From contig NZ_LT629690.1 in the NCBI RefSeq assembly GCF_900102185.1, forward strand, positions 4,340,001 through 4,404,000: DNA of 64,000 nt. Direction: 5' to 3'. Below are positions 1-64,000 of this stretch, piece after piece. Source of the stretch: Terriglobus roseus. Lineage in GTDB: Bacteria > Acidobacteriota > Terriglobia > Terriglobales > Acidobacteriaceae. The notes under the pieces are model-generated. The model was not told where the DNA came from and did no database searches. It saw nothing but the letters and a program-made list of their open reading frames with translations. Every line of letters starts with the position of its first letter. Position 1 is the stretch's first letter. Made by a program: the position numbers and the translations under genes.

Positions 1-1793
1 CTGAAATTGTTGCTCGTGATGCCCCGGCTACGATTCCATCCCAGCGTCAGGCTGTTGCTCAGGCGGCCGTAGCTCAACTGGTATCCCGTGCTCAGGCTGT
101 AGCCATTGCTCACGGTCTTGCCATCCAGCGCGGCCATCAACCCACGCGCATCGCTTGCACTGTGCGAGTAAGCAAAGTTCGCGCTCAAATTCTGGCGCAA
201 CACCGCAGGACCCTGCTGACGTTGATTGCCACCACCGCCTCCACGAGCTCCACCACCGCCGCGACCACCAAAGCCACCGCCTTGTCCCGCACTGGAACCA
301 AGCTGCCGCGTAAACCGGGCTGAAATTTGCGAGCTGTTATTTCCAATCGTCGCAATGCGTTGGTAGTTGTAGTTTTCGTTTGTGCTGGTGGTTCCGTTGG
401 TCGTCGTGTTCGGTGTGGGAATGTACTGCAGCAACGCCTGCGCCTGCGCACTCAGCGGCGTCGTGATGATGTTGCAGCTTGCATTGCTATACGTGGAGCA
501 GTTGCCATACGTCGTGCCGGTGTACGGGTTGTAGAGAATGACGGGCGTCGTTACACCACTCACTGTCTGCGTCAACCCATTGAAATCACCATTGCGCTGC
601 AGCAGTGTAGGCACCGTGCCATAGATATTGGTCGGCGTTGAAACACGCTGACCAGTCCAGTTCAAAAACAGATTCTGCTTCGTGCTCGGCTTGAACAATC
701 CCGGAATATATGGCGACCCATTCAGCGCCACACCATACCGATTGCTGCTGTACGCAGGCTTCACCGGATTACCAGTAATGGAAAACTGCGTAGCGTCCAG
801 CGCAGCATTGCCAGCGGTGTAATACACGTTGCCATGAATAGCCGTGGGGTTGAAGTTGCGGAACCCACCGCGCCCAAATCCGCCACCGCCACCAAATCCA
901 CCGGGACCACCAAACCCGCCGCCGAAGCCACCAGGACCGCCACCTCCAGGTCCACCGCCAAATCCACCTGGCCCACCAAATCCGCCGGGGCCGCCCTGCA
1001 TCATGCCGCCCACCATGCCCACAATGGCATTGGCAATCTCAGTTTGCCCACCGCCATTGCGTTGCGCATTTGCGATGGCATCCTGAATGCGGTTACGCAT
1101 CTCGTCTTCGTTAAATCCGGCAAGTCCATTGATCTGGCCGCCCTGACCACTCACTGCAACCGAGTCCGCACCCGTTGCGTCCGCGCCACCAATCGAAGTC
1201 AATGTGGGAGCAGCCTCGCCCCCTGTAGACGCATCTTCCGTATCCGCGGCGCCAGCCTGCGCGCCGCGCAATGACTGCAATCCGCGAGTCAACGTCTGCG
1301 CCGTCACTCCTGCCACGGCTGTTGTTCCACTTTCCTGCGCGGTACGTGCGGCAACGCGTGAAGCCAGTTCCAACTCCAGCGCAGCTTTGCCTTCGTGCTG
1401 TGTGGCGTTCAACACAACTTCCGCCGTGGCCGCTGCAAAAGCAGCAAACTCCGCACGAATCACATAGCGTCCATTGCGCGGAATCGTCATGCGGAAACTG
1501 CCGGTAATGTCCGTCGCAGTGGAGTACTTCTTACCCGTAAGTGTGTTCGTGGCGGTAATGGTCACGCCCGGCAGCGGTGTTCCTGCGGCCTTCTTGCCGT
1601 TATTGTCCGCAGCAGTAGCAGCTGTTACGGTGCCGGTGATTGTGCCGCCCTGCACTTCTTGTGGAGCAGTTGCAGCCTGTGGCGGCGCATCTGCAGCGGG
1701 TGCAGGTGGAGCGGCTGTTTGCGCCTGCAACATGGCCGCTCCAAGAAACGGGGCGGTCAGGGAAAGACGCTGCCATGGACGGCAAATACGCAC
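1..1793 (-). CDS. Oar-like TonB-dependent receptor, cut by the window edge
   Basis: The reading frame is open from position 1793 to the left edge with no stop, so only about 597 N-terminal residues are visible. A GTG start at 1793 is preceded by GAGGG about seven bases upstream. It opens a signal peptide (basic MRICRPWQR, hydrophobic core, cleavage near AQT). A carboxypeptidase-regulatory-like beta-sandwich follows at roughly residues 40-110 (TITGTV, PGVTITATN, FRMTIPRNGRY). Next comes a plug-like part containing a long Gly/Phe/Pro-rich tract at about 847-1010, then barrel-type sequence with a second Gly/Arg-rich tract near 222-280. Oar-like proteins are outer-membrane beta-barrels thought to import large substrates using TonB energy. 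The substrate cannot be told. The Gly-rich tracts are unusual for the family. The antisense strand here shows Pro-rich shadow frames, which are not genes. Confidence 0.85.
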   Translation of the reverse strand, partial: MRICRPWQRLSLTAPFLGAAMLQAQTAAPPAPAADAPPQAATAPQEVQGGTITGTVTAATAADNNGKKAAGTPLPGVTITATNTLTGKKYSTATDITGSFRMTIPRNGRYVIRAEFAAFAAATAEVVLNATQHEGKAALELELASRVAARTAQESGTTAVAGVTAQTLTRGLQSLRGAQAGAADTEDASTGGEAAPTLTSIGGADATGADSVAVSGQGGQINGLAGFNEDEMRNRIQDAIANAQRNGGGQTEIANAIVGMVGGMMQGGPGGFGGPGGFGGGPGGGGPGGFGGGFGGPGGFGGGGGFGRGGFRNFNPTAIHGNVYYTAGNAALDATQFSITGNPVKPAYSSNRYGVALNGSPYIPGLFKPSTKQNLFLNWTGQRVSTPTNIYGTVPTLLQRNGDFNGLTQTVSGVTTPVILYNPYTGTTYGNCSTYSNASCNIITTPLSAQAQALLQYIPTPNTTTNGTTSTNENYNYQRIATIGNNSSQISARFTRQLGSSAGQGGGFGGRGGGGARGGGGGNQRQQGPAVLRQNLSANFAYSHSASDARGLMAALDGKTVSNGYSLSTGYQLSYGRLSNSLTLGWNRSRGITSNNF

Positions 1794-2032
1794 TAAGAAC
1801 CCTCGCAGAAATCCGCGAACGGATAAGTAATAATCTGCTCCTAAAGACGCGATGTTGAAAGAAAATGTTTCGTAAGAAATTAGTTAGGAAGGTTAATCGT
1901 ATTCGATCGGTGATTGAGTCGTTTCAGCATCATGCGCAATAAGCAGCACTGCGCATTGGCCGTTGCTTCACACGCAAGCCACCAACCTGTGTTGCAATAG
2001 TCCGCGAAACAAAATCGCGGAGGCAACGCGTC

Positions 2033-3346
2033 GTGAAACAACTTCTTGCAACACTTCTGCTGGCGGCAACTCCGCTCGCAGCAGTTCGTCCCACACCGGC
2101 ACAGGAACGCAAGCCGATGGTGGTGGTCATCAGCCTCGACGCATTCGGCGCGTCACTCCTGCACGATCCCGTGCTCCCCGTACCCACTCTGCACAGCCTG
2201 ATGCAGTCAGGCGCATGGGCCACCAGCATGCAGCCCGTGAATCCCACCGTCACCTGGCCCAATCACACCGCCATGGTCACCGGCGTAACGCCCGCAAAGC
2301 ACGGACTCATCGCCAACGGCCTCATCCACGGCCAGCGCACTGGCGGCCCCATCGGTGTGGAGTTCCACGCGGACAAATCAAAGCTGGTGCACGTACCCAC
2401 CGTCTATGACGAAGCCAAAGCCAAGGGCCTCGTCACAGCAGAGATGGATTGGGTCGCCGTAGAAAATGCAGGCATCGATTACAGCTTCTTTGAACAGCCT
2501 GTGGAATCCAGCAAGCTGATCCAGGAGATGATTGCCTCCGGCGACCTGAAGCCCGAAGAGCTGAAGAACTTCAATCACGGCCCATCGCAACCCTACCGCG
2601 ATCGGCTCTACACACGCGGTGCAATCTATGCCATCAAGCACCATCATCCCAGCCTGACGCTGCTGCACCTGCTCACGTTAGACGGCACGGAACACGCATA
2701 CGGTTACAAGACACAGGCAGGCGATAACGGCGTAGCTTTCCTCGACGATCAGGTGAAGGAAGTCATCAACGCCGTGCGCGAAGCAGGCGATCTTGACCGC
2801 ACCACCTTCCTCATCGTCAGCGATCACGGCCAGTCCAGCGTGCATCACAGCGTTGACCCCAACGCCGTGCTGAAGAACGCAGGCATTCAACCCAGCGAAG
2901 CAGCCGCACTCGCTGAAGGTGGCGCCACCTACATCTATGAAACGCATGCCAACGCAGCGTTAACTGAGAAGATCAAAGCCGCCTTCGCTGCTAGCCCCGC
3001 AACAGACACCATTCCTTCCGAGAGTGAAATGGTTGCGCAGGGATGGCCGCGTCCTGCCAACAACGACACCGCACCTGACGTCATCGTCTACGCGAAAGAG
3101 GACTGGAAGTTCGGTGGCGTAAGACCGAACGCACCGAACCCGGAACCGCAGACCGGCGCACACGGCTATCCCAACACGCGTCCGCTCATGCAGGAAATCT
3201 TCATCGCCAGCGGCGCGGCCATCAAGCCACACGCAGGGGAACAACCATCATTCCCCAACCTTGACGTGGCCGCGACCATCGCAAAGATTCTCGGTCTCTC
3301 CTACAGCAACATGGATGGCAAACCGCTCACCAACATCCTGAAGTAA
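2033..3346 (+). CDS. Secreted alkaline phosphatase superfamily phosphodiesterase (nucleotide pyrophosphatase type)
   Basis: This 437-residue protein starts with GTG at 2033, nine bases after GGAGG. It has a signal peptide ending near residue 24, so it should act in the periplasm or outside the cell. The fold is that of type I phosphodiesterase/nucleotide pyrophosphatases. Metal ligand D36 lies in SLDAFG and the nucleophile T79 in PNHTAMVTG. The remaining Asp/His ligands are visible in order as LDGTEHAYG (about 225), SDHGQSS (about 265) and TGAHGYPN (about 375). It probably hydrolyses phosphodiester or pyrophosphate bonds of nucleotides or related compounds; the exact substrate is not predictable. 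It stands alone, divergent from the receptor on its left, and ends at a strong hairpin shared with the convergent methyltransferase gene. Confidence 0.88.
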   Translation: MKQLLATLLLAATPLAAVRPTPAQERKPMVVVISLDAFGASLLHDPVLPVPTLHSLMQSGAWATSMQPVNPTVTWPNHTAMVTGVTPAKHGLIANGLIHGQRTGGPIGVEFHADKSKLVHVPTVYDEAKAKGLVTAEMDWVAVENAGIDYSFFEQPVESSKLIQEMIASGDLKPEELKNFNHGPSQPYRDRLYTRGAIYAIKHHHPSLTLLHLLTLDGTEHAYGYKTQAGDNGVAFLDDQVKEVINAVREAGDLDRTTFLIVSDHGQSSVHHSVDPNAVLKNAGIQPSEAAALAEGGATYIYETHANAALTEKIKAAFAASPATDTIPSESEMVAQGWPRPANNDTAPDVIVYAKEDWKFGGVRPNAPNPEPQTGAHGYPNTRPLMQEIFIASGAAIKPHAGEQPSFPNLDVAATIAKILGLSYSNMDGKPLTNILK

Positions 3347-3349
3347 GCG

Positions 3350-3387
3350 TGAAAGCGGGCGTCGCAAATCAACGACGCCCGCCTTCA
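3350..3387. terminator. Bidirectional terminator hairpin
   Basis: Perfect 10-bp arms GCGGGCGTCG (3355-3364) and CGACGCCCGC (3373-3382) around an 8-base loop, flanked by GAAA and CTTC. It lies exactly between two convergent genes ending at 3346 and 3395, so it can serve both. Confidence 0.75.
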
Positions 3388-3394
3388 CAACACA

Positions 3395-4744
3395 TCAATC
3401 CACGCGCAGAATCAGGCACTTCAGATAAGCCGTCTCCGGCAGCGTCAGCACCTCCGGATGATCCGGTGCCGCACCGAGCGTCTCCATCAACCGCACATGG
3501 CGTCCCGCATCCGCAGCAGCTTCCGCCACCGTGGCGATGAACATCTCGCGGCTCACATGGTGCGAACACGAACACGTCACCAGCACACCACCCGGCTTTA
3601 GCATCCGCATCGCGCGCAGATTCAGCTCCTTGTAGCCACGCATCGCGCCCTCGGCTGCACGCTTGGTCTTCGCAAACGCAGGCGGATCCAGAACAATCGT
3701 GTCGAACTGCCGCTTCTCCGAGTCATAGGCGCGAAGCAGTTCAAAGGCATCGGCTTCAATCCACTCCACCTCGGCAGCAATCGCATCACGATTCTGCTCC
3801 AGGTTCTCTTCCGCGGTCTCCAGCGAACTCCGGCTCTGGTCCACACCCGTAACCTTCGCCGCCACACGCGCCAGATGCAGTGCAAACCCACCCTGATAGG
3901 TGCAGATGTCCAGTGCCTCACCGTTGCCGCTGCCATGCGCTTCGGCGTGTGCGGCTGCTGCTGCGGCATAGTTCAATCGCTGATCCAGAAATGCGCCCGT
4001 CTTCTGACCGGCATTCGCGTCGTAGTGCAGGTGAAGCCCGTTCAACGTGAACAGCGTCTTCGGCGGCCCACTCACGCCTTCACGTACAAAGAGCGGCTCC
4101 GCAGACGGCGCAGGAAGGTTCTCCAACTCACGAATGCGCGGATCGGCCCGCTCCACCACTTGGTTCACACCGTCCACGGCAAGCTCGCGCGCCAGCACCG
4201 CGCGCACATCGTCCTGTGCCGTGCCCTGCGTCAGCAACTGCAAAACCACCAGGTTGCCGTAACGATCCGCAACAATACCCGGCAAATCATCAGCCTCTGA
4301 GAAGATCAGCCGCGCCGAATCCGTGCTGCCATCTGCCAGCATCTTCTGCCGCAGTGCCAGCGCCGTGCGCACACGCACCGCCATATCTTCTAGATACTCG
4401 CCGCGTCCCACGCGCGGTTCCGCGGAAACCTTGCGCAACGCAATCTGCGAAGCCTCGGAATACAGCGCCGACCCCAACGGAATCCGACGGCTATCCATCA
4501 GCGTCACCAACCCGCCCGGCACCATCGTGGTGGCTCCCAAAGCCGGAATCAGCGACTCCACATCGCTCCGATACGCCCACAGGTGTCCCGCACGCAGGCG
4601 ATCCGCAGCCCTCCGCGACAGAATCGCTGCCGGCCCAGCCTCATCTGCTTCAAGCAATTGGGGTTCGGTGGCGACAGGGCGGCTGCCACCGGAAAACTTC
4701 TTGCGTGCGCCGGTATCGCGCCGTTCTTTGCGTTTTACAGTCAT
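3395..4744 (-). CDS. Class I SAM-dependent rRNA methyltransferase, RlmI-like
   Basis: The protein has an N-terminal PUA-like RNA-binding domain (RLRAGHLWAYRSDV) and a middle RlmI-type domain ending in NAGQKTGAFLDQR. A Rossmann methyltransferase domain follows, with the SAM motif LDICTYQGGFALHLA, the acidic residue in VTGVDQS, and the catalytic-type motif VLDPPAFAK followed by TCSCSHHV. This matches the family that makes 5-methylcytosine in 23S rRNA (E. coli RlmI, C1962). The frame opens at a TTG at 4789, but the ATG at 4744 has AGGA eight bases upstream and gives a basic N-terminus (MTVKRKERR), so I chose it (449 residues). Family membership is clear; position specificity is inferred by homology only. 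Confidence 0.87.
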   Translation of the reverse strand: MTVKRKERRDTGARKKFSGGSRPVATEPQLLEADEAGPAAILSRRAADRLRAGHLWAYRSDVESLIPALGATTMVPGGLVTLMDSRRIPLGSALYSEASQIALRKVSAEPRVGRGEYLEDMAVRVRTALALRQKMLADGSTDSARLIFSEADDLPGIVADRYGNLVVLQLLTQGTAQDDVRAVLARELAVDGVNQVVERADPRIRELENLPAPSAEPLFVREGVSGPPKTLFTLNGLHLHYDANAGQKTGAFLDQRLNYAAAAAAHAEAHGSGNGEALDICTYQGGFALHLARVAAKVTGVDQSRSSLETAEENLEQNRDAIAAEVEWIEADAFELLRAYDSEKRQFDTIVLDPPAFAKTKRAAEGAMRGYKELNLRAMRMLKPGGVLVTCSCSHHVSREMFIATVAEAAADAGRHVRLMETLGAAPDHPEVLTLPETAYLKCLILRVD

Positions 4745-4882
4745 CCTTCCCATCCTCGCACGGTTGCGCCGTCCGTCAATTTGGTCCAAAGGAACAGATT
4801 CTGGGTGATTACCGCGACTTCCATCCCCATATCAGGTCTGATCAAGTTACGGCTCCGGACGCTTCCGGGCTAAGGCGGTCTG

Positions 4883-6487
4883 ATGAAGCGAAGTCTCGCA
4901 CCGACGGTAGCCGCATCCATACTGATGCTGTTCTTCACCGCAATGGCACCATCGCAGGTAGCTCCGCCCACGCCGCAGCAAGCGCCAACCCCCTCCGCCT
5001 CCACCGGAACGGAGCCCCAGCGTTCAGCCGACGGCAGTTACACCCTGCGCCGCAGCGCCCGCCTGGTAGTTCTGGATGTGGTCGTCACAGACCGCAACGA
5101 CAAGGTCATCACCGGCCTCCCCAAATCCGCCTTCCACGTAACCGAACTCGATCAACCGCAGACGCTGCTGAACTTTGAAGAAGCTGGTGCGCACGCCGTC
5201 CCCACCACCGCATCCATCCACTCCACCTCCGAGCTGGATCACGTCGCACCGCAGGCGCCGGTAAACATCCTTCTCCTCGACGAATTCAACACCCGCTTTG
5301 AGGACATGGCATTCGCCCGTTACTCACTGAAAAAGATCCTGCAGAAACAGCCTGACAAACTCACCACCCCCACCATGCTGATCGCCGTCAGCCTCAACAA
5401 CTTCACCGTCTTGCAGGACTACACGCAGGACAAACAGGCGCTGCTCAACGCTCTCGATCACCACTTCGTCGCCTACCCGTGGCAGGTGCATAACGGCGGT
5501 TGGGTCGCCGAACGTTTCGCCACCGCCTTCGGCACGCTCACACGCGTAGCAGAAGCTGTCATCGGCCATCCCGGCCACAAAAACATGATCTGGATTGGCC
5601 GTGGCTTTCCCGCATACAACTTCGTCAACGGCCCCGTGGACACAGAGAACCGAGTCAACAACGCAGTGCAGCAGTGCGTAAACGAACTGCGCGACGCACG
5701 CATCACGCTCTACACCGTGGACCCCGCCGGCCTGAAAGTAGAACCTGGTGGCGGCTACGGCCCTGACGCAGCTTTCAACGACCCCTTCGGCGGCAACTAT
5801 CAGTTCACCAAGCTCGCAGTAGCAACCGGTGGTCGCAGCTTCTACGGCCGCAACGATGTCGATACCGTCATCGGCGACGGCATCCGCGACGGCGGCAGCT
5901 TTTACTCACTTGCTTATCGACCCACCACCACTGCAACCGACCCCAAGAAATTCCGCCGCATCAAGGTCACGCTCGACGACCCCAACATGAAAGCCATCAC
6001 CCGCGAAGGCTATTACGTTGAGCTACCACCAGCGCGTGTGAATCCTGAAAACCCATCACGCCGCCTCGCGTTTGAAGTGCTCTCCGCAGACACCAGCAAC
6101 ATGGTCTACGACGGCGTGCCCATCACCCTCACTCCCGACCCGCAGAACGCCGACGCCTTCAACATCTTCATCGACGGCAACGGACTCATCTGGTCCAACG
6201 CCACCGACACAGATCCACGCCGCGCAGAAGTCGTCGTGGTCGCATCCACCTTCGACAAGAAGAACAAAGAACTGAAGCGCATCTCACGCATCATCCGCGT
6301 AGCCGCTCAGGACGTTCCACCCGTAGGCCAGATCCACCACAACATGAGCCTGCACTTCATCCTCGATCACGATCCCAAAGCCGTCCGCGCACGCTTCGTC
6401 ATCCGCGTCTCAGCAACAGGCCGCATCGGCACCGCCGACGCAAAGCTGAACCAGCCTTCACAGGCACAAACCAAAACTGCAAATTAA
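4883..6487 (+). CDS. Secreted VWFA-related protein, acidobacterial type
   Basis: This 534-residue protein begins with ATG at 4883 after AAGG with seven-base spacing. A signal peptide ends near residue 27 (TAMAPSQVA). A Pro/Thr/Ser-rich linker follows, then a domain with DVVVTDRNDKVITGL and FHVTELDQPQ. Next is a von Willebrand A-like fold starting at NILLLDEFNTRFEDM, whose metal-site DxSxS is replaced by DEFNT. This arrangement is the VWFA-related family that is strongly expanded in Acidobacteriota (TIGR03436). No biochemical role is established; adhesion or protein-protein contact outside the cell is only a guess. It is a single gene closed by a hairpin at 6499. Confidence 0.85.
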   Translation: MKRSLAPTVAASILMLFFTAMAPSQVAPPTPQQAPTPSASTGTEPQRSADGSYTLRRSARLVVLDVVVTDRNDKVITGLPKSAFHVTELDQPQTLLNFEEAGAHAVPTTASIHSTSELDHVAPQAPVNILLLDEFNTRFEDMAFARYSLKKILQKQPDKLTTPTMLIAVSLNNFTVLQDYTQDKQALLNALDHHFVAYPWQVHNGGWVAERFATAFGTLTRVAEAVIGHPGHKNMIWIGRGFPAYNFVNGPVDTENRVNNAVQQCVNELRDARITLYTVDPAGLKVEPGGGYGPDAAFNDPFGGNYQFTKLAVATGGRSFYGRNDVDTVIGDGIRDGGSFYSLAYRPTTTATDPKKFRRIKVTLDDPNMKAITREGYYVELPPARVNPENPSRRLAFEVLSADTSNMVYDGVPITLTPDPQNADAFNIFIDGNGLIWSNATDTDPRRAEVVVVASTFDKKNKELKRISRIIRVAAQDVPPVGQIHHNMSLHFILDHDPKAVRARFVIRVSATGRIGTADAKLNQPSQAQTKTAN

Positions 6488-6498
6488 CAACAAACAAA

Positions 6499-6526
6499 AA
6501 CGCGGCCCGCATCAGCGAGCCGCGTT
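6499..6526. terminator. Terminator hairpin between convergent genes
   Basis: Arms AACGCGGC (6499-6506) and GCCGCGTT (6519-6526) with an A-rich run on the left (ACAAAAACG). The convergent genes end at 6487 and 6542, so both could use it. Confidence 0.65.
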
Positions 6527-6541
6527 CCATCCGTTGCTTCT

Positions 6542-8845
6542 CTAAATCTCCTGCGAAGGCGGAATCGCCTTCACATCCGTACCCAGCGATTCATTCGGCG
6601 TAGCACTCATCACAAACGTAAGCGTGCCACCATTCGCAATATCGCTATGCCGGAACCACGCCTTGTCCTGCACCGTTCCATTCAGGCGGAACTCCTTCAC
6701 ATAGCAGTCAGCGGCATTCGCACGCTGCACTTCAATCTTCAACACGCGGCCCCTGCCCATATCCAGCGTCGCGCCCGTCGTCACCGGCGAACCCAACACA
6801 TAAATACCGCTCACCGGATCCACCGGATAGAAACCAAGCGCACTCAGGAAGTACCAGGCCGACATCTGGCCCACGTCCTCATTGCCCTGCATGCCATCCG
6901 GCTCTGCCTTGTACATCGTGTCAATCAGGCTGCGCACACGGCTCTGTGTCTTGTGCGGAGCACCCGCATACACATACAGATACGCAATGTGATGCGACGG
7001 CTCATTGCCATGCGCATACTGCCCCACCATGCCCGCAATATCCGGCGGCGCATAAGACGGCAGCGTGCTCGGCTGATTAAACAACGCATCCAGCTTCGTC
7101 ACAAACGGCGCATTGCCACCAATCATCTTGATCATGCCGCCCGGATCACACTGCACCGTAAACGTCGTCTGCCACGCATTGCTCTCCGTGTAGTCCCACC
7201 ACTTCTCCCAGTGCCGCATTTCAATCGGATCAAACGGCGTGGTCCACTCACCATTCGAAAGCTTCGGACGCAGGAAGCCCACACTCGCATCCCAGTTGTT
7301 CAGATATCCCTTTGACATCTTCAACCGCTCATCGCGTTCCGCCGTCATGCCCAACCGCGAAGCAATGTTCGCCATCGCCCAGTCGTCATAGCAGAACTCC
7401 ACATGCTTCGACACCGATTCGCCTTCAAGATCAGCCGGGATATATCCATGCTCCTTGTGCCACGTCATGCCCTGCACATCATCCGCACGGCCCTTCTGCA
7501 ACATCGCATACGCACGCTTGTAGTCAGCCGTGAAGCCCTTCTTCTGCGCCTCTGCAATGACAGAAGAACAATGAAAGCCCGTCATGCACTCCGTCTCACG
7601 ACCCCACAGTGGCCACACCGGCGCACCCGCAGGACTCTCCTCACCCATGCGGATCAGCGTATTCACAAACTGCGGCACACGCTCCGGCTCAATAATCGTG
7701 TACGCCGGATGCGCACCACGGAACGTATCCCACAGCGAGAACGTGGTGTAGTTACGCTCGCCCGCCGGCAGCGTCTTCACGGTGTTATCCATCGCCCGAT
7801 AGCGGCCATCCACATCGTCAAACAGCACCGGCCCCAGGCTCATGTGATACAGCGACGTGTAAAAGATCGTGCGATGCGTCTCGTCAATGAACGAAGCACG
7901 CACCTTGCCCAACTGCCTACGCCAAGCCGCCGCCGCCATCATGCGCGTGCCATCAAAGTCGAAGCCTTTGACCTCAGCGGCAATATTCTTCGCAGCACCC
8001 GCAGTATCCACCGCGCTGATGCCCGTTTTTACAACGATCGTTTCGTTCGCCTTCGTATCGAAGTACAGAACAGCCTTCAGGTTCACACCCTCAGCCTTCT
8101 TGCCACTCACAGGCTGATCGTCTGAAAAGATCTCCACCTTCTTCGGCTTCTTCGAAAACTGCATGGAGAAGTAAGCATGACGCCCGTTGCCCCATCCATT
8201 CGTCACATGCCCACCCTGCAACGTATCGCCCGCAAGCTCCACCTCGCTGCTCACAACGGTGGTGCCCCGCTTCGTCAGGTGCGCATGGTGCAGATCAACA
8301 ATCAGGTAAGCCTCATCACTCTTCGGAAACGTGTAACGATGCACACCCACACGCTCCGTCGCTGTCAGCTCCGCCTTGATCTTGTACGTGTCCAGCATCA
8401 CCGAGTAGTAGCCCGGCGTCGTCACCTCGGTGCTGTGCGTAAAGCGCGAACGATATCCCTCTTCCGGATTCTTCCGGTCGCCCGGCACCAGCTTCGCTTT
8501 GCCCGTACCCGCCATCACCAGAAAGTCCAGCAGATCGCCCACGCCCGTACCGCTCAAATGCGTATGGCTGAAGCCCATAATGCTGTCGTCAGTAATGTGG
8601 TATCCGCTGCTCCAGTCCCATCCATCGTTGTACGTATCCGGCGAAAGCTGCACCGCACCAAACGGCATGCTCGCACCCGGATAGCAGTGCCCATGCCCAC
8701 CCGTACCAATGCGCGGGTCCACCCACTGCAACACATCATCCTTGGCAACAGCCTTTTGCGAAAGCGCCATCATCGAGCGCGATTCCATATGAGCAAGCGT
8801 GGCGGCAACAGCAGCGGATTCCAGAAATCTACGACGAGTAATCAT
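6542..8845 (-). CDS. Secreted GH92 alpha-mannosidase
   Basis: A 767-residue glycoside hydrolase family 92 protein. These calcium-dependent exo-alpha-mannosidases (commonly alpha-1,2) trim mannose from N-glycans and mannans. Family blocks seen in order are RIGTGGHGHCYPGASMPFG, GFSHTHLSGTG, SLWDTFRGAHP, PLWGRETECMTG and GNEDVGQMSAWYFLSALGF. The frame extends up to 9073, but the ATG at 8845 has GGAG eight bases upstream and opens a Tat-like leader (RRRF, then a hydrophobic stretch), so it is the likely start. The receptor gene on the same strand lies upstream with a terminator between, which suggests a receptor/hydrolase pair for mannose-rich glycans. Released mannose could feed ManA encoded near 38 kb. 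Confidence 0.93.
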   Translation of the reverse strand: MITRRRFLESAAVAATLAHMESRSMMALSQKAVAKDDVLQWVDPRIGTGGHGHCYPGASMPFGAVQLSPDTYNDGWDWSSGYHITDDSIMGFSHTHLSGTGVGDLLDFLVMAGTGKAKLVPGDRKNPEEGYRSRFTHSTEVTTPGYYSVMLDTYKIKAELTATERVGVHRYTFPKSDEAYLIVDLHHAHLTKRGTTVVSSEVELAGDTLQGGHVTNGWGNGRHAYFSMQFSKKPKKVEIFSDDQPVSGKKAEGVNLKAVLYFDTKANETIVVKTGISAVDTAGAAKNIAAEVKGFDFDGTRMMAAAAWRRQLGKVRASFIDETHRTIFYTSLYHMSLGPVLFDDVDGRYRAMDNTVKTLPAGERNYTTFSLWDTFRGAHPAYTIIEPERVPQFVNTLIRMGEESPAGAPVWPLWGRETECMTGFHCSSVIAEAQKKGFTADYKRAYAMLQKGRADDVQGMTWHKEHGYIPADLEGESVSKHVEFCYDDWAMANIASRLGMTAERDERLKMSKGYLNNWDASVGFLRPKLSNGEWTTPFDPIEMRHWEKWWDYTESNAWQTTFTVQCDPGGMIKMIGGNAPFVTKLDALFNQPSTLPSYAPPDIAGMVGQYAHGNEPSHHIAYLYVYAGAPHKTQSRVRSLIDTMYKAEPDGMQGNEDVGQMSAWYFLSALGFYPVDPVSGIYVLGSPVTTGATLDMGRGRVLKIEVQRANAADCYVKEFRLNGTVQDKAWFRHSDIANGGTLTFVMSATPNESLGTDVKAIPPSQEI

Positions 8846-8894
8846 GTGACATCTCCAACTGCCGTTCATCCTACCAAGGCAACAGTACAGCTGA

Positions 8895-8933
8895 AAAAAC
8901 AAAGGCCACGCAGAAGTTCTCTGCGTGGCCTTT
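8895..8933 (-). terminator. Rho-independent terminator after the receptor gene
   Basis: Perfect 14-bp arms AAAGGCCACGCAGA (8901-8914) and TCTGCGTGGCCTTT (8920-8933) with a five-base loop. On the minus strand it is followed by a T run (GTTTTTTCAG). It separates the receptor from the downstream GH92 gene. Confidence 0.9.
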
Positions 8934-8951
8934 GCTGTTTGCGATTGATTG

Positions 8952-11900
8952 TTAGAACGAGTACTTCGCCGAAAGCTGCAACATGCGCGGTCCGGAACGC
9001 GTCGTGCTGATGCGCCCAAACGTGCCGCTCGCAGAGTCTTGCGCTGTGCCATCCGGGTTACCGTAGCTTGCAATGTTCAGCACGTTCGACGCATCCACAC
9101 GGAAGCTGATTCTCTGGCTATCCGTAATGTTGAAGTCCTTGAACACTGAAGCGTCATACTGCTGGTAACCAGGCGTGCGCTCCGTGCCAGGGCGCTGCGG
9201 GCTGATCACACCATCCGCAGGCAAACCGTACGCACACACACCGTTGTCCACGCCCGCGGTAAGGCAAGGCGTAGCGGAAGCATCGGTACCAAACCAGTGC
9301 TGCACGCTGCGATTCACAATCTTCAACGGACGGTACTTCACCATGCGCTGCTGATTGCTGTTCACACCAGAGTTCACGTTGTTGCTGGTGATCGTGATGG
9401 GGAAGCCCGTGTACACAAAACCAGAGGCAGCCACACGCCATCCGCCAACAAACTCGTCCACCACGCGTGGCATGTTGCCGCCAAACTTGCGGCCACGGCC
9501 AAACGGCAGTTCATACGTCGCCGTGAAGTTCACGTTATGACGAACGTCTGTACCGCTCGGACCGTATTCCAGCGAGTTATTACGAGGATCCGCAGCATAC
9601 GCGCTCGCTCCGGTAACGTTCGAAACACCATAGAAACCAATGCTGTTCGTCAACGCCTTCGCATACGCGTAGTTCGCCGTGAACTGCAGACCGCCACGCA
9701 GCCGCTGACGGAACGTAGCCTGCAGTGCGTTGTAGTTCGCCATCGCTTCCGATGCTGTCAAAGGCACCGTTCCCGACTGACCAACCACCTGGTAGTACGG
9801 CGACTTGTTCACCGCAAAGCAGGCAGCCGAGTTATACGCCACTAGCGATCCGTTCACAAAGCATGGCGCAGTCAACTGGTTCGCTGCCACAGCCTGGATC
9901 AGGTGATACGCATACTGACCCACGTAGCCCACCTGGAACGACGAGTAGTTGTTCAACTGGTACTCGCTCGTCAGGCTGTACTCCGTCACGGTTGATGGCT
10001 TCAGATTCGGAGCCCACGCACGGAACTTCCCACTGCAACTCGGATCGGTTGTGTATGAGCAGGTCGCATTTGCGTTCTGCGTGAATGCGTTCTCAGCCGT
10101 GGTGTACGTACCCGCAGCAGAAGCGGTAGGCGCGCCACCCGTGTATGAAATCGACGACTGGAATGGCGGGTTGATCGTCAGGCGAAGGTTCGCGCCCGTG
10201 CCTTCCATGTAGGTCGTCGTGCCAAAGCCACCACGCACCACAAGCTTCTGCTTCGGATTCCACGAGAAGCCAACACGCGGCATAAAGTTCGTCCACGTGG
10301 GGTTGTACAGCGCGCGGCTATTGCCGTTCTGTCCTGCCAGTTCAATCGCACCGGTTGTCAGGTTCAGGTTGGCTTGCTTGTTGTTCACTTCATAGATTGG
10401 CTGGTCGTATTCCCAACGCAGACCCAGGTTCACCGTCAGCGTCGGCATCAGCTTCCAGTCATCTTGAACAAACCACGCATCACGCCACTGGCGCTGGCCC
10501 GTGTGTCCTGCCAGCGTGCCGCGGCCTGCGGAGCTCGCACGGTCAAGATAGAAGTCCGCCACACCAAAGCCGCTCGCACCACTCACACCAGTGTTCGCCG
10601 TGTACTGGCCGTTGTAGCTGATCTGGCCCTGCGCACCATCGTTGCCCGTGTACAGGCTGTTCTGCTGATAGCGGATGAACTGTGCGCCCATCTTGATAAC
10701 GTGATTGCCCTTCTGGATCGTCAGGTTATCGCCATAGGTGAAGTTGTTCATCACGTTGTCGGAGTAAATGCCAGAGTTACCAAACGCCGCGCCACCACTG
10801 CTCGAGGAAAGGTTGTTGCCATCCGCATTGATGTTCTGCGCTGCAAATCCCGGAACCGGGCTGCCACCGCCAATGCCAACAGTTGCGTTGCCATTCGTAC
10901 CGAAGACACCGGTTGTATCTGTGGGCACGCCCTGATGCCATGCCGTACGGAAGAAGCCAGCGCGGAACTCATTCTGAATGGTCGGCGTAAACGTGTGAAC
11001 GTAGTTGATCGCTACGCCCTTCGTCGGATACGTCGAAGCCGTGGGGAACGCCAGCGCAATGGGCGACGTGTTGGTATCGCCCGCCGTGCTCTGGCTGTAG
11101 CGCACAAACATCGTGTCCTTGTCGCGGTAGCGGTAGTCCACCTTCGTATCAAACTGATCGTTGTAAATGCGCTGCTTCGTCACGCCACGGAAGTTGCCCG
11201 TCGTGATCGTGCCTGCCTGTGCCGCCTGGTTCGGCAACGGATACAGTTCAGGATGCGCAAACAGGTAGCGTGCCACCGGGTTCAGCGCGGTCGTCGGCAA
11301 CTGGTTATTTACAAACGCGGGCTTGCCTGCTGCCTGCGCGTCATACAACTGGTACGGCACCTCGCCAAAGTCACCCTGACGCATGCGCTGCGTGGCCACG
11401 TTCACATCCTGGTAGCCGCCCTTGTGGTATCGGTTGCCGGAGTAATCAGCAAAGAAGAACAGCTTGTCCTTCAACACCGGGCCACCGATGGTTCCACCAA
11501 AAATGTTGCTGGTCTCGCTCGTCTTCGGCACTGGCGTCGCACTCAGTCCGTTCGCCCAAGTGTTCGCGTTAAAGCTGTCGTCCGTCACGTAGTAGAAGGC
11601 GCTACCGTGGAACTTGTTCGTGCCGCTCTTCAGTAGCGCAATCACGTCGCCGCCGTTCACGTTGCCGTACTCGGCCTGCGCGTTGCTGCTCACGGTGCGG
11701 ACCTGATCCAGCGCATCCGGGCTCGGGTTGTAGCCAATCGTGTTGTTGATCGTCTCGTTGATCTCAATGCCATCCAGCAGATAGTTGTTCGCCTGCTGGC
11801 GGTTCCCATTCACTGAGACCTGCGCACCACCATCCTTACTGCGCTCAATAGCATTCTGTCCGGTGAACACCGTAGGATCGGTCGCCACGGCACCCGGCGT

Positions 11901-12374
11901 AAAGATCGTCAGAGATGCGAAGTTACGGCCCTGCAGCGGAATGCTGTTGATCGCATGCGTATCCAGCGTCATGCCCAGTTCGCCACTCTCGGTATTCAGC
12001 AGCGGCACCAGCGACGCCTGTACTTCAACCGTCTGGTTCGCTCCTTCGGCACTCAGCTTCGCGTCAAACTTCGCGTCCTGTCCCGCCTCCAGGCTGAACG
12101 GCCCAAGGGTCTGGGGCGCAAAGCCCTTCGCTTCAATGACTACTTTGTACTGGCCCACCTGCAGGAAGTGGATGTTGTACACACCGCCGCTCGTGCTCTG
12201 GGTGGTGCTGCTCACGTTGGTCTGCACATTGGTGACCGTTACCTTTGCATTCGGCAAAACGGCACCCGACGGGTCCGTCACGGTGCCGTTCACACTGCCG
12301 GTAATGGTCTGGGCATAGCTACAGGTCGACACCGCCACAAGGGCGACGGGAAGCATTCGGAACAACGACTTCAA
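8952..12374 (-). CDS. Oar-like TonB-dependent receptor
   Basis: About 1140 residues. The longest frame starts with GTG at 12434, but the TTG at 12374 has AAGGAG six bases upstream and gives a clean signal peptide (MKSLFRMLPVALV, cleavage after SYAQ). A carboxypeptidase-regulatory-like domain (residues about 22-110; GTVTDPSGAVLPNAKVTVTN) leads into a plug-like region (NYLLDGIEINETI, GGDVIALLKSGTNKFHGSAF). A large beta-barrel then ends in SAKYSF with a C-terminal phenylalanine, as expected for Bam-inserted proteins. It probably binds and imports a large glycan or peptide ligand. The GH92 mannosidase gene directly downstream suggests a mannose-containing ligand, an inference from position only. 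Its leader carries a perfect palindrome and a C-rich tract. Confidence 0.92.
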   Translation of the reverse strand: MKSLFRMLPVALVAVSTCSYAQTITGSVNGTVTDPSGAVLPNAKVTVTNVQTNVSSTTQSTSGGVYNIHFLQVGQYKVVIEAKGFAPQTLGPFSLEAGQDAKFDAKLSAEGANQTVEVQASLVPLLNTESGELGMTLDTHAINSIPLQGRNFASLTIFTPGAVATDPTVFTGQNAIERSKDGGAQVSVNGNRQQANNYLLDGIEINETINNTIGYNPSPDALDQVRTVSSNAQAEYGNVNGGDVIALLKSGTNKFHGSAFYYVTDDSFNANTWANGLSATPVPKTSETSNIFGGTIGGPVLKDKLFFFADYSGNRYHKGGYQDVNVATQRMRQGDFGEVPYQLYDAQAAGKPAFVNNQLPTTALNPVARYLFAHPELYPLPNQAAQAGTITTGNFRGVTKQRIYNDQFDTKVDYRYRDKDTMFVRYSQSTAGDTNTSPIALAFPTASTYPTKGVAINYVHTFTPTIQNEFRAGFFRTAWHQGVPTDTTGVFGTNGNATVGIGGGSPVPGFAAQNINADGNNLSSSSGGAAFGNSGIYSDNVMNNFTYGDNLTIQKGNHVIKMGAQFIRYQQNSLYTGNDGAQGQISYNGQYTANTGVSGASGFGVADFYLDRASSAGRGTLAGHTGQRQWRDAWFVQDDWKLMPTLTVNLGLRWEYDQPIYEVNNKQANLNLTTGAIELAGQNGNSRALYNPTWTNFMPRVGFSWNPKQKLVVRGGFGTTTYMEGTGANLRLTINPPFQSSISYTGGAPTASAAGTYTTAENAFTQNANATCSYTTDPSCSGKFRAWAPNLKPSTVTEYSLTSEYQLNNYSSFQVGYVGQYAYHLIQAVAANQLTAPCFVNGSLVAYNSAACFAVNKSPYYQVVGQSGTVPLTASEAMANYNALQATFRQRLRGGLQFTANYAYAKALTNSIGFYGVSNVTGASAYAADPRNNSLEYGPSGTDVRHNVNFTATYELPFGRGRKFGGNMPRVVDEFVGGWRVAASGFVYTGFPITITSNNVNSGVNSNQQRMVKYRPLKIVNRSVQHWFGTDASATPCLTAGVDNGVCAYGLPADGVISPQRPGTERTPGYQQYDASVFKDFNITDSQRISFRVDASNVLNIASYGNPDGTAQDSASGTFGRISTTRSGPRMLQLSAKYSF

Positions 12375-12831
12375 ATTGGCACTCCTTACAGCGTTGGGGG
12401 AGGGGGTGGTGGGGGGAAGAACGTGTGCGCACACGATTTGTTCGGTAGCTCACGTTCACTGCAAACGGCTTTTTGCCGTAAATCCCACGCTAAGCGATAA
12501 ATGAAGTGTTTCGATAGGGAAATATTTTCCGTCCCGTAACAATTCACGCCAAAGCGCCGCGAAAGGGACGCCAATCTCTGCAAGTGCCATTCCCATCGAC
12601 CGCTCACTCACCCTTCGCCCCTGAGCTCGGCCCCAAATTCCCAAATCGGAACGCCAAGCACTGCAGAACCCAGCAGATGCCGTCGCATACCCCAAAAGTG
12701 TTATCCGCCTAACCCAAGGGGTGTTATTCCTACCCCAGACTTCCGCCGATTAACGTTACGGCAAGAGTTCGCAAGCCCCGAACTCCCGGTCTGTTGCACT
12801 ACTTTGCTTTTCTGCCTGAAAGGTCTCTCTC
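12375..12831. other. Intergenic leader region between divergent transcription units
   Basis: No convincing gene. On the minus strand it is the leader of the receptor gene: a C-rich tract directly upstream of the ribosome binding site (G-rich on the plus strand, 12394-12418) and a 14-bp palindrome at 12422. Toward 12.7 kb there are two related stretches containing GTGTTAT and a run of C (about 12699-12746). The right end should hold the promoter of the small ORF and perhaps lepA. I could not pick out a clear -35/-10 pair. Confidence 0.6.
12422..12435. promoter_or_regulatory. Perfect 14-bp palindrome, candidate operator
   Basis: CGTGTGCGCACACG reads the same on both strands. It lies about 50 bases upstream of the likely TTG start of the receptor gene. 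It could be a dimeric regulator site or a leader hairpin; neither is shown. Confidence 0.4.
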
Positions 12832-12915
12832 ATGCTTCTCGGTTCACTCTTCGTAGCTGGATTCGTCATCGCCATCGTGGCTGGTTTCGCCAAGGTGGAA
12901 GATAGCTCGTACTAA
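12832..12915 (+). CDS. Possible 27-residue single-span membrane peptide
   Basis: An ATG at 12832 with AAAGG eight bases upstream opens a 27-codon frame ending in TAA. The product starts MLLGSLFVAGF, has one hydrophobic span over residues 2-19 and ends in a short charged tail (KVEDSSY). Start signal, composition and stop all look gene-like, but so short a frame could occur by chance. It precedes lepA by about 160 bases on the same strand. I do not recognise a family, and the sequence differs from KdpF-type peptides. Confidence 0.45.
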   Translation: MLLGSLFVAGFVIAIVAGFAKVEDSSY

Positions 12916-13014
12916 AACTGGCTTTTAACGCCCTCAACCCTCCCCCAGTTCCACCCCTCTTACCCTCAGTCATTTCCATGCCCCATAGCGACCTCCCTCA
13001 ATACGAGGGGGTCC

Positions 13015-13053
13015 ACGTCGCGAAAGCGACGTCGAGCACGGCACGAAGTGCCG
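13015..13053 (+). other. Two tandem stem-loops upstream of lepA
   Basis: Hairpin one: ACGTCGC (13015-13021), GAAA tetraloop, GCGACGT (13026-13032). Hairpin two: CGGCAC (13039-13044), GAA loop, GTGCCG (13048-13053). They sit 25-60 bases before the lepA ATG. They may be a leader structure or a REP-like intergenic repeat. Confidence 0.6.
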
Positions 13054-13077
13054 AAGCACGTAGAATTAAGGGTGAGC

Positions 13078-14877
13078 ATGGACCCCAAGTACATACGTAA
13101 TTTCGCGATCATCGCGCACATCGACCACGGCAAGTCGACCCTCTCTGATCGCCTCCTCGAACTCACCGGCTCGCTCACGCAGCGAGAGATGCAGGCGCAG
13201 GTCCTCGACGCCATGGACCTCGAGCGCGAACGCGGTATCACCATCAAGGCCCACTCGGTCCGCATGATGTACCAGGCCCACGACGGCCAGACCTACCAGC
13301 TCAACCTCATCGACACCCCCGGCCACGTCGACTTCAGTTATGAAGTCAGCCGCTCCCTCGCCTCCTGCGAAGGCGCCCTCCTCGTGGTCGACGCCTCACA
13401 GGGCGTAGAAGCCCAGACCCTGGCCAACGCCTACCTCGCCATCTCCAACGGCCTCGAGATCATCCCTGTTATCAACAAGATCGACCTCCCCAGCGCCGAC
13501 ATCCCGCGCACCAAGGAGATGATCGAAAACACCGTAGGCCTGCCCGCAGACGACGCCATCGCCGTCTCCGCAAAGACCGGCCTCAACGTAGCCGACATCC
13601 TCGAAGCCGTCGTCGCACTCATCCCGCCCCCCACCGGCGACAGCGAGAAGCCGCTCCAGGCGCTCATCTTCGACAGCTGGTTCGACCCCTACAAGGGCGT
13701 CATCGTGCTCGCCCGCGTCATCAACGGCACCCTCCGCAAGGGCCAGCGCATCAAGCTCATGTCCAACGGCAAAGTCTTCGACGTGGAATCCATGGGCGTC
13801 CTCACCCCCAAGCCCGTCGAAATCGCCGAGCTCTCCGCAGGCGAAGTCGGCTTCTTCGTCGCAACCATCAAAGACGTGGCAGACACCAAGGTCGGCGACA
13901 CCATCACTGACCCCACCAACCCCGCCACTGAAATGCTCCCCGGCTTCGAAGACATCAAGTCCATGGTCTTCGCCGGCCTCTACACCGTAGAAAGCCACGA
14001 GCACGGAGCCCTGCGCGAAGCCCTCGGCAAGCTCAAGCTCAACGACGCATCCTTCTCCTTCGAGCCCGAGTCCTCCGTAGCCCTCGGCTTCGGCTTCCGC
14101 TGCGGCTTCCTCGGCCTGCTCCACATGGAAATCATCCAGGAGCGTCTCGAGCGCGAGTTCGGACTCGACCTCATCACCACCGCCCCCGGCGTGGGTTACA
14201 AGGTCCACCTCACCGGCGGCACCACGCTTGAAGTGCAAAACCCCTCGCGCTGGCCCGACCCCACGACCATCGACTCGGTCGAAGAGCCCGTCATCATCGC
14301 CAAAATCCTCACCAACGAGGAGTACGTCGGCAACATCCTCAAGCTCGTCGAAGAAAAGCGCGGCAAGCAGCAGAACATGGAGTACGTCTCCGCCAACCGC
14401 GTCATGATCACCTACGAGCTCCCGCTCAATGAGATCGTGCTCGACTTCTACGACCGCCTCAAGTCCGTCAGCCGCGGCTACGCCTCACTCGACTACCACC
14501 TCTCCGGCACCTGGACCAGCCCCATGGTCAAGATGGACATCCTCGTCTCCGGCGAACCCGTTGACGCACTCAGCATCATCGTCCATCGCGACTTCGCCTA
14601 CGAACGCGGCAAAGCCCTCGTCCACAAGATGAAGGAGCTCATCCCCCGCCAGATGTTTGAGGTCGCCATCCAGGCCGCCATCGGCAGCAAGATCGTAGCG
14701 CGCGAAACAGTAAGTGCCATCAAAAAGGACGTACTCGCCAAGTGCTACGGCGGCGACATCAGCCGAAAGCGCAAACTCCTCGACAAGCAAAAAGAGGGCA
14801 AAAAGCGCATGAAGCGAATCGGCAAAGTAGACATCCCCCAGGAAGCCTTCCTCGCAGTCCTAAAAGTCGGGGAGTAA
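13078..14877 (+). CDS. lepA: Elongation factor 4 (LepA), ribosome-dependent GTPase
   Basis: A full-length LepA of 599 residues, the usual size. The start is ATG at 13078 with AAGG seven bases upstream; an in-frame GTG at 13048 lies inside the second leader hairpin and is less likely. GTPase motifs are clear: AHIDHGKST (G1, about residues 13-21), DTPGHVDF (G3, about 82), NKIDLP (G4, about 137) and SAKTG (G5). EF-G-like domains II, III and V follow, then the LepA-specific C-terminal domain ([38 protein letters not shown]). LepA acts on stalled or mistranslocated ribosomes and in initiation or biogenesis. Its last 53 bases have a degenerate second copy at 16093. Confidence 0.97.
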
Positions 14878-14926
14878 GTCTTATTCACTTATCGCGGACA
14901 GTAGGTGATCGGCGGAGCAGTTGGGA

Positions 14927-15550
14927 CTAATTAGCTTTAGGCGAGGGGATCGTCCGAGAAACATTCGAAATCGGCCCTAGTTCCTGCCAACTGTTTTCGT
15001 TGTATCGGAAAAGAAGCTCAGTACTGCATCCATCCTCCGGGATAAATACCTCAAAAGAGGGTTCCCCTCTCTTTACGAGAATTTGCCCCCTGCAGCCAGA
15101 GTGCGTTGTTCGACCCTGCGGTTGAAAAACATTAGACGTCTGATGCTCATATGTTTCAAGCCAGGTTCCATCCGCGGCTCGGATCCAAAGCCTTGGTTTC
15201 GGTTTCTGGAACTGTATGTAGCTCGACTCGAACGAAACTGGCAGCGAATCACCCTGCGAAGCAACCTCTGCTCTAGTGATCACATTCTCGGATGCAACCT
15301 CATTCTTTCGAATGCTTGCTTCCTGGTGTGACGAAAGCGCCGACAAAATGCCGATCAATGCACTGAAGACGGCTGTAACAGCAAACCCCCACTCGAGGTA
15401 GCCGGGGAGTTTTGCGGAATCTGTTTTTGAAGCAGCCTCCAGCTGGCGCTTGTAGAGATTCGGCCTGATAAAAAACCACAGTATGCTGATGGCAAATCCC
15501 GCGGAAGCGAGGAGAAGGACAGCAAGTTTGTTAAAGGCAAGAATTGTCAT
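14927..15550 (-). CDS. Unrecognised two-span membrane protein with a C-terminal soluble domain
   Basis: A 207-residue product I cannot assign to a family. Two hydrophobic spans are visible, about residues 7-25 (LAVLLLASAGFAISILWFF) and 53-72 (FAVTAVFSALIGILSALSS). About 130 mostly polar residues follow, with Trp/Tyr-rich beta-type sequence and two cysteines (HSGCRGQ, EDGCSTE) that could form a disulfide if the domain is periplasmic. Its ATG overlaps the stop of the gene upstream (15547-15550, ATGA type), so the two are almost surely cotranscribed and translationally coupled. Base composition is lower in GC than lepA next door. It lies in the segment between the two lepA 3' copies, which supports acquisition by transfer. 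Confidence 0.7.
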   Translation of the reverse strand: MTILAFNKLAVLLLASAGFAISILWFFIRPNLYKRQLEAASKTDSAKLPGYLEWGFAVTAVFSALIGILSALSSHQEASIRKNEVASENVITRAEVASQGDSLPVSFESSYIQFQKPKPRLWIRAADGTWLETYEHQTSNVFQPQGRTTHSGCRGQILVKRGEPSFEVFIPEDGCSTELLFRYNENSWQELGPISNVSRTIPSPKAN

Positions 15551-15945
15551 CCATCTACTCCAGTGTCGCTTCCAGATATTGTGGATAAATCATCTTTTAT
15601 CTGTTTGTTGGGAGTAGAAGGAGCGCTCTCGATCTTAGGATTAGTCAATACACTAAGCGCACCGACCCAACCAAAACCCGCCGAAAGACTCTGGAGTGCG
15701 TCCTGAGGGTGAAAAAAAATTGTCCCGATCACGGAACCAGTAAAAGCAACGACTACAAAATCAAGCCGGTCATAGAAAACGTCTGGCTTTCCTGGGAAAA
15801 GACGGCGGAGAGCAGGTGTCGTCCCCGCAAAACCTTTGTAGAGCGAGAACATATACATGGCGACAGAACCGAAAGCTGTGACGACAAAGTTGAGCTTGCC
15901 TGGAGTTGCGAACCGGAGGGTGGCGTCAACTAAAGGCGACCACAT
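15547..15945 (-). CDS. Unrecognised small membrane protein
   Basis: A 132-residue product from the ATG at 15945, which has AAGGGA nine bases upstream; the frame itself is open to 16014. Hydrophobic segments fall at about residues 20-37 (FVVTAFGSVAMYMFSLYKG), 62-80 (DFVVVAFTGSVIGTIFF) and weakly 88-104. The Ser/Thr/Asp-rich tail is cytoplasmic or disordered. It is the first gene of a two-gene unit with 14927-15550 (four-base overlap). No known domain is evident. The partner gene, low GC and position behind lepA suggest an accessory function, possibly defence-related together with the nuclease-like gene on the other strand, but that is only a positional guess. Confidence 0.62.
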   Translation of the reverse strand: MWSPLVDATLRFATPGKLNFVVTAFGSVAMYMFSLYKGFAGTTPALRRLFPGKPDVFYDRLDFVVVAFTGSVIGTIFFHPQDALQSLSAGFGWVGALSVLTNPKIESAPSTPNKQIKDDLSTISGSDTGVDG

Positions 15946-16092
15946 AAGATTTGTTCCCTTCAGCCCGGCCGGCAATCTGCAATGCAGCAAATGGTACCAC
16001 TGCTTCAACGGCAATCAAGAATAATGTCGACGTGACTCACTATCCGAAAATGCAAACTGCTCGCCAAACAAATGAGGGCAGGGAACGAACCT

Positions 16093-16145
16093 GCAAAGTA
16101 GACATCTCCCAGGAAGGCTCTCTCGCCGCCCTAAAAGTTGGAGAA
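16093..16145 (+). pseudogene. Degenerate second copy of the lepA 3' end
   Basis: Aligned base by base, 16093-16145 matches the last coding bases of lepA (14822-14874) at 44 of 53 positions. The reading frame is kept: lepA ends [18 protein letters not shown] and this copy reads CKVDISQEGSLAALKVGE. No other part of lepA is present. It looks like a remnant left when DNA entered at the lepA 3' end, or the far att-like repeat of such an element. Confidence 0.75.
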
Positions 16146-16164
16146 CTTTTTTTACGAGCGCGCG

Positions 16165-17913
16165 ATGGCAAAGATTGAAGTCGTTGTATTTCTCACCTGT
16201 GAGGAGCTGACAGGTAAAGCTGTCGTTGAGGCTGACTTTATCGCCTCGCTCCGGCGCTTCAGCCGAGACTCGATACTTCGGTTATGTTCGTTCATAGCAC
16301 TCGTACTTGAGACCTATAAACGAGGTTCGAAAACAGAGAATGTCCAAGCGTCGCTGCTGTACGACTTCTTTCCTCCGAAAGTAGCGGCGGAATTTGTTTG
16401 TTTGCTTTGGGCGTCTTCCGAACGACGTCGATTACTCTTTCACCGACGCCAGCTTCTCTTGCTAGCAAAATACGCAGTTACACACTGTCCTTCGAATGGG
16501 ATGAACGCGGTCGGAAACATGCTCTTTGGGGTTCTGCTCATTCAAGCGAATGATCTCTTAGACAACCCTACTCCGATGACATCTACCGTATTGAGCAGTC
16601 GGGAAGACATGGCTGCGTTCATTACAACTATGGTGTCTGCAGGCGAATATGCGCATCGAATGCCCGCACAGACATTCGCAAGATCTAGGAAATTGCTTGT
16701 AGATATTCCAAAGAAGTTATTCCCTACCCTCGATCTCAATTGTCAATTCGAAAGCGTAACAGGGCTATCCCTAGAACTTTACTTAGGGCTATCCGTTACA
16801 GCTCTGGCCAAATTTTTCAGGTACCAAGACAGCGATTGGTTGAAACATGCCGATGAAGCTACTTTGCTGGCAAACAATCTCATAGTTGAAGGGTCCTCGG
16901 CAAGAGACGTAAATATCCTCCTTAACATCATCGCTGCGTCTCCCTCTAAGCTCAAAGCCCTTTACGCAGGGCGGACAGCACGCAAGAACGACAGCACGAT
17001 GTTTCGAGATTTTCCGTTTGTCGAATCAGTGGCAAATTTTGGTCTTATCAATCAGACGCAGGTGTTCTTACCCATTGACTTGGAATTCATGATGGACAAG
17101 TTGTTAGGCGGACCTTTTTGGACATTGAAGGCCACAGTTCCACAATTCGAGTCGCTTTATTGGGGGAAAATCTTTGAAGCGTACACGCAGGATATTTTGA
17201 CTCGCGCTTCTTCAGGGACAAATCAGTCCGTATATTGCAACCCTGTATATGCAGATAATCCTTTGGAAGAAATCTGTGACGTCCTCATTTTGTGCGGCGA
17301 AACGGTAGTCCTTCTAGAAACCAAGACATGTATGCTTGATGCTTCCTCGAAATATGAGGGAAAGCCTGAACTATTACTGGCAAAGCTAGAGAAGCTTCTG
17401 GTTGGCTCACCAGAAAAGCCCAAGGCCGTGAGGCAATTAGCCAAGGCGGTTAGAAATCTCTTTCAGGAAGGAAATCAACGTCTGGCGAAGGATATTGATC
17501 TTTCTCAGGTGAAGAGTTGCTTCTGTTCGACTGTTACGTTGGATTACATCGGCGGCGCAGCGGGAGTGGCAACACTTCTTTCGAGCTTCATGGACGAAAT
17601 CTTGGACTCTGAAAAGCTTCGTGTTCAGTTCGAAGGCCATTACACCACTAACATCGATGAGCTGGAAACAATGACTGGCTTTCTAAAATCGACAAATATT
17701 GGAGGCCTGCTCAATCTTTGGAAGATACAGAATCCAGCCCTTGGACGGCCTTTCGGAGCTCAGGATATTCAGTGCCTGAAGTGGGAGTACCCGCAATGGT
17801 TGGAACAAGACTTCCGCTCCATATTTGACAAGGCTCTTCGTCATGTTCTTCCGAAACAGTACGAAAAGCGGGGATTGTCGCTTCCCGAAAACCAACCTAT
17901 GCTCAAGAGTTAG
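16165..17913 (+). CDS. Putative PD-(D/E)XK-type nuclease, otherwise unrecognised
   Basis: A 582-residue protein from the ATG at 16165, a weak start without a clear ribosome binding site. A TTG at 16138 in the same frame lies within the lepA remnant. The N-terminal 330 residues are mostly helical and unassigned. The C-terminal part shows a restriction-nuclease core: helix Glu E338 (GKIFEAY), D372 in ICDVLIL, then E385-T-K387 in VVLLETKT, and Q424 in VRQLAKAV on a following helix. That order (E, D, ExK, Q) fits PD-(D/E)XK enzymes, which cut DNA or RNA using Mg2+. No helicase, methylase or ATPase partner is adjacent. Lower GC than its neighbours and its site behind the lepA remnant suggest horizontal transfer; a stand-alone defence role is inference. 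Confidence 0.68.
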   Translation: MAKIEVVVFLTCEELTGKAVVEADFIASLRRFSRDSILRLCSFIALVLETYKRGSKTENVQASLLYDFFPPKVAAEFVCLLWASSERRRLLFHRRQLLLLAKYAVTHCPSNGMNAVGNMLFGVLLIQANDLLDNPTPMTSTVLSSREDMAAFITTMVSAGEYAHRMPAQTFARSRKLLVDIPKKLFPTLDLNCQFESVTGLSLELYLGLSVTALAKFFRYQDSDWLKHADEATLLANNLIVEGSSARDVNILLNIIAASPSKLKALYAGRTARKNDSTMFRDFPFVESVANFGLINQTQVFLPIDLEFMMDKLLGGPFWTLKATVPQFESLYWGKIFEAYTQDILTRASSGTNQSVYCNPVYADNPLEEICDVLILCGETVVLLETKTCMLDASSKYEGKPELLLAKLEKLLVGSPEKPKAVRQLAKAVRNLFQEGNQRLAKDIDLSQVKSCFCSTVTLDYIGGAAGVATLLSSFMDEILDSEKLRVQFEGHYTTNIDELETMTGFLKSTNIGGLLNLWKIQNPALGRPFGAQDIQCLKWEYPQWLEQDFRSIFDKALRHVLPKQYEKRGLSLPENQPMLKS

Positions 17914-18100
17914 GCCACCATCGATTATTGCTGAGCATCGTCACCTGTCCCCTTCGACGGGCTGTTACCGCCGGAAATCTTTGTCAAGTACGCGATCCGC
18001 TTATGTGTAACAAACCAAAGGAAATACGGTTGGCATGGTATTTCCTCCAGATCGCTACAATAGAAGTAGGGCTTTTTAGTGGCGTTGGTGCCCTAGCCGT

Positions 18101-18195
18101 AAGTCCAATAGAAAGACGATTTTGCCTCTAACCCCAATGGTTAGACGATTTTGCGGGATACCCCGCAGCTAAGTCCTTTCAAAAGACGATTTTGC
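18101..18195 (+). repeat. Cluster of three AGACGATTTTGC repeats
   Basis: Exact 12-base copies at 18114-18125, 18143-18154 and 18184-18195. The outer two belong to a longer 25-base unit: both begin with AAGTCC, have five variable bases, then AAAGACGATTTTGC (18101-18125 and 18171-18195). This is not a CRISPR array: the units are too short and the spacing is uneven (29 and 41 bases). Confidence 0.75.
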
Positions 18196-18253
18196 AAAAA
18201 CAGGGGGAGGGGGTACCCTCCCCATCCCATTGCCGAAAGGTTCAGCGCAAGAG

Positions 18254-18285
18254 CAAATGGCCGCTCCAGAAGGAGCGGCCATTTG
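18254..18285 (-). terminator. Rho-independent terminator of the exporter gene
   Basis: Perfect 14-bp arms CAAATGGCCGCTCC (18254-18267) and GGAGCGGCCATTTG (18272-18285) with an AGAA loop, 27 bases past the stop of the minus-strand exporter gene. Confidence 0.85.
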
Positions 18286-18311
18286 TTGTAGTGATTGTGT
18301 TGCAAACGGGT

Positions 18312-19970
18312 TTAGTGCGCGGGTGCGTCGCCGTCCATGTGGCCGGGCTTGGGCACAATCCACACCAGCGGAACCATGATGGCCGTGAACACTGCCAGCA
18401 CCGCGATGATGTCCAGATAAGCCAGCATCGACGCCTGGTTATGCAGCATGTTGTAGACATTGCCCTGCGCTGCGGAGATCGCATCGGCATGGTTGCCGCC
18501 GCCCGGACCGCGACTGCCCTGCAGGAATCCCGCAACGCTGTTCACACGGTCGTTGAAGGCCTGGCTTGATGGTGTAAGGTTGCGGATCATGTAACCCTGA
18601 TGCGCCTGCGAGCGCCGCGACAACATCGTCGCCACGAACGCCGTACCCACCGACCCACCCACATTACGAGCAAGATTTGAAAGTCCGCTGACATCGTTGT
18701 TCTGTGATCGCGGAATGTTGTTGTACGCAATGGTGTTGATGGGAATGAACAGGAACGCCAGCGAAGCAGCCTGCACAATGCGCAGCCACATAATATCCGC
18801 GAACGACGACCCAAGATTCATGTGCGAGTGCATCAGGTAAAGCGAATACGTCAGCAGCGCAAAGCCGAACGAGATCATCACACGCGGATCAAGACGCGTG
18901 ATGAGAATGCCAACAACAGGCATCATCAGCATGATCGTCACGCCGCCCGGCGAGATCACCAGACCCGCAAGCTCCGCCGTATAACCCAACAACGTCTGCA
19001 CATACTGCGGAATCAACACAGTCGACGCATACAGCGAGAAGCCCAGCACAAACAGCAGCGTGAACGACACCGCAAAGCTACGCTGCTTGAACAGTGTCAG
19101 GTTCAGGATGGGTTTATCACCCTTCTTCAACCGCCACAGCGACCAGATGATCAGACCAATCAGCGACACTGCGCACACAATGGCAAAGGCCGTGATCACA
19201 GAGGAACCGAACCAGTCATCTTCCTGGCCCTTATCCAGCACAAACTCCAGCGACCCGAAGCCAAGCGCCAGCAGACCAAACCCGATGTAATCCAGGTTCA
19301 ACCCCTTCCGCTTGTTTGCCTCCACTTCCTTGATGATGTGCGGAGGATCCTCCACCATACGAGTCGTCAGCACCAAAGACAGGATCGCAACCGGGACGTT
19401 GATGAAGAATATCCATCGCCAGTCATAGTTGTCGGTGATCCATCCACCCAAAGTCGGCCCAATCGCCGGAGCAGCAACCACCGCCAGCCCATACAGCGCG
19501 AACGCCTGCCCTCGCTGCTTAGGCTCGAAGGTGTCCGCAAGGATGGCCTGCTCACTCGGCCCAAGTCCACCACCACCCGCACCCTGGATCAACCGGAACA
19601 GGATCAGGATAGGCAGGGTAGGCGCCAGCCCACACATAGCCGACGAGATACCAAAGATGACCACGCAGATCATGTAGAACTTCTTGCGCCCGATGAACGT
19701 GGTCAGATACGCAGAAGCCGGAAGGATAATGGCGTTCGCCACCAGGTAACTGGTGATGACCCAGGTAGCTTCGTCCTGCGAGGCACCCAACCCACCCGCA
19801 ATGTGCGGCAGGGCCACATTCGCAATAGAGGTATCCAGTACCTCCATGAAGGTAGCCAGGGTCACTGTGAGGGCAATCAGCCAGGGGTTATGCTTCGGTC
19901 GCCACGGCTGTTCTGCCGCGTGCGCTACCTCGGCCGGTTGGCCAGTCTCTTCCATTGTGGTTGCAGCCAT
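18312..19970 (-). CDS. DHA2-family MFS multidrug exporter (EmrB/QacA type)
   Basis: A 552-residue, 14-span transporter of the inner membrane that would export drugs or toxic metabolites using the proton gradient. Family marks are the first-helix motif LDTSIANVALPHIAGGLG (motif D1), TWVITSYLVANAI, the loop GRKKFYMI (motif A) and GPTLGGWITDNYDWRWIFFINVP (motif C and following). No EmrA-type membrane fusion partner or TolC gene is adjacent, so it may work alone or with a partner elsewhere. It is divergent from the nucleotidase gene at 20065, with about 90 bases between. No TetR or MarR regulator gene is next to it. The start at 19970 is the first ATG; a second in-frame ATG five codons on is possible. 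Confidence 0.92.
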   Translation of the reverse strand: MAATTMEETGQPAEVAHAAEQPWRPKHNPWLIALTVTLATFMEVLDTSIANVALPHIAGGLGASQDEATWVITSYLVANAIILPASAYLTTFIGRKKFYMICVVIFGISSAMCGLAPTLPILILFRLIQGAGGGGLGPSEQAILADTFEPKQRGQAFALYGLAVVAAPAIGPTLGGWITDNYDWRWIFFINVPVAILSLVLTTRMVEDPPHIIKEVEANKRKGLNLDYIGFGLLALGFGSLEFVLDKGQEDDWFGSSVITAFAIVCAVSLIGLIIWSLWRLKKGDKPILNLTLFKQRSFAVSFTLLFVLGFSLYASTVLIPQYVQTLLGYTAELAGLVISPGGVTIMLMMPVVGILITRLDPRVMISFGFALLTYSLYLMHSHMNLGSSFADIMWLRIVQAASLAFLFIPINTIAYNNIPRSQNNDVSGLSNLARNVGGSVGTAFVATMLSRRSQAHQGYMIRNLTPSSQAFNDRVNSVAGFLQGSRGPGGGNHADAISAAQGNVYNMLHNQASMLAYLDIIAVLAVFTAIMVPLVWIVPKPGHMDGDAPAH

Positions 19971-20064
19971 ACCCGATTTCAGATGGCGGATTCCGACATG
20001 GGATGCAGAGAGTTTGCGTATGCACTGTTTACGGTGCAGGAACGCGACATGCTAGGGTCGATTC

Positions 20065-20598
20065 ATGGCAAGAATCGCAGTTGATATGGATGAGGTGATG
20101 GCGGACACCGTTGCGGAACACATCCGCCGCTACAACGCTGACTTCCGCAGCGAGCTTTCCAAGGAAGATATGGATGGCAAATGGTTGTGGCAGTGCGTGC
20201 CAGATGCACACCATGAAGCGCTGGTCGGCTATCTGAATGAACCGGAGTTCTTTCGCAATCTTGAATTGATGCCAGATTCGCAGCGTGTGCTGGAGCGACT
20301 GAACCGCGACCACGAAGTGTTCATCGCGTCAGCGGCGATGGAAGTGCCTATGAGCTTCGCGGCCAAGTTTGCATGGATGGAAGAGCACTTCCCCTTCATC
20401 CGTCCTTCGCACATGGTCTTCTGTGGCGACAAGAGCATTCTCGCTGCCGATTACCTCATCGACGACAACCCTCGGCAACTCCGAGCGTTTCGTGGCAAAG
20501 GATTGCTCTTCTCAGCGCCGCATAACAAGCTTGCGAAGGAATGGACGCGCGTCGAAGACTGGAACGCGGTTGAGAAGTTCTTTTATCCGGAAGGATGA
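20065..20598 (+). CDS. 5'(3')-deoxyribonucleotidase, NT5C-type HAD phosphatase
   Basis: A 177-residue HAD-superfamily protein starting at ATG 20065 (AGGG seven bases upstream). The nucleophile D7 and acid/base D9 lie in IAVDMDEVMAD. Motif II is the Ser in FIASAA, and motif IV contains DDNPRQL. The family dephosphorylates nucleoside monophosphates, often deoxy forms, and helps balance nucleotide pools; bacterial members are mostly annotated by similarity. Size and motif order fit the C1 cap-type NT5C group. It converges on the XRE regulator gene with six bases between the stop codons. Confidence 0.85.
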   Translation: MARIAVDMDEVMADTVAEHIRRYNADFRSELSKEDMDGKWLWQCVPDAHHEALVGYLNEPEFFRNLELMPDSQRVLERLNRDHEVFIASAAMEVPMSFAAKFAWMEEHFPFIRPSHMVFCGDKSILAADYLIDDNPRQLRAFRGKGLLFSAPHNKLAKEWTRVEDWNAVEKFFYPEG

Positions 20599-20604
20599 CG
20601 CCGA

Positions 20605-21342
20605 CTAACGCGCGGCAGTGCTCTCGTTTGATCCGCGCGTCTTTCCGTTGCCATTCGGTAGTCCGCCGCCATTGTGTGAAGACGCGTTGCCTTGCAGCGT
20701 GACGATAAGCGCCTTAGCAGGGGTCTGTCCGGCGTTCGCATAGCTGTGCGGCGTATTCGCGTCGAAATACACAGCATCGCCAGCTTCAAGTCGGTGTGTC
20801 CCGTCTCCATGAGTGATATCCATTTCGCCTTCCAGAACGTATAGAAACTCAGAGCCGGGATGCTGATGCGCGCGTCGCGGCGTTACGTTCGGAAGAAACT
20901 CTGCGAAGTAAGGATCAAGCTGGCGATCCGGAATTAGGTAGCCTAACGATTCAAAATAGTAGGCAGGATCATCCGTTCCGCTCTGTGGAAGGCGAATGCG
21001 GTCCTTGCCACGCTGCACGCGGAAAAGCGTCTTCGGTTCCGGCTCAAAGAAGTAGCTTAGGTCCTTTGAAAACACCAACGAGATGCGTGCGAGGTTGCGC
21101 AGCGTAGGCACCACGCGGCCTGTTTCAAGCTGTGACAGAAAGCTGGCGCTGAGGCCGGTGTGACGGCCAAGTTCAACCAGTCCCATACCTTTTTTCAGAC
21201 GTAGCTGCTTAATGCGCTCGCCCAGTTTCTTTTCCGCGATGAAATTTTCAGCGGCTTCGCCAGCTATCGGATCGCCCGTATTCGTAGGCGGAGACGGACG
21301 GTCCGTGATGCTCGCGTCCTTCGTTTCCGCAGATGATGACAT
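20605..21342 (-). CDS. XRE-family regulator with C-terminal cupin sensor
   Basis: A 245-residue transcription factor. A disordered N-terminus of about 40 residues leads to a lambda-repressor-like helix-turn-helix (residues 41-98; VELGRHTGLSASFLSQLETG). A short linker is followed by a small cupin (about 145-217) with metal-type ligands in RAHQHPGSEFLYVLEGE and the late His of TPHSYANAG. Such proteins (PuuR/SutR-like) sense small molecules or metals and repress nearby genes. The ATG at 21342 has GGGAG eight bases upstream. Just beyond it is a perfect dyad at 21356-21369, placed where an autoregulatory operator would be. That dyad also lies before the divergent FnIII lipoprotein gene, so both may be controlled. 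Confidence 0.9.
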   Translation of the reverse strand: MSSSAETKDASITDRPSPPTNTGDPIAGEAAENFIAEKKLGERIKQLRLKKGMGLVELGRHTGLSASFLSQLETGRVVPTLRNLARISLVFSKDLSYFFEPEPKTLFRVQRGKDRIRLPQSGTDDPAYYFESLGYLIPDRQLDPYFAEFLPNVTPRRAHQHPGSEFLYVLEGEMDITHGDGTHRLEAGDAVYFDANTPHSYANAGQTPAKALIVTLQGNASSHNGGGLPNGNGKTRGSNESTAAR

Positions 21343-21355
21343 TGCCCTATCTCCC

Positions 21356-21369
21356 AGTGTCGTGACACT
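21356..21369. promoter_or_regulatory. Dyad AGTGTC-GT-GACACT, candidate operator
   Basis: Perfect 6-bp arms with a 2-base centre, 14 bases from the XRE start codon and just upstream of its ribosome binding site. Size and symmetry suit an HTH_3 dimer. Inferred to be the autoregulatory site. Confidence 0.5.
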
Positions 21370-21490
21370 TTACGTAGGCCAAAAGATGTCGAATTTTGGC
21401 GGAAAGATGTCCGCGCGCATAGAAGTAAGAAAATCTGTGTTTTGCAAAAGGTTGTCTCTGGACTTTAGGCTCGTGAATGTGATCCCGGCT

Positions 21491-22534
21491 TTGCTGCATG
21501 ACAAACAAAGAATTGCACCTGTGATGGTGCTGTGGTTTCTGATGGCTGGCTGCGCCAGCCAAGGGCCAGTGCGTCCTCCATCGCTGCATTTGCCTGCCGC
21601 TGTGCATGGCCTGACCGCGACGCGTGTCGGGGATGCGATTGATCTGGCGTGGACGAATCCGACGCGCACCACGGACGGCGTTTCATTGACGGCAAAGCAT
21701 AGCGCCGGTGCGATGCAGGCAGAGGTCTGCCGTGCCGAAGCATTCACGACTGCTAACTGCACGCCGATTGCGCATCTTCCGGCAACCGCTGGCGGATCCG
21801 GTGGTTATCACGATGTACTGCCATCGTCGTTTGCCGAAGGCAATGTACGAACGATTGTGTATCGCGTTCGGCTCGTGAACTCCGCTGGAAACGGTGCGGG
21901 ATGGACTGAGGTGAAGAGTCTTGCTGGAGTTGCTCCCGCAATCATCACTGGTCTCCGGGCGCAGCCGGTGGCGCAGGGCATTCTCGTGCAATGGCAACCG
22001 GGAGAAGACGGAGTGATGTTGCGGGTGTCTCGTGGAAAGGATGCCACCCATTCCACGTTGCTCGCGGCGTCGGATGCGTCCACGGGTAAGCAGTCACAGA
22101 AATCTTCCAGCGGAACAGTCGATACTGGCGGGCACGTGGGGGAAGAGCAGCGTTACACCGTCTTCCGCCGATGTACTGTTTCGCTGGGTGGGGAATCGTT
22201 CTTGATGGACAGTGATCCGGCCAGCGTGACCGTTACTGCCTCAGCAAAACTGCCGCTGCCGCTACCTCCGACAAGTCTGGAAGCGCTGGCCAACACACTT
22301 TCCACACCGGAAGTTGACCTCGTTTGGCAACCGCCGGACGATGCAGGCGTTACAGGCTATCGTGTCTATCGGGAGGAGTCCGGAGCGACTACGTTGCTGA
22401 CGCAGGAGCCACTCCGCGGATTTACCTACGCTGACAAGTCTGTCTCAAACGGGCATAGCTATCGGTACTGGGTAGCTTCGATGAATGGCACCGGCGAGCA
22501 GCGCAGTTCGGCTGTCAGCGTCACACTTCCTTAA
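21491..22534 (+). CDS. Lipoprotein with fibronectin type III domains
   Basis: The frame is open from 21212, inside the divergent regulator gene, so the true start lies later. A TTG at 21491 gives a short basic stretch (HDKQR), a hydrophobic core and a lipobox LMAGC; the ATG at 21524 is the alternative. Neither has a strong ribosome binding site, so the start is uncertain. The mature part contains at least two FnIII-like beta-sandwiches (AVHGLTATRVGDAIDLAWTN; EVDLVWQPPDDAGVTGYRVYRE with SYRYWVAS near the C-terminus). It should be lipid-anchored and face the periplasm or surface. Function is unknown; FnIII modules usually bind proteins or sugars. Confidence 0.75.
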   Translation: MLHDKQRIAPVMVLWFLMAGCASQGPVRPPSLHLPAAVHGLTATRVGDAIDLAWTNPTRTTDGVSLTAKHSAGAMQAEVCRAEAFTTANCTPIAHLPATAGGSGGYHDVLPSSFAEGNVRTIVYRVRLVNSAGNGAGWTEVKSLAGVAPAIITGLRAQPVAQGILVQWQPGEDGVMLRVSRGKDATHSTLLAASDASTGKQSQKSSSGTVDTGGHVGEEQRYTVFRRCTVSLGGESFLMDSDPASVTVTASAKLPLPLPPTSLEALANTLSTPEVDLVWQPPDDAGVTGYRVYREESGATTLLTQEPLRGFTYADKSVSNGHSYRYWVASMNGTGEQRSSAVSVTLP

Positions 22535-22670
22535 TCTGTGACTCGTAAGCTGGGCAATCTTATGAGAAATGCAGTGATTACTCCGTCGCACGGCATCTGA
22601 ATGAGTGCCGGGACAGGCGTAAAATAATCAATGAAACGATTTTGCTCAGGGACATCGAAGGAGAACGCAA

Positions 22671-23663
22671 ATGGCGACGCTTTTGGATCAGCTTAAGCAG
22701 TACACCACCGTGGTGGCCGACACCGGCGACATGAAGTCGATGGAGAAGTTCAAGCCGACAGACGCGACCACCAACCCGTCGTTGATCACCGCTGCCGCAA
22801 ACATGCCGGAATACAGCCACATCGTGGATGATGTGCTGAAGACCGCGAAGCAGAAGGCCGGCGCGAACTCTGACGACAAGGCTGTTGCCGCAGAAGCCTT
22901 CAAGACGCTGGCTGTCGCCTTTGGCCGCGAGATCCTGAAGATCGTTCCGGGCCGCGTTTCCACGGAAGTGGACGCCCGCCTCTCCTACGACACCGAGAAG
23001 ACGATCGAAGTGGCGAAGGACATCATTGCGCAGTACGCTGCCGCCGGTGTCAGCAAGGACCGCGTTCTGATCAAGATTGCCTCCACCTGGGAAGGTATCA
23101 AGGCTGCTGAGCAGCTTGAGAAGGAAGGCATTCACTGCAACCTGACGCTGCTCTTCGGTCTGCACCAGGCCATTGCCTGCGCTGAGGCGAACGTAACGCT
23201 GATCTCGCCGTTCGTGGGCCGCATCCTGGATTGGTACAAGAAGGACACGGGCAAGGACTACACCAGCGCGGAAGATCCCGGTGTTATCTCCGTCACCAAG
23301 ATCTTCAACTACTACAAGAAGTTCGGCTACAAGACCCAGGTGATGGGTGCTTCGTTCCGCAACATCGGTGAGATTGAAGAGCTGGCCGGTTCTGATCTGC
23401 TGACCATCGCACCCAAGCTGCTGGATGAGTTGAACAGCAAGGAAGGCACGCTGGAGAAGAAGCTGGACGCCGACAAGGCAAAGTCCATGGACATCGAGAA
23501 GATCTCGATCGACAAGGCGACCTTCGACAAGATGCACGCAGAAGACCGCATGGCACACGACAAGCTGAAGGAAGGCATCGAAGGCTTCTCCAAGGCTCTG
23601 GAAGAGCTGGAAGCTCTGCTGGAAAAGCGTCTCAAGGAAGTAGCCGAGCCGGTGGGCGCGTAA
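22671..23663 (+). CDS. tal: Transaldolase
   Basis: A 330-residue enzyme of the TalB type that moves a three-carbon ketol unit between sedoheptulose-7-phosphate and glyceraldehyde-3-phosphate in the pentose phosphate pathway (cytoplasm). The N-terminal motif is [10 protein letters not shown]. The Schiff-base lysine is K135 in [19 protein letters not shown], and GINCNLTLLF-type sequence ([15 protein letters not shown]), [11 protein letters not shown] and [12 protein letters not shown] follow. The ATG at 22671 has AAGGAG upstream. It is a single gene with a strong UUCG-loop terminator, which fits a well-expressed housekeeping enzyme. The C-terminus is slightly longer and more charged than E. coli TalB. 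Confidence 0.95.
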
Positions 23664-23687
23664 GTCCACCGCTTGGAAAAGCAATGC

Positions 23688-23717
23688 AAGAGGGAGCCTT
23701 CGGGCTCCCTCTTCTGT
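23688..23717 (+). terminator. Rho-independent terminator after transaldolase
   Basis: Perfect 11-bp arms AAGAGGGAGCC and GGCTCCCTCTT (23688-23698, 23703-23713) closed by a UUCG tetraloop and followed by CTGTTTG. Confidence 0.9.
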
Positions 23718-23742
23718 TTGCGAGTCGCGATTTATAACAAGA

Positions 23743-23776
23743 AAGAGGTGGATTCCCATATGAGAATCCACCTCTT
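23743..23776 (-). terminator. Rho-independent terminator after the quinoprotein gene
   Basis: Perfect 13-bp arms AAGAGGTGGATTC (23743-23755) and GAATCCACCTCTT (23764-23776). On the minus strand it is followed by TTCTTGTT. It faces the transaldolase terminator across a convergent junction. Confidence 0.85.
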
Positions 23777-23794
23777 GTGTTTTGATTTGGTTTG

Positions 23795-25396
23795 CTACTG
23801 CGGTAGCGCGAAAGTGTAGAGCGTATCGGCTGCGCCGAAGACTACGTACTGCTGACCGTTGCGTTCGAAGGTCATAGGGCCGTTGGTTAGGTTGGTGCCA
23901 GGACGTGCATGCCACAACGCTTTGCCCGTCGCCGGGTCAAGCGCGAAGATGTTGCCATACGCGTCGCCGCCGAAAAGCAGGTGTCCCGCTGTGGTCAGCA
24001 GGCCGCTATAGTTGCGCGTGTTGCGGCCGGTGTCTCTGCGCCAGACTTCTTTGCCGGTCTTAGGATCAAGCGCCAGCAGGATGCTGTTTTCTTCCAGCGA
24101 AATGCCCGATCCGCCCTGATGATCTTCAGGCTTGCCACTAGCGTCCAAAGCGGAGTACCAGTACGACCATCCTTCTTCTGCATTCACGTAGAACAGGCCT
24201 GTCTGCAAACTGAATGCAGGCGGAGGCCAGTTGGCGCTGCCGTTGGCCACACTGTGAAGCAGAACACCGCCGGGAGTTTCTTCCTTGGCGGGATCAGGAA
24301 TCGGCTCACCCTTGGCATTGACTCCCTTGGCCCAGTTCTGTGGGACAAATGGCGTCGACACAAGCGACTCGCCCGTGACGCGGTCCAGCAGGAAGTAGTA
24401 GCCATTGCGGCTGGCATGCGACAGCAGCTTGCGAGGCTTGCCATTGATGGTGGCGTCGAACAGGATGTTGGTTTCCACCGCGTCCCAGTCACGCGTGTCG
24501 TGCGGGCTGGGCTGGAAGTACCACTTGATCTTGCCGGTGTCGGGGTCGATCGCGAGGATGGTGCAGGTGTACAGGTTCGCGCCCTCGCGAACATTACCCG
24601 CCAGCACTGGATGCGGATTGCCCGTGCCCCAGTACATCAGGTTCAGTTCCGGATCGTACGTGCCGGTGACCCACAGCGGTCCACCACCCTGCTTACGTGC
24701 AGCTTCGCTGGGCCATGTATCCGCGCCGGGTTCGCCCGTGGCAGGAATGGTGTTCAGCTTCCACAGTTGTTTGCCGTTGGCGGGGTCCAGAGCATAGAGC
24801 GCGTGAGGTACATCGGATACGTCACCGCTGGTACCCACAATGAGCTTGTCCTTCACCACGAGCGGCGCAACGGCAATGTAATAGCCGAAGGTGACATCGC
24901 CCACTTCCTTGTCCCACGCAACTTTGCCAGTCTTCGCATCCAGCGCGATGACATGCGCGTCGGGTGTGCCAAAGTAGACCTTGCCGTTCAGGTAGGCCAC
25001 ACCGCGGTTGGCAATCATGTTGCCCGGCGACTTGCGTTCGTAGCTCCACAGCTTCAGGCCAGTAACAGCATCCACTGCCCATACATGGTTGGGTGACGTG
25101 ACATACAACACGCCGTCCACAACAACGGGCGTTCCCTTGATTGCGAGTCCCTTCGTTGGCAGTGTCCATGCCAGCGTAAGGTTCTTTACGTTGGTGCTGT
25201 TGATCTGTGTCAGCGAGGAGTAGCGACGGCCAGAGCTATCACCGTTGTATTGCGACCACTCAGCGCCCACACTGGGCAAGCTCTGCACTGCGGCAACGGG
25301 AGATGCTGCAGGCTTCTTCTGCGCACCTGCGGTCAGGCACGCCAAGGTAAAAACGACGGCGCTACTTGAGCGTTTCCAGGTACGAGAAAACATCAT
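23795..25396 (-). CDS. PQQ-fold dehydrogenase (acidobacterial quinoprotein)
   Basis: A 533-residue exported eight-bladed propeller of the PQQ alcohol/methanol dehydrogenase family. There is a signal peptide to about AQKK, then Trp-docking repeats (GLKLWSYE, GKVAWDKEVG, GKIKWYFQ, GKEVWRRD, GKALWHAR). GTGNPHP and HDTRDWDA resemble the Ca-site Asn and catalytic Asp regions. The vicinal disulfide Cys-Cys of MxaF/ExaA enzymes is absent; the equivalent stretch reads NMIANRG. NCBI uses the name acido-empty-quinoprotein for acidobacterial relatives of this kind, and whether they bind PQQ is unclear. It overlaps the 3' end of the cytochrome c gene by 35 bases and probably passes electrons to it. The start may be either ATG of the ATGATG pair. 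Confidence 0.88.
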   Translation of the reverse strand: MMFSRTWKRSSSAVVFTLACLTAGAQKKPAASPVAAVQSLPSVGAEWSQYNGDSSGRRYSSLTQINSTNVKNLTLAWTLPTKGLAIKGTPVVVDGVLYVTSPNHVWAVDAVTGLKLWSYERKSPGNMIANRGVAYLNGKVYFGTPDAHVIALDAKTGKVAWDKEVGDVTFGYYIAVAPLVVKDKLIVGTSGDVSDVPHALYALDPANGKQLWKLNTIPATGEPGADTWPSEAARKQGGGPLWVTGTYDPELNLMYWGTGNPHPVLAGNVREGANLYTCTILAIDPDTGKIKWYFQPSPHDTRDWDAVETNILFDATINGKPRKLLSHASRNGYYFLLDRVTGESLVSTPFVPQNWAKGVNAKGEPIPDPAKEETPGGVLLHSVANGSANWPPPAFSLQTGLFYVNAEEGWSYWYSALDASGKPEDHQGGSGISLEENSILLALDPKTGKEVWRRDTGRNTRNYSGLLTTAGHLLFGGDAYGNIFALDPATGKALWHARPGTNLTNGPMTFERNGQQYVVFGAADTLYTFALPQ

Positions 25397-26147
25397 GGAT
25401 TTCCTTATCGGTGTAGGTGGGCAGTAGCGCCTTGTGTCCCTTCAGCGGATCGGGGACGTTCACAGTCACGTGATCGGTCTCCCACGTATGCGAAACGCCG
25501 TCGGCGGTCTGCAGCGTCACGGTAAAGCCGTCGCGATGCAGGAAGCGCCCTTCATACTTCTTGCCTGCGGCTATCACGGAACCTGTCTCGGGCTTTGCCT
25601 TTGGCAGCAGGATCGACTGCTCCAGTTCTGCGGGATCGCGCTTGGTGGCAATGCCCTTCAGGTCGCCTGTAACGGAGTGGCAGGTGGCGCACTTCGCGGC
25701 AAAGACAGCCTTGCCTGCATTGGCATCACCCACGTTCAACGAACCGGCAAATGCGCTGGCGCCAAGAGCTGACGCACGTGTGAAAGCGTCGATGCGCGCA
25801 TGAAGAAACGCTGCAATGTCGGATACCTGCTCCGGCGTGATCTGTGGGAAGGCTGGCATACCCTTGTCCATGCGGCCTTCGTGGATCACTGTGCCAATGT
25901 CCTTGCCGCCCGCGTCGTGGCGCACCAGCGACGACATGGTCAGGTTTGGTCCCATTCCGCCTGTTGCGTTCGCCCCGTGACATGCGGCGCAGTTCTGGCC
26001 AAACAGCTTCTGACCGCGGATGACGTTGTCCTGCTTGAGGACGTTCTCCTTGGAGACAGGAACTTCCTGTGCCGGAAGCGTTTCCGGAAAATAGGCAAGT
26101 AGAGTCCCGAGGACCAGAGAGGCGGAAATGAAGGGAAGGCGTTTCAT
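25362..26147 (-). CDS. Diheme c-type cytochrome
   Basis: A 261-residue exported protein from the ATG at 26147, which has AGGTGGGG just upstream; a TTG at 26168 is less likely. The signal peptide ends near PAQ27. Two heme-binding sites are C53-A-A-C-H57 and C153-A-T-C-H157. Candidate axial methionine stretches include GMPAFP (97-101) after the first. The C-terminal 100 residues form a beta-type extension (EGRFLHRDGFTVTLQTADG), then a final helix. Its last codons overlap the start of the quinoprotein gene, so the pair is one transcript. The likely role is as periplasmic electron acceptor for that dehydrogenase. Confidence 0.9.
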   Translation of the reverse strand: MKRLPFISASLVLGTLLAYFPETLPAQEVPVSKENVLKQDNVIRGQKLFGQNCAACHGANATGGMGPNLTMSSLVRHDAGGKDIGTVIHEGRMDKGMPAFPQITPEQVSDIAAFLHARIDAFTRASALGASAFAGSLNVGDANAGKAVFAAKCATCHSVTGDLKGIATKRDPAELEQSILLPKAKPETGSVIAAGKKYEGRFLHRDGFTVTLQTADGVSHTWETDHVTVNVPDPLKGHKALLPTYTDKEIHDVFSYLETLK

Positions 26148-26195
26148 CTGACCCCACCTTTGTAACAAAAAGTGGTCGGACCATGCACTGCCGCT

Positions 26196-27299
26196 TTAGC
26201 GATTGGATTTCTTGCTGGCCAACGGCGCCGGGTACGCGCTCTTGTGTTTGCGCGGCGCAGGTGCAGGCGGTGGAAGCAGATCAATGCCCTTGCGATGTTC
26301 TTCCACAGCCTTACCCAGAGCGAATTTCAGCGCCTCAATGCCCTCGCCTGTGACGGCAGAGATGGCATAGAAGGGCAGCTTGCGACGCTTCGCGTAGGTC
26401 TGCAGTTTCTTCAGCTTGTCCGGATTGGCAGCATCGATTTTGGCTGCAACGACAATGACAGGTTTGTCTTCCAGGTTGTGGCCGAACTCTTCCAGCTCGC
26501 CGGAGATCACCTTGAAATCTTCCACCGGATCAGGGCGTCCACTGCCGTCGGAAACGTCGACGAGGTGGGCCAGCACGCTGGTGCGCTCAATATGGCGAAG
26601 GAACTGGATACCTAAGCCCGCACCTTGGCTGGCACCTTCAATCAGTCCTGGCATATCCGCAATCACGAACGACAGTTCATGCGGAAAATCGCCAACCTTG
26701 ACCACACCCAGGTTCGGTTCCAGCGTAGTGAAGGCATAGTTCGCAATCTTGGGGCGAGCTGCAGAAAGACGCGAAATCAGCGTCGATTTGCCCACATTGG
26801 GGTAGCCCACAAGGCCGACATCAGCGAGCAGCTTCAGTTCCAGCCGCAGGTGCTTCTCTTCGCCGGGACGACCCAGCTCGTGTTCGCGAGGAGCCTGATG
26901 GGTGCTGGTGGCAAAGTGCTGGTTGCCGCGGCCGCCACGTCCACCTCGAGCCACCACAATCTGTTCGTCCGGGTAGCGGAAGTCATGGAGCAAATCGCCG
27001 GTCTCTTCGTCAAAGACCTGTGTCCCGACCGGTACGGCCAGAATGGTGTGCTCGCCACTGCGACCGCTCATATTGGAGCCTTCGCCGTGGGTGCCGCGGT
27101 CTGCCTTGTGTTCCGGATTGAAGCGGAAATGGACCAGCGTGTTGTGCTTCTCGCTGGAGCGCATGAGGATGTCGCCGCCGTGGCCACCGTCGCCGCCGGA
27201 CGGACCGCCGCGCGGAACGAACTTTTCCCGGCGGAAGGCCATGCAGCCATTGCCGCCGTCCCCTGCCTTTATCCGGATTCTTGCCTCGTCAATAAACAT
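26196..27299 (-). CDS. obg: Obg-family GTPase
   Basis: A 367-residue ribosome-assembly and stress GTPase. The frame opens at 27458, but the family start [16 protein letters not shown] is the ATG at 27299, with AGAGG five bases upstream. Residues 1-159 form the glycine-rich OBG fold ([25 protein letters not shown]). The G domain shows G1 GYPNVGKST (165-173), G3 DMPG (215-218), G4 and G5 SAVTG (314-318). G4 reads AAKID, with Ala where NKxD is usual. The tail is basic and Pro/Ala-rich, without an OCT domain. Obg binds the 50S subunit and is normally essential. It is followed 48 bases later by the cytochrome gene on the same strand. Confidence 0.96.
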
Positions 27300-27601
27300 C
27301 TGTGCCTCTACCAGTTTAGTGGATCGCCGCTTTCCGTGCCGAAATGGAACCCGTTTCCCACATCCGTTGCAGACGGAAGGCCTTTTTTTGTGCCTGTTAA
27401 TGGGAGAAAATGGAGGCGCTGGACTACAAACAGCGTCCCCCGCGCGTTCACGTTCCATTGACAGTGATCTGCCAGACTCAGAGGGGACTTTTCGCAGAGG
27501 GCCTCAGAGTTCCACTTACGCCCCGCAAAATCATCCGCAAGACCCTGCCGGCAACCGATTCGGTGGGTACATTAACGGACCAATTTTCAGGAGACTTTTC
27601 G
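27300..27601. other. Intergenic region between obg and a receptor gene
   Basis: Divergent promoter region. A TTGACA hexamer at about 27458 has no matching -10 at the right distance. The ribosome binding site AGGAG of the receptor gene lies at its right end. I see no further gene or repeat. Confidence 0.55.
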
Positions 27602-30600
27602 ATGCAAATGAATCCCCTCCGCAGCCTTGCGCTCGCGGCAGTACTTATGTCTGGAACGGTGATTGGCGCTTTTGCGCAGTCGGCCGTCGACGGCGCAGTA
27701 GGCGGAATTATCCATGACCCCAGCGGCGCAGTTGTTCCCGGGGCAGAGATTACCGTCACCAACAACGGCACTTCAGCCGCGCAGACCGTCAAGGCTGACG
27801 ATCAGGGCTACTTCCGCGCAATCCATCTTCAGCCCGGCACCTACACAGTGGAAGTCACCTCCGCAGGCTTCGGCGCATATAAGTCAACAGCCGTCGTGGT
27901 GCAGGTTGGTCTGTTGACCAATGTGGATGCAAGCCTTGCTGCTGCGGGCACCAGCACTGAAGTGACAGTGACCTCGGAAGTTCCGGCCATCAACACCACC
28001 TCGCCGGACTTCAACAGCGTCATCGAACAGCACGTTCTGCAGAACCTGCCGGTGAACAACTATCGCTGGTCCAGCTACGCTGCTCTCACGCCGGGCGTGG
28101 TTTCGAACTCTGACGGCTTCGGTCTGTTGAGCTTCCGCGGCCAGAGCGTATTGCAGAACAACATCACCATTGACGGCGCTGACGACAACCAGGCCTTCTT
28201 CGCGGAAGAGCGCGGACGTACGCGTGCTGGTTACTCCACGGCGCAGAGCGCAGTGCAGGAATTTCAGGTAAACACCTCTAACTACACGGTGGAATACGGC
28301 CGTGCGGTGGGTGGCGTAGTTAACTCCGTCACCAAGAGCGGTACGAACCAGTTCCACGGCGAACTGTACTTCCGCGATCGTGACGCTGGTTGGGGTTCGA
28401 AGTCCCCGACGACGCAGCTCACCACCGTCACCTCCTCTGGCCCTGTCACGAACGTGATCAAGCCGAAGGATTGGCGTAAACAGTTTGGTGGCGCCGTAAG
28501 CGGTCCCATCATCAAGGACAAGCTGTTCTTCCTGCTTGCCATCGATAAGTTCAAGCGCAACTTCCCCGGAACGGGCGTTGCCAGCAGCCCCGCTACGTTC
28601 TTTGCGACTCCTGATGCAGCTCTGCCCACCGGCAAGACCTGCAATGGCACAGGTACTGCGGCTCCCAGCGCGGCAGATGCCAGCAACTGCACCCTGGCGC
28701 TGAACTACCTTGGTAGCTACACCCAGTACGCAAATGCAGTCCCGCTGTACAACAGTGGTCTCACGGCGCTGAACACCATGCTCGGCCCTGTGCCCCGTAC
28801 TGGCGATCAGAACATCTTCTTCCCGAAGATCGATTGGCAGATCAACGGCCGTAACCATGCCACTTTTGAAGTCAATCGCCTGAACTGGGCGTCTCCCGCC
28901 GGCATTCAAACGCAGGCCACCAACACCTACGGCACGCGTTCCTTCGGTGATGACTTTGTGAAGCTCACCTTCGGCGTGGCCAAGCTGGACACCACCATCA
29001 CTAGCAACCTCGTCAACGAAGTGCGTTACCAGTACGGCCGCGACTTCGAGTACGAGTTTGCTCAGACTCCAGCTACAAGTTACGAGCAGAACTACATCAA
29101 CCGCGCTCGTGGCGGCAGCTATACCAACCCGTTTGGCCTGCCCCCGAACGTCTTCATCACCAATGGCTTCAACTTCGGTACGCAGACCTTCCTGCAGCGT
29201 CAGCGCTATCCCGATGAGCGCCGTTGGCAGGTGGCCGACACCGCCAACTGGACACACGGTTCGCACAACGTGAAGTTCGGTATGGATTATCTGCACACCT
29301 ACGATCTGAGCCAGAACCTGCGCAGCCAGTTCGGTAGCTACAGCTACTCCACCGTGGGCCAGTACCTGGGCGATTGGTACAACGGTCAGAGCACCGACCC
29401 CACCGTCTACAACAAGGCGAAGAACTACTCGTCCTACCAGCAGGCCTTTGGTCCCACGGCATTCGACTTCGTCACGCACGACATCGGTATCTTCGCGCAG
29501 GATGAGTGGAAGGCTACTCCGAACCTCAGCATCACCTATGGCCTTCGTTACGAGCTGCAGCTCTTCCCACAGCCCTATGCAGGTCTTCCTGTCACGGGTG
29601 GCAGCTTTGGCACCAACGCCATCGCCCAGACCGGTGTAATGCCGTCGGATAAGAACAACATCGCTCCGCGCGTTGGCTTTGCATGGGATCCGTTCGGTGA
29701 CGGCAAGACCAGCGTGCGCGGTGGATTCGGCCTCTTCTTTGGCCGCACCATCAACTCCACCATTTACAGCGCGCTGACCTCCACGGGTAATGCAACGCAG
29801 ATAAATGGTGTGCCGGCATCGCAGCTCACCTTCAACTACACCTCCACGCAGAGCGGTGCACCGTCTTACCCGGCGGTCATCTCCAGCGTAGGTTCGGCTG
29901 GTGCAGCTCCTGCTTCCACCTACTTCGCAAAGGGATTCCAGAACCCCTACTCGGAGCAGTTTGATCTCTCCATCCAGCGCACGATTGGCTGGAGAACGAC
30001 CATCGGCGCCAGCTACATCGGTGCACTTGGCCGCTCGATGCCGAACTTCGTGGATGCCAACCTGCCCACTCCGACAACGACTGTGACTTACACCGTTGCG
30101 GACACCACCGGCAAGGGACCCTTGCCGAACGGCAGCAAGGTCACCACACGCTTCTATGCCAAGGGTGCTACGGGCACTGTGGCAGCGGGCGTGAATGGTC
30201 CTAACGCTTACGCAAGCAGCCAGCGCCCCAACCCCGTGTTCGGTGCGGTGACGGCGATTGTCAGCAATGCCAGCTCCAGCTATCACGGTGTGGTTCTGGA
30301 AGCGAAGCATCAGCTCACAAACGGTCTGTCGTTCAGTGTGAACTACACCTACTCGCACGCGTTGGATAACGGTGTGAACGGCACCACGTTCACCAGCGCA
30401 AACGCTTACACCGATCCGTTGAACCCATCAGCTGACTACGGCAACTCTGATAACAACGTGCCTCAGCGTCTCGTGATGTACGCCGTCTATCAAACGCCGA
30501 AGTTTGTTCACGGTCCCCTTGGTCTGCTCACGAACGCATGGGAAATCTCCCCGAGCTTCGCAGCGCAGAGCGGTCTGCCTTACTCGCTGGCAAGCAGCGG

Positions 30601-30982
30601 TACGCCGACCACAGCACTGGGCGATAACGGTTCCTCGCTGTCAGCTATCGGTGGTGGTATCAACGGTTCCAACGGCGCGTTCCGTATCGCGAACATTGGA
30701 CGCAATACTTACAAGCTTCCCCGCACCATGGTGGCTGACCTTCGTCTGAGCAAGCGCTTCGTGATCCACGAAGGCATGGATGTTGAGCTGCTGGGTGAGA
30801 GCTTCAACATCGCGAACCACTACAACATCACCGGCGTAACCACGACCGGCTACACCATCGCCACCAGTGCAACGGCCAACACGCTGACCTACAGCTCCGC
30901 GTTTGGTACCCGCACCTCGGTGAACAGCAACCTGGCTTACAGCCCGCGCCAGATCCAGTTGGGAGCGAAGTTCCACTTCTAA
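27602..30982 (+). CDS. Oar-like TonB-dependent receptor
   Basis: A 1126-residue outer-membrane receptor. The frame is open from 27410, but the ATG at 27602 has AGGAG eight bases upstream and starts a signal peptide (MQMNPLRSLALAAV, cleavage after AFAQ). The carboxypeptidase-regulatory-like domain spans about residues 25-110 (GGIIHDPSGAVVPGAEITVTN). Plug motifs follow (NNITIDGADDNQAFF, GRAVGGVVNSVTKSGTNQFHGELY). A long barrel ends in LGAKFHF with a terminal Phe. It probably takes up a polymer or peptide ligand that cannot be named. It is followed by its own terminator and then by a second receptor gene in the same direction, so the two are separate transcripts despite lying in tandem. Confidence 0.93.
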   Translation: MQMNPLRSLALAAVLMSGTVIGAFAQSAVDGAVGGIIHDPSGAVVPGAEITVTNNGTSAAQTVKADDQGYFRAIHLQPGTYTVEVTSAGFGAYKSTAVVVQVGLLTNVDASLAAAGTSTEVTVTSEVPAINTTSPDFNSVIEQHVLQNLPVNNYRWSSYAALTPGVVSNSDGFGLLSFRGQSVLQNNITIDGADDNQAFFAEERGRTRAGYSTAQSAVQEFQVNTSNYTVEYGRAVGGVVNSVTKSGTNQFHGELYFRDRDAGWGSKSPTTQLTTVTSSGPVTNVIKPKDWRKQFGGAVSGPIIKDKLFFLLAIDKFKRNFPGTGVASSPATFFATPDAALPTGKTCNGTGTAAPSAADASNCTLALNYLGSYTQYANAVPLYNSGLTALNTMLGPVPRTGDQNIFFPKIDWQINGRNHATFEVNRLNWASPAGIQTQATNTYGTRSFGDDFVKLTFGVAKLDTTITSNLVNEVRYQYGRDFEYEFAQTPATSYEQNYINRARGGSYTNPFGLPPNVFITNGFNFGTQTFLQRQRYPDERRWQVADTANWTHGSHNVKFGMDYLHTYDLSQNLRSQFGSYSYSTVGQYLGDWYNGQSTDPTVYNKAKNYSSYQQAFGPTAFDFVTHDIGIFAQDEWKATPNLSITYGLRYELQLFPQPYAGLPVTGGSFGTNAIAQTGVMPSDKNNIAPRVGFAWDPFGDGKTSVRGGFGLFFGRTINSTIYSALTSTGNATQINGVPASQLTFNYTSTQSGAPSYPAVISSVGSAGAAPASTYFAKGFQNPYSEQFDLSIQRTIGWRTTIGASYIGALGRSMPNFVDANLPTPTTTVTYTVADTTGKGPLPNGSKVTTRFYAKGATGTVAAGVNGPNAYASSQRPNPVFGAVTAIVSNASSSYHGVVLEAKHQLTNGLSFSVNYTYSHALDNGVNGTTFTSANAYTDPLNPSADYGNSDNNVPQRLVMYAVYQTPKFVHGPLGLLTNAWEISPSFAAQSGLPYSLASSGTPTTALGDNGSSLSAIGGGINGSNGAFRIANIGRNTYKLPRTMVADLRLSKRFVIHEGMDVELLGESFNIANHYNITGVTTTGYTIATSATANTLTYSSAFGTRTSVNSNLAYSPRQIQLGAKFHF

Positions 30983-31000
30983 CGCTGGATCGTTGTATGC

Positions 31001-31037
31001 GAAGGGGCGACGGTGAGAACCGTCGCCCTTCATTTTT
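31001..31037 (+). terminator. Terminator after the receptor gene
   Basis: Stem GAAGGGGCGACGGT (31001-31014) with ACCGTCGCCCTTC (31019-31031), one bulged G, loop GAGA, followed by ATTTTTGCC. Confidence 0.85.
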
Positions 31038-31106
31038 GCCCGCACTATTTTGCGTTTTAACGATAAAACCGCTACGCTGCGGAAATCCGAATTTTGTTAT
31101 GTAGAC

Positions 31107-31132
31107 GCTCCTCCAGACAAGACAGGAGGAGC
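31107..31132 (+). other. Stem-loop in the leader of the second receptor gene
   Basis: Arms GCTCCTCC (31107-31114) and GGAGGAGC (31125-31132) with a 10-base loop, about 90 bases before the likely start at 31221. It could be a leader hairpin or a protein-binding dyad. Confidence 0.45.
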
Positions 31133-31220
31133 TCAGCAGTAGTGCCTTTGTTCTCGCAGTAGTGTGTTCCGAAGAAGATGACCGTATGCTTCAGCGTGCG
31201 GTTGCGGAGTACTGTTTCGT

Positions 31221-34200
31221 TTGCTCGGTTTGTCTCGCATCACTGCCCTCCTCCATCCACGCCAAACGTTCACCGCGTTGCTGCTGAGTCTCGCCACCGT
31301 CCCTATTGCCATGGCGCAGGACGCATCCACCGGCGCATTGAACGGCAGTGTGCACGATCCCTCTGGCGCCGCGATTTCCGCCGTTACGATCACTTTGCGC
31401 GATGTACATACGGGCCAACAGCGCACATTGCAATCGGATCGTCTGGGTGAGTTTTTCTTTCCATCGCTCACACCCGGAAGTTACGTGCTTTCCGCTGCGG
31501 CTACAGGATTCAATCCTTTGCAGATCAACGCGGTGGATGTAGCTGTCGGCAAGACAACCCGCCTCATTCCGCAAATGCAGATTGGTCGAGTGGTTCAGAC
31601 AGTGGAAGTCACCGCATCTCCTGCGCTGGCGTTTGATTCTCCATTGAATGCAAATCTGTCACCGCAACAGTTGCAGATGCTTCCGCTGGATGGGCGTAGA
31701 TTCCAATCACTGGCAGTACTCACACCGCTGGTCGCAGCGGAAGATGCGGATGTAGTGCTGAATCCCGCAGAAGAGAGCGCCCCTGAAGCAATTGGAGACA
31801 CCGACAACGCGCGGCTTTCCATTCGTGCTCAAGACCCTGCGCTGAACCGCTTCACTCTGGATGGTGCGGACCACACACGTCAGTTTGATATGCAGCCACG
31901 GGGTGGCAGCGCGCTTCCTTTCACCATCACGCAGGAAGCAGTGCAGGAGTTCGGCGTGCGCGCCGTGGCCGATGCAGATTCCTCGCAACCTCATGGAGCG
32001 GGCGGAGCACTGCGAACCATCACACGTCGCGGTGGTGAGAAGATTCACGGCTCAGCGTTCTTCCTGATACGCAACAGCGCGGGCAATGCAGCGAACCCCT
32101 TCAGCACCACGACTCGTTATAACAATGGATTACCCACGACGACGTTGGTGAAACCGCGCGATCAACGTGAACAATTCGGTGGCTCCCTCGGCGGAAAACT
32201 GGGGCTCCGTGGCGTGTATGGTTTCGTCGCAATGGATGGCCAGCGCAGAAGCTTCCCTGCGATCTCCAGTCCGTCAGACAGCGTGTTTTACTCGCTGACA
32301 GCGGTGCAACTCGCTTTGTTAGCGAACCGTGGCGTCAGCACGACTGCGATCACGAAAGGTCTTGCGTACATCGACAGTCTGAGCGGCACGCTGGATCGCC
32401 ACGCGAATGAGGTGTCACTCTTTCCCCGGCTGGATTGGGATACGGCACGCAGCAACACCTCGGCGCAGTGGAACCGCGTGCGTTTCGATTCTGCTGCAGG
32501 ACAGAACGCTTTGCCGGTAGTGGCTCGTGGACGCGGCAGCATCGGCAGTGTTCGCACCGAAGGCGATGACGTTCTGCTACACACAACCGTGATGCTGCAT
32601 CCGCGATGGAGTGTGGATGCGCGCATCGGCTACAGCCGCGACGTGACCTACGCCGAATCACCAACACCATTGCCACAGGAACCGCACACGGGCCCAGGCG
32701 GTAGCGCTCCGCAGGTGGATCTGTCTGATGCGTTCTCGTTTGGCAGCGCGCCTGTAACGGGCCTGCGCAGACTTCCTGATGAACGCAATGCAGAGGCCGG
32801 AATTGCATTGCAATTCCATGGACGTGCGCACCAGGCGAGTGTGGGCACATCGCTGATTGCATCGGACGAGCGCATCGCTGGAAGCGAAGCGAACAACGGT
32901 CGCTATCTCTATGCCAACTCCACCGCATCGGGACACGCGGGTTCGCTGGTGGATTTCCTCACGGACTACACTTACAACTCTGCCAACTATCCGAATGGCG
33001 GCTGCCCATCGGTCTATTCGCAGCCGCATTACTTCTGCTTCTCCAACTTCACGCAGACGTTCGGCAATGTTCCAGAAACGCATTTCCATACAGCGGAGTG
33101 GAGTGCGTTTGTTTCGGATCGCTGGCGTGTGACACCACGACTGCACATCAATGCAGGTGCGCGTTACGAGTGGAATCGCCTGCCTCCGCCACAGCATCCG
33201 AATGCAAGCATCGACGCGGTCTTCGGCGGCTTTGCAGCTACCCAGACCATGCCCTCAGACACCAACAACCTCGCGCCATTCGCAGGCATCTCGTATGCGC
33301 CCACTAGCAGCACGGTGGTGCGTGTGGCGTATGGATTTCAGTTCTCCAGCATCCCCGGCACCACGATTCAGCGTGCGCTTGCGAACACGGCACAGACCGC
33401 AAGCCAGACACAGCTTCGCATCACCCCGCGCACCATCATTGATCCAGCGTGCGCTTCGTATGGAACGAACTTTGGCTATCCCGCAACCTACACTTGCACG
33501 CCGTTCGGGCCATTAGCGAGTGTTGGTGCAGCGTGGGTCTTTTCACGTTCGTTTCAGATGCCCGCAGCTCAGACAGCAGAGTTGTCAGTATCTCAGCAAC
33601 TAGGTATTCGAACGAATATCTCTGGCAGCTACATCCTTGCATTGAGCCGCGAACTGACGGACACCGTCGATCTCAACATCGCTCCGTCAACATCCAATCT
33701 TGCATTCCGCATTGTGCGCAATGGCGGCGAAGCGGGCGTAAGTGGTGGGGAGGTGTTTCATGTGCCGCTGTACACCGCGCGCAAGACATCCGCATTTGGT
33801 CCGGTGACCGGAATCCTGTCAGATGGCAACGGAACGTATCACGCGATGGCGTTGACGCTGCAGCACCAAACACCGCGCACACTTACACTGCGCGCGTCTT
33901 GGACGTACAGCAAATCATTGGACACAGTGCGCACTGGCCCAACGGCCAGCAATGAGAATGCGCACTTCGATCCGTACAGCCCGTTGTACGATCGTGCACC
34001 ATCGAACTTCGATCATCGTCATCGCGTAACGATGCTCGCGGTGTGGCAGCCGCGCGTAAACAGCACTCATGCAGTGTTACGGCATGTTGCGAACGGATGG
34101 TCAGTCTCACCTGTGCTTCTGTTCCAGAGCGGACGACCCTACAGTTACAACCTCTCCGGCGGCTCATCGTTGCCAGGCGGTCGTGAGAGTTTGAACAGCT

Positions 34201-34556
34201 CCGGCGGTGCGAATTACCTGCCCAGTGTGGGCCGTAATACGTTGCGACTACCGTGGACCGAGAATGTCGATCTCAGTCTGTCGCGTGCCTTTGCGATGAT
34301 GCATGATCGTGCGCACCTGCAACTGATGATGCAGGCGTACAACCTGATGAATCACGTGAACGTGACCACCGTGGAGCAGCGCGCATTCCTTGTCGGATCA
34401 GCAGGCGTGGATGGCGTGGTGCCGCTTACATTTCAGGATGCCGCAACGATTGCAGCAGAGGGTGTAACAGGCAAGCCCTTCGGCATGGCGAGCCAGTCAG
34501 CAAACTCTCCCACGCGCGAACGTCGCCTGCAGGCCGGTTTGCGATTTGAGTGGTAG
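31221..34556 (+). CDS. Oar-like TonB-dependent receptor
   Basis: A 1111-residue receptor. No ATG fits the start; the TTG at 31221 gives a signal peptide (basic HPRQ, then TALLLSLATV, cleavage after AMAQ). GCGGAG lies 11 bases upstream, so the start is less sure than in the sister genes. The carboxypeptidase-regulatory-like domain covers about residues 35-115 (GSVHDPSGAAISAVTITLRD). A plug-like region follows (NRFTLDGADHTRQFD, GAGGALRTITRRGGEKIHGSAF), then the barrel, ending in LRFEW. The terminal aromatic is Trp instead of the usual Phe. It converges on the GH27 gene and shares a large hairpin with it. A galactoside-related ligand is possible from that neighbour but unsupported otherwise. Confidence 0.9.
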   Translation: MLGLSRITALLHPRQTFTALLLSLATVPIAMAQDASTGALNGSVHDPSGAAISAVTITLRDVHTGQQRTLQSDRLGEFFFPSLTPGSYVLSAAATGFNPLQINAVDVAVGKTTRLIPQMQIGRVVQTVEVTASPALAFDSPLNANLSPQQLQMLPLDGRRFQSLAVLTPLVAAEDADVVLNPAEESAPEAIGDTDNARLSIRAQDPALNRFTLDGADHTRQFDMQPRGGSALPFTITQEAVQEFGVRAVADADSSQPHGAGGALRTITRRGGEKIHGSAFFLIRNSAGNAANPFSTTTRYNNGLPTTTLVKPRDQREQFGGSLGGKLGLRGVYGFVAMDGQRRSFPAISSPSDSVFYSLTAVQLALLANRGVSTTAITKGLAYIDSLSGTLDRHANEVSLFPRLDWDTARSNTSAQWNRVRFDSAAGQNALPVVARGRGSIGSVRTEGDDVLLHTTVMLHPRWSVDARIGYSRDVTYAESPTPLPQEPHTGPGGSAPQVDLSDAFSFGSAPVTGLRRLPDERNAEAGIALQFHGRAHQASVGTSLIASDERIAGSEANNGRYLYANSTASGHAGSLVDFLTDYTYNSANYPNGGCPSVYSQPHYFCFSNFTQTFGNVPETHFHTAEWSAFVSDRWRVTPRLHINAGARYEWNRLPPPQHPNASIDAVFGGFAATQTMPSDTNNLAPFAGISYAPTSSTVVRVAYGFQFSSIPGTTIQRALANTAQTASQTQLRITPRTIIDPACASYGTNFGYPATYTCTPFGPLASVGAAWVFSRSFQMPAAQTAELSVSQQLGIRTNISGSYILALSRELTDTVDLNIAPSTSNLAFRIVRNGGEAGVSGGEVFHVPLYTARKTSAFGPVTGILSDGNGTYHAMALTLQHQTPRTLTLRASWTYSKSLDTVRTGPTASNENAHFDPYSPLYDRAPSNFDHRHRVTMLAVWQPRVNSTHAVLRHVANGWSVSPVLLFQSGRPYSYNLSGGSSLPGGRESLNSSGGANYLPSVGRNTLRLPWTENVDLSLSRAFAMMHDRAHLQLMMQAYNLMNHVNVTTVEQRAFLVGSAGVDGVVPLTFQDAATIAAEGVTGKPFGMASQSANSPTRERRLQAGLRFEW

Positions 34557-34570
34557 AGCGCAATGGTGAA

Positions 34571-34619
34571 GGCCCGTCATCCAGAGCGAAGCATGTCGCT
34601 TCGTTGTGGATGACGGGCC
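34571..34619. terminator. Long bidirectional terminator hairpin
   Basis: Outer arms GGCCCGTCATCC (34571-34582) and GGATGACGGGCC (34608-34619) enclose an inner stem CGAAGC/GCTTCG. It lies between two convergent genes ending at 34556 and 34640. Confidence 0.85.
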
Positions 34620-34639
34620 AATATTGAATCAGCTTGAAA

Positions 34640-35836
34640 CTACTTCGAGAAGCGAAGCAGCAACATCTGGTGACGCTTCAGCGAGTACTTGTAGTCGTCC
34701 TTGATTGCGCCAAGATCCTTTGCATTCCAGATATCGTGCGCCTTCATGCCCGGCTTCACGCCTGCTTCCTTGAGGTGGAGGCCAATGCCGCGTACAAAGT
34801 TTTCATCCTCGCCAAAGTTGATGACCGCCAGCGCCACACCACCGTCTGCCAGCGGCCGCGACCAGATTTCGATTGGTCCTTCCTGGTAAACACGCTCGGC
34901 CTGCTTGCCCAGCTTGTCCTGGTTGATTGCAACGACTTCGCGATTGGTCAGGATGCCAGTGACCTCTGGCGTCAGCTGCGTCAGGTTGTTGCCTGCCAAC
35001 AGAGGTGCAGCCAGCATGGCCCACATACCCATGTGCGCGCGGTTCTCATCTGGCGTCAGCTTGCCATTGCCGACTTCGAGCATGTCGGGGTCGTTCCAGT
35101 GGCCGGGGCCAGCGTACTTGCCCAATCCAATCTGCGTCTTTGCAATGAGCGCGATTGAGGCCCAGTTTGCCTGCACATCGCCCGTGGTGCGCCACAGGTT
35201 CGCGCCCACGGACGGTCCCCACTGCCACACGGAATCAAATCCGTACTGGCACAGGCTGTAGACGATGGGACGGCCAGTCTTCAGCAGCGCCTGGTGCATT
35301 TTCTCGTAGGCTTCCTGCATCATCTGGTTCTGCTTCAGCTTGTCATCCGGAGCCTTGCTTTTCATCTCCTTGCCGAAGCCGCAGAGATCGTACTTGAGGT
35401 AATCGATACCCCAAGACGCATAGAGGTCAGCATCCTGCTGCTCATGGCCCAGGCTGCCTTCGTACTTAGCGCAGGTCTGGTCGCCAGGGCTGGAGTAAAT
35501 GCCCAGCTTCAGGCCCTTGCTGTGCACGTAGTCGGCCAGCGCCTTCATGTCCGGGAACTTCTCGTTGGTGTGTAGAACGCCGCTCGCGTCGCGCTTACCT
35601 TCCCACGTATCGTCAATGTTCACGTACACATAGCCCGCATCGCGCATGCCGCTGGAGACGATGAGATCTGCTGCGGCCTTAACGTCATCCTGAGTCACCT
35701 TGCCGGCGAACCAGTTCCACGAGTTCCATCCCATAGGCGGTGTGGCCGCCAGCGTGGTCTGTGCTGCGGGTTTGGTCTGCGCCACCGCAGACAGAGAAAG
35801 TGCAGAAGCAAGCAAGGCAAAGGCAATACGTCGCAT
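34640..35836 (-). CDS. Secreted GH27 alpha-galactosidase
   Basis: A 398-residue exo-enzyme that releases terminal alpha-linked galactose. The ATG at 35836 starts a signal peptide (MRRIAFALLASALSLSAVAQ); the frame continues to 35902 but adds nothing signal-like. The ribosome binding site is poor, with GAGG about 16 bases away. Family blocks are PPMGWNSWNWF, YVNIDDTW, LGIYSSPGDQTC, and the nucleophile D150 in YLKYDLCGFG. The acid/base is D220 in LWRTTGDVQANW, then GPGHWNDPDML. A C-terminal beta-sandwich (about 310-398) completes the usual two-domain form. It is divergent from galK-galT, so freed galactose can go straight to the Leloir enzymes. Confidence 0.94.
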   Translation of the reverse strand: MRRIAFALLASALSLSAVAQTKPAAQTTLAATPPMGWNSWNWFAGKVTQDDVKAAADLIVSSGMRDAGYVYVNIDDTWEGKRDASGVLHTNEKFPDMKALADYVHSKGLKLGIYSSPGDQTCAKYEGSLGHEQQDADLYASWGIDYLKYDLCGFGKEMKSKAPDDKLKQNQMMQEAYEKMHQALLKTGRPIVYSLCQYGFDSVWQWGPSVGANLWRTTGDVQANWASIALIAKTQIGLGKYAGPGHWNDPDMLEVGNGKLTPDENRAHMGMWAMLAAPLLAGNNLTQLTPEVTGILTNREVVAINQDKLGKQAERVYQEGPIEIWSRPLADGGVALAVINFGEDENFVRGIGLHLKEAGVKPGMKAHDIWNAKDLGAIKDDYKYSLKRHQMLLLRFSK

Positions 35837-35943
35837 AGAATTTTTTTGAGACCTCAGAATCAGGTGGTCGAGCTGCGCAGAAAAGCATACATCGGTTTGC
35901 ATTACAGAATCGCCAAGCTATGCTGCGGAGAGAGGTTTAGCGT

Positions 35944-37062
35944 TTGACATCTGCAATGTTTACGTATGCTCCAGGCCGTGTAAATCTGCTGGGCGAACAC
36001 ACCGATTACACCGGCGGACTGGTGTTGCCCATGGCGATTCCCTTTGCAACGAAGGCCACCGTGACCGCTGCCGCAGACGGCTACGTGTTTACCTCGACAG
36101 CGTTTCCCGGAGAGCACGCGAGCTCGCGCGATGAGAAGGCTACCGGCGCATGGAGCGACTATCCCGCAGGCGTGTTGCATGAGCTGTGGGCTCTGGGCAT
36201 TGATGTACCACCATTCCGCATGGAGCTGGATGGCAACGTGCCGCTGGGTGCGGGGCTAAGCTCGTCCGCGTCGATTGAAGTAGCCACCGCCGTTGCACTG
36301 CTGCGCCATGCGGGCACGGTGCTTGAGGCAAAGGAGATTGCGTTGCTGTGCCAGCGCGCGGAGAACCGCTTTGTCGGTTCGCCCTGCGGCATCATGGACC
36401 AGTTTGTTGTGACTGCCGCAACGGAAGGGCACGCGTTGCTGCTGAACACGCGCACACTCACCTACGAGCTGCTGCCGATGAATACCGGCTTCCTGGCACA
36501 GTGCAGCATTGTGATTGCCAACAGCATGGTGCGGCACTCCGTGGCTACGGGCGATTACGGTGTGCGACGCCGCGAACTGGAGGAAGGTCAGGCTGTTATC
36601 CGTGCTCGCTTCCCTGAAGCGGAAGATCTCGGTCGCGCGACGACAGAGCAGTTAGAAGCTGTACGTGCCAGCCTGAGCGACAACGTGTACAAGCGTTGCA
36701 AACACGTCATCACCGAGAATGCACGCGTGCGGCAAGCAGAGGTCGCCATGAAAGCAGGCGACGCCGTGAAGCTTGGCGAGTTGATGAACGGTTCCCACGC
36801 CAGCCAGCGCGACGACTTTGAAGACAGCGTCCCGGAAATTGATTTCCTTGCAGCCACAGCCGTCACGCTGCCGGGTTGCTATGGCGCACGTCTCACTGGC
36901 GGCGGTTTTGGTGGATGCACGGTAAGCCTTGTCGCATCGGAGGACGTTCCGCAATTCACAGCGCAGCTTGCCGTGGCATACAAAGGGCACTTCAATATCG
37001 AAGCTGAAATCTACGTCTGCACACCGGCCGATGGCGCGCTGGCGCAACTGGAGCGTGCGTAA
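35944..37062 (+). CDS. galK: Galactokinase
   Basis: A 372-residue GHMP kinase that phosphorylates galactose at C1 with ATP, the first committed Leloir step. The galactokinase signature is near the N-terminus ([16 protein letters not shown]), the ATP-binding loop is [15 protein letters not shown], and the C-terminal motif is [25 protein letters not shown] contains the catalytic Asp region. The TTG at 35944 has GAGAGG about eight bases upstream and is a credible start; the ATG at 35956 is the alternative and would sit too far from it. The protein lacks about 15-20 N-terminal residues found in E. coli GalK. Its stop overlaps the galT start by one base (TAATG). Confidence 0.95.
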
Positions 37063-38084
37063 TGAATCCGCTGTTGCTGACCACCCCGCATCGTCGCTGG
37101 AATCCGCTCCGTGGAGAATGGGTTCTCGTATCGCCGCATCGCACGCAGCGCCCATGGCAGGGGCAGACAGAAGACGCTGCTGTCCCGCAATCGCCGCAGT
37201 ACGATCCGTCGTGCTACCTATGTCCCGGCAATCCGCGCGCTGGTGGCGAGCAGACGCCCCATTACACCGGCACCTACGTTTTCACCAATGATTACGCGGC
37301 TCTGAAGCCCGACGCGGAAACCATCACGGAAGACGATGGCCTGCTGCATGCCGAGACGGAGCGTGGCATCTGCCGTGTGTTGTGCTTCAGTCCGCGGCAT
37401 GACCTGACGCTGGCAACGATGGACGTGCCATCCATCCGCGGCGTGGTGGATGTGTGGGCTGGGCAGGAGGCAGAACTGGCGGCAAACCCCGGCATTCGCT
37501 ACGTGCAGATCTTTGAAAATCGTGGCGCCATGATGGGTGCAAGCAATCCGCATCCGCACGGCCAGATATGGGCCACAGAACACATCCCCAACGAACCTGC
37601 CACCGAGCTGCGCACGCAAAAGGAATACTTCGCGAAGCACGGCGAAACCATGTTGCACGCCTATCTGCAGAAGGAACTGGAGAAGGGCGAACGCGTGGTC
37701 GCGCAGAACGACACGTGGGTTGTGGTGATTCCGTTCTGGGCAGTGTGGCCGTTTGAAACCCTGGTGTTGCCGCGCGATCCTGTTGCCTCCATGCGAGCGC
37801 TGAGTGAGGCCCAACGCGATGGTCTCGCGGACATCCTCAAGACACTCACCGCTGGCTACAACCGGGTTTTCGATGCGCCGTTCCCATATTCCATGGGCTT
37901 TCATCCCGCCCCATGCGATGGCGAAGAGCATCCGGAATGGCAGTTGCATGCGCACTTCTATCCGCCGTTATTGCGGTCGGCCACGGTGCGCAAGTTCATG
38001 GTGGGATTTGAACTTCTCGGATGTCCGCAGCGCGACATCACACCAGAAAGCGCCGCAGCCACTCTACGCAATGTAATGCGCTAA
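37062..38084 (+). CDS. galT: Galactose-1-phosphate uridylyltransferase
   Basis: A 340-residue HIT-superfamily enzyme that swaps UMP between UDP-glucose and galactose-1-phosphate. The catalytic His-Pro-His is H164-P165-H166 in [10 protein letters not shown]. The N-terminal zinc-site pair (YLCPG) and the family segments [31 protein letters not shown] and PHPAPCDG-type [14 protein letters not shown] are present. It is translationally coupled to galK (one-base overlap). A galE gene is not in the window. The mannose-6-phosphate isomerase gene starts about 30 bases downstream, so galK-galT-manA are probably one transcript. Confidence 0.96.
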
Positions 38085-38114
38085 ACAGCCGCAATGGAGG
38101 ACAATGGGAGTGCC

Positions 38115-39077
38115 ATGAGCACTCTCAATCCATTTCGCCTGCATCCGTCCTTTTCCGAACGCACATGGGGTCGCCGAGACCTGAAGCCTTGGTATCCCGA
38201 CTGGGTTGAGCGCGACGCCAAGTACAAGGATCCGATTGGCGAAGCCTGGCTGACCGGGCCGCAGTCCCTAGTGAACGACGGCGATTATGCAGGCGAAACG
38301 CTTGCATCACTGGCGGGGAAAGAGCCGGTTCGGCTGCTGGGAATATTGGCAAAAGAGAAAGAGTTCCCGCTTCTGATGAAGCTGTTGTTTCCGGATGACA
38401 AGCTTTCCGTGCAGGTTCATCCCAACGACGAAGAAGCCGCCGCGCTGAACATTGGCCGTGGCAAGACAGAGTGCTGGTACATCCTGGATGCTGAACCGGG
38501 TGCCACGGTGGCATGCGGTCTCAAGCAGGGCACCACGCTCGACGGTCTGCGTGATGCCATCGCAAACGGCACTGCCGAAAATCTGTTGGAACACATCCCC
38601 GTGGTCGCTGGCGACATGGTGTTTGTGGACGCAGGTACGGTCCACGCCATCGGGCCGGGCGTCACAATCCTCGAAACGCAGCAGACCTCTGACACCACCT
38701 ATCGCTTGTACGACTATGGCCGTCCGCGCGAACTGCATGTCGACAAGGGATTGGCCGTCAGCAAGGTGACCACGCGTGCGGGCAAGGTTGAGGCAAAACC
38801 GATCTCCGTGGATGGACGCGAAGGCAAGCGGTTGATCCAGGAAAAGTACTTCACCGTGGACAGCTTCTCGTTGAAGATTGGCGACACCATCGAGTTTGAG
38901 AATCCCGGTGACAAGCCCTACTGCCTGACGGCCATCGGTGGCGATGCGCAGGTGATTGTCGTGGGTGAGGCCCTAACAGAGCTTCCGGCCAGCACTTCCG
39001 TGATTGTGCCTGCGGATGTAGCTCGCGTGACGGTGCGGGCTGACAGCGCGCTGGAACTGGTGCGCGCGACACCGTAA
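38115..39077 (+). CDS. manA: Type I mannose-6-phosphate isomerase
   Basis: A 320-residue zinc cupin enzyme interconverting mannose-6-phosphate and fructose-6-phosphate. The ATG at 38115 has GGGAG close upstream; an ATG at 38094 would add seven residues. Metal-site motifs are LSVQVHPNDEEA, KTECWYIL and GTVHAIGPGVTILETQQ, followed by TTYRLYDYGR. The length matches the short bacterial (Bacillus-type) form. Position at the end of galK-galT suggests one unit for galactose and mannose use, and it would process mannose freed by the GH92 enzyme encoded at 6.5-8.8 kb after phosphorylation. Confidence 0.93.
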   Translation: MSTLNPFRLHPSFSERTWGRRDLKPWYPDWVERDAKYKDPIGEAWLTGPQSLVNDGDYAGETLASLAGKEPVRLLGILAKEKEFPLLMKLLFPDDKLSVQVHPNDEEAAALNIGRGKTECWYILDAEPGATVACGLKQGTTLDGLRDAIANGTAENLLEHIPVVAGDMVFVDAGTVHAIGPGVTILETQQTSDTTYRLYDYGRPRELHVDKGLAVSKVTTRAGKVEAKPISVDGREGKRLIQEKYFTVDSFSLKIGDTIEFENPGDKPYCLTAIGGDAQVIVVGEALTELPASTSVIVPADVARVTVRADSALELVRATP

Positions 39078-39086
39078 GTCGTGCGC

Positions 39087-39473
39087 TCAGGAAGCAGTCT
39101 TTGCAGGCGTCGCAGCACGGCCAAGGAACAGCAATACAAGAATGAGCAGCGTCGCCAGCACCAGAATGCCGGCGCTGCTCATCAGCACCAGATGTTCTGT
39201 AAGCAGCAGGCATCCCGCCGACCACAGCGTAATGGCCCAGCCAAATGTGCGGAAGTGCGACGAGTGAAACACTCCGGCCAACGGCAGTAGGTGCAGTCCC
39301 AGGATGATGCCGAATGCAGCCGGAAAATACGGCAGCAAATGAAGCACGGCAAGGATGCTGAACGCAGTAACCTCCGCCACGCCGCCAATGATGTACACGG
39401 CTGCAAGCATTTTGCGGCGGCGCAGGCCGTGGAGGTCAGGTGTTGGCTCGTCAATCATCGCGTTCAAGCTCAC
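39087..39473 (-). CDS. Unrecognised four-span membrane protein
   Basis: A 128-residue product with about four hydrophobic segments: AVYIIGGVAEVTAFSILAVL, YFPAAFGIILGLHLLPLAGV, FGWAITLWSAGCLLLTE and VLMSSAGILVLATLLILVLL. A short N-terminal cytoplasmic stretch contains GLRRRK. The start is either GTG at 39473 or ATG at 39458; neither has a good ribosome binding site. It converges on manA with nine bases between. No family is recognised and function is unknown. Confidence 0.7.
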   Translation of the reverse strand: MSLNAMIDEPTPDLHGLRRRKMLAAVYIIGGVAEVTAFSILAVLHLLPYFPAAFGIILGLHLLPLAGVFHSSHFRTFGWAITLWSAGCLLLTEHLVLMSSAGILVLATLLILVLLFLGRAATPAKTAS

Positions 39474-39498
39474 ACTATCATTTCATTCACGCACGTCA

Positions 39499-41490
39499 TC
39501 AGTTCCAGCGCGGATCGCGGGTGATTTCCACGAAGTCCATCGCACCGGTGCTGTGAATTTCAATGCGGTCGCCCGGTTTTAGACGCACACCGTTGCGAAC
39601 AAATCGTTCGGCAGAAATGCCTCCGGGCTCTGCGCCGCGCACAGCCGATGTCCATGTATCCACCACCGCGCCATTGATGCGCAGCACGAATCGCTGCGGT
39701 GCCTGCGGCGCGTCGAAGTAGCCCACCTCAATGCGGTAGACATTCTCTTCGCCACGGAACTCGGTGCTGGCAGAGCAGTCGGATAGCGAGCAGGCAATGT
39801 AAGCGCCGCCAGACGAGCCTTCCTTGTCTTCGGTAAAGATCGTGCGGTAACCCTTCAACGTCATCGTTTCGGCTTCGATGCGGCCCGCGTGCTTACCCGC
39901 AAAGCCCAGCGTGTCGGGCTGGCCAGTCACGCGCAAGAGCCAGTCGACGACCGCTTCGCGCCATATCTCTGCGCGGCGTGCGTTGTCCTGCAACAGCAGA
40001 TGCGTGGGTGTCCATCGCTCTGGTTCCACCAGTTCGCGCGTCTCGTCCCACGCGTCGTCCGCATTGGCGGCTGCGGATGCGCCAGTAAAGGCGGCGTCAT
40101 ACACTGCCTGCGTCACAGTCTGGCCGTCGCGTACGCGGAAGCTGAGAGGTACACGGTGCAGCAGCAACAGCCACTCCGGCGGTGTCGACGAAGGGTTCTC
40201 ATATTCCCTGCGGAAGGCTTCTGGAAATTCTGCAGATTGCAGCCTCGCTGCGCCGATACTCTGGCGGTCCGCCAGCGGATGTCCCGTTTCGGAAGTCATG
40301 GGATCGGGTCCATGTTCCGTTCCCAGGCGCGGCAGCCCCAGCGGCGACGTGATGCCGGCGTAACTGGCTTCGCTGTCGAGAACGATCTTCTTCGCCACAT
40401 CAAAGATGCGCGCGTCATCGCCCCACGTTTGGCGAGCCCACTGGTCAACGATGCTGTCCCGCGATTCTTCCGGATTCCACGCGAACCGGCCAAAGGCATA
40501 CAGGCTGGCTTGCAGCATGGGCTGCTCCAGCAGCGGCAGTACGGCTTCCTGTGAAAGCACGCCTAGGCCGCCGCTGAGGTTCGCAGCTACCGGAGTCCGC
40601 AAAGTCATCTGCCACGCACGCAACGGCGTAACGGGCTGGCGGAGGCCACCGGGAAGCAAAAGAAAACGCGCTGCACGGTGTTCCTTCCCAGCGCTCTCTG
40701 GGGCAAGGCCACTCATGGGCGCATCGGCAAAGCTGCTGTCCTGAAGATGAATGTTTCGTTCAGCCTCCATGTCAGCCGCGCTGGACCACACGCGGATGCC
40801 AAACGGACGGAAGAGTCGCGCTGCTTCAGCCTTCTGTTGCGCATTGCAGTTCAGGACGACGCCGTTGATACCAACCGAGGCAAGAAGCCGTCCGTACTGA
40901 CGCAGCACACCGTCTTCCGGAACGGAACCTTCGATCTGAACAGCCCGGAGAGGGAAACGCGGCGATTCGGCAAGTTCGTTCGGCAGTTGGCGGTCTTCCG
41001 TGACCATGGCTGCGAAACGGAAGGCTGCATAAAGTTCCGCGCTGGGCGATCCTCCCTCCAGAACCCACCACTGCCGGATACCGTTGCGCAGATGAACGAT
41101 GCGGAAACCTTCTTCCGGCACCGGCTTGTCCACCCAACCGGGTGCAATGCGGGCTAAACCGGAGCGACGCAGTGCCTCGGGTGTACCAAGAATGATGGCG
41201 TCGTTGCGCGGGTCAATGCGATGCAGCAGGATGTCCGTTCCGGCAACCATGTGGCCCAGCCCGCGATCCAGCTCCTCCGCGGCGGCTTCTTCTTCCGGTG
41301 CAGGACGCCCGTTGGCGTCGCCTAGAAGCGCAACGGCATGGGGCATGTCGTGGTAGCGCGGCGGGTCTGGCGGAATGACGTAACGCAACCAGCCAACGGC
41401 AGAGGGGGCAGGCGTCTGCGCCAGGGAAACGACTGCAAACGACAGGCCTGCAATCGTTCCAAGTGCCAGTCTTTGCAGCGTTCGCAACAT
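39499..41490 (-). CDS. GH67 alpha-glucuronidase-like protein without the usual catalytic core
   Basis: About 663 residues from the ATG at 41490 (signal peptide to SLAQ); the frame is open to 41622. The N-terminal GH67 domain (WLRYV, EEGFRIV, GSPSAELYAAFRF) and the GH67 C-terminal helical part (ASLYAFGRFAWNPEES, TSPLGLPRLGTEHGPDP, LLLLHRVPLSFRVRDG) are clear. The barrel between about residues 180 and 327 is short and divergent. From memory, the family's WDN/ERGYAG block, the general acid in KADSE, and the Asp/Glu pair in the later barrel strands are not there. A C-terminal jelly-roll like a CBM or GH115 C-domain (RIEAETMTLKG, FVLRINGAVVDTW) is added. It may be a binding protein or an enzyme with another mechanism. 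Confidence 0.75.
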   Translation of the reverse strand: MLRTLQRLALGTIAGLSFAVVSLAQTPAPSAVGWLRYVIPPDPPRYHDMPHAVALLGDANGRPAPEEEAAAEELDRGLGHMVAGTDILLHRIDPRNDAIILGTPEALRRSGLARIAPGWVDKPVPEEGFRIVHLRNGIRQWWVLEGGSPSAELYAAFRFAAMVTEDRQLPNELAESPRFPLRAVQIEGSVPEDGVLRQYGRLLASVGINGVVLNCNAQQKAEAARLFRPFGIRVWSSAADMEAERNIHLQDSSFADAPMSGLAPESAGKEHRAARFLLLPGGLRQPVTPLRAWQMTLRTPVAANLSGGLGVLSQEAVLPLLEQPMLQASLYAFGRFAWNPEESRDSIVDQWARQTWGDDARIFDVAKKIVLDSEASYAGITSPLGLPRLGTEHGPDPMTSETGHPLADRQSIGAARLQSAEFPEAFRREYENPSSTPPEWLLLLHRVPLSFRVRDGQTVTQAVYDAAFTGASAAANADDAWDETRELVEPERWTPTHLLLQDNARRAEIWREAVVDWLLRVTGQPDTLGFAGKHAGRIEAETMTLKGYRTIFTEDKEGSSGGAYIACSLSDCSASTEFRGEENVYRIEVGYFDAPQAPQRFVLRINGAVVDTWTSAVRGAEPGGISAERFVRNGVRLKPGDRIEIHSTGAMDFVEITRDPRWN

Positions 41491-41584
41491 TCCCCCATTG
41501 GACTCCGCCCAGACCGTTTTGGTGGGTCTGGGGACGGGCATCCGAAGCACAGTTGATGATATCGAGTCTGGGCGGGATTGTGTT

Positions 41585-42211
41585 CTAGCGTGTCTCGCTG
41601 GCCACAGGAACGCGATCCGCACTGGCGTCGATGCGGATCACCCGCATTCCGGCTGCTTCAGCCGCTTCCACGCCTTCACGGGAATCCTCAAAAACCAAGC
41701 AGTCCTGCGGTTCCATTTGCATGCGGCGGGCTGCTTCCAGAAACAGATCGGGTGCGGGTTTGCCCTTGGCCACATCCTCACCTGAAACGATCCATCCAAA
41801 GACCCCATCCATGCCCACCGCACGGAGTGTGGCCTCAATATTGGCGCGCTGGTTATTTGAGGCTACGGCCATGGGAACTTTGCCCTGAAAGTGGAGAGCA
41901 ACATCGCAGACCGAGACGATGCGTTGCAGCAGATGCAGGCTTTTTGCGTAATTCATCACCCACTGCTTCAGTACGTCAGCATGCGGCACAGGAATGGGGC
42001 CGTAGGTCTTCTCAATGGCCAGCAGAACCTGCGGTGGCGTGGTGCCGTACAGCGTCCGGGCCCACTCTGCCGTGGGCAAAATGCCCATGGGGCCCAACGT
42101 GGCCTGTAGCGCGGCAATGTGGGCGGGCAGCGTCTCCACCAGTGTTCCGTCGCAGTCGAAGATCAGGGCGCGAAAGCTGGCGGGGTCAAGGAGGAATTCC
42201 ATGCACGCCAT
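41585..42211 (-). CDS. HAD-IA phosphatase or phosphoglucomutase-like protein
   Basis: A 208-residue HAD hydrolase. The nucleophile D19 and acid/base D21 lie in LIFDCDGTLVET, motif II is the Ser in VASNNQ, motif III the Lys in KGKPAPDLF, and motif IV VFEDSREGV. The helical cap lies between motifs I and II, as in beta-phosphoglucomutase and sugar-phosphate phosphatases such as YqaB. The ATG at 42211 has GGGG eight bases upstream; an ATG at 42202 is possible. It lies 94 bases upstream of the GH67-like gene on the same strand. It most likely acts on a small sugar phosphate; the substrate is not determined. Confidence 0.85.
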   Translation of the reverse strand: MACMEFLLDPASFRALIFDCDGTLVETLPAHIAALQATLGPMGILPTAEWARTLYGTTPPQVLLAIEKTYGPIPVPHADVLKQWVMNYAKSLHLLQRIVSVCDVALHFQGKVPMAVASNNQRANIEATLRAVGMDGVFGWIVSGEDVAKGKPAPDLFLEAARRMQMEPQDCLVFEDSREGVEAAEAAGMRVIRIDASADRVPVASETR

Positions 42212-42298
42212 GCTATCAACCCCGCGTGACACACGAGTGAGCCGAAGAGAACCTGCAATCACCGGGAATCGAACAGCGCACAAGCGATGGAAACACGG

Positions 42299-42348
42299 TT
42301 GACACGGTTGCGTTGTGGGGCTTACGCTCTCGGAACTGAGACGTCTCA
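42299..42348 (+). promoter_or_regulatory. Promoter and candidate operator of the sugar operon
   Basis: TTGACA at 42299-42304 is spaced 18 bases from TACGCT (42323-42328), which keeps the three most conserved -10 positions. The -35 lies within an exact tandem repeat of ACACGGTTG (42293-42301, 42302-42310). A perfect 12-bp palindrome TGAGACGTCTCA lies at 42337-42348, where transcription should start. A repressor site at that place would block RNA polymerase. The assignment is by pattern only. Confidence 0.5.
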
Positions 42349-42428
42349 TATCCGCCGCAACGCCGCAAACGAACGCCGCCTTGCGCACAGGCTGTACCTA
42401 CAGAACACTTTTTCCTCGAGGATCGACC

Positions 42429-43661
42429 ATGGCAGTGGAACGCAGCACAGTCCAGCAGGCAGTAGAAGCTGGCAAAGGTATTTTGAAGCTTGCCCCTTCG
42501 TGGGTTCCCCGCTCGTTCATGATTCCCGGACGGCGGCTGAAGCTCCACCCCGATGACATTTACGCCTTTGGCGGACATCGCGGTGGCATTAACGAGCGTT
42601 GGTTCTCTTCCACCACCAAGGCCGCAAACGGCCCGGACACCACGGAGTTTGAAGGACTTTCCTTCGTGGTGACGAAGAACGGCGACAAGTTTCTGTTGAA
42701 GGACGCCGTCGAAGTCGCAGGAGAACTGCTGCTGGGTGATGACGTTTTCAAGCGCGAAGGCGGCTGGAACCTGCTGTGCAAGTTCTTCGATAACGAAGGC
42801 CCCATTCCGCACCACATGCACCAGAATGAGGAGCATGCCAGCGCCGTCGGTTTCAAGGGCAAGCCTGAGGCGTATTACTTCCCGCCACAGTACAACCAGA
42901 CCTTCAACAACTTCCCCTTCACTTTCATGGGCCTGGAGCCGGGCACCACGAAGGACCAGATTCGCGAATGCCTGAAGAAGTGGCAGCAGGGCGACAACGG
43001 CATCACGTTCCTGTCGCGCGCCTATCGTCTGGAGCCGGGTGCTGGATGGCAGATTGATCCGGGCATCCTGCACGCGCCGGGCTCGCTCTGCACTTATGAG
43101 CCGCAGGTGAACTCTGACGTTTTCGGCATGTTCCAGAGCGAAGTGGAAGGCCGCATCGTTCCATGGGATCTGCTGGTGAAGGATGTTCCGGAAGACAAGA
43201 AGCAAGACATCGAATACATCATCAGCATGCTGGACTGGGACGCAAACACGGACCCGAACTTCGGCGCGAACAAGAAGGTCTTCCCCAAGGTGCAGCGTGA
43301 GGAAGCGGGCAAGTTCGTGGAGAAGTGGGTGGTGTACGGCACCAAGTTCTACTCGGCAAAGGAATTGACCATTCTGCCGGGAGCGACCGTGACGATCACC
43401 GATCCAGAGGCGTATGGTCTCATCGTGACGCAGGGCTACGGCGACTTCGGCGGCACGCCCGTCAGCACGCCGTCGCAGATTCGCTTTGGCGATCTGACAG
43501 AAGACGAACTCTTCGTCACCGCACCGGCCGCGCGCAAGGGCGTGACCATCACGAACGCAAGCGGCACCGATCCGCTGGTGATCCTGAAGCACTTCGGACC
43601 GGGCAATCCCGATGCCGCGGAACTGATCCGCGACTTCGGGCCGTCAAGCTGGAAGAAGTAA
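42429..43661 (+). CDS. Two-domain cupin protein, sugar-isomerase-like
   Basis: A 410-residue cytoplasmic protein from the ATG at 42429 (GAGG seven bases upstream). A cupin metal-site-like block lies at about residues 137-150 (PHHMHQNEEHASA), followed by EAYYFPPQYN and LEPGAGWQIDPGILHAPGS. A second beta region near 310-390 (KELTILPGATVTI, GVTITNASG) suggests a bicupin. Distant resemblance to mannose-6-phosphate isomerase cupins is visible, but the classic ManA motifs are missing. It is the first gene of a co-directional set with an epimerase, a dehydrogenase and a DUF1080 hydrolase. A role as sugar isomerase or keto-sugar-handling enzyme is inferred from that. Confidence 0.75.
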   Translation: MAVERSTVQQAVEAGKGILKLAPSWVPRSFMIPGRRLKLHPDDIYAFGGHRGGINERWFSSTTKAANGPDTTEFEGLSFVVTKNGDKFLLKDAVEVAGELLLGDDVFKREGGWNLLCKFFDNEGPIPHHMHQNEEHASAVGFKGKPEAYYFPPQYNQTFNNFPFTFMGLEPGTTKDQIRECLKKWQQGDNGITFLSRAYRLEPGAGWQIDPGILHAPGSLCTYEPQVNSDVFGMFQSEVEGRIVPWDLLVKDVPEDKKQDIEYIISMLDWDANTDPNFGANKKVFPKVQREEAGKFVEKWVVYGTKFYSAKELTILPGATVTITDPEAYGLIVTQGYGDFGGTPVSTPSQIRFGDLTEDELFVTAPAARKGVTITNASGTDPLVILKHFGPGNPDAAELIRDFGPSSWKK

Positions 43662-43678
43662 GTACATTTCGCGTAGAG

Positions 43679-43703
43679 TGGGCCGGCTAAATCAAGCGGC
43701 CCA
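43679..43703 (+). other. Hairpin after the cupin gene
   Basis: Arms TGGGCCG (43679-43685) and CGGCCCA (43697-43703), followed by TCTTT. It could be a weak terminator or an intercistronic stem in the operon. Confidence 0.5.
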
Positions 43704-43739
43704 TCTTTACGCCGCAAAATGCTCGAACGAGGGACTGTC

Positions 43740-44783
<1,044 letters not shown>

Positions 44784-44789
44784 CGATTC

Positions 44790-44817
44790 AAAGCGCCTCA
44801 TGTGCATGGGGCGCTTT
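44790..44817 (+). other. Hairpin directly upstream of the dehydrogenase ribosome binding site
   Basis: AAAGCGCCTCAT (44790-44801) pairs with ATGGGGCGCTTT (44806-44817) with one G-U type mismatch and a four-base loop, then CATTTT. It ends just before GGAG of the next gene, so it can act as partial terminator or mRNA processing stem. Confidence 0.65.
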
Positions 44818-44834
44818 CATTTTCGGAGAAGACA

Positions 44835-45980
44835 GTGAGCAAGAAGACACTCAACATTGGTCTGGTGGGCTATGGCTTTATGGGCCGCACGCATTCCAAC
44901 GCGTTTCGCCAGGCGCCAAAGTTTTTCGATCTGCCGTATGAGCCGGTGCTGAAAGCTGTCTCCGCACGCAACCCGGATCGTGTGAAAAAGTTTGCGGATA
45001 ACTGGGGATGGCAGTCCGTTGAAAGCGATTGGAAGAAACTCGTCGAGCGCGACGACATTGACCTGATCGACATCGCCAGCCCGAACGACACACATGCAGA
45101 GATCGCGATTGCAGCCGCTAAGGCAGGCAAGATCGTAATGTGCGAAAAGCCGCTGGGCCGCACCGCAGAAGAAGCGAAGACCATGGTGAAGGCCGTGGAA
45201 GATGCAGGCGTGGCCAACATGGTTTGGTACAACTATCGCCGCGTGCCCGCTGTGGTGATGTTGAAGGACCTGCTGGATGAAGGCCGCTTCGGTCGCATCT
45301 TCCATTACCGCACGCAGTTCCTGCAGGACTGGACCATCTCGCAGGACTTGCCGATGGGCGGCGAAGGCCTGTGGCGTCTGGATGCTTCCGTCTCCGGCAG
45401 CGGCGTCACTGGCGACTTGCTCGCGCACAACATCGATATGGCCATGTGGCTGAACGGGCCCATCAAAGAAGTCAGCGCCGCGACGGAAACCTTCATCAAG
45501 GAACGCAAGAACACGCTCACCGGTGAAGTCGTCCCGGTGAAGATTGATGACGCTTCCGCATTCATCGCGCGTTTCGAAAACGGATCACTCGCACTGTTTG
45601 AAGCGACCCGCTATGCACGCGGTCACAAGGCGCTGTTCACGCTTGAAATCAACGGTGAGAAGGCGTCCGCATCGTGGGATCTGCATGACCTTCACCATCT
45701 GCAGTACTTCGATTACAAGAACGACGGCAAGCTGCGCGGTTGGACAGACATTCACATCACCGATGGCGATCACCCGTACATGAAGAACTGGTGGGTACCC
45801 GGATTGCAGATTGGTTATGAACACACGTTCACTCACCAGGTAGCAGACTTCGTAGCTTCGCTCGACAGTGGCAAGCCCGTGGGCCCAACCTTCCGCGATG
45901 GCTTGATGACGGAATATGTGACGGACGCGGTATTAAAGTCCGCACAGACAAAGAAGTGGGAGACGGTGGCGACGGAGTAA
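44835..45980 (+). CDS. Gfo/Idh/MocA-family sugar oxidoreductase
   Basis: A 381-residue NAD(P)-dependent dehydrogenase. The GTG at 44835 with GGAG six bases upstream gives the natural N-terminus ([22 protein letters not shown]), a Rossmann dinucleotide site at about residues 7-20. The conserved catalytic-type motif [12 protein letters not shown] follows at about residue 108. The C-terminal alpha/beta domain contains [31 protein letters not shown]. Such enzymes oxidise a sugar hydroxyl, often at C3, to a ketone. With the DUF1080 hydrolase next door, oxidation of a glycoside to a 3-keto form is a plausible role. There is no Tat signal, so it is cytoplasmic. Confidence 0.92.
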
Positions 45981-46024
45981 GTCGAGCTTACTTCTCATCC
46001 ACTGTCGCGTTGATATTTCTTCAT

Positions 46025-46039
46025 GCCGCAGGCTGCGGC
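46025..46039 (+). other. Small GC-rich hairpin before the DUF1080 gene
   Basis: GCCGCA (46025-46030), GGC loop, TGCGGC (46034-46039), without a T run. It lies in the 107-base gap between the dehydrogenase and hydrolase genes. Confidence 0.4.
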
Positions 46040-46087
46040 TAAGTAGGTCCAGAAATTTTGTAACTGAATTACCGGAGGCTGTATCCG

Positions 46088-46993
46088 ATGAAGTATCGCA
46101 ACTTAATCGCCGCTGCGGGAGCACTTACACTCTCCGCGACACTTGTGGCGCAGGCACCAGCGGGCGCGCCGCCTGCTAATCCGCTGCGCGCCGGATTCCA
46201 ACGCATTCAGCAGCCGCCGCCGATGGTCGACTTCGCCGACAACACCGGCTTCACATCGCTCTTTGACGGAACGCTGAAGGGCTGGAGCTACGACCCGAAC
46301 CTGTGGGACATCAAGGATGGTTCGATTCATATCGTTGCCACCTGCGAGAAGCCCACAGGCACGGTGTATGCCGTCTCCACCGCGGGCGAGTTTGGTGACT
46401 TCGTGCTGAAGTATGAAATGAAGGGCACGGGCAACATTAACGGCGGCATGCAATTCCGCAGCTACATCACGGGCGATCCGAATTCAACCGGCACAAAGTT
46501 CCCGCCGGTAGTACGCCCCACGCCACCGCCGCGTCCCGCAGGATCCAATGCACCGGCACGTCCTCCACGCCCCGCAGCATGCGCTAACCCTGGTACGCCT
46601 CCCACGCGTGAGTTTGAGTCCAAGTGGGACCTGGCTGGTCCGCAGGCTGACTTTGATGAAGGTAACAAGTACAGCGGCATGTTCTATGAACAGAGCGGTC
46701 GCGCCGTCATCGCCACGCCCGGATTCTCCATGTATGGTGACGCCAGCGGCAGCTATGCCATGGCCAAGATCGTGGACAAGGCACAGCACGACGAATGGTT
46801 CCACAAGGACGATTGGAACCAGTTCATCGTCGTGGCGATTGGTCACTCCACGTCGATTTACATGAATGGCCACTTGATTACGCAGTTTGTAGATACCGAT
46901 CCCACTTACTTCCGCCCCAGCGGCAAGATTGGTGTGGAGTCGGAATCCACTGGCGACCTTTGGGTGCGTAACATTTCCATTAAGAAGCTGTAA
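46088..46993 (+). CDS. Secreted DUF1080 protein, 3-keto-glycoside hydrolase family
   Basis: A 301-residue exported protein (signal peptide MKYRNLIAAAGALTL, cleavage after LVAQ) starting at ATG 46088 with GGAGG upstream. It has the DUF1080 concanavalin-like fold: FTSLFDGTLKGWSYDPNLWDIKDGSI near the start, GEFGDFVLKYEMKG, GGMQFRSY in the middle, and DDWNQFIVVAIGHSTSIYMNGHLI late. The family is now linked to hydrolysis of 3-keto-glycosides. A Pro-rich insert (about residues 140-165) interrupts the sandwich. Its export contrasts with the cytoplasmic dehydrogenase next to it, so either the keto-glycoside is made elsewhere or cell location differs from the simple pathway model. Confidence 0.88.
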   Translation: MKYRNLIAAAGALTLSATLVAQAPAGAPPANPLRAGFQRIQQPPPMVDFADNTGFTSLFDGTLKGWSYDPNLWDIKDGSIHIVATCEKPTGTVYAVSTAGEFGDFVLKYEMKGTGNINGGMQFRSYITGDPNSTGTKFPPVVRPTPPPRPAGSNAPARPPRPAACANPGTPPTREFESKWDLAGPQADFDEGNKYSGMFYEQSGRAVIATPGFSMYGDASGSYAMAKIVDKAQHDEWFHKDDWNQFIVVAIGHSTSIYMNGHLITQFVDTDPTYFRPSGKIGVESESTGDLWVRNISIKKL

Positions 46994-47010
46994 CTACAGA
47001 TTAAGAAACC

Positions 47011-47055
47011 AATGCAGCGGTCGCCGCGAAAATGCAGCGACCGCTGCATTCTGTT
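47011..47055 (+). terminator. Terminator after the DUF1080 gene
   Basis: Perfect 14-bp arms AATGCAGCGGTCGC (47011-47024) and GCGACCGCTGCATT (47037-47050), then CTGTTT. It sits only about 20 bases before the next start codon. Confidence 0.8.
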
Positions 47056-47073
47056 TCGGGAGAGAATAACGGC

Positions 47074-48111
47074 ATGCCGAAGACGAACTATCTGGGACGC
47101 CGCACAGTTTCGATTGAAAACGAATTTCTTCGCCTCACCGTGACGGAAGAAGGTGGCCATATTGCTGAGGTGTACAGCAAGCGGGCTGATGTGAATCCGA
47201 TGTGGACACCGCCTTGGCCGACCATGGAGCCAAGCGCGCTGAAGCCGGAGCAGGAAGTGCTTTACGGTGGCGATGCAGAAGCCAAGTTGCTGTCAGGCAT
47301 TCTAGGGCACAACCTTTGCCTGGATATTTTCGGTGGACCAAGCGAAGCGGAAGCGGCCCTAGGGCTGACTGTGCATGGCGAGAGTTCCATCTTGCCGTAC
47401 ACGATTGAGGAGTCCGGTAACACGCTCACTTGCACAGCACACTTCCCGTTAGCGCAGATTGATTTCGTTCGCACGCTCACGCTTGAGGGTGAAGGCATCC
47501 GTATCGAAGAGCGGGTTACGAATAAGGTTGGGTTCGATCGTCCCATTGCATGGACGCAGCATGTAACGCTGTCGCCTCCATTCCTCGATCCAGCAACAAC
47601 AGAATTCCGCATGAGCGCCGCAGGCCCTGCGATGACGCATCCAGAGAGCTTAGGCGAGGCTGCTTATCTGAAGCAGGGCGCACCTTTTGGCTGGCCCAAT
47701 GCCCCAACAGTGAATGGCAGCGGTGTAGTGAACGTCACAGACATGAAGCCCGATGCACCAGCCAGCAGCTACATCGCTGTTCTGATGAAGCCGCAGTCGT
47801 ACTTCAGCGCGTGGTCGCCGAAGTATCGTTTCGCCATTGCGTACGTCTGGGATGGCGCAGACTTCCCCTGGCTTGGCATCTGGGAAGAGAATCGCAGCCG
47901 TAGCCACGCTCCGTGGAAAAACGCCGGTGTAACACGCGGCATGGAGTTTGGTGTGAGCCCGTTCCCTGAATCGCGTCAGTCCATGGTGGAGCGCGGACAC
48001 ACGCTGAACACACCGGGTTTCAAGTGGCTGCCTGCGAATGGCACATTGAGCGCAACATATTTCATCCGTACGTTTGTCACGAACGAGCCGCCGGTGGATG
48101 TTACGGCTTAG
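47074..48111 (+). CDS. Galactose-mutarotase-like (aldose 1-epimerase fold) protein
   Basis: A 345-residue protein with a beta-supersandwich like aldose 1-epimerases: RTVSIENEFLRLTVTEEGGHIAEVY at the N-terminus, GIRIEERVTNKVGFDRPIAWTQHVTLSPPFL in the middle, and WLGIWEENRSRSHAPW later. The ATG at 47074 has GGGAG upstream at a long spacing of 11 bases. No signal peptide. It might interconvert sugar anomers or act on the product of the upstream oxidoreductase/hydrolase set, but catalytic residues are not certain. Its last 11 bases overlap the convergent acetyltransferase gene. Confidence 0.78.
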   Translation: MPKTNYLGRRTVSIENEFLRLTVTEEGGHIAEVYSKRADVNPMWTPPWPTMEPSALKPEQEVLYGGDAEAKLLSGILGHNLCLDIFGGPSEAEAALGLTVHGESSILPYTIEESGNTLTCTAHFPLAQIDFVRTLTLEGEGIRIEERVTNKVGFDRPIAWTQHVTLSPPFLDPATTEFRMSAAGPAMTHPESLGEAAYLKQGAPFGWPNAPTVNGSGVVNVTDMKPDAPASSYIAVLMKPQSYFSAWSPKYRFAIAYVWDGADFPWLGIWEENRSRSHAPWKNAGVTRGMEFGVSPFPESRQSMVERGHTLNTPGFKWLPANGTLSATYFIRTFVTNEPPVDVTA

Positions 48112-48691
48112 CTGTCTTCGCGCGATCTTCCGATGTGATGGGCCGAAGCACGCGGCATGGATTGCCAACGGCCAACACATCGGAAGGAATGTCGCGTGTG
48201 ACCACGCTGCCTGCGCCAATGACTGTACGATCACCAATGGTGACGCCGGGAAGAATCAGTGCACCCGCACCAATCCATACGTCGTTGCCAATGGTGACCG
48301 GCGCGCCGTATTCCTGTTGACGACGCAGTGATGCCTCCAACGGATGCAGCGGTGTAAGAATCTGCACGCCGCTTCCGATCTGCGTGTAATCACCAATGAT
48401 GACAGGGCAGACATCCAGCACAATACAGTTGAAGTTGAAGAACACGCGTTCACCCAACTCAATGTTTGCGCCATAGTCACAAAAGAAGGGCGGCTGCATC
48501 CACACGGTGTCGCCGCCTTTGCCAAAGAGCTGATGCATCAGTGAGCGGCGCTCATCCGCATCGCGGTCGCGCGTGTTGTTCAACGAGTGGCAAAGGTCGC
48601 GTGCACGTTCCCTGCCCTCCATCAGTTCCGGGTCGAAGGGATCGTAGAGCTCGCCTGCGAGCATCTTTTCGCGTTCGGTAAGGTTCGACAT
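48101..48691 (-). CDS. Maltose/galactoside-type O-acetyltransferase
   Basis: A 196-residue left-handed beta-helix enzyme of the Maa/LacA/NodL family that moves acetyl from acetyl-CoA to a sugar hydroxyl. The N-terminal Maa-type segment (EREKMLAGELYDPFDPEL) is followed by hexapeptide repeats (IELGERVFFNFNC, VTIGNDVWIGAGALILPGVTIGDRTVIGAGSVVTRDIPSD). The catalytic His is probably in LTPLHPL. It belongs in the cytoplasm, where it may detoxify surplus sugars or modify a precursor. Its 3' end overlaps the convergent mutarotase-like gene by 11 bases. Confidence 0.92.
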   Translation of the reverse strand: MSNLTEREKMLAGELYDPFDPELMEGRERARDLCHSLNNTRDRDADERRSLMHQLFGKGGDTVWMQPPFFCDYGANIELGERVFFNFNCIVLDVCPVIIGDYTQIGSGVQILTPLHPLEASLRRQQEYGAPVTIGNDVWIGAGALILPGVTIGDRTVIGAGSVVTRDIPSDVLAVGNPCRVLRPITSEDRAKTAKP

Positions 48692-48746
48692 CTTTGGTTG
48701 GATTGGGTTGTAGGCGATATGCGTTGTTCACGCGTGCAAGAAGAAA

Positions 48747-48789
48747 TTCCCGTTGCCATCCTGGGCAATGCGCAGGACAACAACGGGAA
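48747..48789 (-). terminator. Terminator after the receptor gene at 48.8 kb
   Basis: Arms TTCCCGTTG (48747-48755) and CAACGGGAA (48781-48789) with a 25-base loop. On the minus strand it is followed by TTTCTTCTT. It separates the receptor from the acetyltransferase. Confidence 0.65.
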
Positions 48790-48813
48790 ATCAGGCAATA
48801 GAACAACGTCCGT

Positions 48814-51800
48814 TTAGAAGCTCAATTTCAGGCTCAATTGCAATTGCCGTGACGTAGCGGCCGCTGTGATGACACCAGCCGTGGGGCTCGCGACAATTGC
48901 TGCGGTTTGATTCGCCGTCGTACCTTGCGATGGGCCGGAAGAATAGATCACTGCATTCGGACTAAGCAGGTTCGTGTGGTTCAACAGATTGAAGCTCTCC
49001 ACGCGGAACTGCGCCAACACGCGTTCGCCGATGGAAGTGGTCTTCTGCAACGACAGGTCCCAATCCGCATAGCCGGGGGCATTCAACGTATCGCGTCCCA
49101 GATTGCCCACCGTGCCATACGCAGGCGCGCTGAACGCCGCAGGATTGAAGTACTGCGCCACACGCTGTGCAGTAGTGCCCTTGTTAATCAGCTTGCCGTT
49201 GAAGCTGCTGTTTACATTCGGGCGAACCGGATTACGCGTATCGCCGGAACCCGTGGGGTTGTAACCAAGCTGCGGTGAGAACGGCAGACCACTCTGCAGC
49301 GTGAGAATGGTGCTCACCGTCCATCCACTCACCAGTTGATTCGTCAACGCACCGGTGTTCGAAGCAAGAGCATGGCCGTGACCGAACGGCAGATTGTACG
49401 TTCCATTGAACGCCGCAAGATGACGAACATCCGTGGCAGCCGGACCATAATCCAACGCAGGGTTCTTCGGATAAGAAACGAATGCAGGCGTATTCGCAGA
49501 GACGCTCGTGTTCCACGCCGAGCCGTTATCCAGATTCTTGCTGAAGGTATAAACCGCGCGGAACTGCAGACCGCTGGAGAAGTTTCGTTTCAAGTCCAAC
49601 AACAGGCCGTTGTAATTGCTGATGCCCTGCGACACCCACGATGTGGTGTTCGCCACGGCAGGATTCGCGCGCGTGGTGTTCGGGTAGTACAGCGTGCCGT
49701 TGGGCACACCCGTGGGGCAGTTGTTGTTGCAGGTGATGGATGCCGGTTCGTTCTGATTCTCACTCAAAATCTGGTGATAACCGTGCGATCCAATGTAGCC
49801 CGCAGTCAACGAAAGATTCGGTGCAAGCTGACGTTCAATGCGCAGTGTGTACGACGCAACGGTTGGTGTAGCAATATCGGTCTGCACATTCGAAGGCGAG
49901 ATCAAACCTGCCGCACCGGATGTTGGATTCGCAACAGTAGTACCGCTGTAAGACAGCGTCGTATTAAACGGCGCAGCCTGATCGAAACGATAGTCCAGGT
50001 TATCCAGCAGCGAATGATGCAAACCAAAGCTGGCGCGTACTGCAGTCTTGCCATCGCCGCTAACATTCCATGCAAGTCCCACACGCGGCTGCGGCAGGAA
50101 CTTAGCATGGTTATTCAACAGGCCATTGCTGCCCACGGTGGGATTAGTACTGATGACGCCATTGGTCAGCGTGTACACACCAGCGCGGCCCTGCGCTTCA
50201 TTGAAGCCATTGCTGCTCTCAAAACGCAGACCATAGCTCAGCTCCAGATTGCGATGTGCTTTCCACGTGTCTTCCACATAGGCGGCACCAAACCAGCTGC
50301 GCCATGCCAGTTCCGTTGGCGAAGGCACAACAGTAAAGGTCTTGATGTTGCCCGCGAGAAACGTCGACAGCGATGCAAAGCTGGCCTGACCGTACTGGTT
50401 CTGCGCCAGGTTGTCGTTCGATTGCAGACGCTGCAACCACCCGCCCGCTTCAAGCGTGTGATTGCCCAGCGTGATGTACACGTGGTCGTCAAACGTAAAC
50501 AGGTTGCGCGTAATCGCATTGTTCGATCCAACGTTCGCACCCGCACCGGTGATCTGCGAAGAGCCGTTCGAAGCCGTCGATCCCGCAATCACAATCGCGC
50601 CCACAGGCTTACCGGGAACAAACGTTCCAGATACAGCGGCAATATCCGAAGGCACCGAACCCATGAAGTAAAAGCTTGCGCGCGAGAAACCGAAGCGAGC
50701 CGTGTTCAACACACGCGGTGAAAACACATGCTGTTCCTGCACGCTGAACACCTGTTCGCGCAGCGCTTCATCAATCAGTGAAAGCGGATTCTGCGTGGGT
50801 GTGTGCGCCGTCGAATCGTCCACGGTATACACGCCAAACAACAGATCGTTCGCAGTCAGATTCGCATCGGCACGCGCGGTGCCAAAGTCTTCGCGGATAT
50901 GCTGCGTCGGTGTCGAATACGCAATGGCAATGCCCGAGCCAAGATCTGGCCCATTGGCGATGGGCCAAAGATTCAACAATGGCTTCACGGATGCAACCGC
51001 CGAAGCACGTGATGCCGCATTCGGAACCAGCGTAACGTCGCTCAAGCCAAGGTTCTGGCGATAGCCTTCGTAGTTACCGAACAGGAAGATCTTGTCCGTA
51101 CGAATAGGGCCACCCAACGCTGCACCAAAGTTATTGCGTTGGAAGTTCGGCTTCTTTGCCTGATCGAAGTAGTTGCGTGCATCCAGTGCGGAGTTCCGCA
51201 AAAACTCATACGCCGAACCGTGTACGCGATTCGTTCCTGACGCGGTAACAATGCTGATCTGCGCACCCTGCCGCTTACCGTAGCTCGCGCCATACGTGTC
51301 TGAGACCACGTTGAATTCGCGCACAGCCTCCACACCCAGCAACTGACCACTGGTGCCACCGGGAGTTACGTTGATCAGCGATGCACCTGTGTATTCCACA
51401 CCGTTGAGAAGGTAAAGATTGTCCTGCGGACGCCGCCCAGAAACCGAAAACATATTGCCCACGGACGAGTTCGACGTCCCCACCGAACCAGATCGTTGCG
51501 AGGTGTAATTCACCGTCGCAGGATTCAGCGTGATGAGCTGGTCGTAGCTGCGTCCGTTCAGCGGCAGGTCTTTCACCTGGCGTTCATTCACCAGTCCAGA
51601 GACCTGCTCGTTCGACAGATTCACAGTAGGGGCGCTGTCAGTCACGCTGACTTGCTGCGCATCGGAAGCCACACGCAGATGCAGATCAAACGCAACAGCC
51701 TGCCCGACGGTAAGGCTTATGCCGCTATGCTTCTCCGCTGCGAAGCCTGCTGCCTGCACCGAGATGGTGTATGTACCAACGGCGACAGACGGAGCGGCGT

Positions 51801-52011
51801 AGCGCCCCGCCGCATCGGTAGTCAGGCGGCGTTCCGTTCCAGTGTCTTCGTCGCGTACAACGACAGCTGCGCCAGAAACAGCAGCGCCAGACGAGTCCGT
51901 AACAACGCCATGGATGGTGCTGCCAACAACCTGCGCAACCAGCGACGGTTCAGCAGAGGTAGCAATAAGAGCGAGTGCAATAGATGCAAGACGATAGCGA
52001 CGCAAAAACAT
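48814..52011 (-). CDS. Oar-like TonB-dependent receptor
   Basis: A 1065-residue outer-membrane receptor starting at ATG 52011 with AAGGA nine bases upstream. The signal peptide (MFLRRYRLASIALALIATS) ends near LVAQ. The carboxypeptidase-regulatory-like domain spans about residues 30-115 (GVVTDSSGAAVSGAAVVVRD). Plug motifs include NLYLLNGVEYTGASLINV and GAQISIVTASGTNRVHGSAYEF, and the barrel ends in LSLKLSF with terminal Phe. It is divergent from the tannase/feruloyl-esterase gene, with a 9-bp dyad between them, so uptake of aromatic esters or the linked sugars is a reasonable guess. No ligand is proven. Confidence 0.93.
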   Translation of the reverse strand: MFLRRYRLASIALALIATSAEPSLVAQVVGSTIHGVVTDSSGAAVSGAAVVVRDEDTGTERRLTTDAAGRYAAPSVAVGTYTISVQAAGFAAEKHSGISLTVGQAVAFDLHLRVASDAQQVSVTDSAPTVNLSNEQVSGLVNERQVKDLPLNGRSYDQLITLNPATVNYTSQRSGSVGTSNSSVGNMFSVSGRRPQDNLYLLNGVEYTGASLINVTPGGTSGQLLGVEAVREFNVVSDTYGASYGKRQGAQISIVTASGTNRVHGSAYEFLRNSALDARNYFDQAKKPNFQRNNFGAALGGPIRTDKIFLFGNYEGYRQNLGLSDVTLVPNAASRASAVASVKPLLNLWPIANGPDLGSGIAIAYSTPTQHIREDFGTARADANLTANDLLFGVYTVDDSTAHTPTQNPLSLIDEALREQVFSVQEQHVFSPRVLNTARFGFSRASFYFMGSVPSDIAAVSGTFVPGKPVGAIVIAGSTASNGSSQITGAGANVGSNNAITRNLFTFDDHVYITLGNHTLEAGGWLQRLQSNDNLAQNQYGQASFASLSTFLAGNIKTFTVVPSPTELAWRSWFGAAYVEDTWKAHRNLELSYGLRFESSNGFNEAQGRAGVYTLTNGVISTNPTVGSNGLLNNHAKFLPQPRVGLAWNVSGDGKTAVRASFGLHHSLLDNLDYRFDQAAPFNTTLSYSGTTVANPTSGAAGLISPSNVQTDIATPTVASYTLRIERQLAPNLSLTAGYIGSHGYHQILSENQNEPASITCNNNCPTGVPNGTLYYPNTTRANPAVANTTSWVSQGISNYNGLLLDLKRNFSSGLQFRAVYTFSKNLDNGSAWNTSVSANTPAFVSYPKNPALDYGPAATDVRHLAAFNGTYNLPFGHGHALASNTGALTNQLVSGWTVSTILTLQSGLPFSPQLGYNPTGSGDTRNPVRPNVNSSFNGKLINKGTTAQRVAQYFNPAAFSAPAYGTVGNLGRDTLNAPGYADWDLSLQKTTSIGERVLAQFRVESFNLLNHTNLLSPNAVIYSSGPSQGTTANQTAAIVASPTAGVITAAATSRQLQLSLKLSF

Positions 52012-52362
52012 GCGCGAGGGTCCTTTTGTGTGTCGATCTGTATAGGAAGAAATGCGCGGCGATGCGCCGCAATTACGAGCGGGGTGTCAGCGACAACAAC
52101 AACACGGATTCGCGAAACCGGAATACACGGGTAGCAAGCTCGCTGCCTGAAGGGATCAGGCTGGAAGGAGTTCAGAAAAGAAGGGAAACGTGGAGGGGCG
52201 AACGCTCAGAACTTAGCGGCAACAACAGAAACGGGTTGCGAAGGAGCGGAACGCCATAGTGCGATTATCGCTTTGCAGAGGCGAAATTGCAAAGCGTCCG
52301 CGGTTTCTCACCCCATAAATTTCACGGGTTTGCTGTCAGAACAGGTATAGAGTGGTCGCGTC
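52012..52362. other. Divergent promoter region between receptor and tannase genes
   Basis: No gene is supported. The only clear structure is the 9-bp dyad at 52269-52296. The ribosome binding site AAGGA of the receptor lies at the left edge. I see no convincing -35/-10 pair. Confidence 0.6.
52269..52296. promoter_or_regulatory. 9-bp dyad, candidate operator
   Basis: CGCTTTGCA (52269-52277) and TGCAAAGCG (52288-52296) are perfect inverted arms 10 bases apart, giving centre-to-centre spacing near two helical turns. It is about 70 bases upstream of the tannase start and 260 bases from the receptor start. Confidence 0.5.
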
Positions 52363-53922
52363 ATGATTCGCTCATCTCTACTCGCGCTGAGTCTCATTTC
52401 CCTCCCCGCCTCCGCCTTCGCTGCGCAGGATTGTGCGTCATTGAAGAAGGTTGCAGTGCCAGATGCCACCATTCTTTCCGCTACCGAAGTCCCTTCACAG
52501 CCCTTTGCCGCACCCATATCCACGCCCGGACTGATGCTGCCACCACTGTGCGTCGTGAAAGGCATTCTGCATCCCACGACCGATTCCAAGATCCGCTTTG
52601 AAGTATGGCTGCCGCAGACGGGATGGAACGGCAAGATCGTAGACGTGGGCAACGGCGGTTTCGCCGGTTCCATCGGCTACCAGCAGATGGGCGCAAACGT
52701 GTTGGCTGGTTACGCCACCGGTGATTCCGACGCAGGACACCAGGCCGATTCCGAAGACGCAAGCTGGGCCTTCGGACATCCCGAGAAGATCAAAGACTTC
52801 GCTTGGCGCGCGGTTCATCTCACCGCAGGCGTGTCGAAGATCATGGTCAAGGCTTACTACGGCAAGCCGCAGGAGAAAGCCTACTTTGACTCATGCAGCG
52901 ACGGCGGGCGTGAAGCGCTGATGGAAGCACAGCGTTTCCCGCAGGATTATGACGGCATTCTCGCCGGCGCTCCGGCCAACAACTGGACGCATATGCTGAC
53001 CAACGGTCTCGCAATGGCGCAGGCCATGGGCGACGATCCAACGGCGTTCTTCTCCAGCATGAAGTTGCCGGCGATCCACGCCGCATCGCTCGCCGCATGC
53101 GATGCACAAGACGGCGTGAAGGACGGCATCCTCACTGATCCGGAACACTGCCGCTTTGATCCCGCAGTGCTTACCTGCAAAGGCGCTGAAGACACCAGTT
53201 GCCTAACGCCAAAACAGGTGCAGACATTGCACGCGCTGTATGGTGGCAGCAAAGACGCCAAAGGACAAACCATCTTCCCCGGCTATGTTCCCGGCGATGA
53301 AGGCGCGGGTTGGAAGAGCTGGATTCTGGGCACCGCTCCAACAACCGGCAGCGGCGGCGCTTACGTAACCAACTACTTCCGTTACATGGTCTACAACGAT
53401 CCGAAGTGGAACCCGCTCGCAGCCAACACGGAAGACGCTCTGCGACGTGGCATGGAAAGCGCAGCCAAAGAGGTCGATGCCACCAACGCTGATCTTTCCG
53501 CATTCGCAGCGCACGGCGGCAAGCTGATTCTGTATCACGGCTGGAACGATCCCGGCATCTCGCCATGGAACACGGTGAATTACTTCAACGATGTGAAGAA
53601 GACCATGGGCGAAGCGAAGGCAGCGCAGACCGTGCGACTGTTCATGGCGCCCGGTGTGGAACATTGCCTCGGCGGCCCCGGACCAAGCCTCTTTGGTCAG
53701 CTTGGATTTCCCGCAGCAAACGGCAAGGGTACCGGCGCTATGGACCTGCTGCAGGTGTGGGTAGAGAAGGGCACAGCGCCAGAGATAATTCTGGCCACCA
53801 CGCCGAAAGATCCGCGAGTGCCGCAGATTGTGCGTCCGTTGTGTGCCTATCCGAAACGCGCTGTGTACAACGGCAAAGGCGATCCGAATCAGCCCGACAG
53901 CTTCACCTGCAAAGCAAATTAA
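52363..53922 (+). CDS. Secreted tannase/feruloyl esterase family alpha/beta-hydrolase
   Basis: A 519-residue exported esterase (signal peptide MIRSSLLALSLISL, cleavage after AFAA). The family's CS-D-HC arrangement is intact: Cys-Ser in DSCSDGGREALMEAQRFP near residue 178, the Asp in GWNDPGISP near 390, and His-Cys in GVEHCLGG near 430. The two cysteines should form the disulfide that ties the Ser and His loops together. Other family blocks are VGNGGFAGSIGY, ATGDSDAGH and DGILAGAPANNW. It cleaves gallate, ferulate or similar aromatic esters from plant material. Lid residues that decide specificity cannot be judged here. It is divergent from the receptor at 48.8-52.0 kb. Confidence 0.93.
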   Translation: MIRSSLLALSLISLPASAFAAQDCASLKKVAVPDATILSATEVPSQPFAAPISTPGLMLPPLCVVKGILHPTTDSKIRFEVWLPQTGWNGKIVDVGNGGFAGSIGYQQMGANVLAGYATGDSDAGHQADSEDASWAFGHPEKIKDFAWRAVHLTAGVSKIMVKAYYGKPQEKAYFDSCSDGGREALMEAQRFPQDYDGILAGAPANNWTHMLTNGLAMAQAMGDDPTAFFSSMKLPAIHAASLAACDAQDGVKDGILTDPEHCRFDPAVLTCKGAEDTSCLTPKQVQTLHALYGGSKDAKGQTIFPGYVPGDEGAGWKSWILGTAPTTGSGGAYVTNYFRYMVYNDPKWNPLAANTEDALRRGMESAAKEVDATNADLSAFAAHGGKLILYHGWNDPGISPWNTVNYFNDVKKTMGEAKAAQTVRLFMAPGVEHCLGGPGPSLFGQLGFPAANGKGTGAMDLLQVWVEKGTAPEIILATTPKDPRVPQIVRPLCAYPKRAVYNGKGDPNQPDSFTCKAN

Positions 53923-53926
53923 GCAG

Positions 53927-54436
53927 CTACAGAGGCCGGTCCAACCGATAGTACGGATGCATGCGTTGATGCGGTCCCCAGGGTTCGTGGTGGGTATACA
54001 CGAACCCCAGCCGCTCAATCAGCGCCTGCGAATTTGCGTTATCCGGACCATGCCCTGCAACAAGCGATGAGGTAGATGTGTGAGCCCAGGCGTGCGCCAT
54101 TACAGCGCGTGCGGCTTCTTCACCATAGCGTCCGCTCCAGAATGGCCGTGCAATGTGCACACCAATTTCAAGTTCACCCAGTGAGCCGTGAAAGGGACGA
54201 AGTCCTGCACATCCTGCATGTTCGCCCGTCTCCAACGAAAAGATTGGCCAGTATTGAAAGCCATACTTCTGTTGGTTAGCACACTCATCGCGAAAGCGCT
54301 CCTCAGCCTGTGCCACGGAACGAGCACCGCCCATGTGACGCATCACATCACCGTCTGTCCAGAGAGCAATCGCCAACGGCAGATCCTCAGCGCGCCATGT
54401 ACGAAAACGCAGACGCGCGCTATCGGTCGGGTGCAT
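53927..54436 (-). CDS. GNAT-family N-acetyltransferase (RimJ/RimL-like)
   Basis: A 169-residue acetyl-CoA-dependent transferase. The ATG at 54436 has GAGG six bases upstream; a TTG at 54448 would add four residues. The fold markers are LRFRTWRAEDLPLAIALWTD at the start, ELEIGVHIARPFWSGRYGEEA (the acetyl-CoA loop region, about 95-115), and NANSQALIERLGFVYTHHEPW near the end. It is typical of RimJ/RimL-type enzymes acting on protein N-termini or small amines; the substrate is unknown. The start lies 17 bases inside the 3' end of the murJ-like gene, so the two are probably cotranscribed and coupled. Confidence 0.88.
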   Translation of the reverse strand: MHPTDSARLRFRTWRAEDLPLAIALWTDGDVMRHMGGARSVAQAEERFRDECANQQKYGFQYWPIFSLETGEHAGCAGLRPFHGSLGELEIGVHIARPFWSGRYGEEAARAVMAHAWAHTSTSSLVAGHGPDNANSQALIERLGFVYTHHEPWGPHQRMHPYYRLDRPL

Positions 54437-56033
54437 CGGATGCCTCAATCAACGGCGCAGCGGCAGAAGCCGGCTTCGTCTTTCTACGCAGAACAACTGC
54501 AGGCAGTGCGGAACGCGTAAGCAGCAGCACGACAACCACTACAACAAACCACGCCGCTGTCCCCGTGGCCAGTCGCAGCAGCGCCGTAACAAATGTCGTT
54601 CCCTGCGGCAGATAACGCAGCGAAAACGCAGCGGCGCATCCACCAAGAATGGCAGCCAGCGAAGACTTGCCGAGCTCGCTCCATTCCAGGTCGGCAACAC
54701 GCACCATGCCTTTACGATTCAGCAGGACAGCCAGCGCAATCATGTGCGCAGCAATGCCAATGTCTGATGCAATGACCAATCCCGGAATGCCATGCGTACG
54801 GAAGAGCAATGCATACACCGGCAGCGAAAGCACCGTAACAACCGTGCCAGAGATCATTGGCGTAAGCGTGTTGCCAACAGCATAAAACGCACGCGCATAC
54901 AGGTTCTGTGATGCCCAGAAGACTAGCGAATAGCAAAACAAAACAAACAGAGAAGCTGCTGCCGAAGCATCGGCACCGTGGAACTTTCCACCACGCAATG
55001 CAACATCAATGATGGGCTGCGCCAGCGCGATCATCACAGATGTAAGCAACAGACTTACAGCCAGCAATCGCGAAACAGAACGATTCACCGCAGAGTTGAA
55101 CGCAGACTTATCCTTCAACCAAAGCGAGGCAAAGAATGGCAGGGAAGCCGCGCCCGCTGCAGGTCCAATGATGTTCATCGGCGCATTGAACAACTGGCGC
55201 GAATAACTCATCAGCGAAATCGCGCCTTCTGTGTGGCCCGCAAAATGGTTCCGTATCCAAGGATCAAGCGTCACCAGCGATTGCCCCAGCATCAGCGGCA
55301 GGCTCAGCTTTACCCACTCGCGCAATGCCGGATCACGGAGATTGAATATCGGCGACCACCGCATTCCAATGGAATAGGCGCCAATGACATAGGTGAGAAA
55401 GAACCCAAAGAACGCTCCCACCACTGCACCGTACGCAAGCGAATGAACTCCGAACCGCGCATGCAGCAGTACGGCTCCTGCAATGATGCCGCCGTTGTAC
55501 AGCAGCGGTTGCACAGCCTGATAGATGAAGATCTTTCGCACCAGCAGGCGCGAACCAAAGATGCCGCCTGCAAAGCCCAGCAACTGGTTCACCAGCAGGA
55601 TCCGCGTCAACTGTACGCAGAGATGCGCGGTCTCCGGATTGCGCAATTCCAATACGTAACGCACATATTGCGGCGCAAAAATACCGGCGAGAACCAGCCC
55701 CGCGCTCAACACGAGCGTCATCACGTTGAGCACATTGGAAAGCGCAAGATCGCCTTCCGTCTGTCGCCCTTCGTTTTCATATTGCGTCAGCAGCTTGACA
55801 AAAGTTGTGGACGCAACGCCGCCAATCAACAGATATGAAATGGTGTCCGGTAGCTGAAACGCGCCCGTGTACGCATCCACCGCGCCGCTCACACCAAAGA
55901 AGTGTGCGATGAGTTTGCCGCGCACCAGTCCAAGCACACCGCTCAACAGCGCGGAGACCATGAGCAGCAGCGATGCAGAGAACGCAGACGAAGCGCGTCC
56001 GCGCGTGTTCTGGGATGAGGTCGTGTCCGCCAA
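54420..56033 (-). CDS. murJ: Lipid II flippase, MurJ family
   Basis: A 537-residue membrane protein with about 14 spans of the MOP superfamily. MurJ moves lipid II across the inner membrane for peptidoglycan synthesis. Family marks are the first helix SALLSGVLGLVRGKLIAHFFG with the central arginine, DAYTGAFQLPD, then LLRR-type loops replaced by SRLLVRKIFIYQ, and SLPLMLGQSLVTLDPWIRNHFA near span 7. The start is a TTG at 56033 with AGAGG four bases upstream, an unusual but supported start. The last 17 bases overlap the GNAT gene. MviN/MurJ-like proteins for exopolysaccharide export are an alternative, and a second murJ elsewhere would favour that. Confidence 0.82.
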   Translation of the reverse strand: MADTTSSQNTRGRASSAFSASLLLMVSALLSGVLGLVRGKLIAHFFGVSGAVDAYTGAFQLPDTISYLLIGGVASTTFVKLLTQYENEGRQTEGDLALSNVLNVMTLVLSAGLVLAGIFAPQYVRYVLELRNPETAHLCVQLTRILLVNQLLGFAGGIFGSRLLVRKIFIYQAVQPLLYNGGIIAGAVLLHARFGVHSLAYGAVVGAFFGFFLTYVIGAYSIGMRWSPIFNLRDPALREWVKLSLPLMLGQSLVTLDPWIRNHFAGHTEGAISLMSYSRQLFNAPMNIIGPAAGAASLPFFASLWLKDKSAFNSAVNRSVSRLLAVSLLLTSVMIALAQPIIDVALRGGKFHGADASAAASLFVLFCYSLVFWASQNLYARAFYAVGNTLTPMISGTVVTVLSLPVYALLFRTHGIPGLVIASDIGIAAHMIALAVLLNRKGMVRVADLEWSELGKSSLAAILGGCAAAFSLRYLPQGTTFVTALLRLATGTAAWFVVVVVVLLLTRSALPAVVLRRKTKPASAAAPLIEASDAPDR

Positions 56034-56152
56034 GCAACCTCTATTTTAGGGGCTTAGCCACCTTCTACAGGATTTTCTATCTGGATGCGGGTTGCGCTTT
56101 CTGATGCTTCCGTGGCTCACTGAAAGGAATAAGTAGTGGACGTGGAGGAAAT

Positions 56153-57715
56153 ATGCAGCGTTGGATTGCAGGTTTGTTAGGAGCCAGTTCGCTGTTGCTG
56201 GGCAGTGCTTCTGCACAGAAAAAAGAAGCGACCGTTCCCTTCCACAACCCCATCCTCTTCGCCGATTATTCCGACCCCGACGTGATCGCCGATGGCGGAA
56301 AGTATTACCTCGTCGCATCCACCTTTCAATACGTGCCAGGCATCCCCATCCTTGAATCGACGGATCTGGTGCATTGGACGATTCTTGGTCACGCCGTCGA
56401 TCGCGTAACACTGGCGCCGCAGTATGGCCTTATCGATGGCAATCGTTACGGCGCTGGCATCTGGGCGCCTGCCATCCGCAAGCACAACGGCACATACTTC
56501 ATTTACTTCCCCACGCCGGATGAAGGCATCTTCGTAACCACGGCGAAGTCGATTCGCGGACCCTGGTCAAAGCCCGTTGCGGTCATTGCGCAGGCAAAGC
56601 TGGAAGATCCGTGCCCCTTCTGGGATGACGATGGCAATGCGTACCTCATCCATTCGCGCAAAGGCGCAGGCCCGCTGATCCTGCATCGCATGTCGCCGGA
56701 TGGATTGCATGTTCTGGACGAAGGCAAGGTCATCGTGGACGATCCCAAGAACCTGCACACGCTCGAAGGCCCCAAGATGTACAAGCGGAATGGCTGGTAC
56801 TACATCTTCGCGCCGTACGGCGGTGTGGGCACCGGAGCGCAAGTCGTAATGCGTTCAAAGAACGTATGGGGACCATACGACTATCGCACCGTACTGGCGC
56901 AGGGCAACACGGACATCAACGGGCCACATCAAGGCGGCTACATTGAAACGCCTGATGGCAAAGGCTGGTTCATCCACTTCCAGAAGCGCGAATCACACGG
57001 CCGCATCCTTCATCTGCAGCCAGTGCGATGGGAAGATGACTGGCCCATCATGGGCAATGCTCCCGCAGGCGCAACGCAGGGAACGCCTGTAGCCTCTGGC
57101 GAAGTGGCGGTTCCCGTTGCATCCGTCGGCGAAGGATCGCCGCAAACATCGGACGAATTCACCGCGAAAACACTGGCGCCGCAGTGGGAGTGGAACCACA
57201 ATCCTGACAATGCATTGTGGTCGTTAACGAAGCGCAGCGGTTATCTAAGCCTGACGCCATCCGTCGCAACAGACCTATTCGCCGCACACAACACACTGAC
57301 GCAACAGATGCAGGACAACGATTTCGAAGCGACTGTGAGGCTGGATGTGACCAAGCTTCCGACAAGTGGCCATGCAGGCTTGAGCATGTTTGAAAAGGCT
57401 GCAGGCGGCGTGGAGATCACCACCAACGCGCAAGGCAAACGCCAGCTGTTCTTCTTCCACGGAAGCGATCGCGCCGCAGGCCCTGAAATAACGCGCAACG
57501 TTGTGGATCTTCGCATCATGGTACATGGCGACGTGGCCGCCTATTCTTACAGCACAGATGGCACAACCTTCCAGCCGCTCGGTGCAGAGACAAAGATGAC
57601 CTTCTCATGGTGGAAGGGCGCACGCCCAGCCATCTTCGTGTATCGCACATCAACCAACGGCGATGCAGGCCGCGTAGATGTGGACTGGTTCCGCTACAAG
57701 ACGATCAGCCAGTAA
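56153..57715 (+). CDS. Secreted GH43-family xylosidase/arabinofuranosidase
   Basis: A 520-residue exported glycosidase starting at ATG 56153 with GGAGG close upstream; signal peptide to SASAQ. The five-bladed propeller shows the three catalytic acids: base D41 in ADYSDPDV, pKa-modulating Asp in KLEDPCPFWDDDG (about 160), and acid Glu in TLEGPKMYKR (about 205). HLQPVRWEDDWPIMG closes the propeller at about 305. The rest is a beta-sandwich (DEFTAKTLAPQWEWNHNPD onward), as in the two-domain GH43 xylosidases and arabinofuranosidases. It would release xylose or arabinose from hemicellulose side chains. It is followed by the convergent SDR gene five bases on. Confidence 0.93.
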   Translation: MQRWIAGLLGASSLLLGSASAQKKEATVPFHNPILFADYSDPDVIADGGKYYLVASTFQYVPGIPILESTDLVHWTILGHAVDRVTLAPQYGLIDGNRYGAGIWAPAIRKHNGTYFIYFPTPDEGIFVTTAKSIRGPWSKPVAVIAQAKLEDPCPFWDDDGNAYLIHSRKGAGPLILHRMSPDGLHVLDEGKVIVDDPKNLHTLEGPKMYKRNGWYYIFAPYGGVGTGAQVVMRSKNVWGPYDYRTVLAQGNTDINGPHQGGYIETPDGKGWFIHFQKRESHGRILHLQPVRWEDDWPIMGNAPAGATQGTPVASGEVAVPVASVGEGSPQTSDEFTAKTLAPQWEWNHNPDNALWSLTKRSGYLSLTPSVATDLFAAHNTLTQQMQDNDFEATVRLDVTKLPTSGHAGLSMFEKAAGGVEITTNAQGKRQLFFFHGSDRAAGPEITRNVVDLRIMVHGDVAAYSYSTDGTTFQPLGAETKMTFSWWKGARPAIFVYRTSTNGDAGRVDVDWFRYKTISQ

Positions 57716-57720
57716 CAACG

Positions 57721-58479
57721 CTACTGGTTCACACCACTGGCAAGGAATCCGCCATCCACTGCAATGATCTGTCCCGTGGTGAAGCTGGTGGCATCGCTCG
57801 CAAGATAAATCGCGGTGCTCACCAGCTCATCCGTTGTGCCAAAGCGATCCATCGGTGTGCGCAACTTCAGTTCCTGCCCGCGTGGGCTATCGATGATTTT
57901 GCTGTTCAGCGCAGTGGGAAAGATACCCGGCGCAATCGCGTTGACCAACACGCCATGCTTTGACCACTCCACCGCAAGCGAACGTGTAAGCGACGCTACA
58001 GCAGCTTTACTGGCGCAGTACGCAGAGACTTCCATGAATGCCACAAAGCTTGAGAGCGACGCGATGTTGATGATGCGGCCACGCTTCTGTTGAATCATGT
58101 GGCGACCAAACACCTGGCAACTACGCAGTGTGCCTGTGAGGTTCACATCCAGAATGTTGTTCCACGTGTCGTCCAGTACATCCAGCGTGGGCTCGCGTTT
58201 CGTAATGCCGGCGGCGTTCACAAGAATGTCCACGGAAGGGAAGTCCGCCAGCACGCGGATGCACAGGTCTTCCAGCGACACGCGCGATTGCACATCGGAG
58301 GTCGCTTCCGTGGTCTTGCGGCCAAGCGCGCGAATCTCCGCTGCCGTTTGTGCGACACCTTCGACAGAACGTGAAGACGCGACAACATCCGCACCCGCCT
58401 TCGCAAAACCAAGCGCGATGGCCCTGCCGATGCCGGATGTTCCGCCAATCACAACCGCTGTGCGTCCGTTAAGATCCAT
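57721..58479 (-). CDS. Short-chain dehydrogenase, sugar-acid type
   Basis: A 252-residue classical SDR. The ATG at 58479 has GGGA seven bases upstream; an in-frame ATG at 58497 would add six residues. The NAD(P) site is GGTSGIG (12-18), NAAG is at 88-91, and the catalytic Tyr-Lys pair is Y154-x3-K158 with the Ser near 141-144 (ASLSS). The C-terminal TTGQIIAVDGGF is standard. It resembles KduD and gluconate 5-dehydrogenase-like enzymes of uronic-acid and ketogluconate metabolism, which fits the glycan setting, but SDR specificity cannot be predicted reliably from this alone. Confidence 0.88.
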   Translation of the reverse strand: MDLNGRTAVVIGGTSGIGRAIALGFAKAGADVVASSRSVEGVAQTAAEIRALGRKTTEATSDVQSRVSLEDLCIRVLADFPSVDILVNAAGITKREPTLDVLDDTWNNILDVNLTGTLRSCQVFGRHMIQQKRGRIINIASLSSFVAFMEVSAYCASKAAVASLTRSLAVEWSKHGVLVNAIAPGIFPTALNSKIIDSPRGQELKLRTPMDRFGTTDELVSTAIYLASDATSFTTGQIIAVDGGFLASGVNQ

Positions 58480-58556
58480 TCTGTTTCCCATCTCCATGTC
58501 GCGTGTTCACGCCGCGAGTCAATCCAAGCCAAGATACATGCAGGTAAGCAAATTCG

Positions 58557-58586
58557 TTGACAGCGCAGTCGAGGCGTTCGTATAGT
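58557..58586 (+). promoter_or_regulatory. Sigma-70-type promoter of the SGNH esterase gene
   Basis: TTGACA (58557-58562), 18-base spacer, TATAGT (58581-58586). Transcription should begin near 58593, leaving a leader of only about a dozen bases before the ATG at 58605, which has no ribosome binding site. It is the best promoter match in the window. Confidence 0.7.
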
Positions 58587-58604
58587 TCGCGTCACAAACT
58601 ATAT

Positions 58605-59822
58605 ATGAAAACCCTCCGTGTCCTGCCCATTCTCTTCGGCGTCTGTCTGTCACTCCCTGCGCAGACATGGGTGGGGAGTTGGGCTGCGTCGCAACAGGTT
58701 CCTACCGGCGCCAATGCCTTGGCGGCGAATGAGTTACAGTCCGCCACGCTCCGACAGATCGTGCATCTTTCGTTAGGCGGCGAGCAGCTTCGCATCCGCA
58801 TCGCCAATACGTTTGGCACCGTGCCGCTGCATCTCGCCGCAGTACACATCGCAAAGCCGAAATCCGCAGTCGACGCCGCGATTGATCCTGGCACCGATCG
58901 CGCCTTGAGTTTTGACGGCAAGCCAGATGTCGTCATTCCAGCAGGCGCGGAATACCTATCTGATCCGATTGCATTTCACGCAACAACATCCTCTGACCTT
59001 GCCATCACGATTCGCTACACGGATGCGCCAGACGTCCAAACCAGCCATCCCGGATCGCGCGCAACGTCGTATCTTTCACACACCGCAGCGGTCGACGCCG
59101 CAACGATGCCGGATGCGAAAAAGTTTGAACACTGGTTCCAGATCAGCGGCGTGGATGTTCCTGCTTCGAAAGACACGGCAACGGTCGTCACCCTGGGCGA
59201 TTCCATCACCGACGGTCACGGAGCTACAGACAACGGCAACGATCGCTGGCCCGATGATCTCGCAGCACGTTTGCTGGCCGATGCCAAAACGCGTTCGCGC
59301 GGTGTGTTGAATCATGGACTCGGCGGCAATCGCGTGCTGCTCGACGGACAAGGACCAAATGCACTGGCACGCTTCAGCCGCGATGTTCTCGCACAGCCCG
59401 GCGTGAAGTACGTCATCGTCTTCGAAGGCGTGAACGACCTCGGCATGTCCACAAAAGACGCGGAGATTTCACCAGAAGACCACGCCGCACTCGTAGCGCA
59501 CATCCTTGGTGCCTATGAACAGATGATCGACCGCGCACACACGGCAGGCTTAAAGATTTACGGAGCGACCATCACGCCCTATCAGGGGTTCATCTTCTAT
59601 CACCCCACCGCAACGAACGAAGCAGACCGCCAGAAGATCAACGCATGGATACGCGCATCCGGGCACTTCGATGCTGTTCTGGATTTCGACAAAATCGTCG
59701 CTGATCCTGCAGATCCCGCGCGCCTGTTGCCCAAATTCGATTCCGGCGATCACATCCATCCAAATCAATCGGCGTACCACGCCATTGCAGAAAGCATTCC
59801 GCTGTCGCTGTTTGCGAAGTGA
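58605..59822 (+). CDS. Secreted SGNH/GDSL-family esterase
   Basis: A 405-residue exported hydrolase with a signal peptide (MKTLRVLPILFGVCL, cleavage after LPAQ). After an N-terminal beta-domain (about 25-185; TWVGSWAASQ, LRQIVHLSLGGEQLRIRIANTFG) comes the SGNH core: block I GDSITDG with S200, block II Gly in GLGGNRV, block III EGVNDLG, block V DHIHPN with D382 and H385. This layout matches secreted carbohydrate-ester hydrolases related to rhamnogalacturonan acetylesterases. It likely removes acetyl groups from plant polysaccharides beside the GH43 enzyme; the exact ester is unknown. The frame is open from 58557 but only the ATG at 58605 begins a signal peptide. Confidence 0.9.
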   Translation: MKTLRVLPILFGVCLSLPAQTWVGSWAASQQVPTGANALAANELQSATLRQIVHLSLGGEQLRIRIANTFGTVPLHLAAVHIAKPKSAVDAAIDPGTDRALSFDGKPDVVIPAGAEYLSDPIAFHATTSSDLAITIRYTDAPDVQTSHPGSRATSYLSHTAAVDAATMPDAKKFEHWFQISGVDVPASKDTATVVTLGDSITDGHGATDNGNDRWPDDLAARLLADAKTRSRGVLNHGLGGNRVLLDGQGPNALARFSRDVLAQPGVKYVIVFEGVNDLGMSTKDAEISPEDHAALVAHILGAYEQMIDRAHTAGLKIYGATITPYQGFIFYHPTATNEADRQKINAWIRASGHFDAVLDFDKIVADPADPARLLPKFDSGDHIHPNQSAYHAIAESIPLSLFAK

Positions 59823-59828
59823 AGCTAA

Positions 59829-60209
59829 TTAGGGAATCGACGCTTCTGCTCGCTTCAACAACACTGGCAGATCTAACTCATCGCGAGTCATGTTGCCCTG
59901 CAACTGCTGCGCGTGAGGAAGGTCTTTCACTCCGACACCTGCTGCATCTTGCAAATGCAGATGAAAGATGTTGCCGTCTTCATCGGCCAGCACCAGCGTT
60001 GTACCCATCAAATGCGCCTGCGAGAAGGTAGTCGTAGCAGTCTCGCGATCGTAGCGATAACTGGCATCGGTCACATCATCGCCGCTCACGTTGAGCGTGA
60101 TCGTAGCGGTACGCTGTCCGATGGTGCCGCGGTAACGCAGTGTCTCTGCACTCGCGACAAGCGTGATTGCCAGCAGAACCCCGACGATGAACAGCGACCG
60201 TAGCTTCAC
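59829..60209 (-). CDS. Small secreted protein of unknown function
   Basis: A 126-residue product from a GTG at 60209, chosen because it begins a signal peptide (KLRSLFIVGVLLAITLVASA); the frame is open to 60296. The mature part is beta-rich (LRYRGTIGQRTATITLNVSGDDV, TLVLADEDGNIFHLHLQDAAG) and about 105 residues long. No family is recognised. The ribosome binding site is weak. It lies downstream of the KTSC gene on the same strand and converges on the SGNH gene with six bases between. Confidence 0.65.
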   Translation of the reverse strand: MKLRSLFIVGVLLAITLVASAETLRYRGTIGQRTATITLNVSGDDVTDASYRYDRETATTTFSQAHLMGTTLVLADEDGNIFHLHLQDAAGVGVKDLPHAQQLQGNMTRDELDLPVLLKRAEASIP

Positions 60210-60255
60210 GCACGCAAGCGTATCAAAGCGCAAGTGCCATGCGCTGTCCGAGTGT

Positions 60256-60456
60256 TTAGGCAGCCAGTAGAGCTTCGGAGCGATGTTTGTGTGCAATCAC
60301 ATTCTGCAGGTATGCAGCCTTTGCAAAGACCGCCTGCAGTTGCGCCCATTCGCTGGGAGGCACATCGAAATACCGCTTAGTTCCGCCCCAGTTGCGGAAA
60401 TCCACCGTCAGCACCTGGCTTACTTCGTCATAGCGCATTGCCCGGATTGAAACCAT
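60256..60456 (-). CDS. KTSC-domain small protein
   Basis: A 66-residue cytoplasmic protein with the KTSC-like pattern: MVSIRAMRYDEVSQVLTVDF at the N-terminus, then GTKRYFDVPPSEWAQLQ and AYLQNVIAHKH. GGGAGG lies about nine bases before the ATG at 60456, a good start. KTSC domains occur alone or near RNA-related proteins, and no precise function is known. In this copy the K-T-S-C signature residues after which the domain is named are not all obvious, so it may be a divergent relative. Confidence 0.75.
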   Translation of the reverse strand: MVSIRAMRYDEVSQVLTVDFRNWGGTKRYFDVPPSEWAQLQAVFAKAAYLQNVIAHKHRSEALLAA

Positions 60457-60623
60457 TGCGTGTTCCCTCCCTGCACAGCAGTGTCGCGCGCTCTGTGTGA
60501 TGGGAGTGTGAACTCTCTACTTCCGTTGCACGATTTTTGCAACATATTTGTTTTGTGCCGCTGTTGATTCATGCGGCACATACGCAATAGAAGAAGGAAC
60601 CTACCCCAGCAACAGCACCGCGT

Positions 60624-61160
60624 TTACCACACGCGGAAGCTGATGCCGGTGCTGATGCCGTAAGGCTTCATGGTCCCGAAGGTGAACTGTGGCCACACCT
60701 GGTATTCCACATCCACCACGCGGATGTGGATGTTGTCATTGGAGATCCACTTCTCCAACCCCGCGCCCGGCGCCATCACAAAGTACTGCCCATTGCCGTA
60801 GCCATAGGGAAAACGCATGGTGCCCAGCCCGACCGGCATCTTCACATAAGGCACCCATCCCTCCGGCTTGAAGCTGACGCGTGGGCCAATGAGATAGGTG
60901 TTCTGCTGGATACCTTGTTTGCCACCCCATCTTAGAAAGCGCGCTTCCCCTTCCAACCCCACATAGCGGTGAAAGTGGGCGTCCACATAGATGGTGGGGC
61001 CGTAAAGATTCGAGTTACCGTAGTCGCTCCTGTACCAGGAGCCGGCAATACCCACCGTCGTGTACATGCCCGGACCCGAGGCCGTTGCCTTCGTCGCCTG
61101 GGCCGGAGCCGCTGCTGCGTACAGCAGCAGCCCCAGCAGAGTGAGGATGCTTTTTTTCAT
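60624..61160 (-). CDS. Outer-membrane beta-barrel-type protein
   Basis: A 178-residue exported protein. The ATG at 61160 is preceded by AGGGG, and a GTG at 61172 is the other option; the signal peptide is MKKSILTLLGLLLYAAAAPAQ. Alternating hydrophobic/aromatic strands (GMYTTVGIAGSWYRSDYG, PTIYVDAHFHRYVGLEGEARFLRWG, VDVEYQVWPQFTFG) and a terminal aromatic (SFRVW) fit an eight-stranded OmpA/OmpW-like barrel of small size. The role is unknown. Its gene starts eight bases after the stop of the Ig-like repeat gene on the same strand, so they are probably cotranscribed. Confidence 0.8.
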   Translation of the reverse strand: MKKSILTLLGLLLYAAAAPAQATKATASGPGMYTTVGIAGSWYRSDYGNSNLYGPTIYVDAHFHRYVGLEGEARFLRWGGKQGIQQNTYLIGPRVSFKPEGWVPYVKMPVGLGTMRFPYGYGNGQYFVMAPGAGLEKWISNDNIHIRVVDVEYQVWPQFTFGTMKPYGISTGISFRVW

Positions 61161-61168
61161 CGTTCCCC

Positions 61169-64000
61169 TCACTGAGTAACCGTCAGGCTGACGGGCAGCG
61201 ACAGGGTGACGCCAGACTTACTGGATGCGCTCACACTGAAGGTGTACGAACCCACTGGAGTGCTGCTCTGGTTAAGCGTGCCGCAGCCCGTTACCGGGAT
61301 CAGCATGGTCAACAGAACCAGCATCAGCAGAGCCGGAACTCGGCGCTTGCCACGCAGCAACCACACAAACAGTGGGCCTACGGGCAGCATGGCCAGTAAC
61401 GGACCTTTGCCCATGGGCGCGCTGCTGCTTGCGCTCTCACCGCCTGACGTCAAAGGCGATCCCGTGTCGATGACCACCTTAACCTTCACCTGGCCATCAG
61501 CGGGGAGACCCACGCTTACCTTCTCAAAGGTGCAGGTTGCTGCATAAGGCAGGCCAAGGCAGCCCAGCGACAGCGTGTCACTGAATCCACCCAATGACTG
61601 GATCACCAGGTACGTCTCGGCATACTTCTTCGACTGCACGCTGAGCGTTGCAGGTGTCAGGCTCAGGGTGAAGTTCGTTGCATTGGTTGGAGGAAGCTGA
61701 ACCTGCGAAGAGTTGGATGCGGCATAGTTTGCATCACCGCTGTAGCCCGCCGTCAGTGAAGCTCCATCCACAACCGTGTTTTGCACGCTCAGCGTAGCCA
61801 CACCAGTTGCGTCCAGACGACCGGATCCGATCGACTTGCCACCGGAGTAGAAAGTAACGATGCCCGTCGGTGAAACAAGACCGGTTCCCTTCACCACGGC
61901 AACTAGAGATTGAACTCCGTTGGTAGCCGTCGAAGCAGCCGTGGAAGTCAGCAACGTCTGCGTGGCACGCAGATTTACTACTTCCGTCAGCGCGGGAGAA
62001 GTAGCGGCGTCTGTGGCCACATCGCCCGCATACTGCGCGGTGATCACATGACTACCCGCAGCAAACGCAGCTGCCGTGATGGTCGCAGTACCGTTCGCAT
62101 CCAAAGCGCCCGTGCCAAGCAGTGTCGTGCCTTCCAGGAATCGGATGCTACCAGTGGGTACAGGTGCAACGGCTGTCTTGATGGTTGCGGTCAGTACCGG
62201 TGTATCCAGCGTAAGAGCCGGGTTAATGCTGCTTACCAACGCAATCTGCGGTATCTGCGTTACCTGCTCTGACACTGCGCTGGAGACAGAGGGCGAGTTG
62301 TTGCTATCCCCTGCATAAGACGCGGTGATGGAGTGCATGCCCGGTGACAACGTTGTCAACGCGAGCGTCGCAGTGCCATGGTTCAAAGTAACCTGTCCCA
62401 GCGCGGCTGAACCATCCATGAACCTCACGTTGCCCGTGGGCGTTACGCTTTCACCCGTCACGTTCGCCGTGAAGGTGACAGCGTTGCCGTAGTGGCTGGA
62501 TGAACCGCTGGTGGTCAACACGGTCTGCGTCGACGCGTTACGAATCCCCTGCGTCAACACAGCAGAAGTGCTGCCCTGAAATGTACCGTCGCCGCGATAC
62601 ACAGAAGTCAGGCTGTGTGTTCCCACAGAAAGCGATGATAGCGTCAACGTCGCCGTACCATCCGCGTTCAGGGTGCCCGTTCCAATGGTGGAGGCACCAT
62701 CCAGGAACGTAACGGTACCTGTGGGATGTGCGGTAAGGCCATTGACTGTTACCGAAGCAGAAACTCCGGCCATCAACGTCAACGCAGATCCTCCAACGGC
62801 AGGGTTCGCGCTGGATGTGATGGAAGCATGCGTCTGCACGAACACGGATTGCGTCACCGTGTTCGAGTTGCTACTAGCGTGCGTTCCATCGCCGGAGTAA
62901 ACCGCAACAATGTTGTGTTGGCCCACCGAGAGCGTGTTAGTGTTGTACGCCGCCACGCCAGTAGGATCCACAGACACAACGCCAAGTACGTTTGCACCAT
63001 CCTGGAAGGTGACCGTACCGGTTGGGTTACTTACACCGCTTGCCACCGCTGCACGCAGCGTCACTGTATCGGCATAACCGGCAGATGCGTTGCTCGTGGT
63101 CAGAACGGTATTGCTTGTGGCGCCGTCAATGATGATGGTCACGATCGCCTGCGCGGCAGAGTTGTTCTGGTCACCCGCAAATTGTGCAGTGATGGTGTGT
63201 GTACCTACAGTAAGCGTCTGTGTCGTGAAGCTCGCACTACCTGACCCGTTCACTGTCATGGTGTTCAACACCGCGCTGTTGTTCAGCAACTTCACTTGCG
63301 GGTTTGATGGAAGAACACCATCGCTGATGAGATTCACGTTCAGTGTGACGGGCGTGTTGTAGGTGGTGTGCATCGTAGAGCTGCCCAGCGTGAGCGTGGG
63401 CGTTCCCAGGGACACCATCACAGTAGAAGGAGCAGAGGTAAAGCCTGCATAGTTACCGTCACCACTGTAGGTCGCGGTAATGCTGTGTTGGCCTACCGCC
63501 AAGGTGCTCAGTGTGATGGCCGCCGTACCCTGTCCATTGATCGAAACGGTGTTCAGCGTCGTCGCGCCATCCATGAAGGTGATCTGACCAGTCGGTTTAA
63601 CAACGCCCACGGCCGAGACCGTAGCCGTCATCGTCACAGACTTACCAGCGAGCACGTTGTTCGTGCTTAGCTGCAGAGCCACGCTGGAACTGGTGGACTG
63701 TACCACCTGCGTGAATACGGGAGAGGTGCTCACCTCATAGTTTGTGCTTCCATTGAATTTCGCGGTCAGCGAATGCGTGCCCACTGTCAGCACCGTGGTG
63801 GAAAGCGTCGCTACACCATTCGTCAGTTGTGTGGTCCGTAACGCGTTGGCACCGTCATAGAAGGTTACGTTGCCAGTGATGGCACCAACTGCCGTTTGGC
63901 CGGGAGTCATCGTCACGGTTGCGGTCAGCGTTACAGCAGAACCGCCATCAGATGGTGTTCCGTCGCTGGCGAGTGTGGTGACAGTGGTCAGCTGATTTAC
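61169..64000 (-). CDS. Giant Ig-like repeat protein, cut by the window edge
   Basis: The frame runs in from the right edge with no start in view; 943 residues are visible. At least eight Ig-like (Big_3/Big_5-type) modules follow each other. Each has a core such as GTVTFLDGASTIGTG, a strand like TLTLSSLSVGTHSLT, and a Y-x-GD turn (YSGDGNY, YAGDSNN). After the last repeat come a Ser-rich linker and two hydrophobic stretches separated by RGKRR (LLAMLPVGPLFVWLL, LLMLVLLTMLIPVTGC). A short beta-type tail follows. This C-terminal layout recurs in acidobacterial surface proteins. It probably forms a long stalk at the cell surface; adhesion is inferred. The barrel gene follows closely. Confidence 0.88.
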   Translation of the reverse strand, partial: VNQLTTVTTLASDGTPSDGGSAVTLTATVTMTPGQTAVGAITGNVTFYDGANALRTTQLTNGVATLSTTVLTVGTHSLTAKFNGSTNYEVSTSPVFTQVVQSTSSSVALQLSTNNVLAGKSVTMTATVSAVGVVKPTGQITFMDGATTLNTVSINGQGTAAITLSTLAVGQHSITATYSGDGNYAGFTSAPSTVMVSLGTPTLTLGSSTMHTTYNTPVTLNVNLISDGVLPSNPQVKLLNNSAVLNTMTVNGSGSASFTTQTLTVGTHTITAQFAGDQNNSAAQAIVTIIIDGATSNTVLTTSNASAGYADTVTLRAAVASGVSNPTGTVTFQDGANVLGVVSVDPTGVAAYNTNTLSVGQHNIVAVYSGDGTHASSNSNTVTQSVFVQTHASITSSANPAVGGSALTLMAGVSASVTVNGLTAHPTGTVTFLDGASTIGTGTLNADGTATLTLSSLSVGTHSLTSVYRGDGTFQGSTSAVLTQGIRNASTQTVLTTSGSSSHYGNAVTFTANVTGESVTPTGNVRFMDGSAALGQVTLNHGTATLALTTLSPGMHSITASYAGDSNNSPSVSSAVSEQVTQIPQIALVSSINPALTLDTPVLTATIKTAVAPVPTGSIRFLEGTTLLGTGALDANGTATITAAAFAAGSHVITAQYAGDVATDAATSPALTEVVNLRATQTLLTSTAASTATNGVQSLVAVVKGTGLVSPTGIVTFYSGGKSIGSGRLDATGVATLSVQNTVVDGASLTAGYSGDANYAASNSSQVQLPPTNATNFTLSLTPATLSVQSKKYAETYLVIQSLGGFSDTLSLGCLGLPYAATCTFEKVSVGLPADGQVKVKVVIDTGSPLTSGGESASSSAPMGKGPLLAMLPVGPLFVWLLRGKRRVPALLMLVLLTMLIPVTGCGTLNQSSTPVGSYTFSVSASSKSGVTLSLPVSLTVTQ
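61848..63858 (-). repeat. Tandem Ig-like module repeats, period about 285 bases
   Basis: The conserved F-x-(D/E/S)-G strand recurs near 63858, 63573, 63288, 63002, 62702, 62418, 62135 and 61848. Intervals are 283-300 bases (about 95 residues). DNA identity between units is modest, so these are old duplications, not a recent expansion. Confidence 0.75.

Follow-up and report, generated by a model that had tools for sequence, protein, structure and literature searches.

Foreign cassettes that arrived repeatedly behind lepA in Terriglobus roseus and other soil Acidobacteria, apparently lacking an integrase, each probably left a decaying old gene end

Integrative elements that insert at the 3′ ends of genes restore the gene end and displace the old end to their far side, and a cargo with such an old 3′ end behind it is typical of site-specific integrative elements. 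The region downstream of lepA in Terriglobus roseus and several of its relatives is like such elements in that a restored lepA end precedes the cargo and an old lepA end lies beyond it. It is unlike them in that no integrase was found and no fixed core is evident.

Several other systems are similar in part. Homology-facilitated illegitimate recombination (HFIR) has been proposed for the stacked effector-immunity arrays of the Vibrio T6SS, and is also called rare there (PMC5361080). As we read the lepA locus, it shares with these arrays a homologous anchor on one side, an illegitimate join on the other and the displacement of older material downstream into arrays, but its anchor is the 3′ end of a housekeeping gene, its cargo is often defence-like, and its fossil is the anchor gene’s own end rather than an immunity gene (PMC5361080). 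In Escherichia coli, most products sought as HFIR events were partial lacZ duplications of 109-950 bp (14 sequenced clones), which were interpreted as single crossovers of a circle (PMC3240628). There too a partial 3′ duplication of variable length sits beside inserted DNA. The lacZ case is a laboratory conjugation assay (PMC3240628), whereas at lepA old insertions have recurred in nature at a single gene.

Restriction-modification genes have been found inserted with long, variable target duplications (Nobusato et al. 2000, cited in PMC3031569). The likeness lies in defence genes with host DNA directly repeated on either side, over lengths unusual for the target duplications of transposons, and the difference in that one edge at lepA is fixed at the stop codon and many cargo types occur at one locus (PMC3031569). 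The minimal mobile elements of Neisseria (PMC3082526) likewise place different cassettes between the same conserved genes with no mobility gene found, but at lepA the anchor-gene remnants record successive insertions, and here species are compared, not strains. Defence islands in general have been attributed largely to the turnover of mobile elements at chromosomal hotspots (review, PMC8791490). The 3′ end of lepA is probably a capture site where cassettes stack, with no integrase found and with fossils that would order the events; no literature on a lepA 3′ hotspot in Acidobacteria appeared among the matches listed. Here defence-like cassettes gather at the end of a housekeeping gene, near which no integrase was found, and each arrival leaves a fossil of the former gene end. 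From these fossils the sequence of insertions can be read along the chromosome, and the idea that host recombination builds defence islands becomes testable.

The window is a stretch of 64,000 nucleotides from the complete T. roseus genome (G000 in our genome set), and coordinates given without a locus handle refer to it. Its relevant features are as follows.

13078-14877, plus strand: intact gene for elongation factor 4, lepA, taken as the anchor (from the ORF and genus-wide LepA matches)
14764-14874, plus strand: 3′ coding end of lepA, recurring downstream (sequence comparison)
14927-15550, minus strand: ORF of 207 aa, function unassigned, with hydrophobic segments by eye; the newer cassette in our reading
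15547-16014, minus strand: ORF of 155 aa (ORF list), function unassigned; also the newer cassette in our reading
16044-16144, plus strand: decayed lepA 3′ remnant, ~75% identity, stop codon gone (sequence comparison)
16165-17913, plus strand: gene for a 582-aa protein, distantly GapS1-like (NCBIfam NF047931); the older cassette in our reading
18009-18222, no strand assigned: one copy of a ~210-nt dispersed repeat, where the stretch conserved in G007 and G013 has its edge (genome search)
18312-19970, minus strand: MFS transporter (Pfam MFS_1, E 1.7e-60), the first right-flank gene shared with G007 and G013

The original prediction that the last 53 coding bases of lepA (14822-14874) recur at 16093-16145, with 44 of 53 positions identical, describes a real repeat. 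Its further statement that no other part of lepA is present is not quite right, because the copy is longer than 53 nt. An ungapped direct repeat of 70 nt at 80% identity pairs 14804-14873 with 16075-16144 at a spacing of 1271, and a gapped alignment joins lepA 14764-14874 to 16044-16144 at 75% over 111 columns. When the last 400 nt of lepA were compared with the DNA downstream of the gene, the repeat was found at E ~5e-16, and a whole-genome search with lepA 14750-14890 returned these two places only (E <= 0.001). When 21 genomes were searched for the segment, with at most 14 candidates scored in each, the remnant part matched lepA ends only, in G000 and G001. LepA itself is matched over 595-599 aa at 85-100% identity in 16 of the 19 genomes of the genus set and in pieces in the other three.

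Two membrane-protein genes on the opposite strand had been described between the copies. Both ORFs are indeed on the opposite strand, and their membrane nature is judged by eye only. Neither gave a Pfam match above cut-off or an NCBIfam match at E <= 0.1, and the part of the 155-aa ORF at 15550-15945 matches two of 396 phylum genomes, namely G000 itself and, weakly, G007. GC content is lower between the copies, as had been noted (49.7% versus 60.4% in the part of lepA read), but the copies do not cleanly bracket a foreign-looking segment, since low GC continues past the second copy to ~18008 (47.5%, with 57% in the flank).

This further stretch encodes the 582-aa protein, which matches NCBIfam NF047931 (GapS1) with E 2.5e-12 and 46.4 bits, under the curated cut-off of 320; on this profile match we would claim no more than a distant relationship to GapS1, an anti-phage family. 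A nuclease-like D...ExK motif is seen by eye, PADLOC gave no match for a 591-aa reading of the gene, the predicted structure has a mean pLDDT of 36, and the protein matches 7 of 396 phylum genomes, G000 included. An Rfam scan of 12000-22000 and a PDB sequence search returned nothing informative. DNA common to G007 and G013 resumes at ~18008-18017, where the dispersed repeat starts, and the adjoining MFS transporter is 97% identical in G007 and 99% in G013. The repeat itself recurs in at least 13 further places in G000 (72-76%) and at least 14 in G007 (70-86%); its copy at 18009-18222 contains three AGACGATTTTGC-type units and as DNA folds better than shuffles (z -3.7).

Decayed lepA 3′ remnants are located downstream of lepA in five of the 19 genus genomes (G000, G003, G007, G010 and G014), whereas only 2 of the 182 other genes tested there have such a copy (Fisher p = 8e-5). 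The control genes sit within the lepA-downstream stretches themselves; one positive is a gene of G006, and the other, a BRO-N gene, belongs to the G010 hotspot itself. The remnants measure 182 columns at 87% in G003, 142 at 94% in G007, 198 at 91% in G014 and 111 at 75% in the window, while G010 carries two stacked ones (62 nt at 94% and 207 nt at 87%). The comparison of these relatives thus supports repeated insertion at the 3′ end of lepA, with differing cargo and a lepA 3′ repeat on its far side. The same genes and the same copy are not present everywhere, because the closest relative, G013 (99% LepA identity), carries other genes downstream of lepA, with no remnant found. In G014, the last ~45 nt of lepA (L047, as stored, minus strand, ~10437-10482) are unusually diverged and by eye have features in common with the remnants of G014 and G010.

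Beyond the genus, remnants at lepA were found in G298 and G207, which belong to two other genera of the family. The underlying protein-level search covered 300 family genomes, among the matches listed, and misses decayed copies, including that of the window; its counts are therefore lower bounds. G207 is counted, though its contig opens within the first of its lepA ends, and either end may be the functional one. Extra matches in G114, G069, G179 and G310 were taken as contig edges or a lepA frameshift and remain uncounted, as does G117, in which two contigs each bear a full lepA 3′ end. Outside G000 and G007, the lepA contigs that bear remnants are mostly short and of metagenome type.

At the DNA level, 87 of 90 loci were tested (L110 had no lepA match and two had too little downstream DNA); the anchor fell on the second copy in L107, which therefore could give no result, and on the orphan copy in L036 and L108. 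No terminal same-strand remnant was found in 60 further family loci, and none on the plus strand of 78 loci (of 80), many of them from other phyla and at least four (L179, L185, L189 and L208) from genomes also present in the other set. L151 and L153 gave matches on the opposite strand, which we left out because they are not terminal. Orphan lepA 3′ pieces, located beside defence-like genes and away from the real lepA, were seen in contig C32 of G003 (L036, 3431-4479) and contig C221 of G159 (L108, 12161-12415), both as stored on the minus strand. Because G003 and G159 are in many contigs, these pieces may be mis-binned.

Cargo differs between genomes and is often defence-like, with a presumed role in defence. 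G007 carries an NgoMIV restriction enzyme, a methyltransferase and Vsr. A PIN toxin with a small upstream ORF occurs in G003, G010 and G014 (39-47% identical among themselves, the G014 match being just below the Pfam cut-off), accompanied by HEC-01A/B in G003, an AriA-like ATPase in G010, and M78 peptidase/HTH and DpnI proteins in G014. The cargo of G013 consists of a KGGVGR ATPase and an HTH protein, and cargo of other kinds includes a beta-helix protein (G207), an outer-membrane protein (G010) and an unmatched ORF (G298). Between the two conserved genes lepA and MFS, the different species G000, G007 and G013 thus hold different whole-gene cassettes. The PIN family is found in 88 of 300 family genomes, and we rejected the PIN toxin-antitoxin pair as the mobile unit: only the three lepA-linked loci of the 30 PIN loci read show lepA repeats, and two others show unrelated weak repeats.

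The edges of the remnants, counted from the end of each gene’s own stop codon, are distributed unequally. Left edges at lepA loci fall at 63 (G010), 100 (G298), 115 (window), 141 (G007), 181 (G003), 200 (G014), 208 (G010) and ~308 nt (G207), and those of the orphans at 177 (G003) and 221 nt (G159), so that long direct repeats of target DNA, ~60-310 nt, flank the inserts. Right edges at lepA loci lie between -4 and +2 of the stop codon, with the G159 orphan reaching 33 nt past it. Because the left edges are scattered, we rejected a fixed attachment site. The toxin-antitoxin cases of G003, G010 and G014 are probably one ancestral event, because their edges are close together. By this count there would be six events at lepA loci (the toxin-antitoxin event, the 62-nt remnant of G010, G007, the window, G298 and G207), in addition to the G159 orphan.

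The clearest view of a single insertion comes from G298, for which 12 of the 19 other members of its genus from the protein-level search were read. The distance between the lepA and dnaB matches is 1545 nt in G298 versus 347-455 nt in 11 of these 12 congeners; no dnaB match was found in the twelfth. One cargo ORF lies within the G298 interval, followed by the remnant at +1021 to +1117 and then by 428 nt up to dnaB. In 11 of the 12 congeners the native spacer between lepA and dnaB is matched, at 61-74% identity, by the DNA behind the G298 remnant, starting ~100 nt after it, whereas the DNA behind the intact lepA matches the spacer of none of the 12. The downstream piece in G298 is, by this comparison with empty sites, the displaced original lepA end, and the earlier idea of an old gene end moved to the far side is borne out there. 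By analogy, the remnant in the window is likely to be a displaced end as well.

We assign a probability of roughly 0.62 to the reading that the lepA 3′ end is a capture site at which host homologous recombination in lepA, combined with an illegitimate join or an end-joined circle, stacks cassettes. Incoming DNA would consist of a lepA 3′ end followed by cargo, and homologous recombination inside the resident lepA would keep that gene whole but give it the 3′ end that came in. At its other extremity, the cargo would be joined without homology to a lepA 3′ piece, which would then form the remnant behind the cargo. By one route, HFIR, the join would fall inside the resident lepA end; by another, the incoming linear DNA would be circularized by end joining and the circle integrated by one crossover. 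Repeated events would stack cassettes with decaying lepA ends in between. We infer from the products both this pathway and the order of events in the window, where lepA would be followed by the newer 207/155-aa pair, the remnant, the older GapS1-like gene and the conserved MFS flank.

The edges agree with this capture reading. Right edges at the stop codon are expected because homology ends with the conserved gene, and right edges fixed there together with scattered inner edges are therefore as a homologous lepA anchor and a non-homologous join predict. HFIR products are defined by a homologous join on one side, 3-10 bp of microhomology at the other join, and deletion of the recipient DNA between; the intact lepA and the homology up to its stop codon fit the one-side homologous join, as read from the products only. 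HFIR is very rare in the laboratory and usually deletes recipient DNA (PMC3240628 and PMC5361080), and because of this deletion the circle route accounts for partial duplications no less well. Ku is present in 17 of the 19 genus genomes and ComEC-domain genes in all 19 (the ComEC domain also matches in E. coli), making end joining and DNA uptake possible; these genes explain no difference, because they are present with and without remnants. Further points against the capture reading are that the left edges of G010 and G159 are close together in different genera and that remnants are rare elsewhere (0 of 60 family loci and 0 of 78 further loci).

Additional signs point to recombination at lepA ends, short of proof. 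An altered block is common to three remnants (two of G003, one of G010) in different contexts. A BRO-N module begins directly behind lepA in G010, and in contig C32 of G003 it starts at the same base beside a ~10-nt lepA-like end, as seen by eye, which could be chance. A third, heavily decayed G010 remnant may lie behind a duplicated BRO-N 3′ end; this putative remnant aligns to the BRO-N/lepA stretch of L036 (68% over 436 columns), and a direct comparison with G010’s own lepA gave no match. Which copy fits the species tree differs from case to case: of nine remnants, five come closest to another species’ lepA and four to that of their own genome (both copies of G003, G014 and G159), all by small margins, and replacement by an incoming allele is not proven because of this split.

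That the cassettes are instead decayed site-specific integrative elements, with the lepA 3′ end as attachment site and with integrases lost or acting in trans, we consider unlikely. The displacement in G298 and the shared first base of the BRO-N module in G010 and C32 would both suit such elements, as would the nearly coincident left edges of G010 and G159. However, one integrase cuts one core, yet remnants of at least 84% identity start at 63, 141, 181-208 and ~308 nt. Moreover, the lepA contigs were checked in eight genomes, the one of G007 being 1.7 Mb long, and no tyrosine integrase (PF00589) was found on them or within 300 kb in the complete G000, where the nearest is ~304 kb away. This test is weak for G003, G014, G298, G207 and G159, because their lepA contigs span only 5-11 kb and would miss a distant integrase. 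Recombinase families were likewise absent from the cargo proteins scanned, a subset of the ORFs. With no tyrosine integrase near and the left edges scattered, the proposal of a decayed integrase element or fixed integration site at lepA is not supported.

Insertion with a long, variable target duplication, wherein the resident lepA end is copied on insertion and no donor supplies one, seems to us less probable again. The repeats of ~60-310 nt agree with it, as do the NgoMIV cargo type of G007 and the remnants nearest their own lepA in G003 (both copies), G014 and G159. Nevertheless, random target duplication should vary both edges, and the right edge is at the stop codon in every lepA-locus case. 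Target duplication also names a product, not a pathway, and may equal the process favoured here.

A chance of much the same size is given to a dedicated recombination system without a linked integrase that would act on lepA 3′ ends as handles to insert, swap and occasionally export defence cassettes. Such a system would be suggested by the altered block in three remnants and by the lepA pieces beside defence-like modules away from lepA (G003 C32 and G159 C221). Finally, that the second copy resembles lepA by chance or derives from some other gene family, which the decay of the window’s copy (~75%) taken by itself might suggest, is rejected as next to impossible on the E value of ~5e-16, the genome-wide and 21-genome searches, wherein no better match than lepA was seen among the matches listed, and the clearer copies at the same place in relatives.

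Partial 3′-end copies were also observed behind two genes other than lepA. In G006, a 3.5-kb gene is followed 80 nt downstream by a 106-column partial copy of its 3′ end at 70% (L039, as stored, minus strand, ~12074-15758). In G010, the BRO-N 3′ end is repeated 2.7 kb downstream, with the AriA-like ATPase between the copies (L043, as stored, minus strand, 10776-11616 and 7863-8104), which is a lepA-like pattern with another anchor gene.
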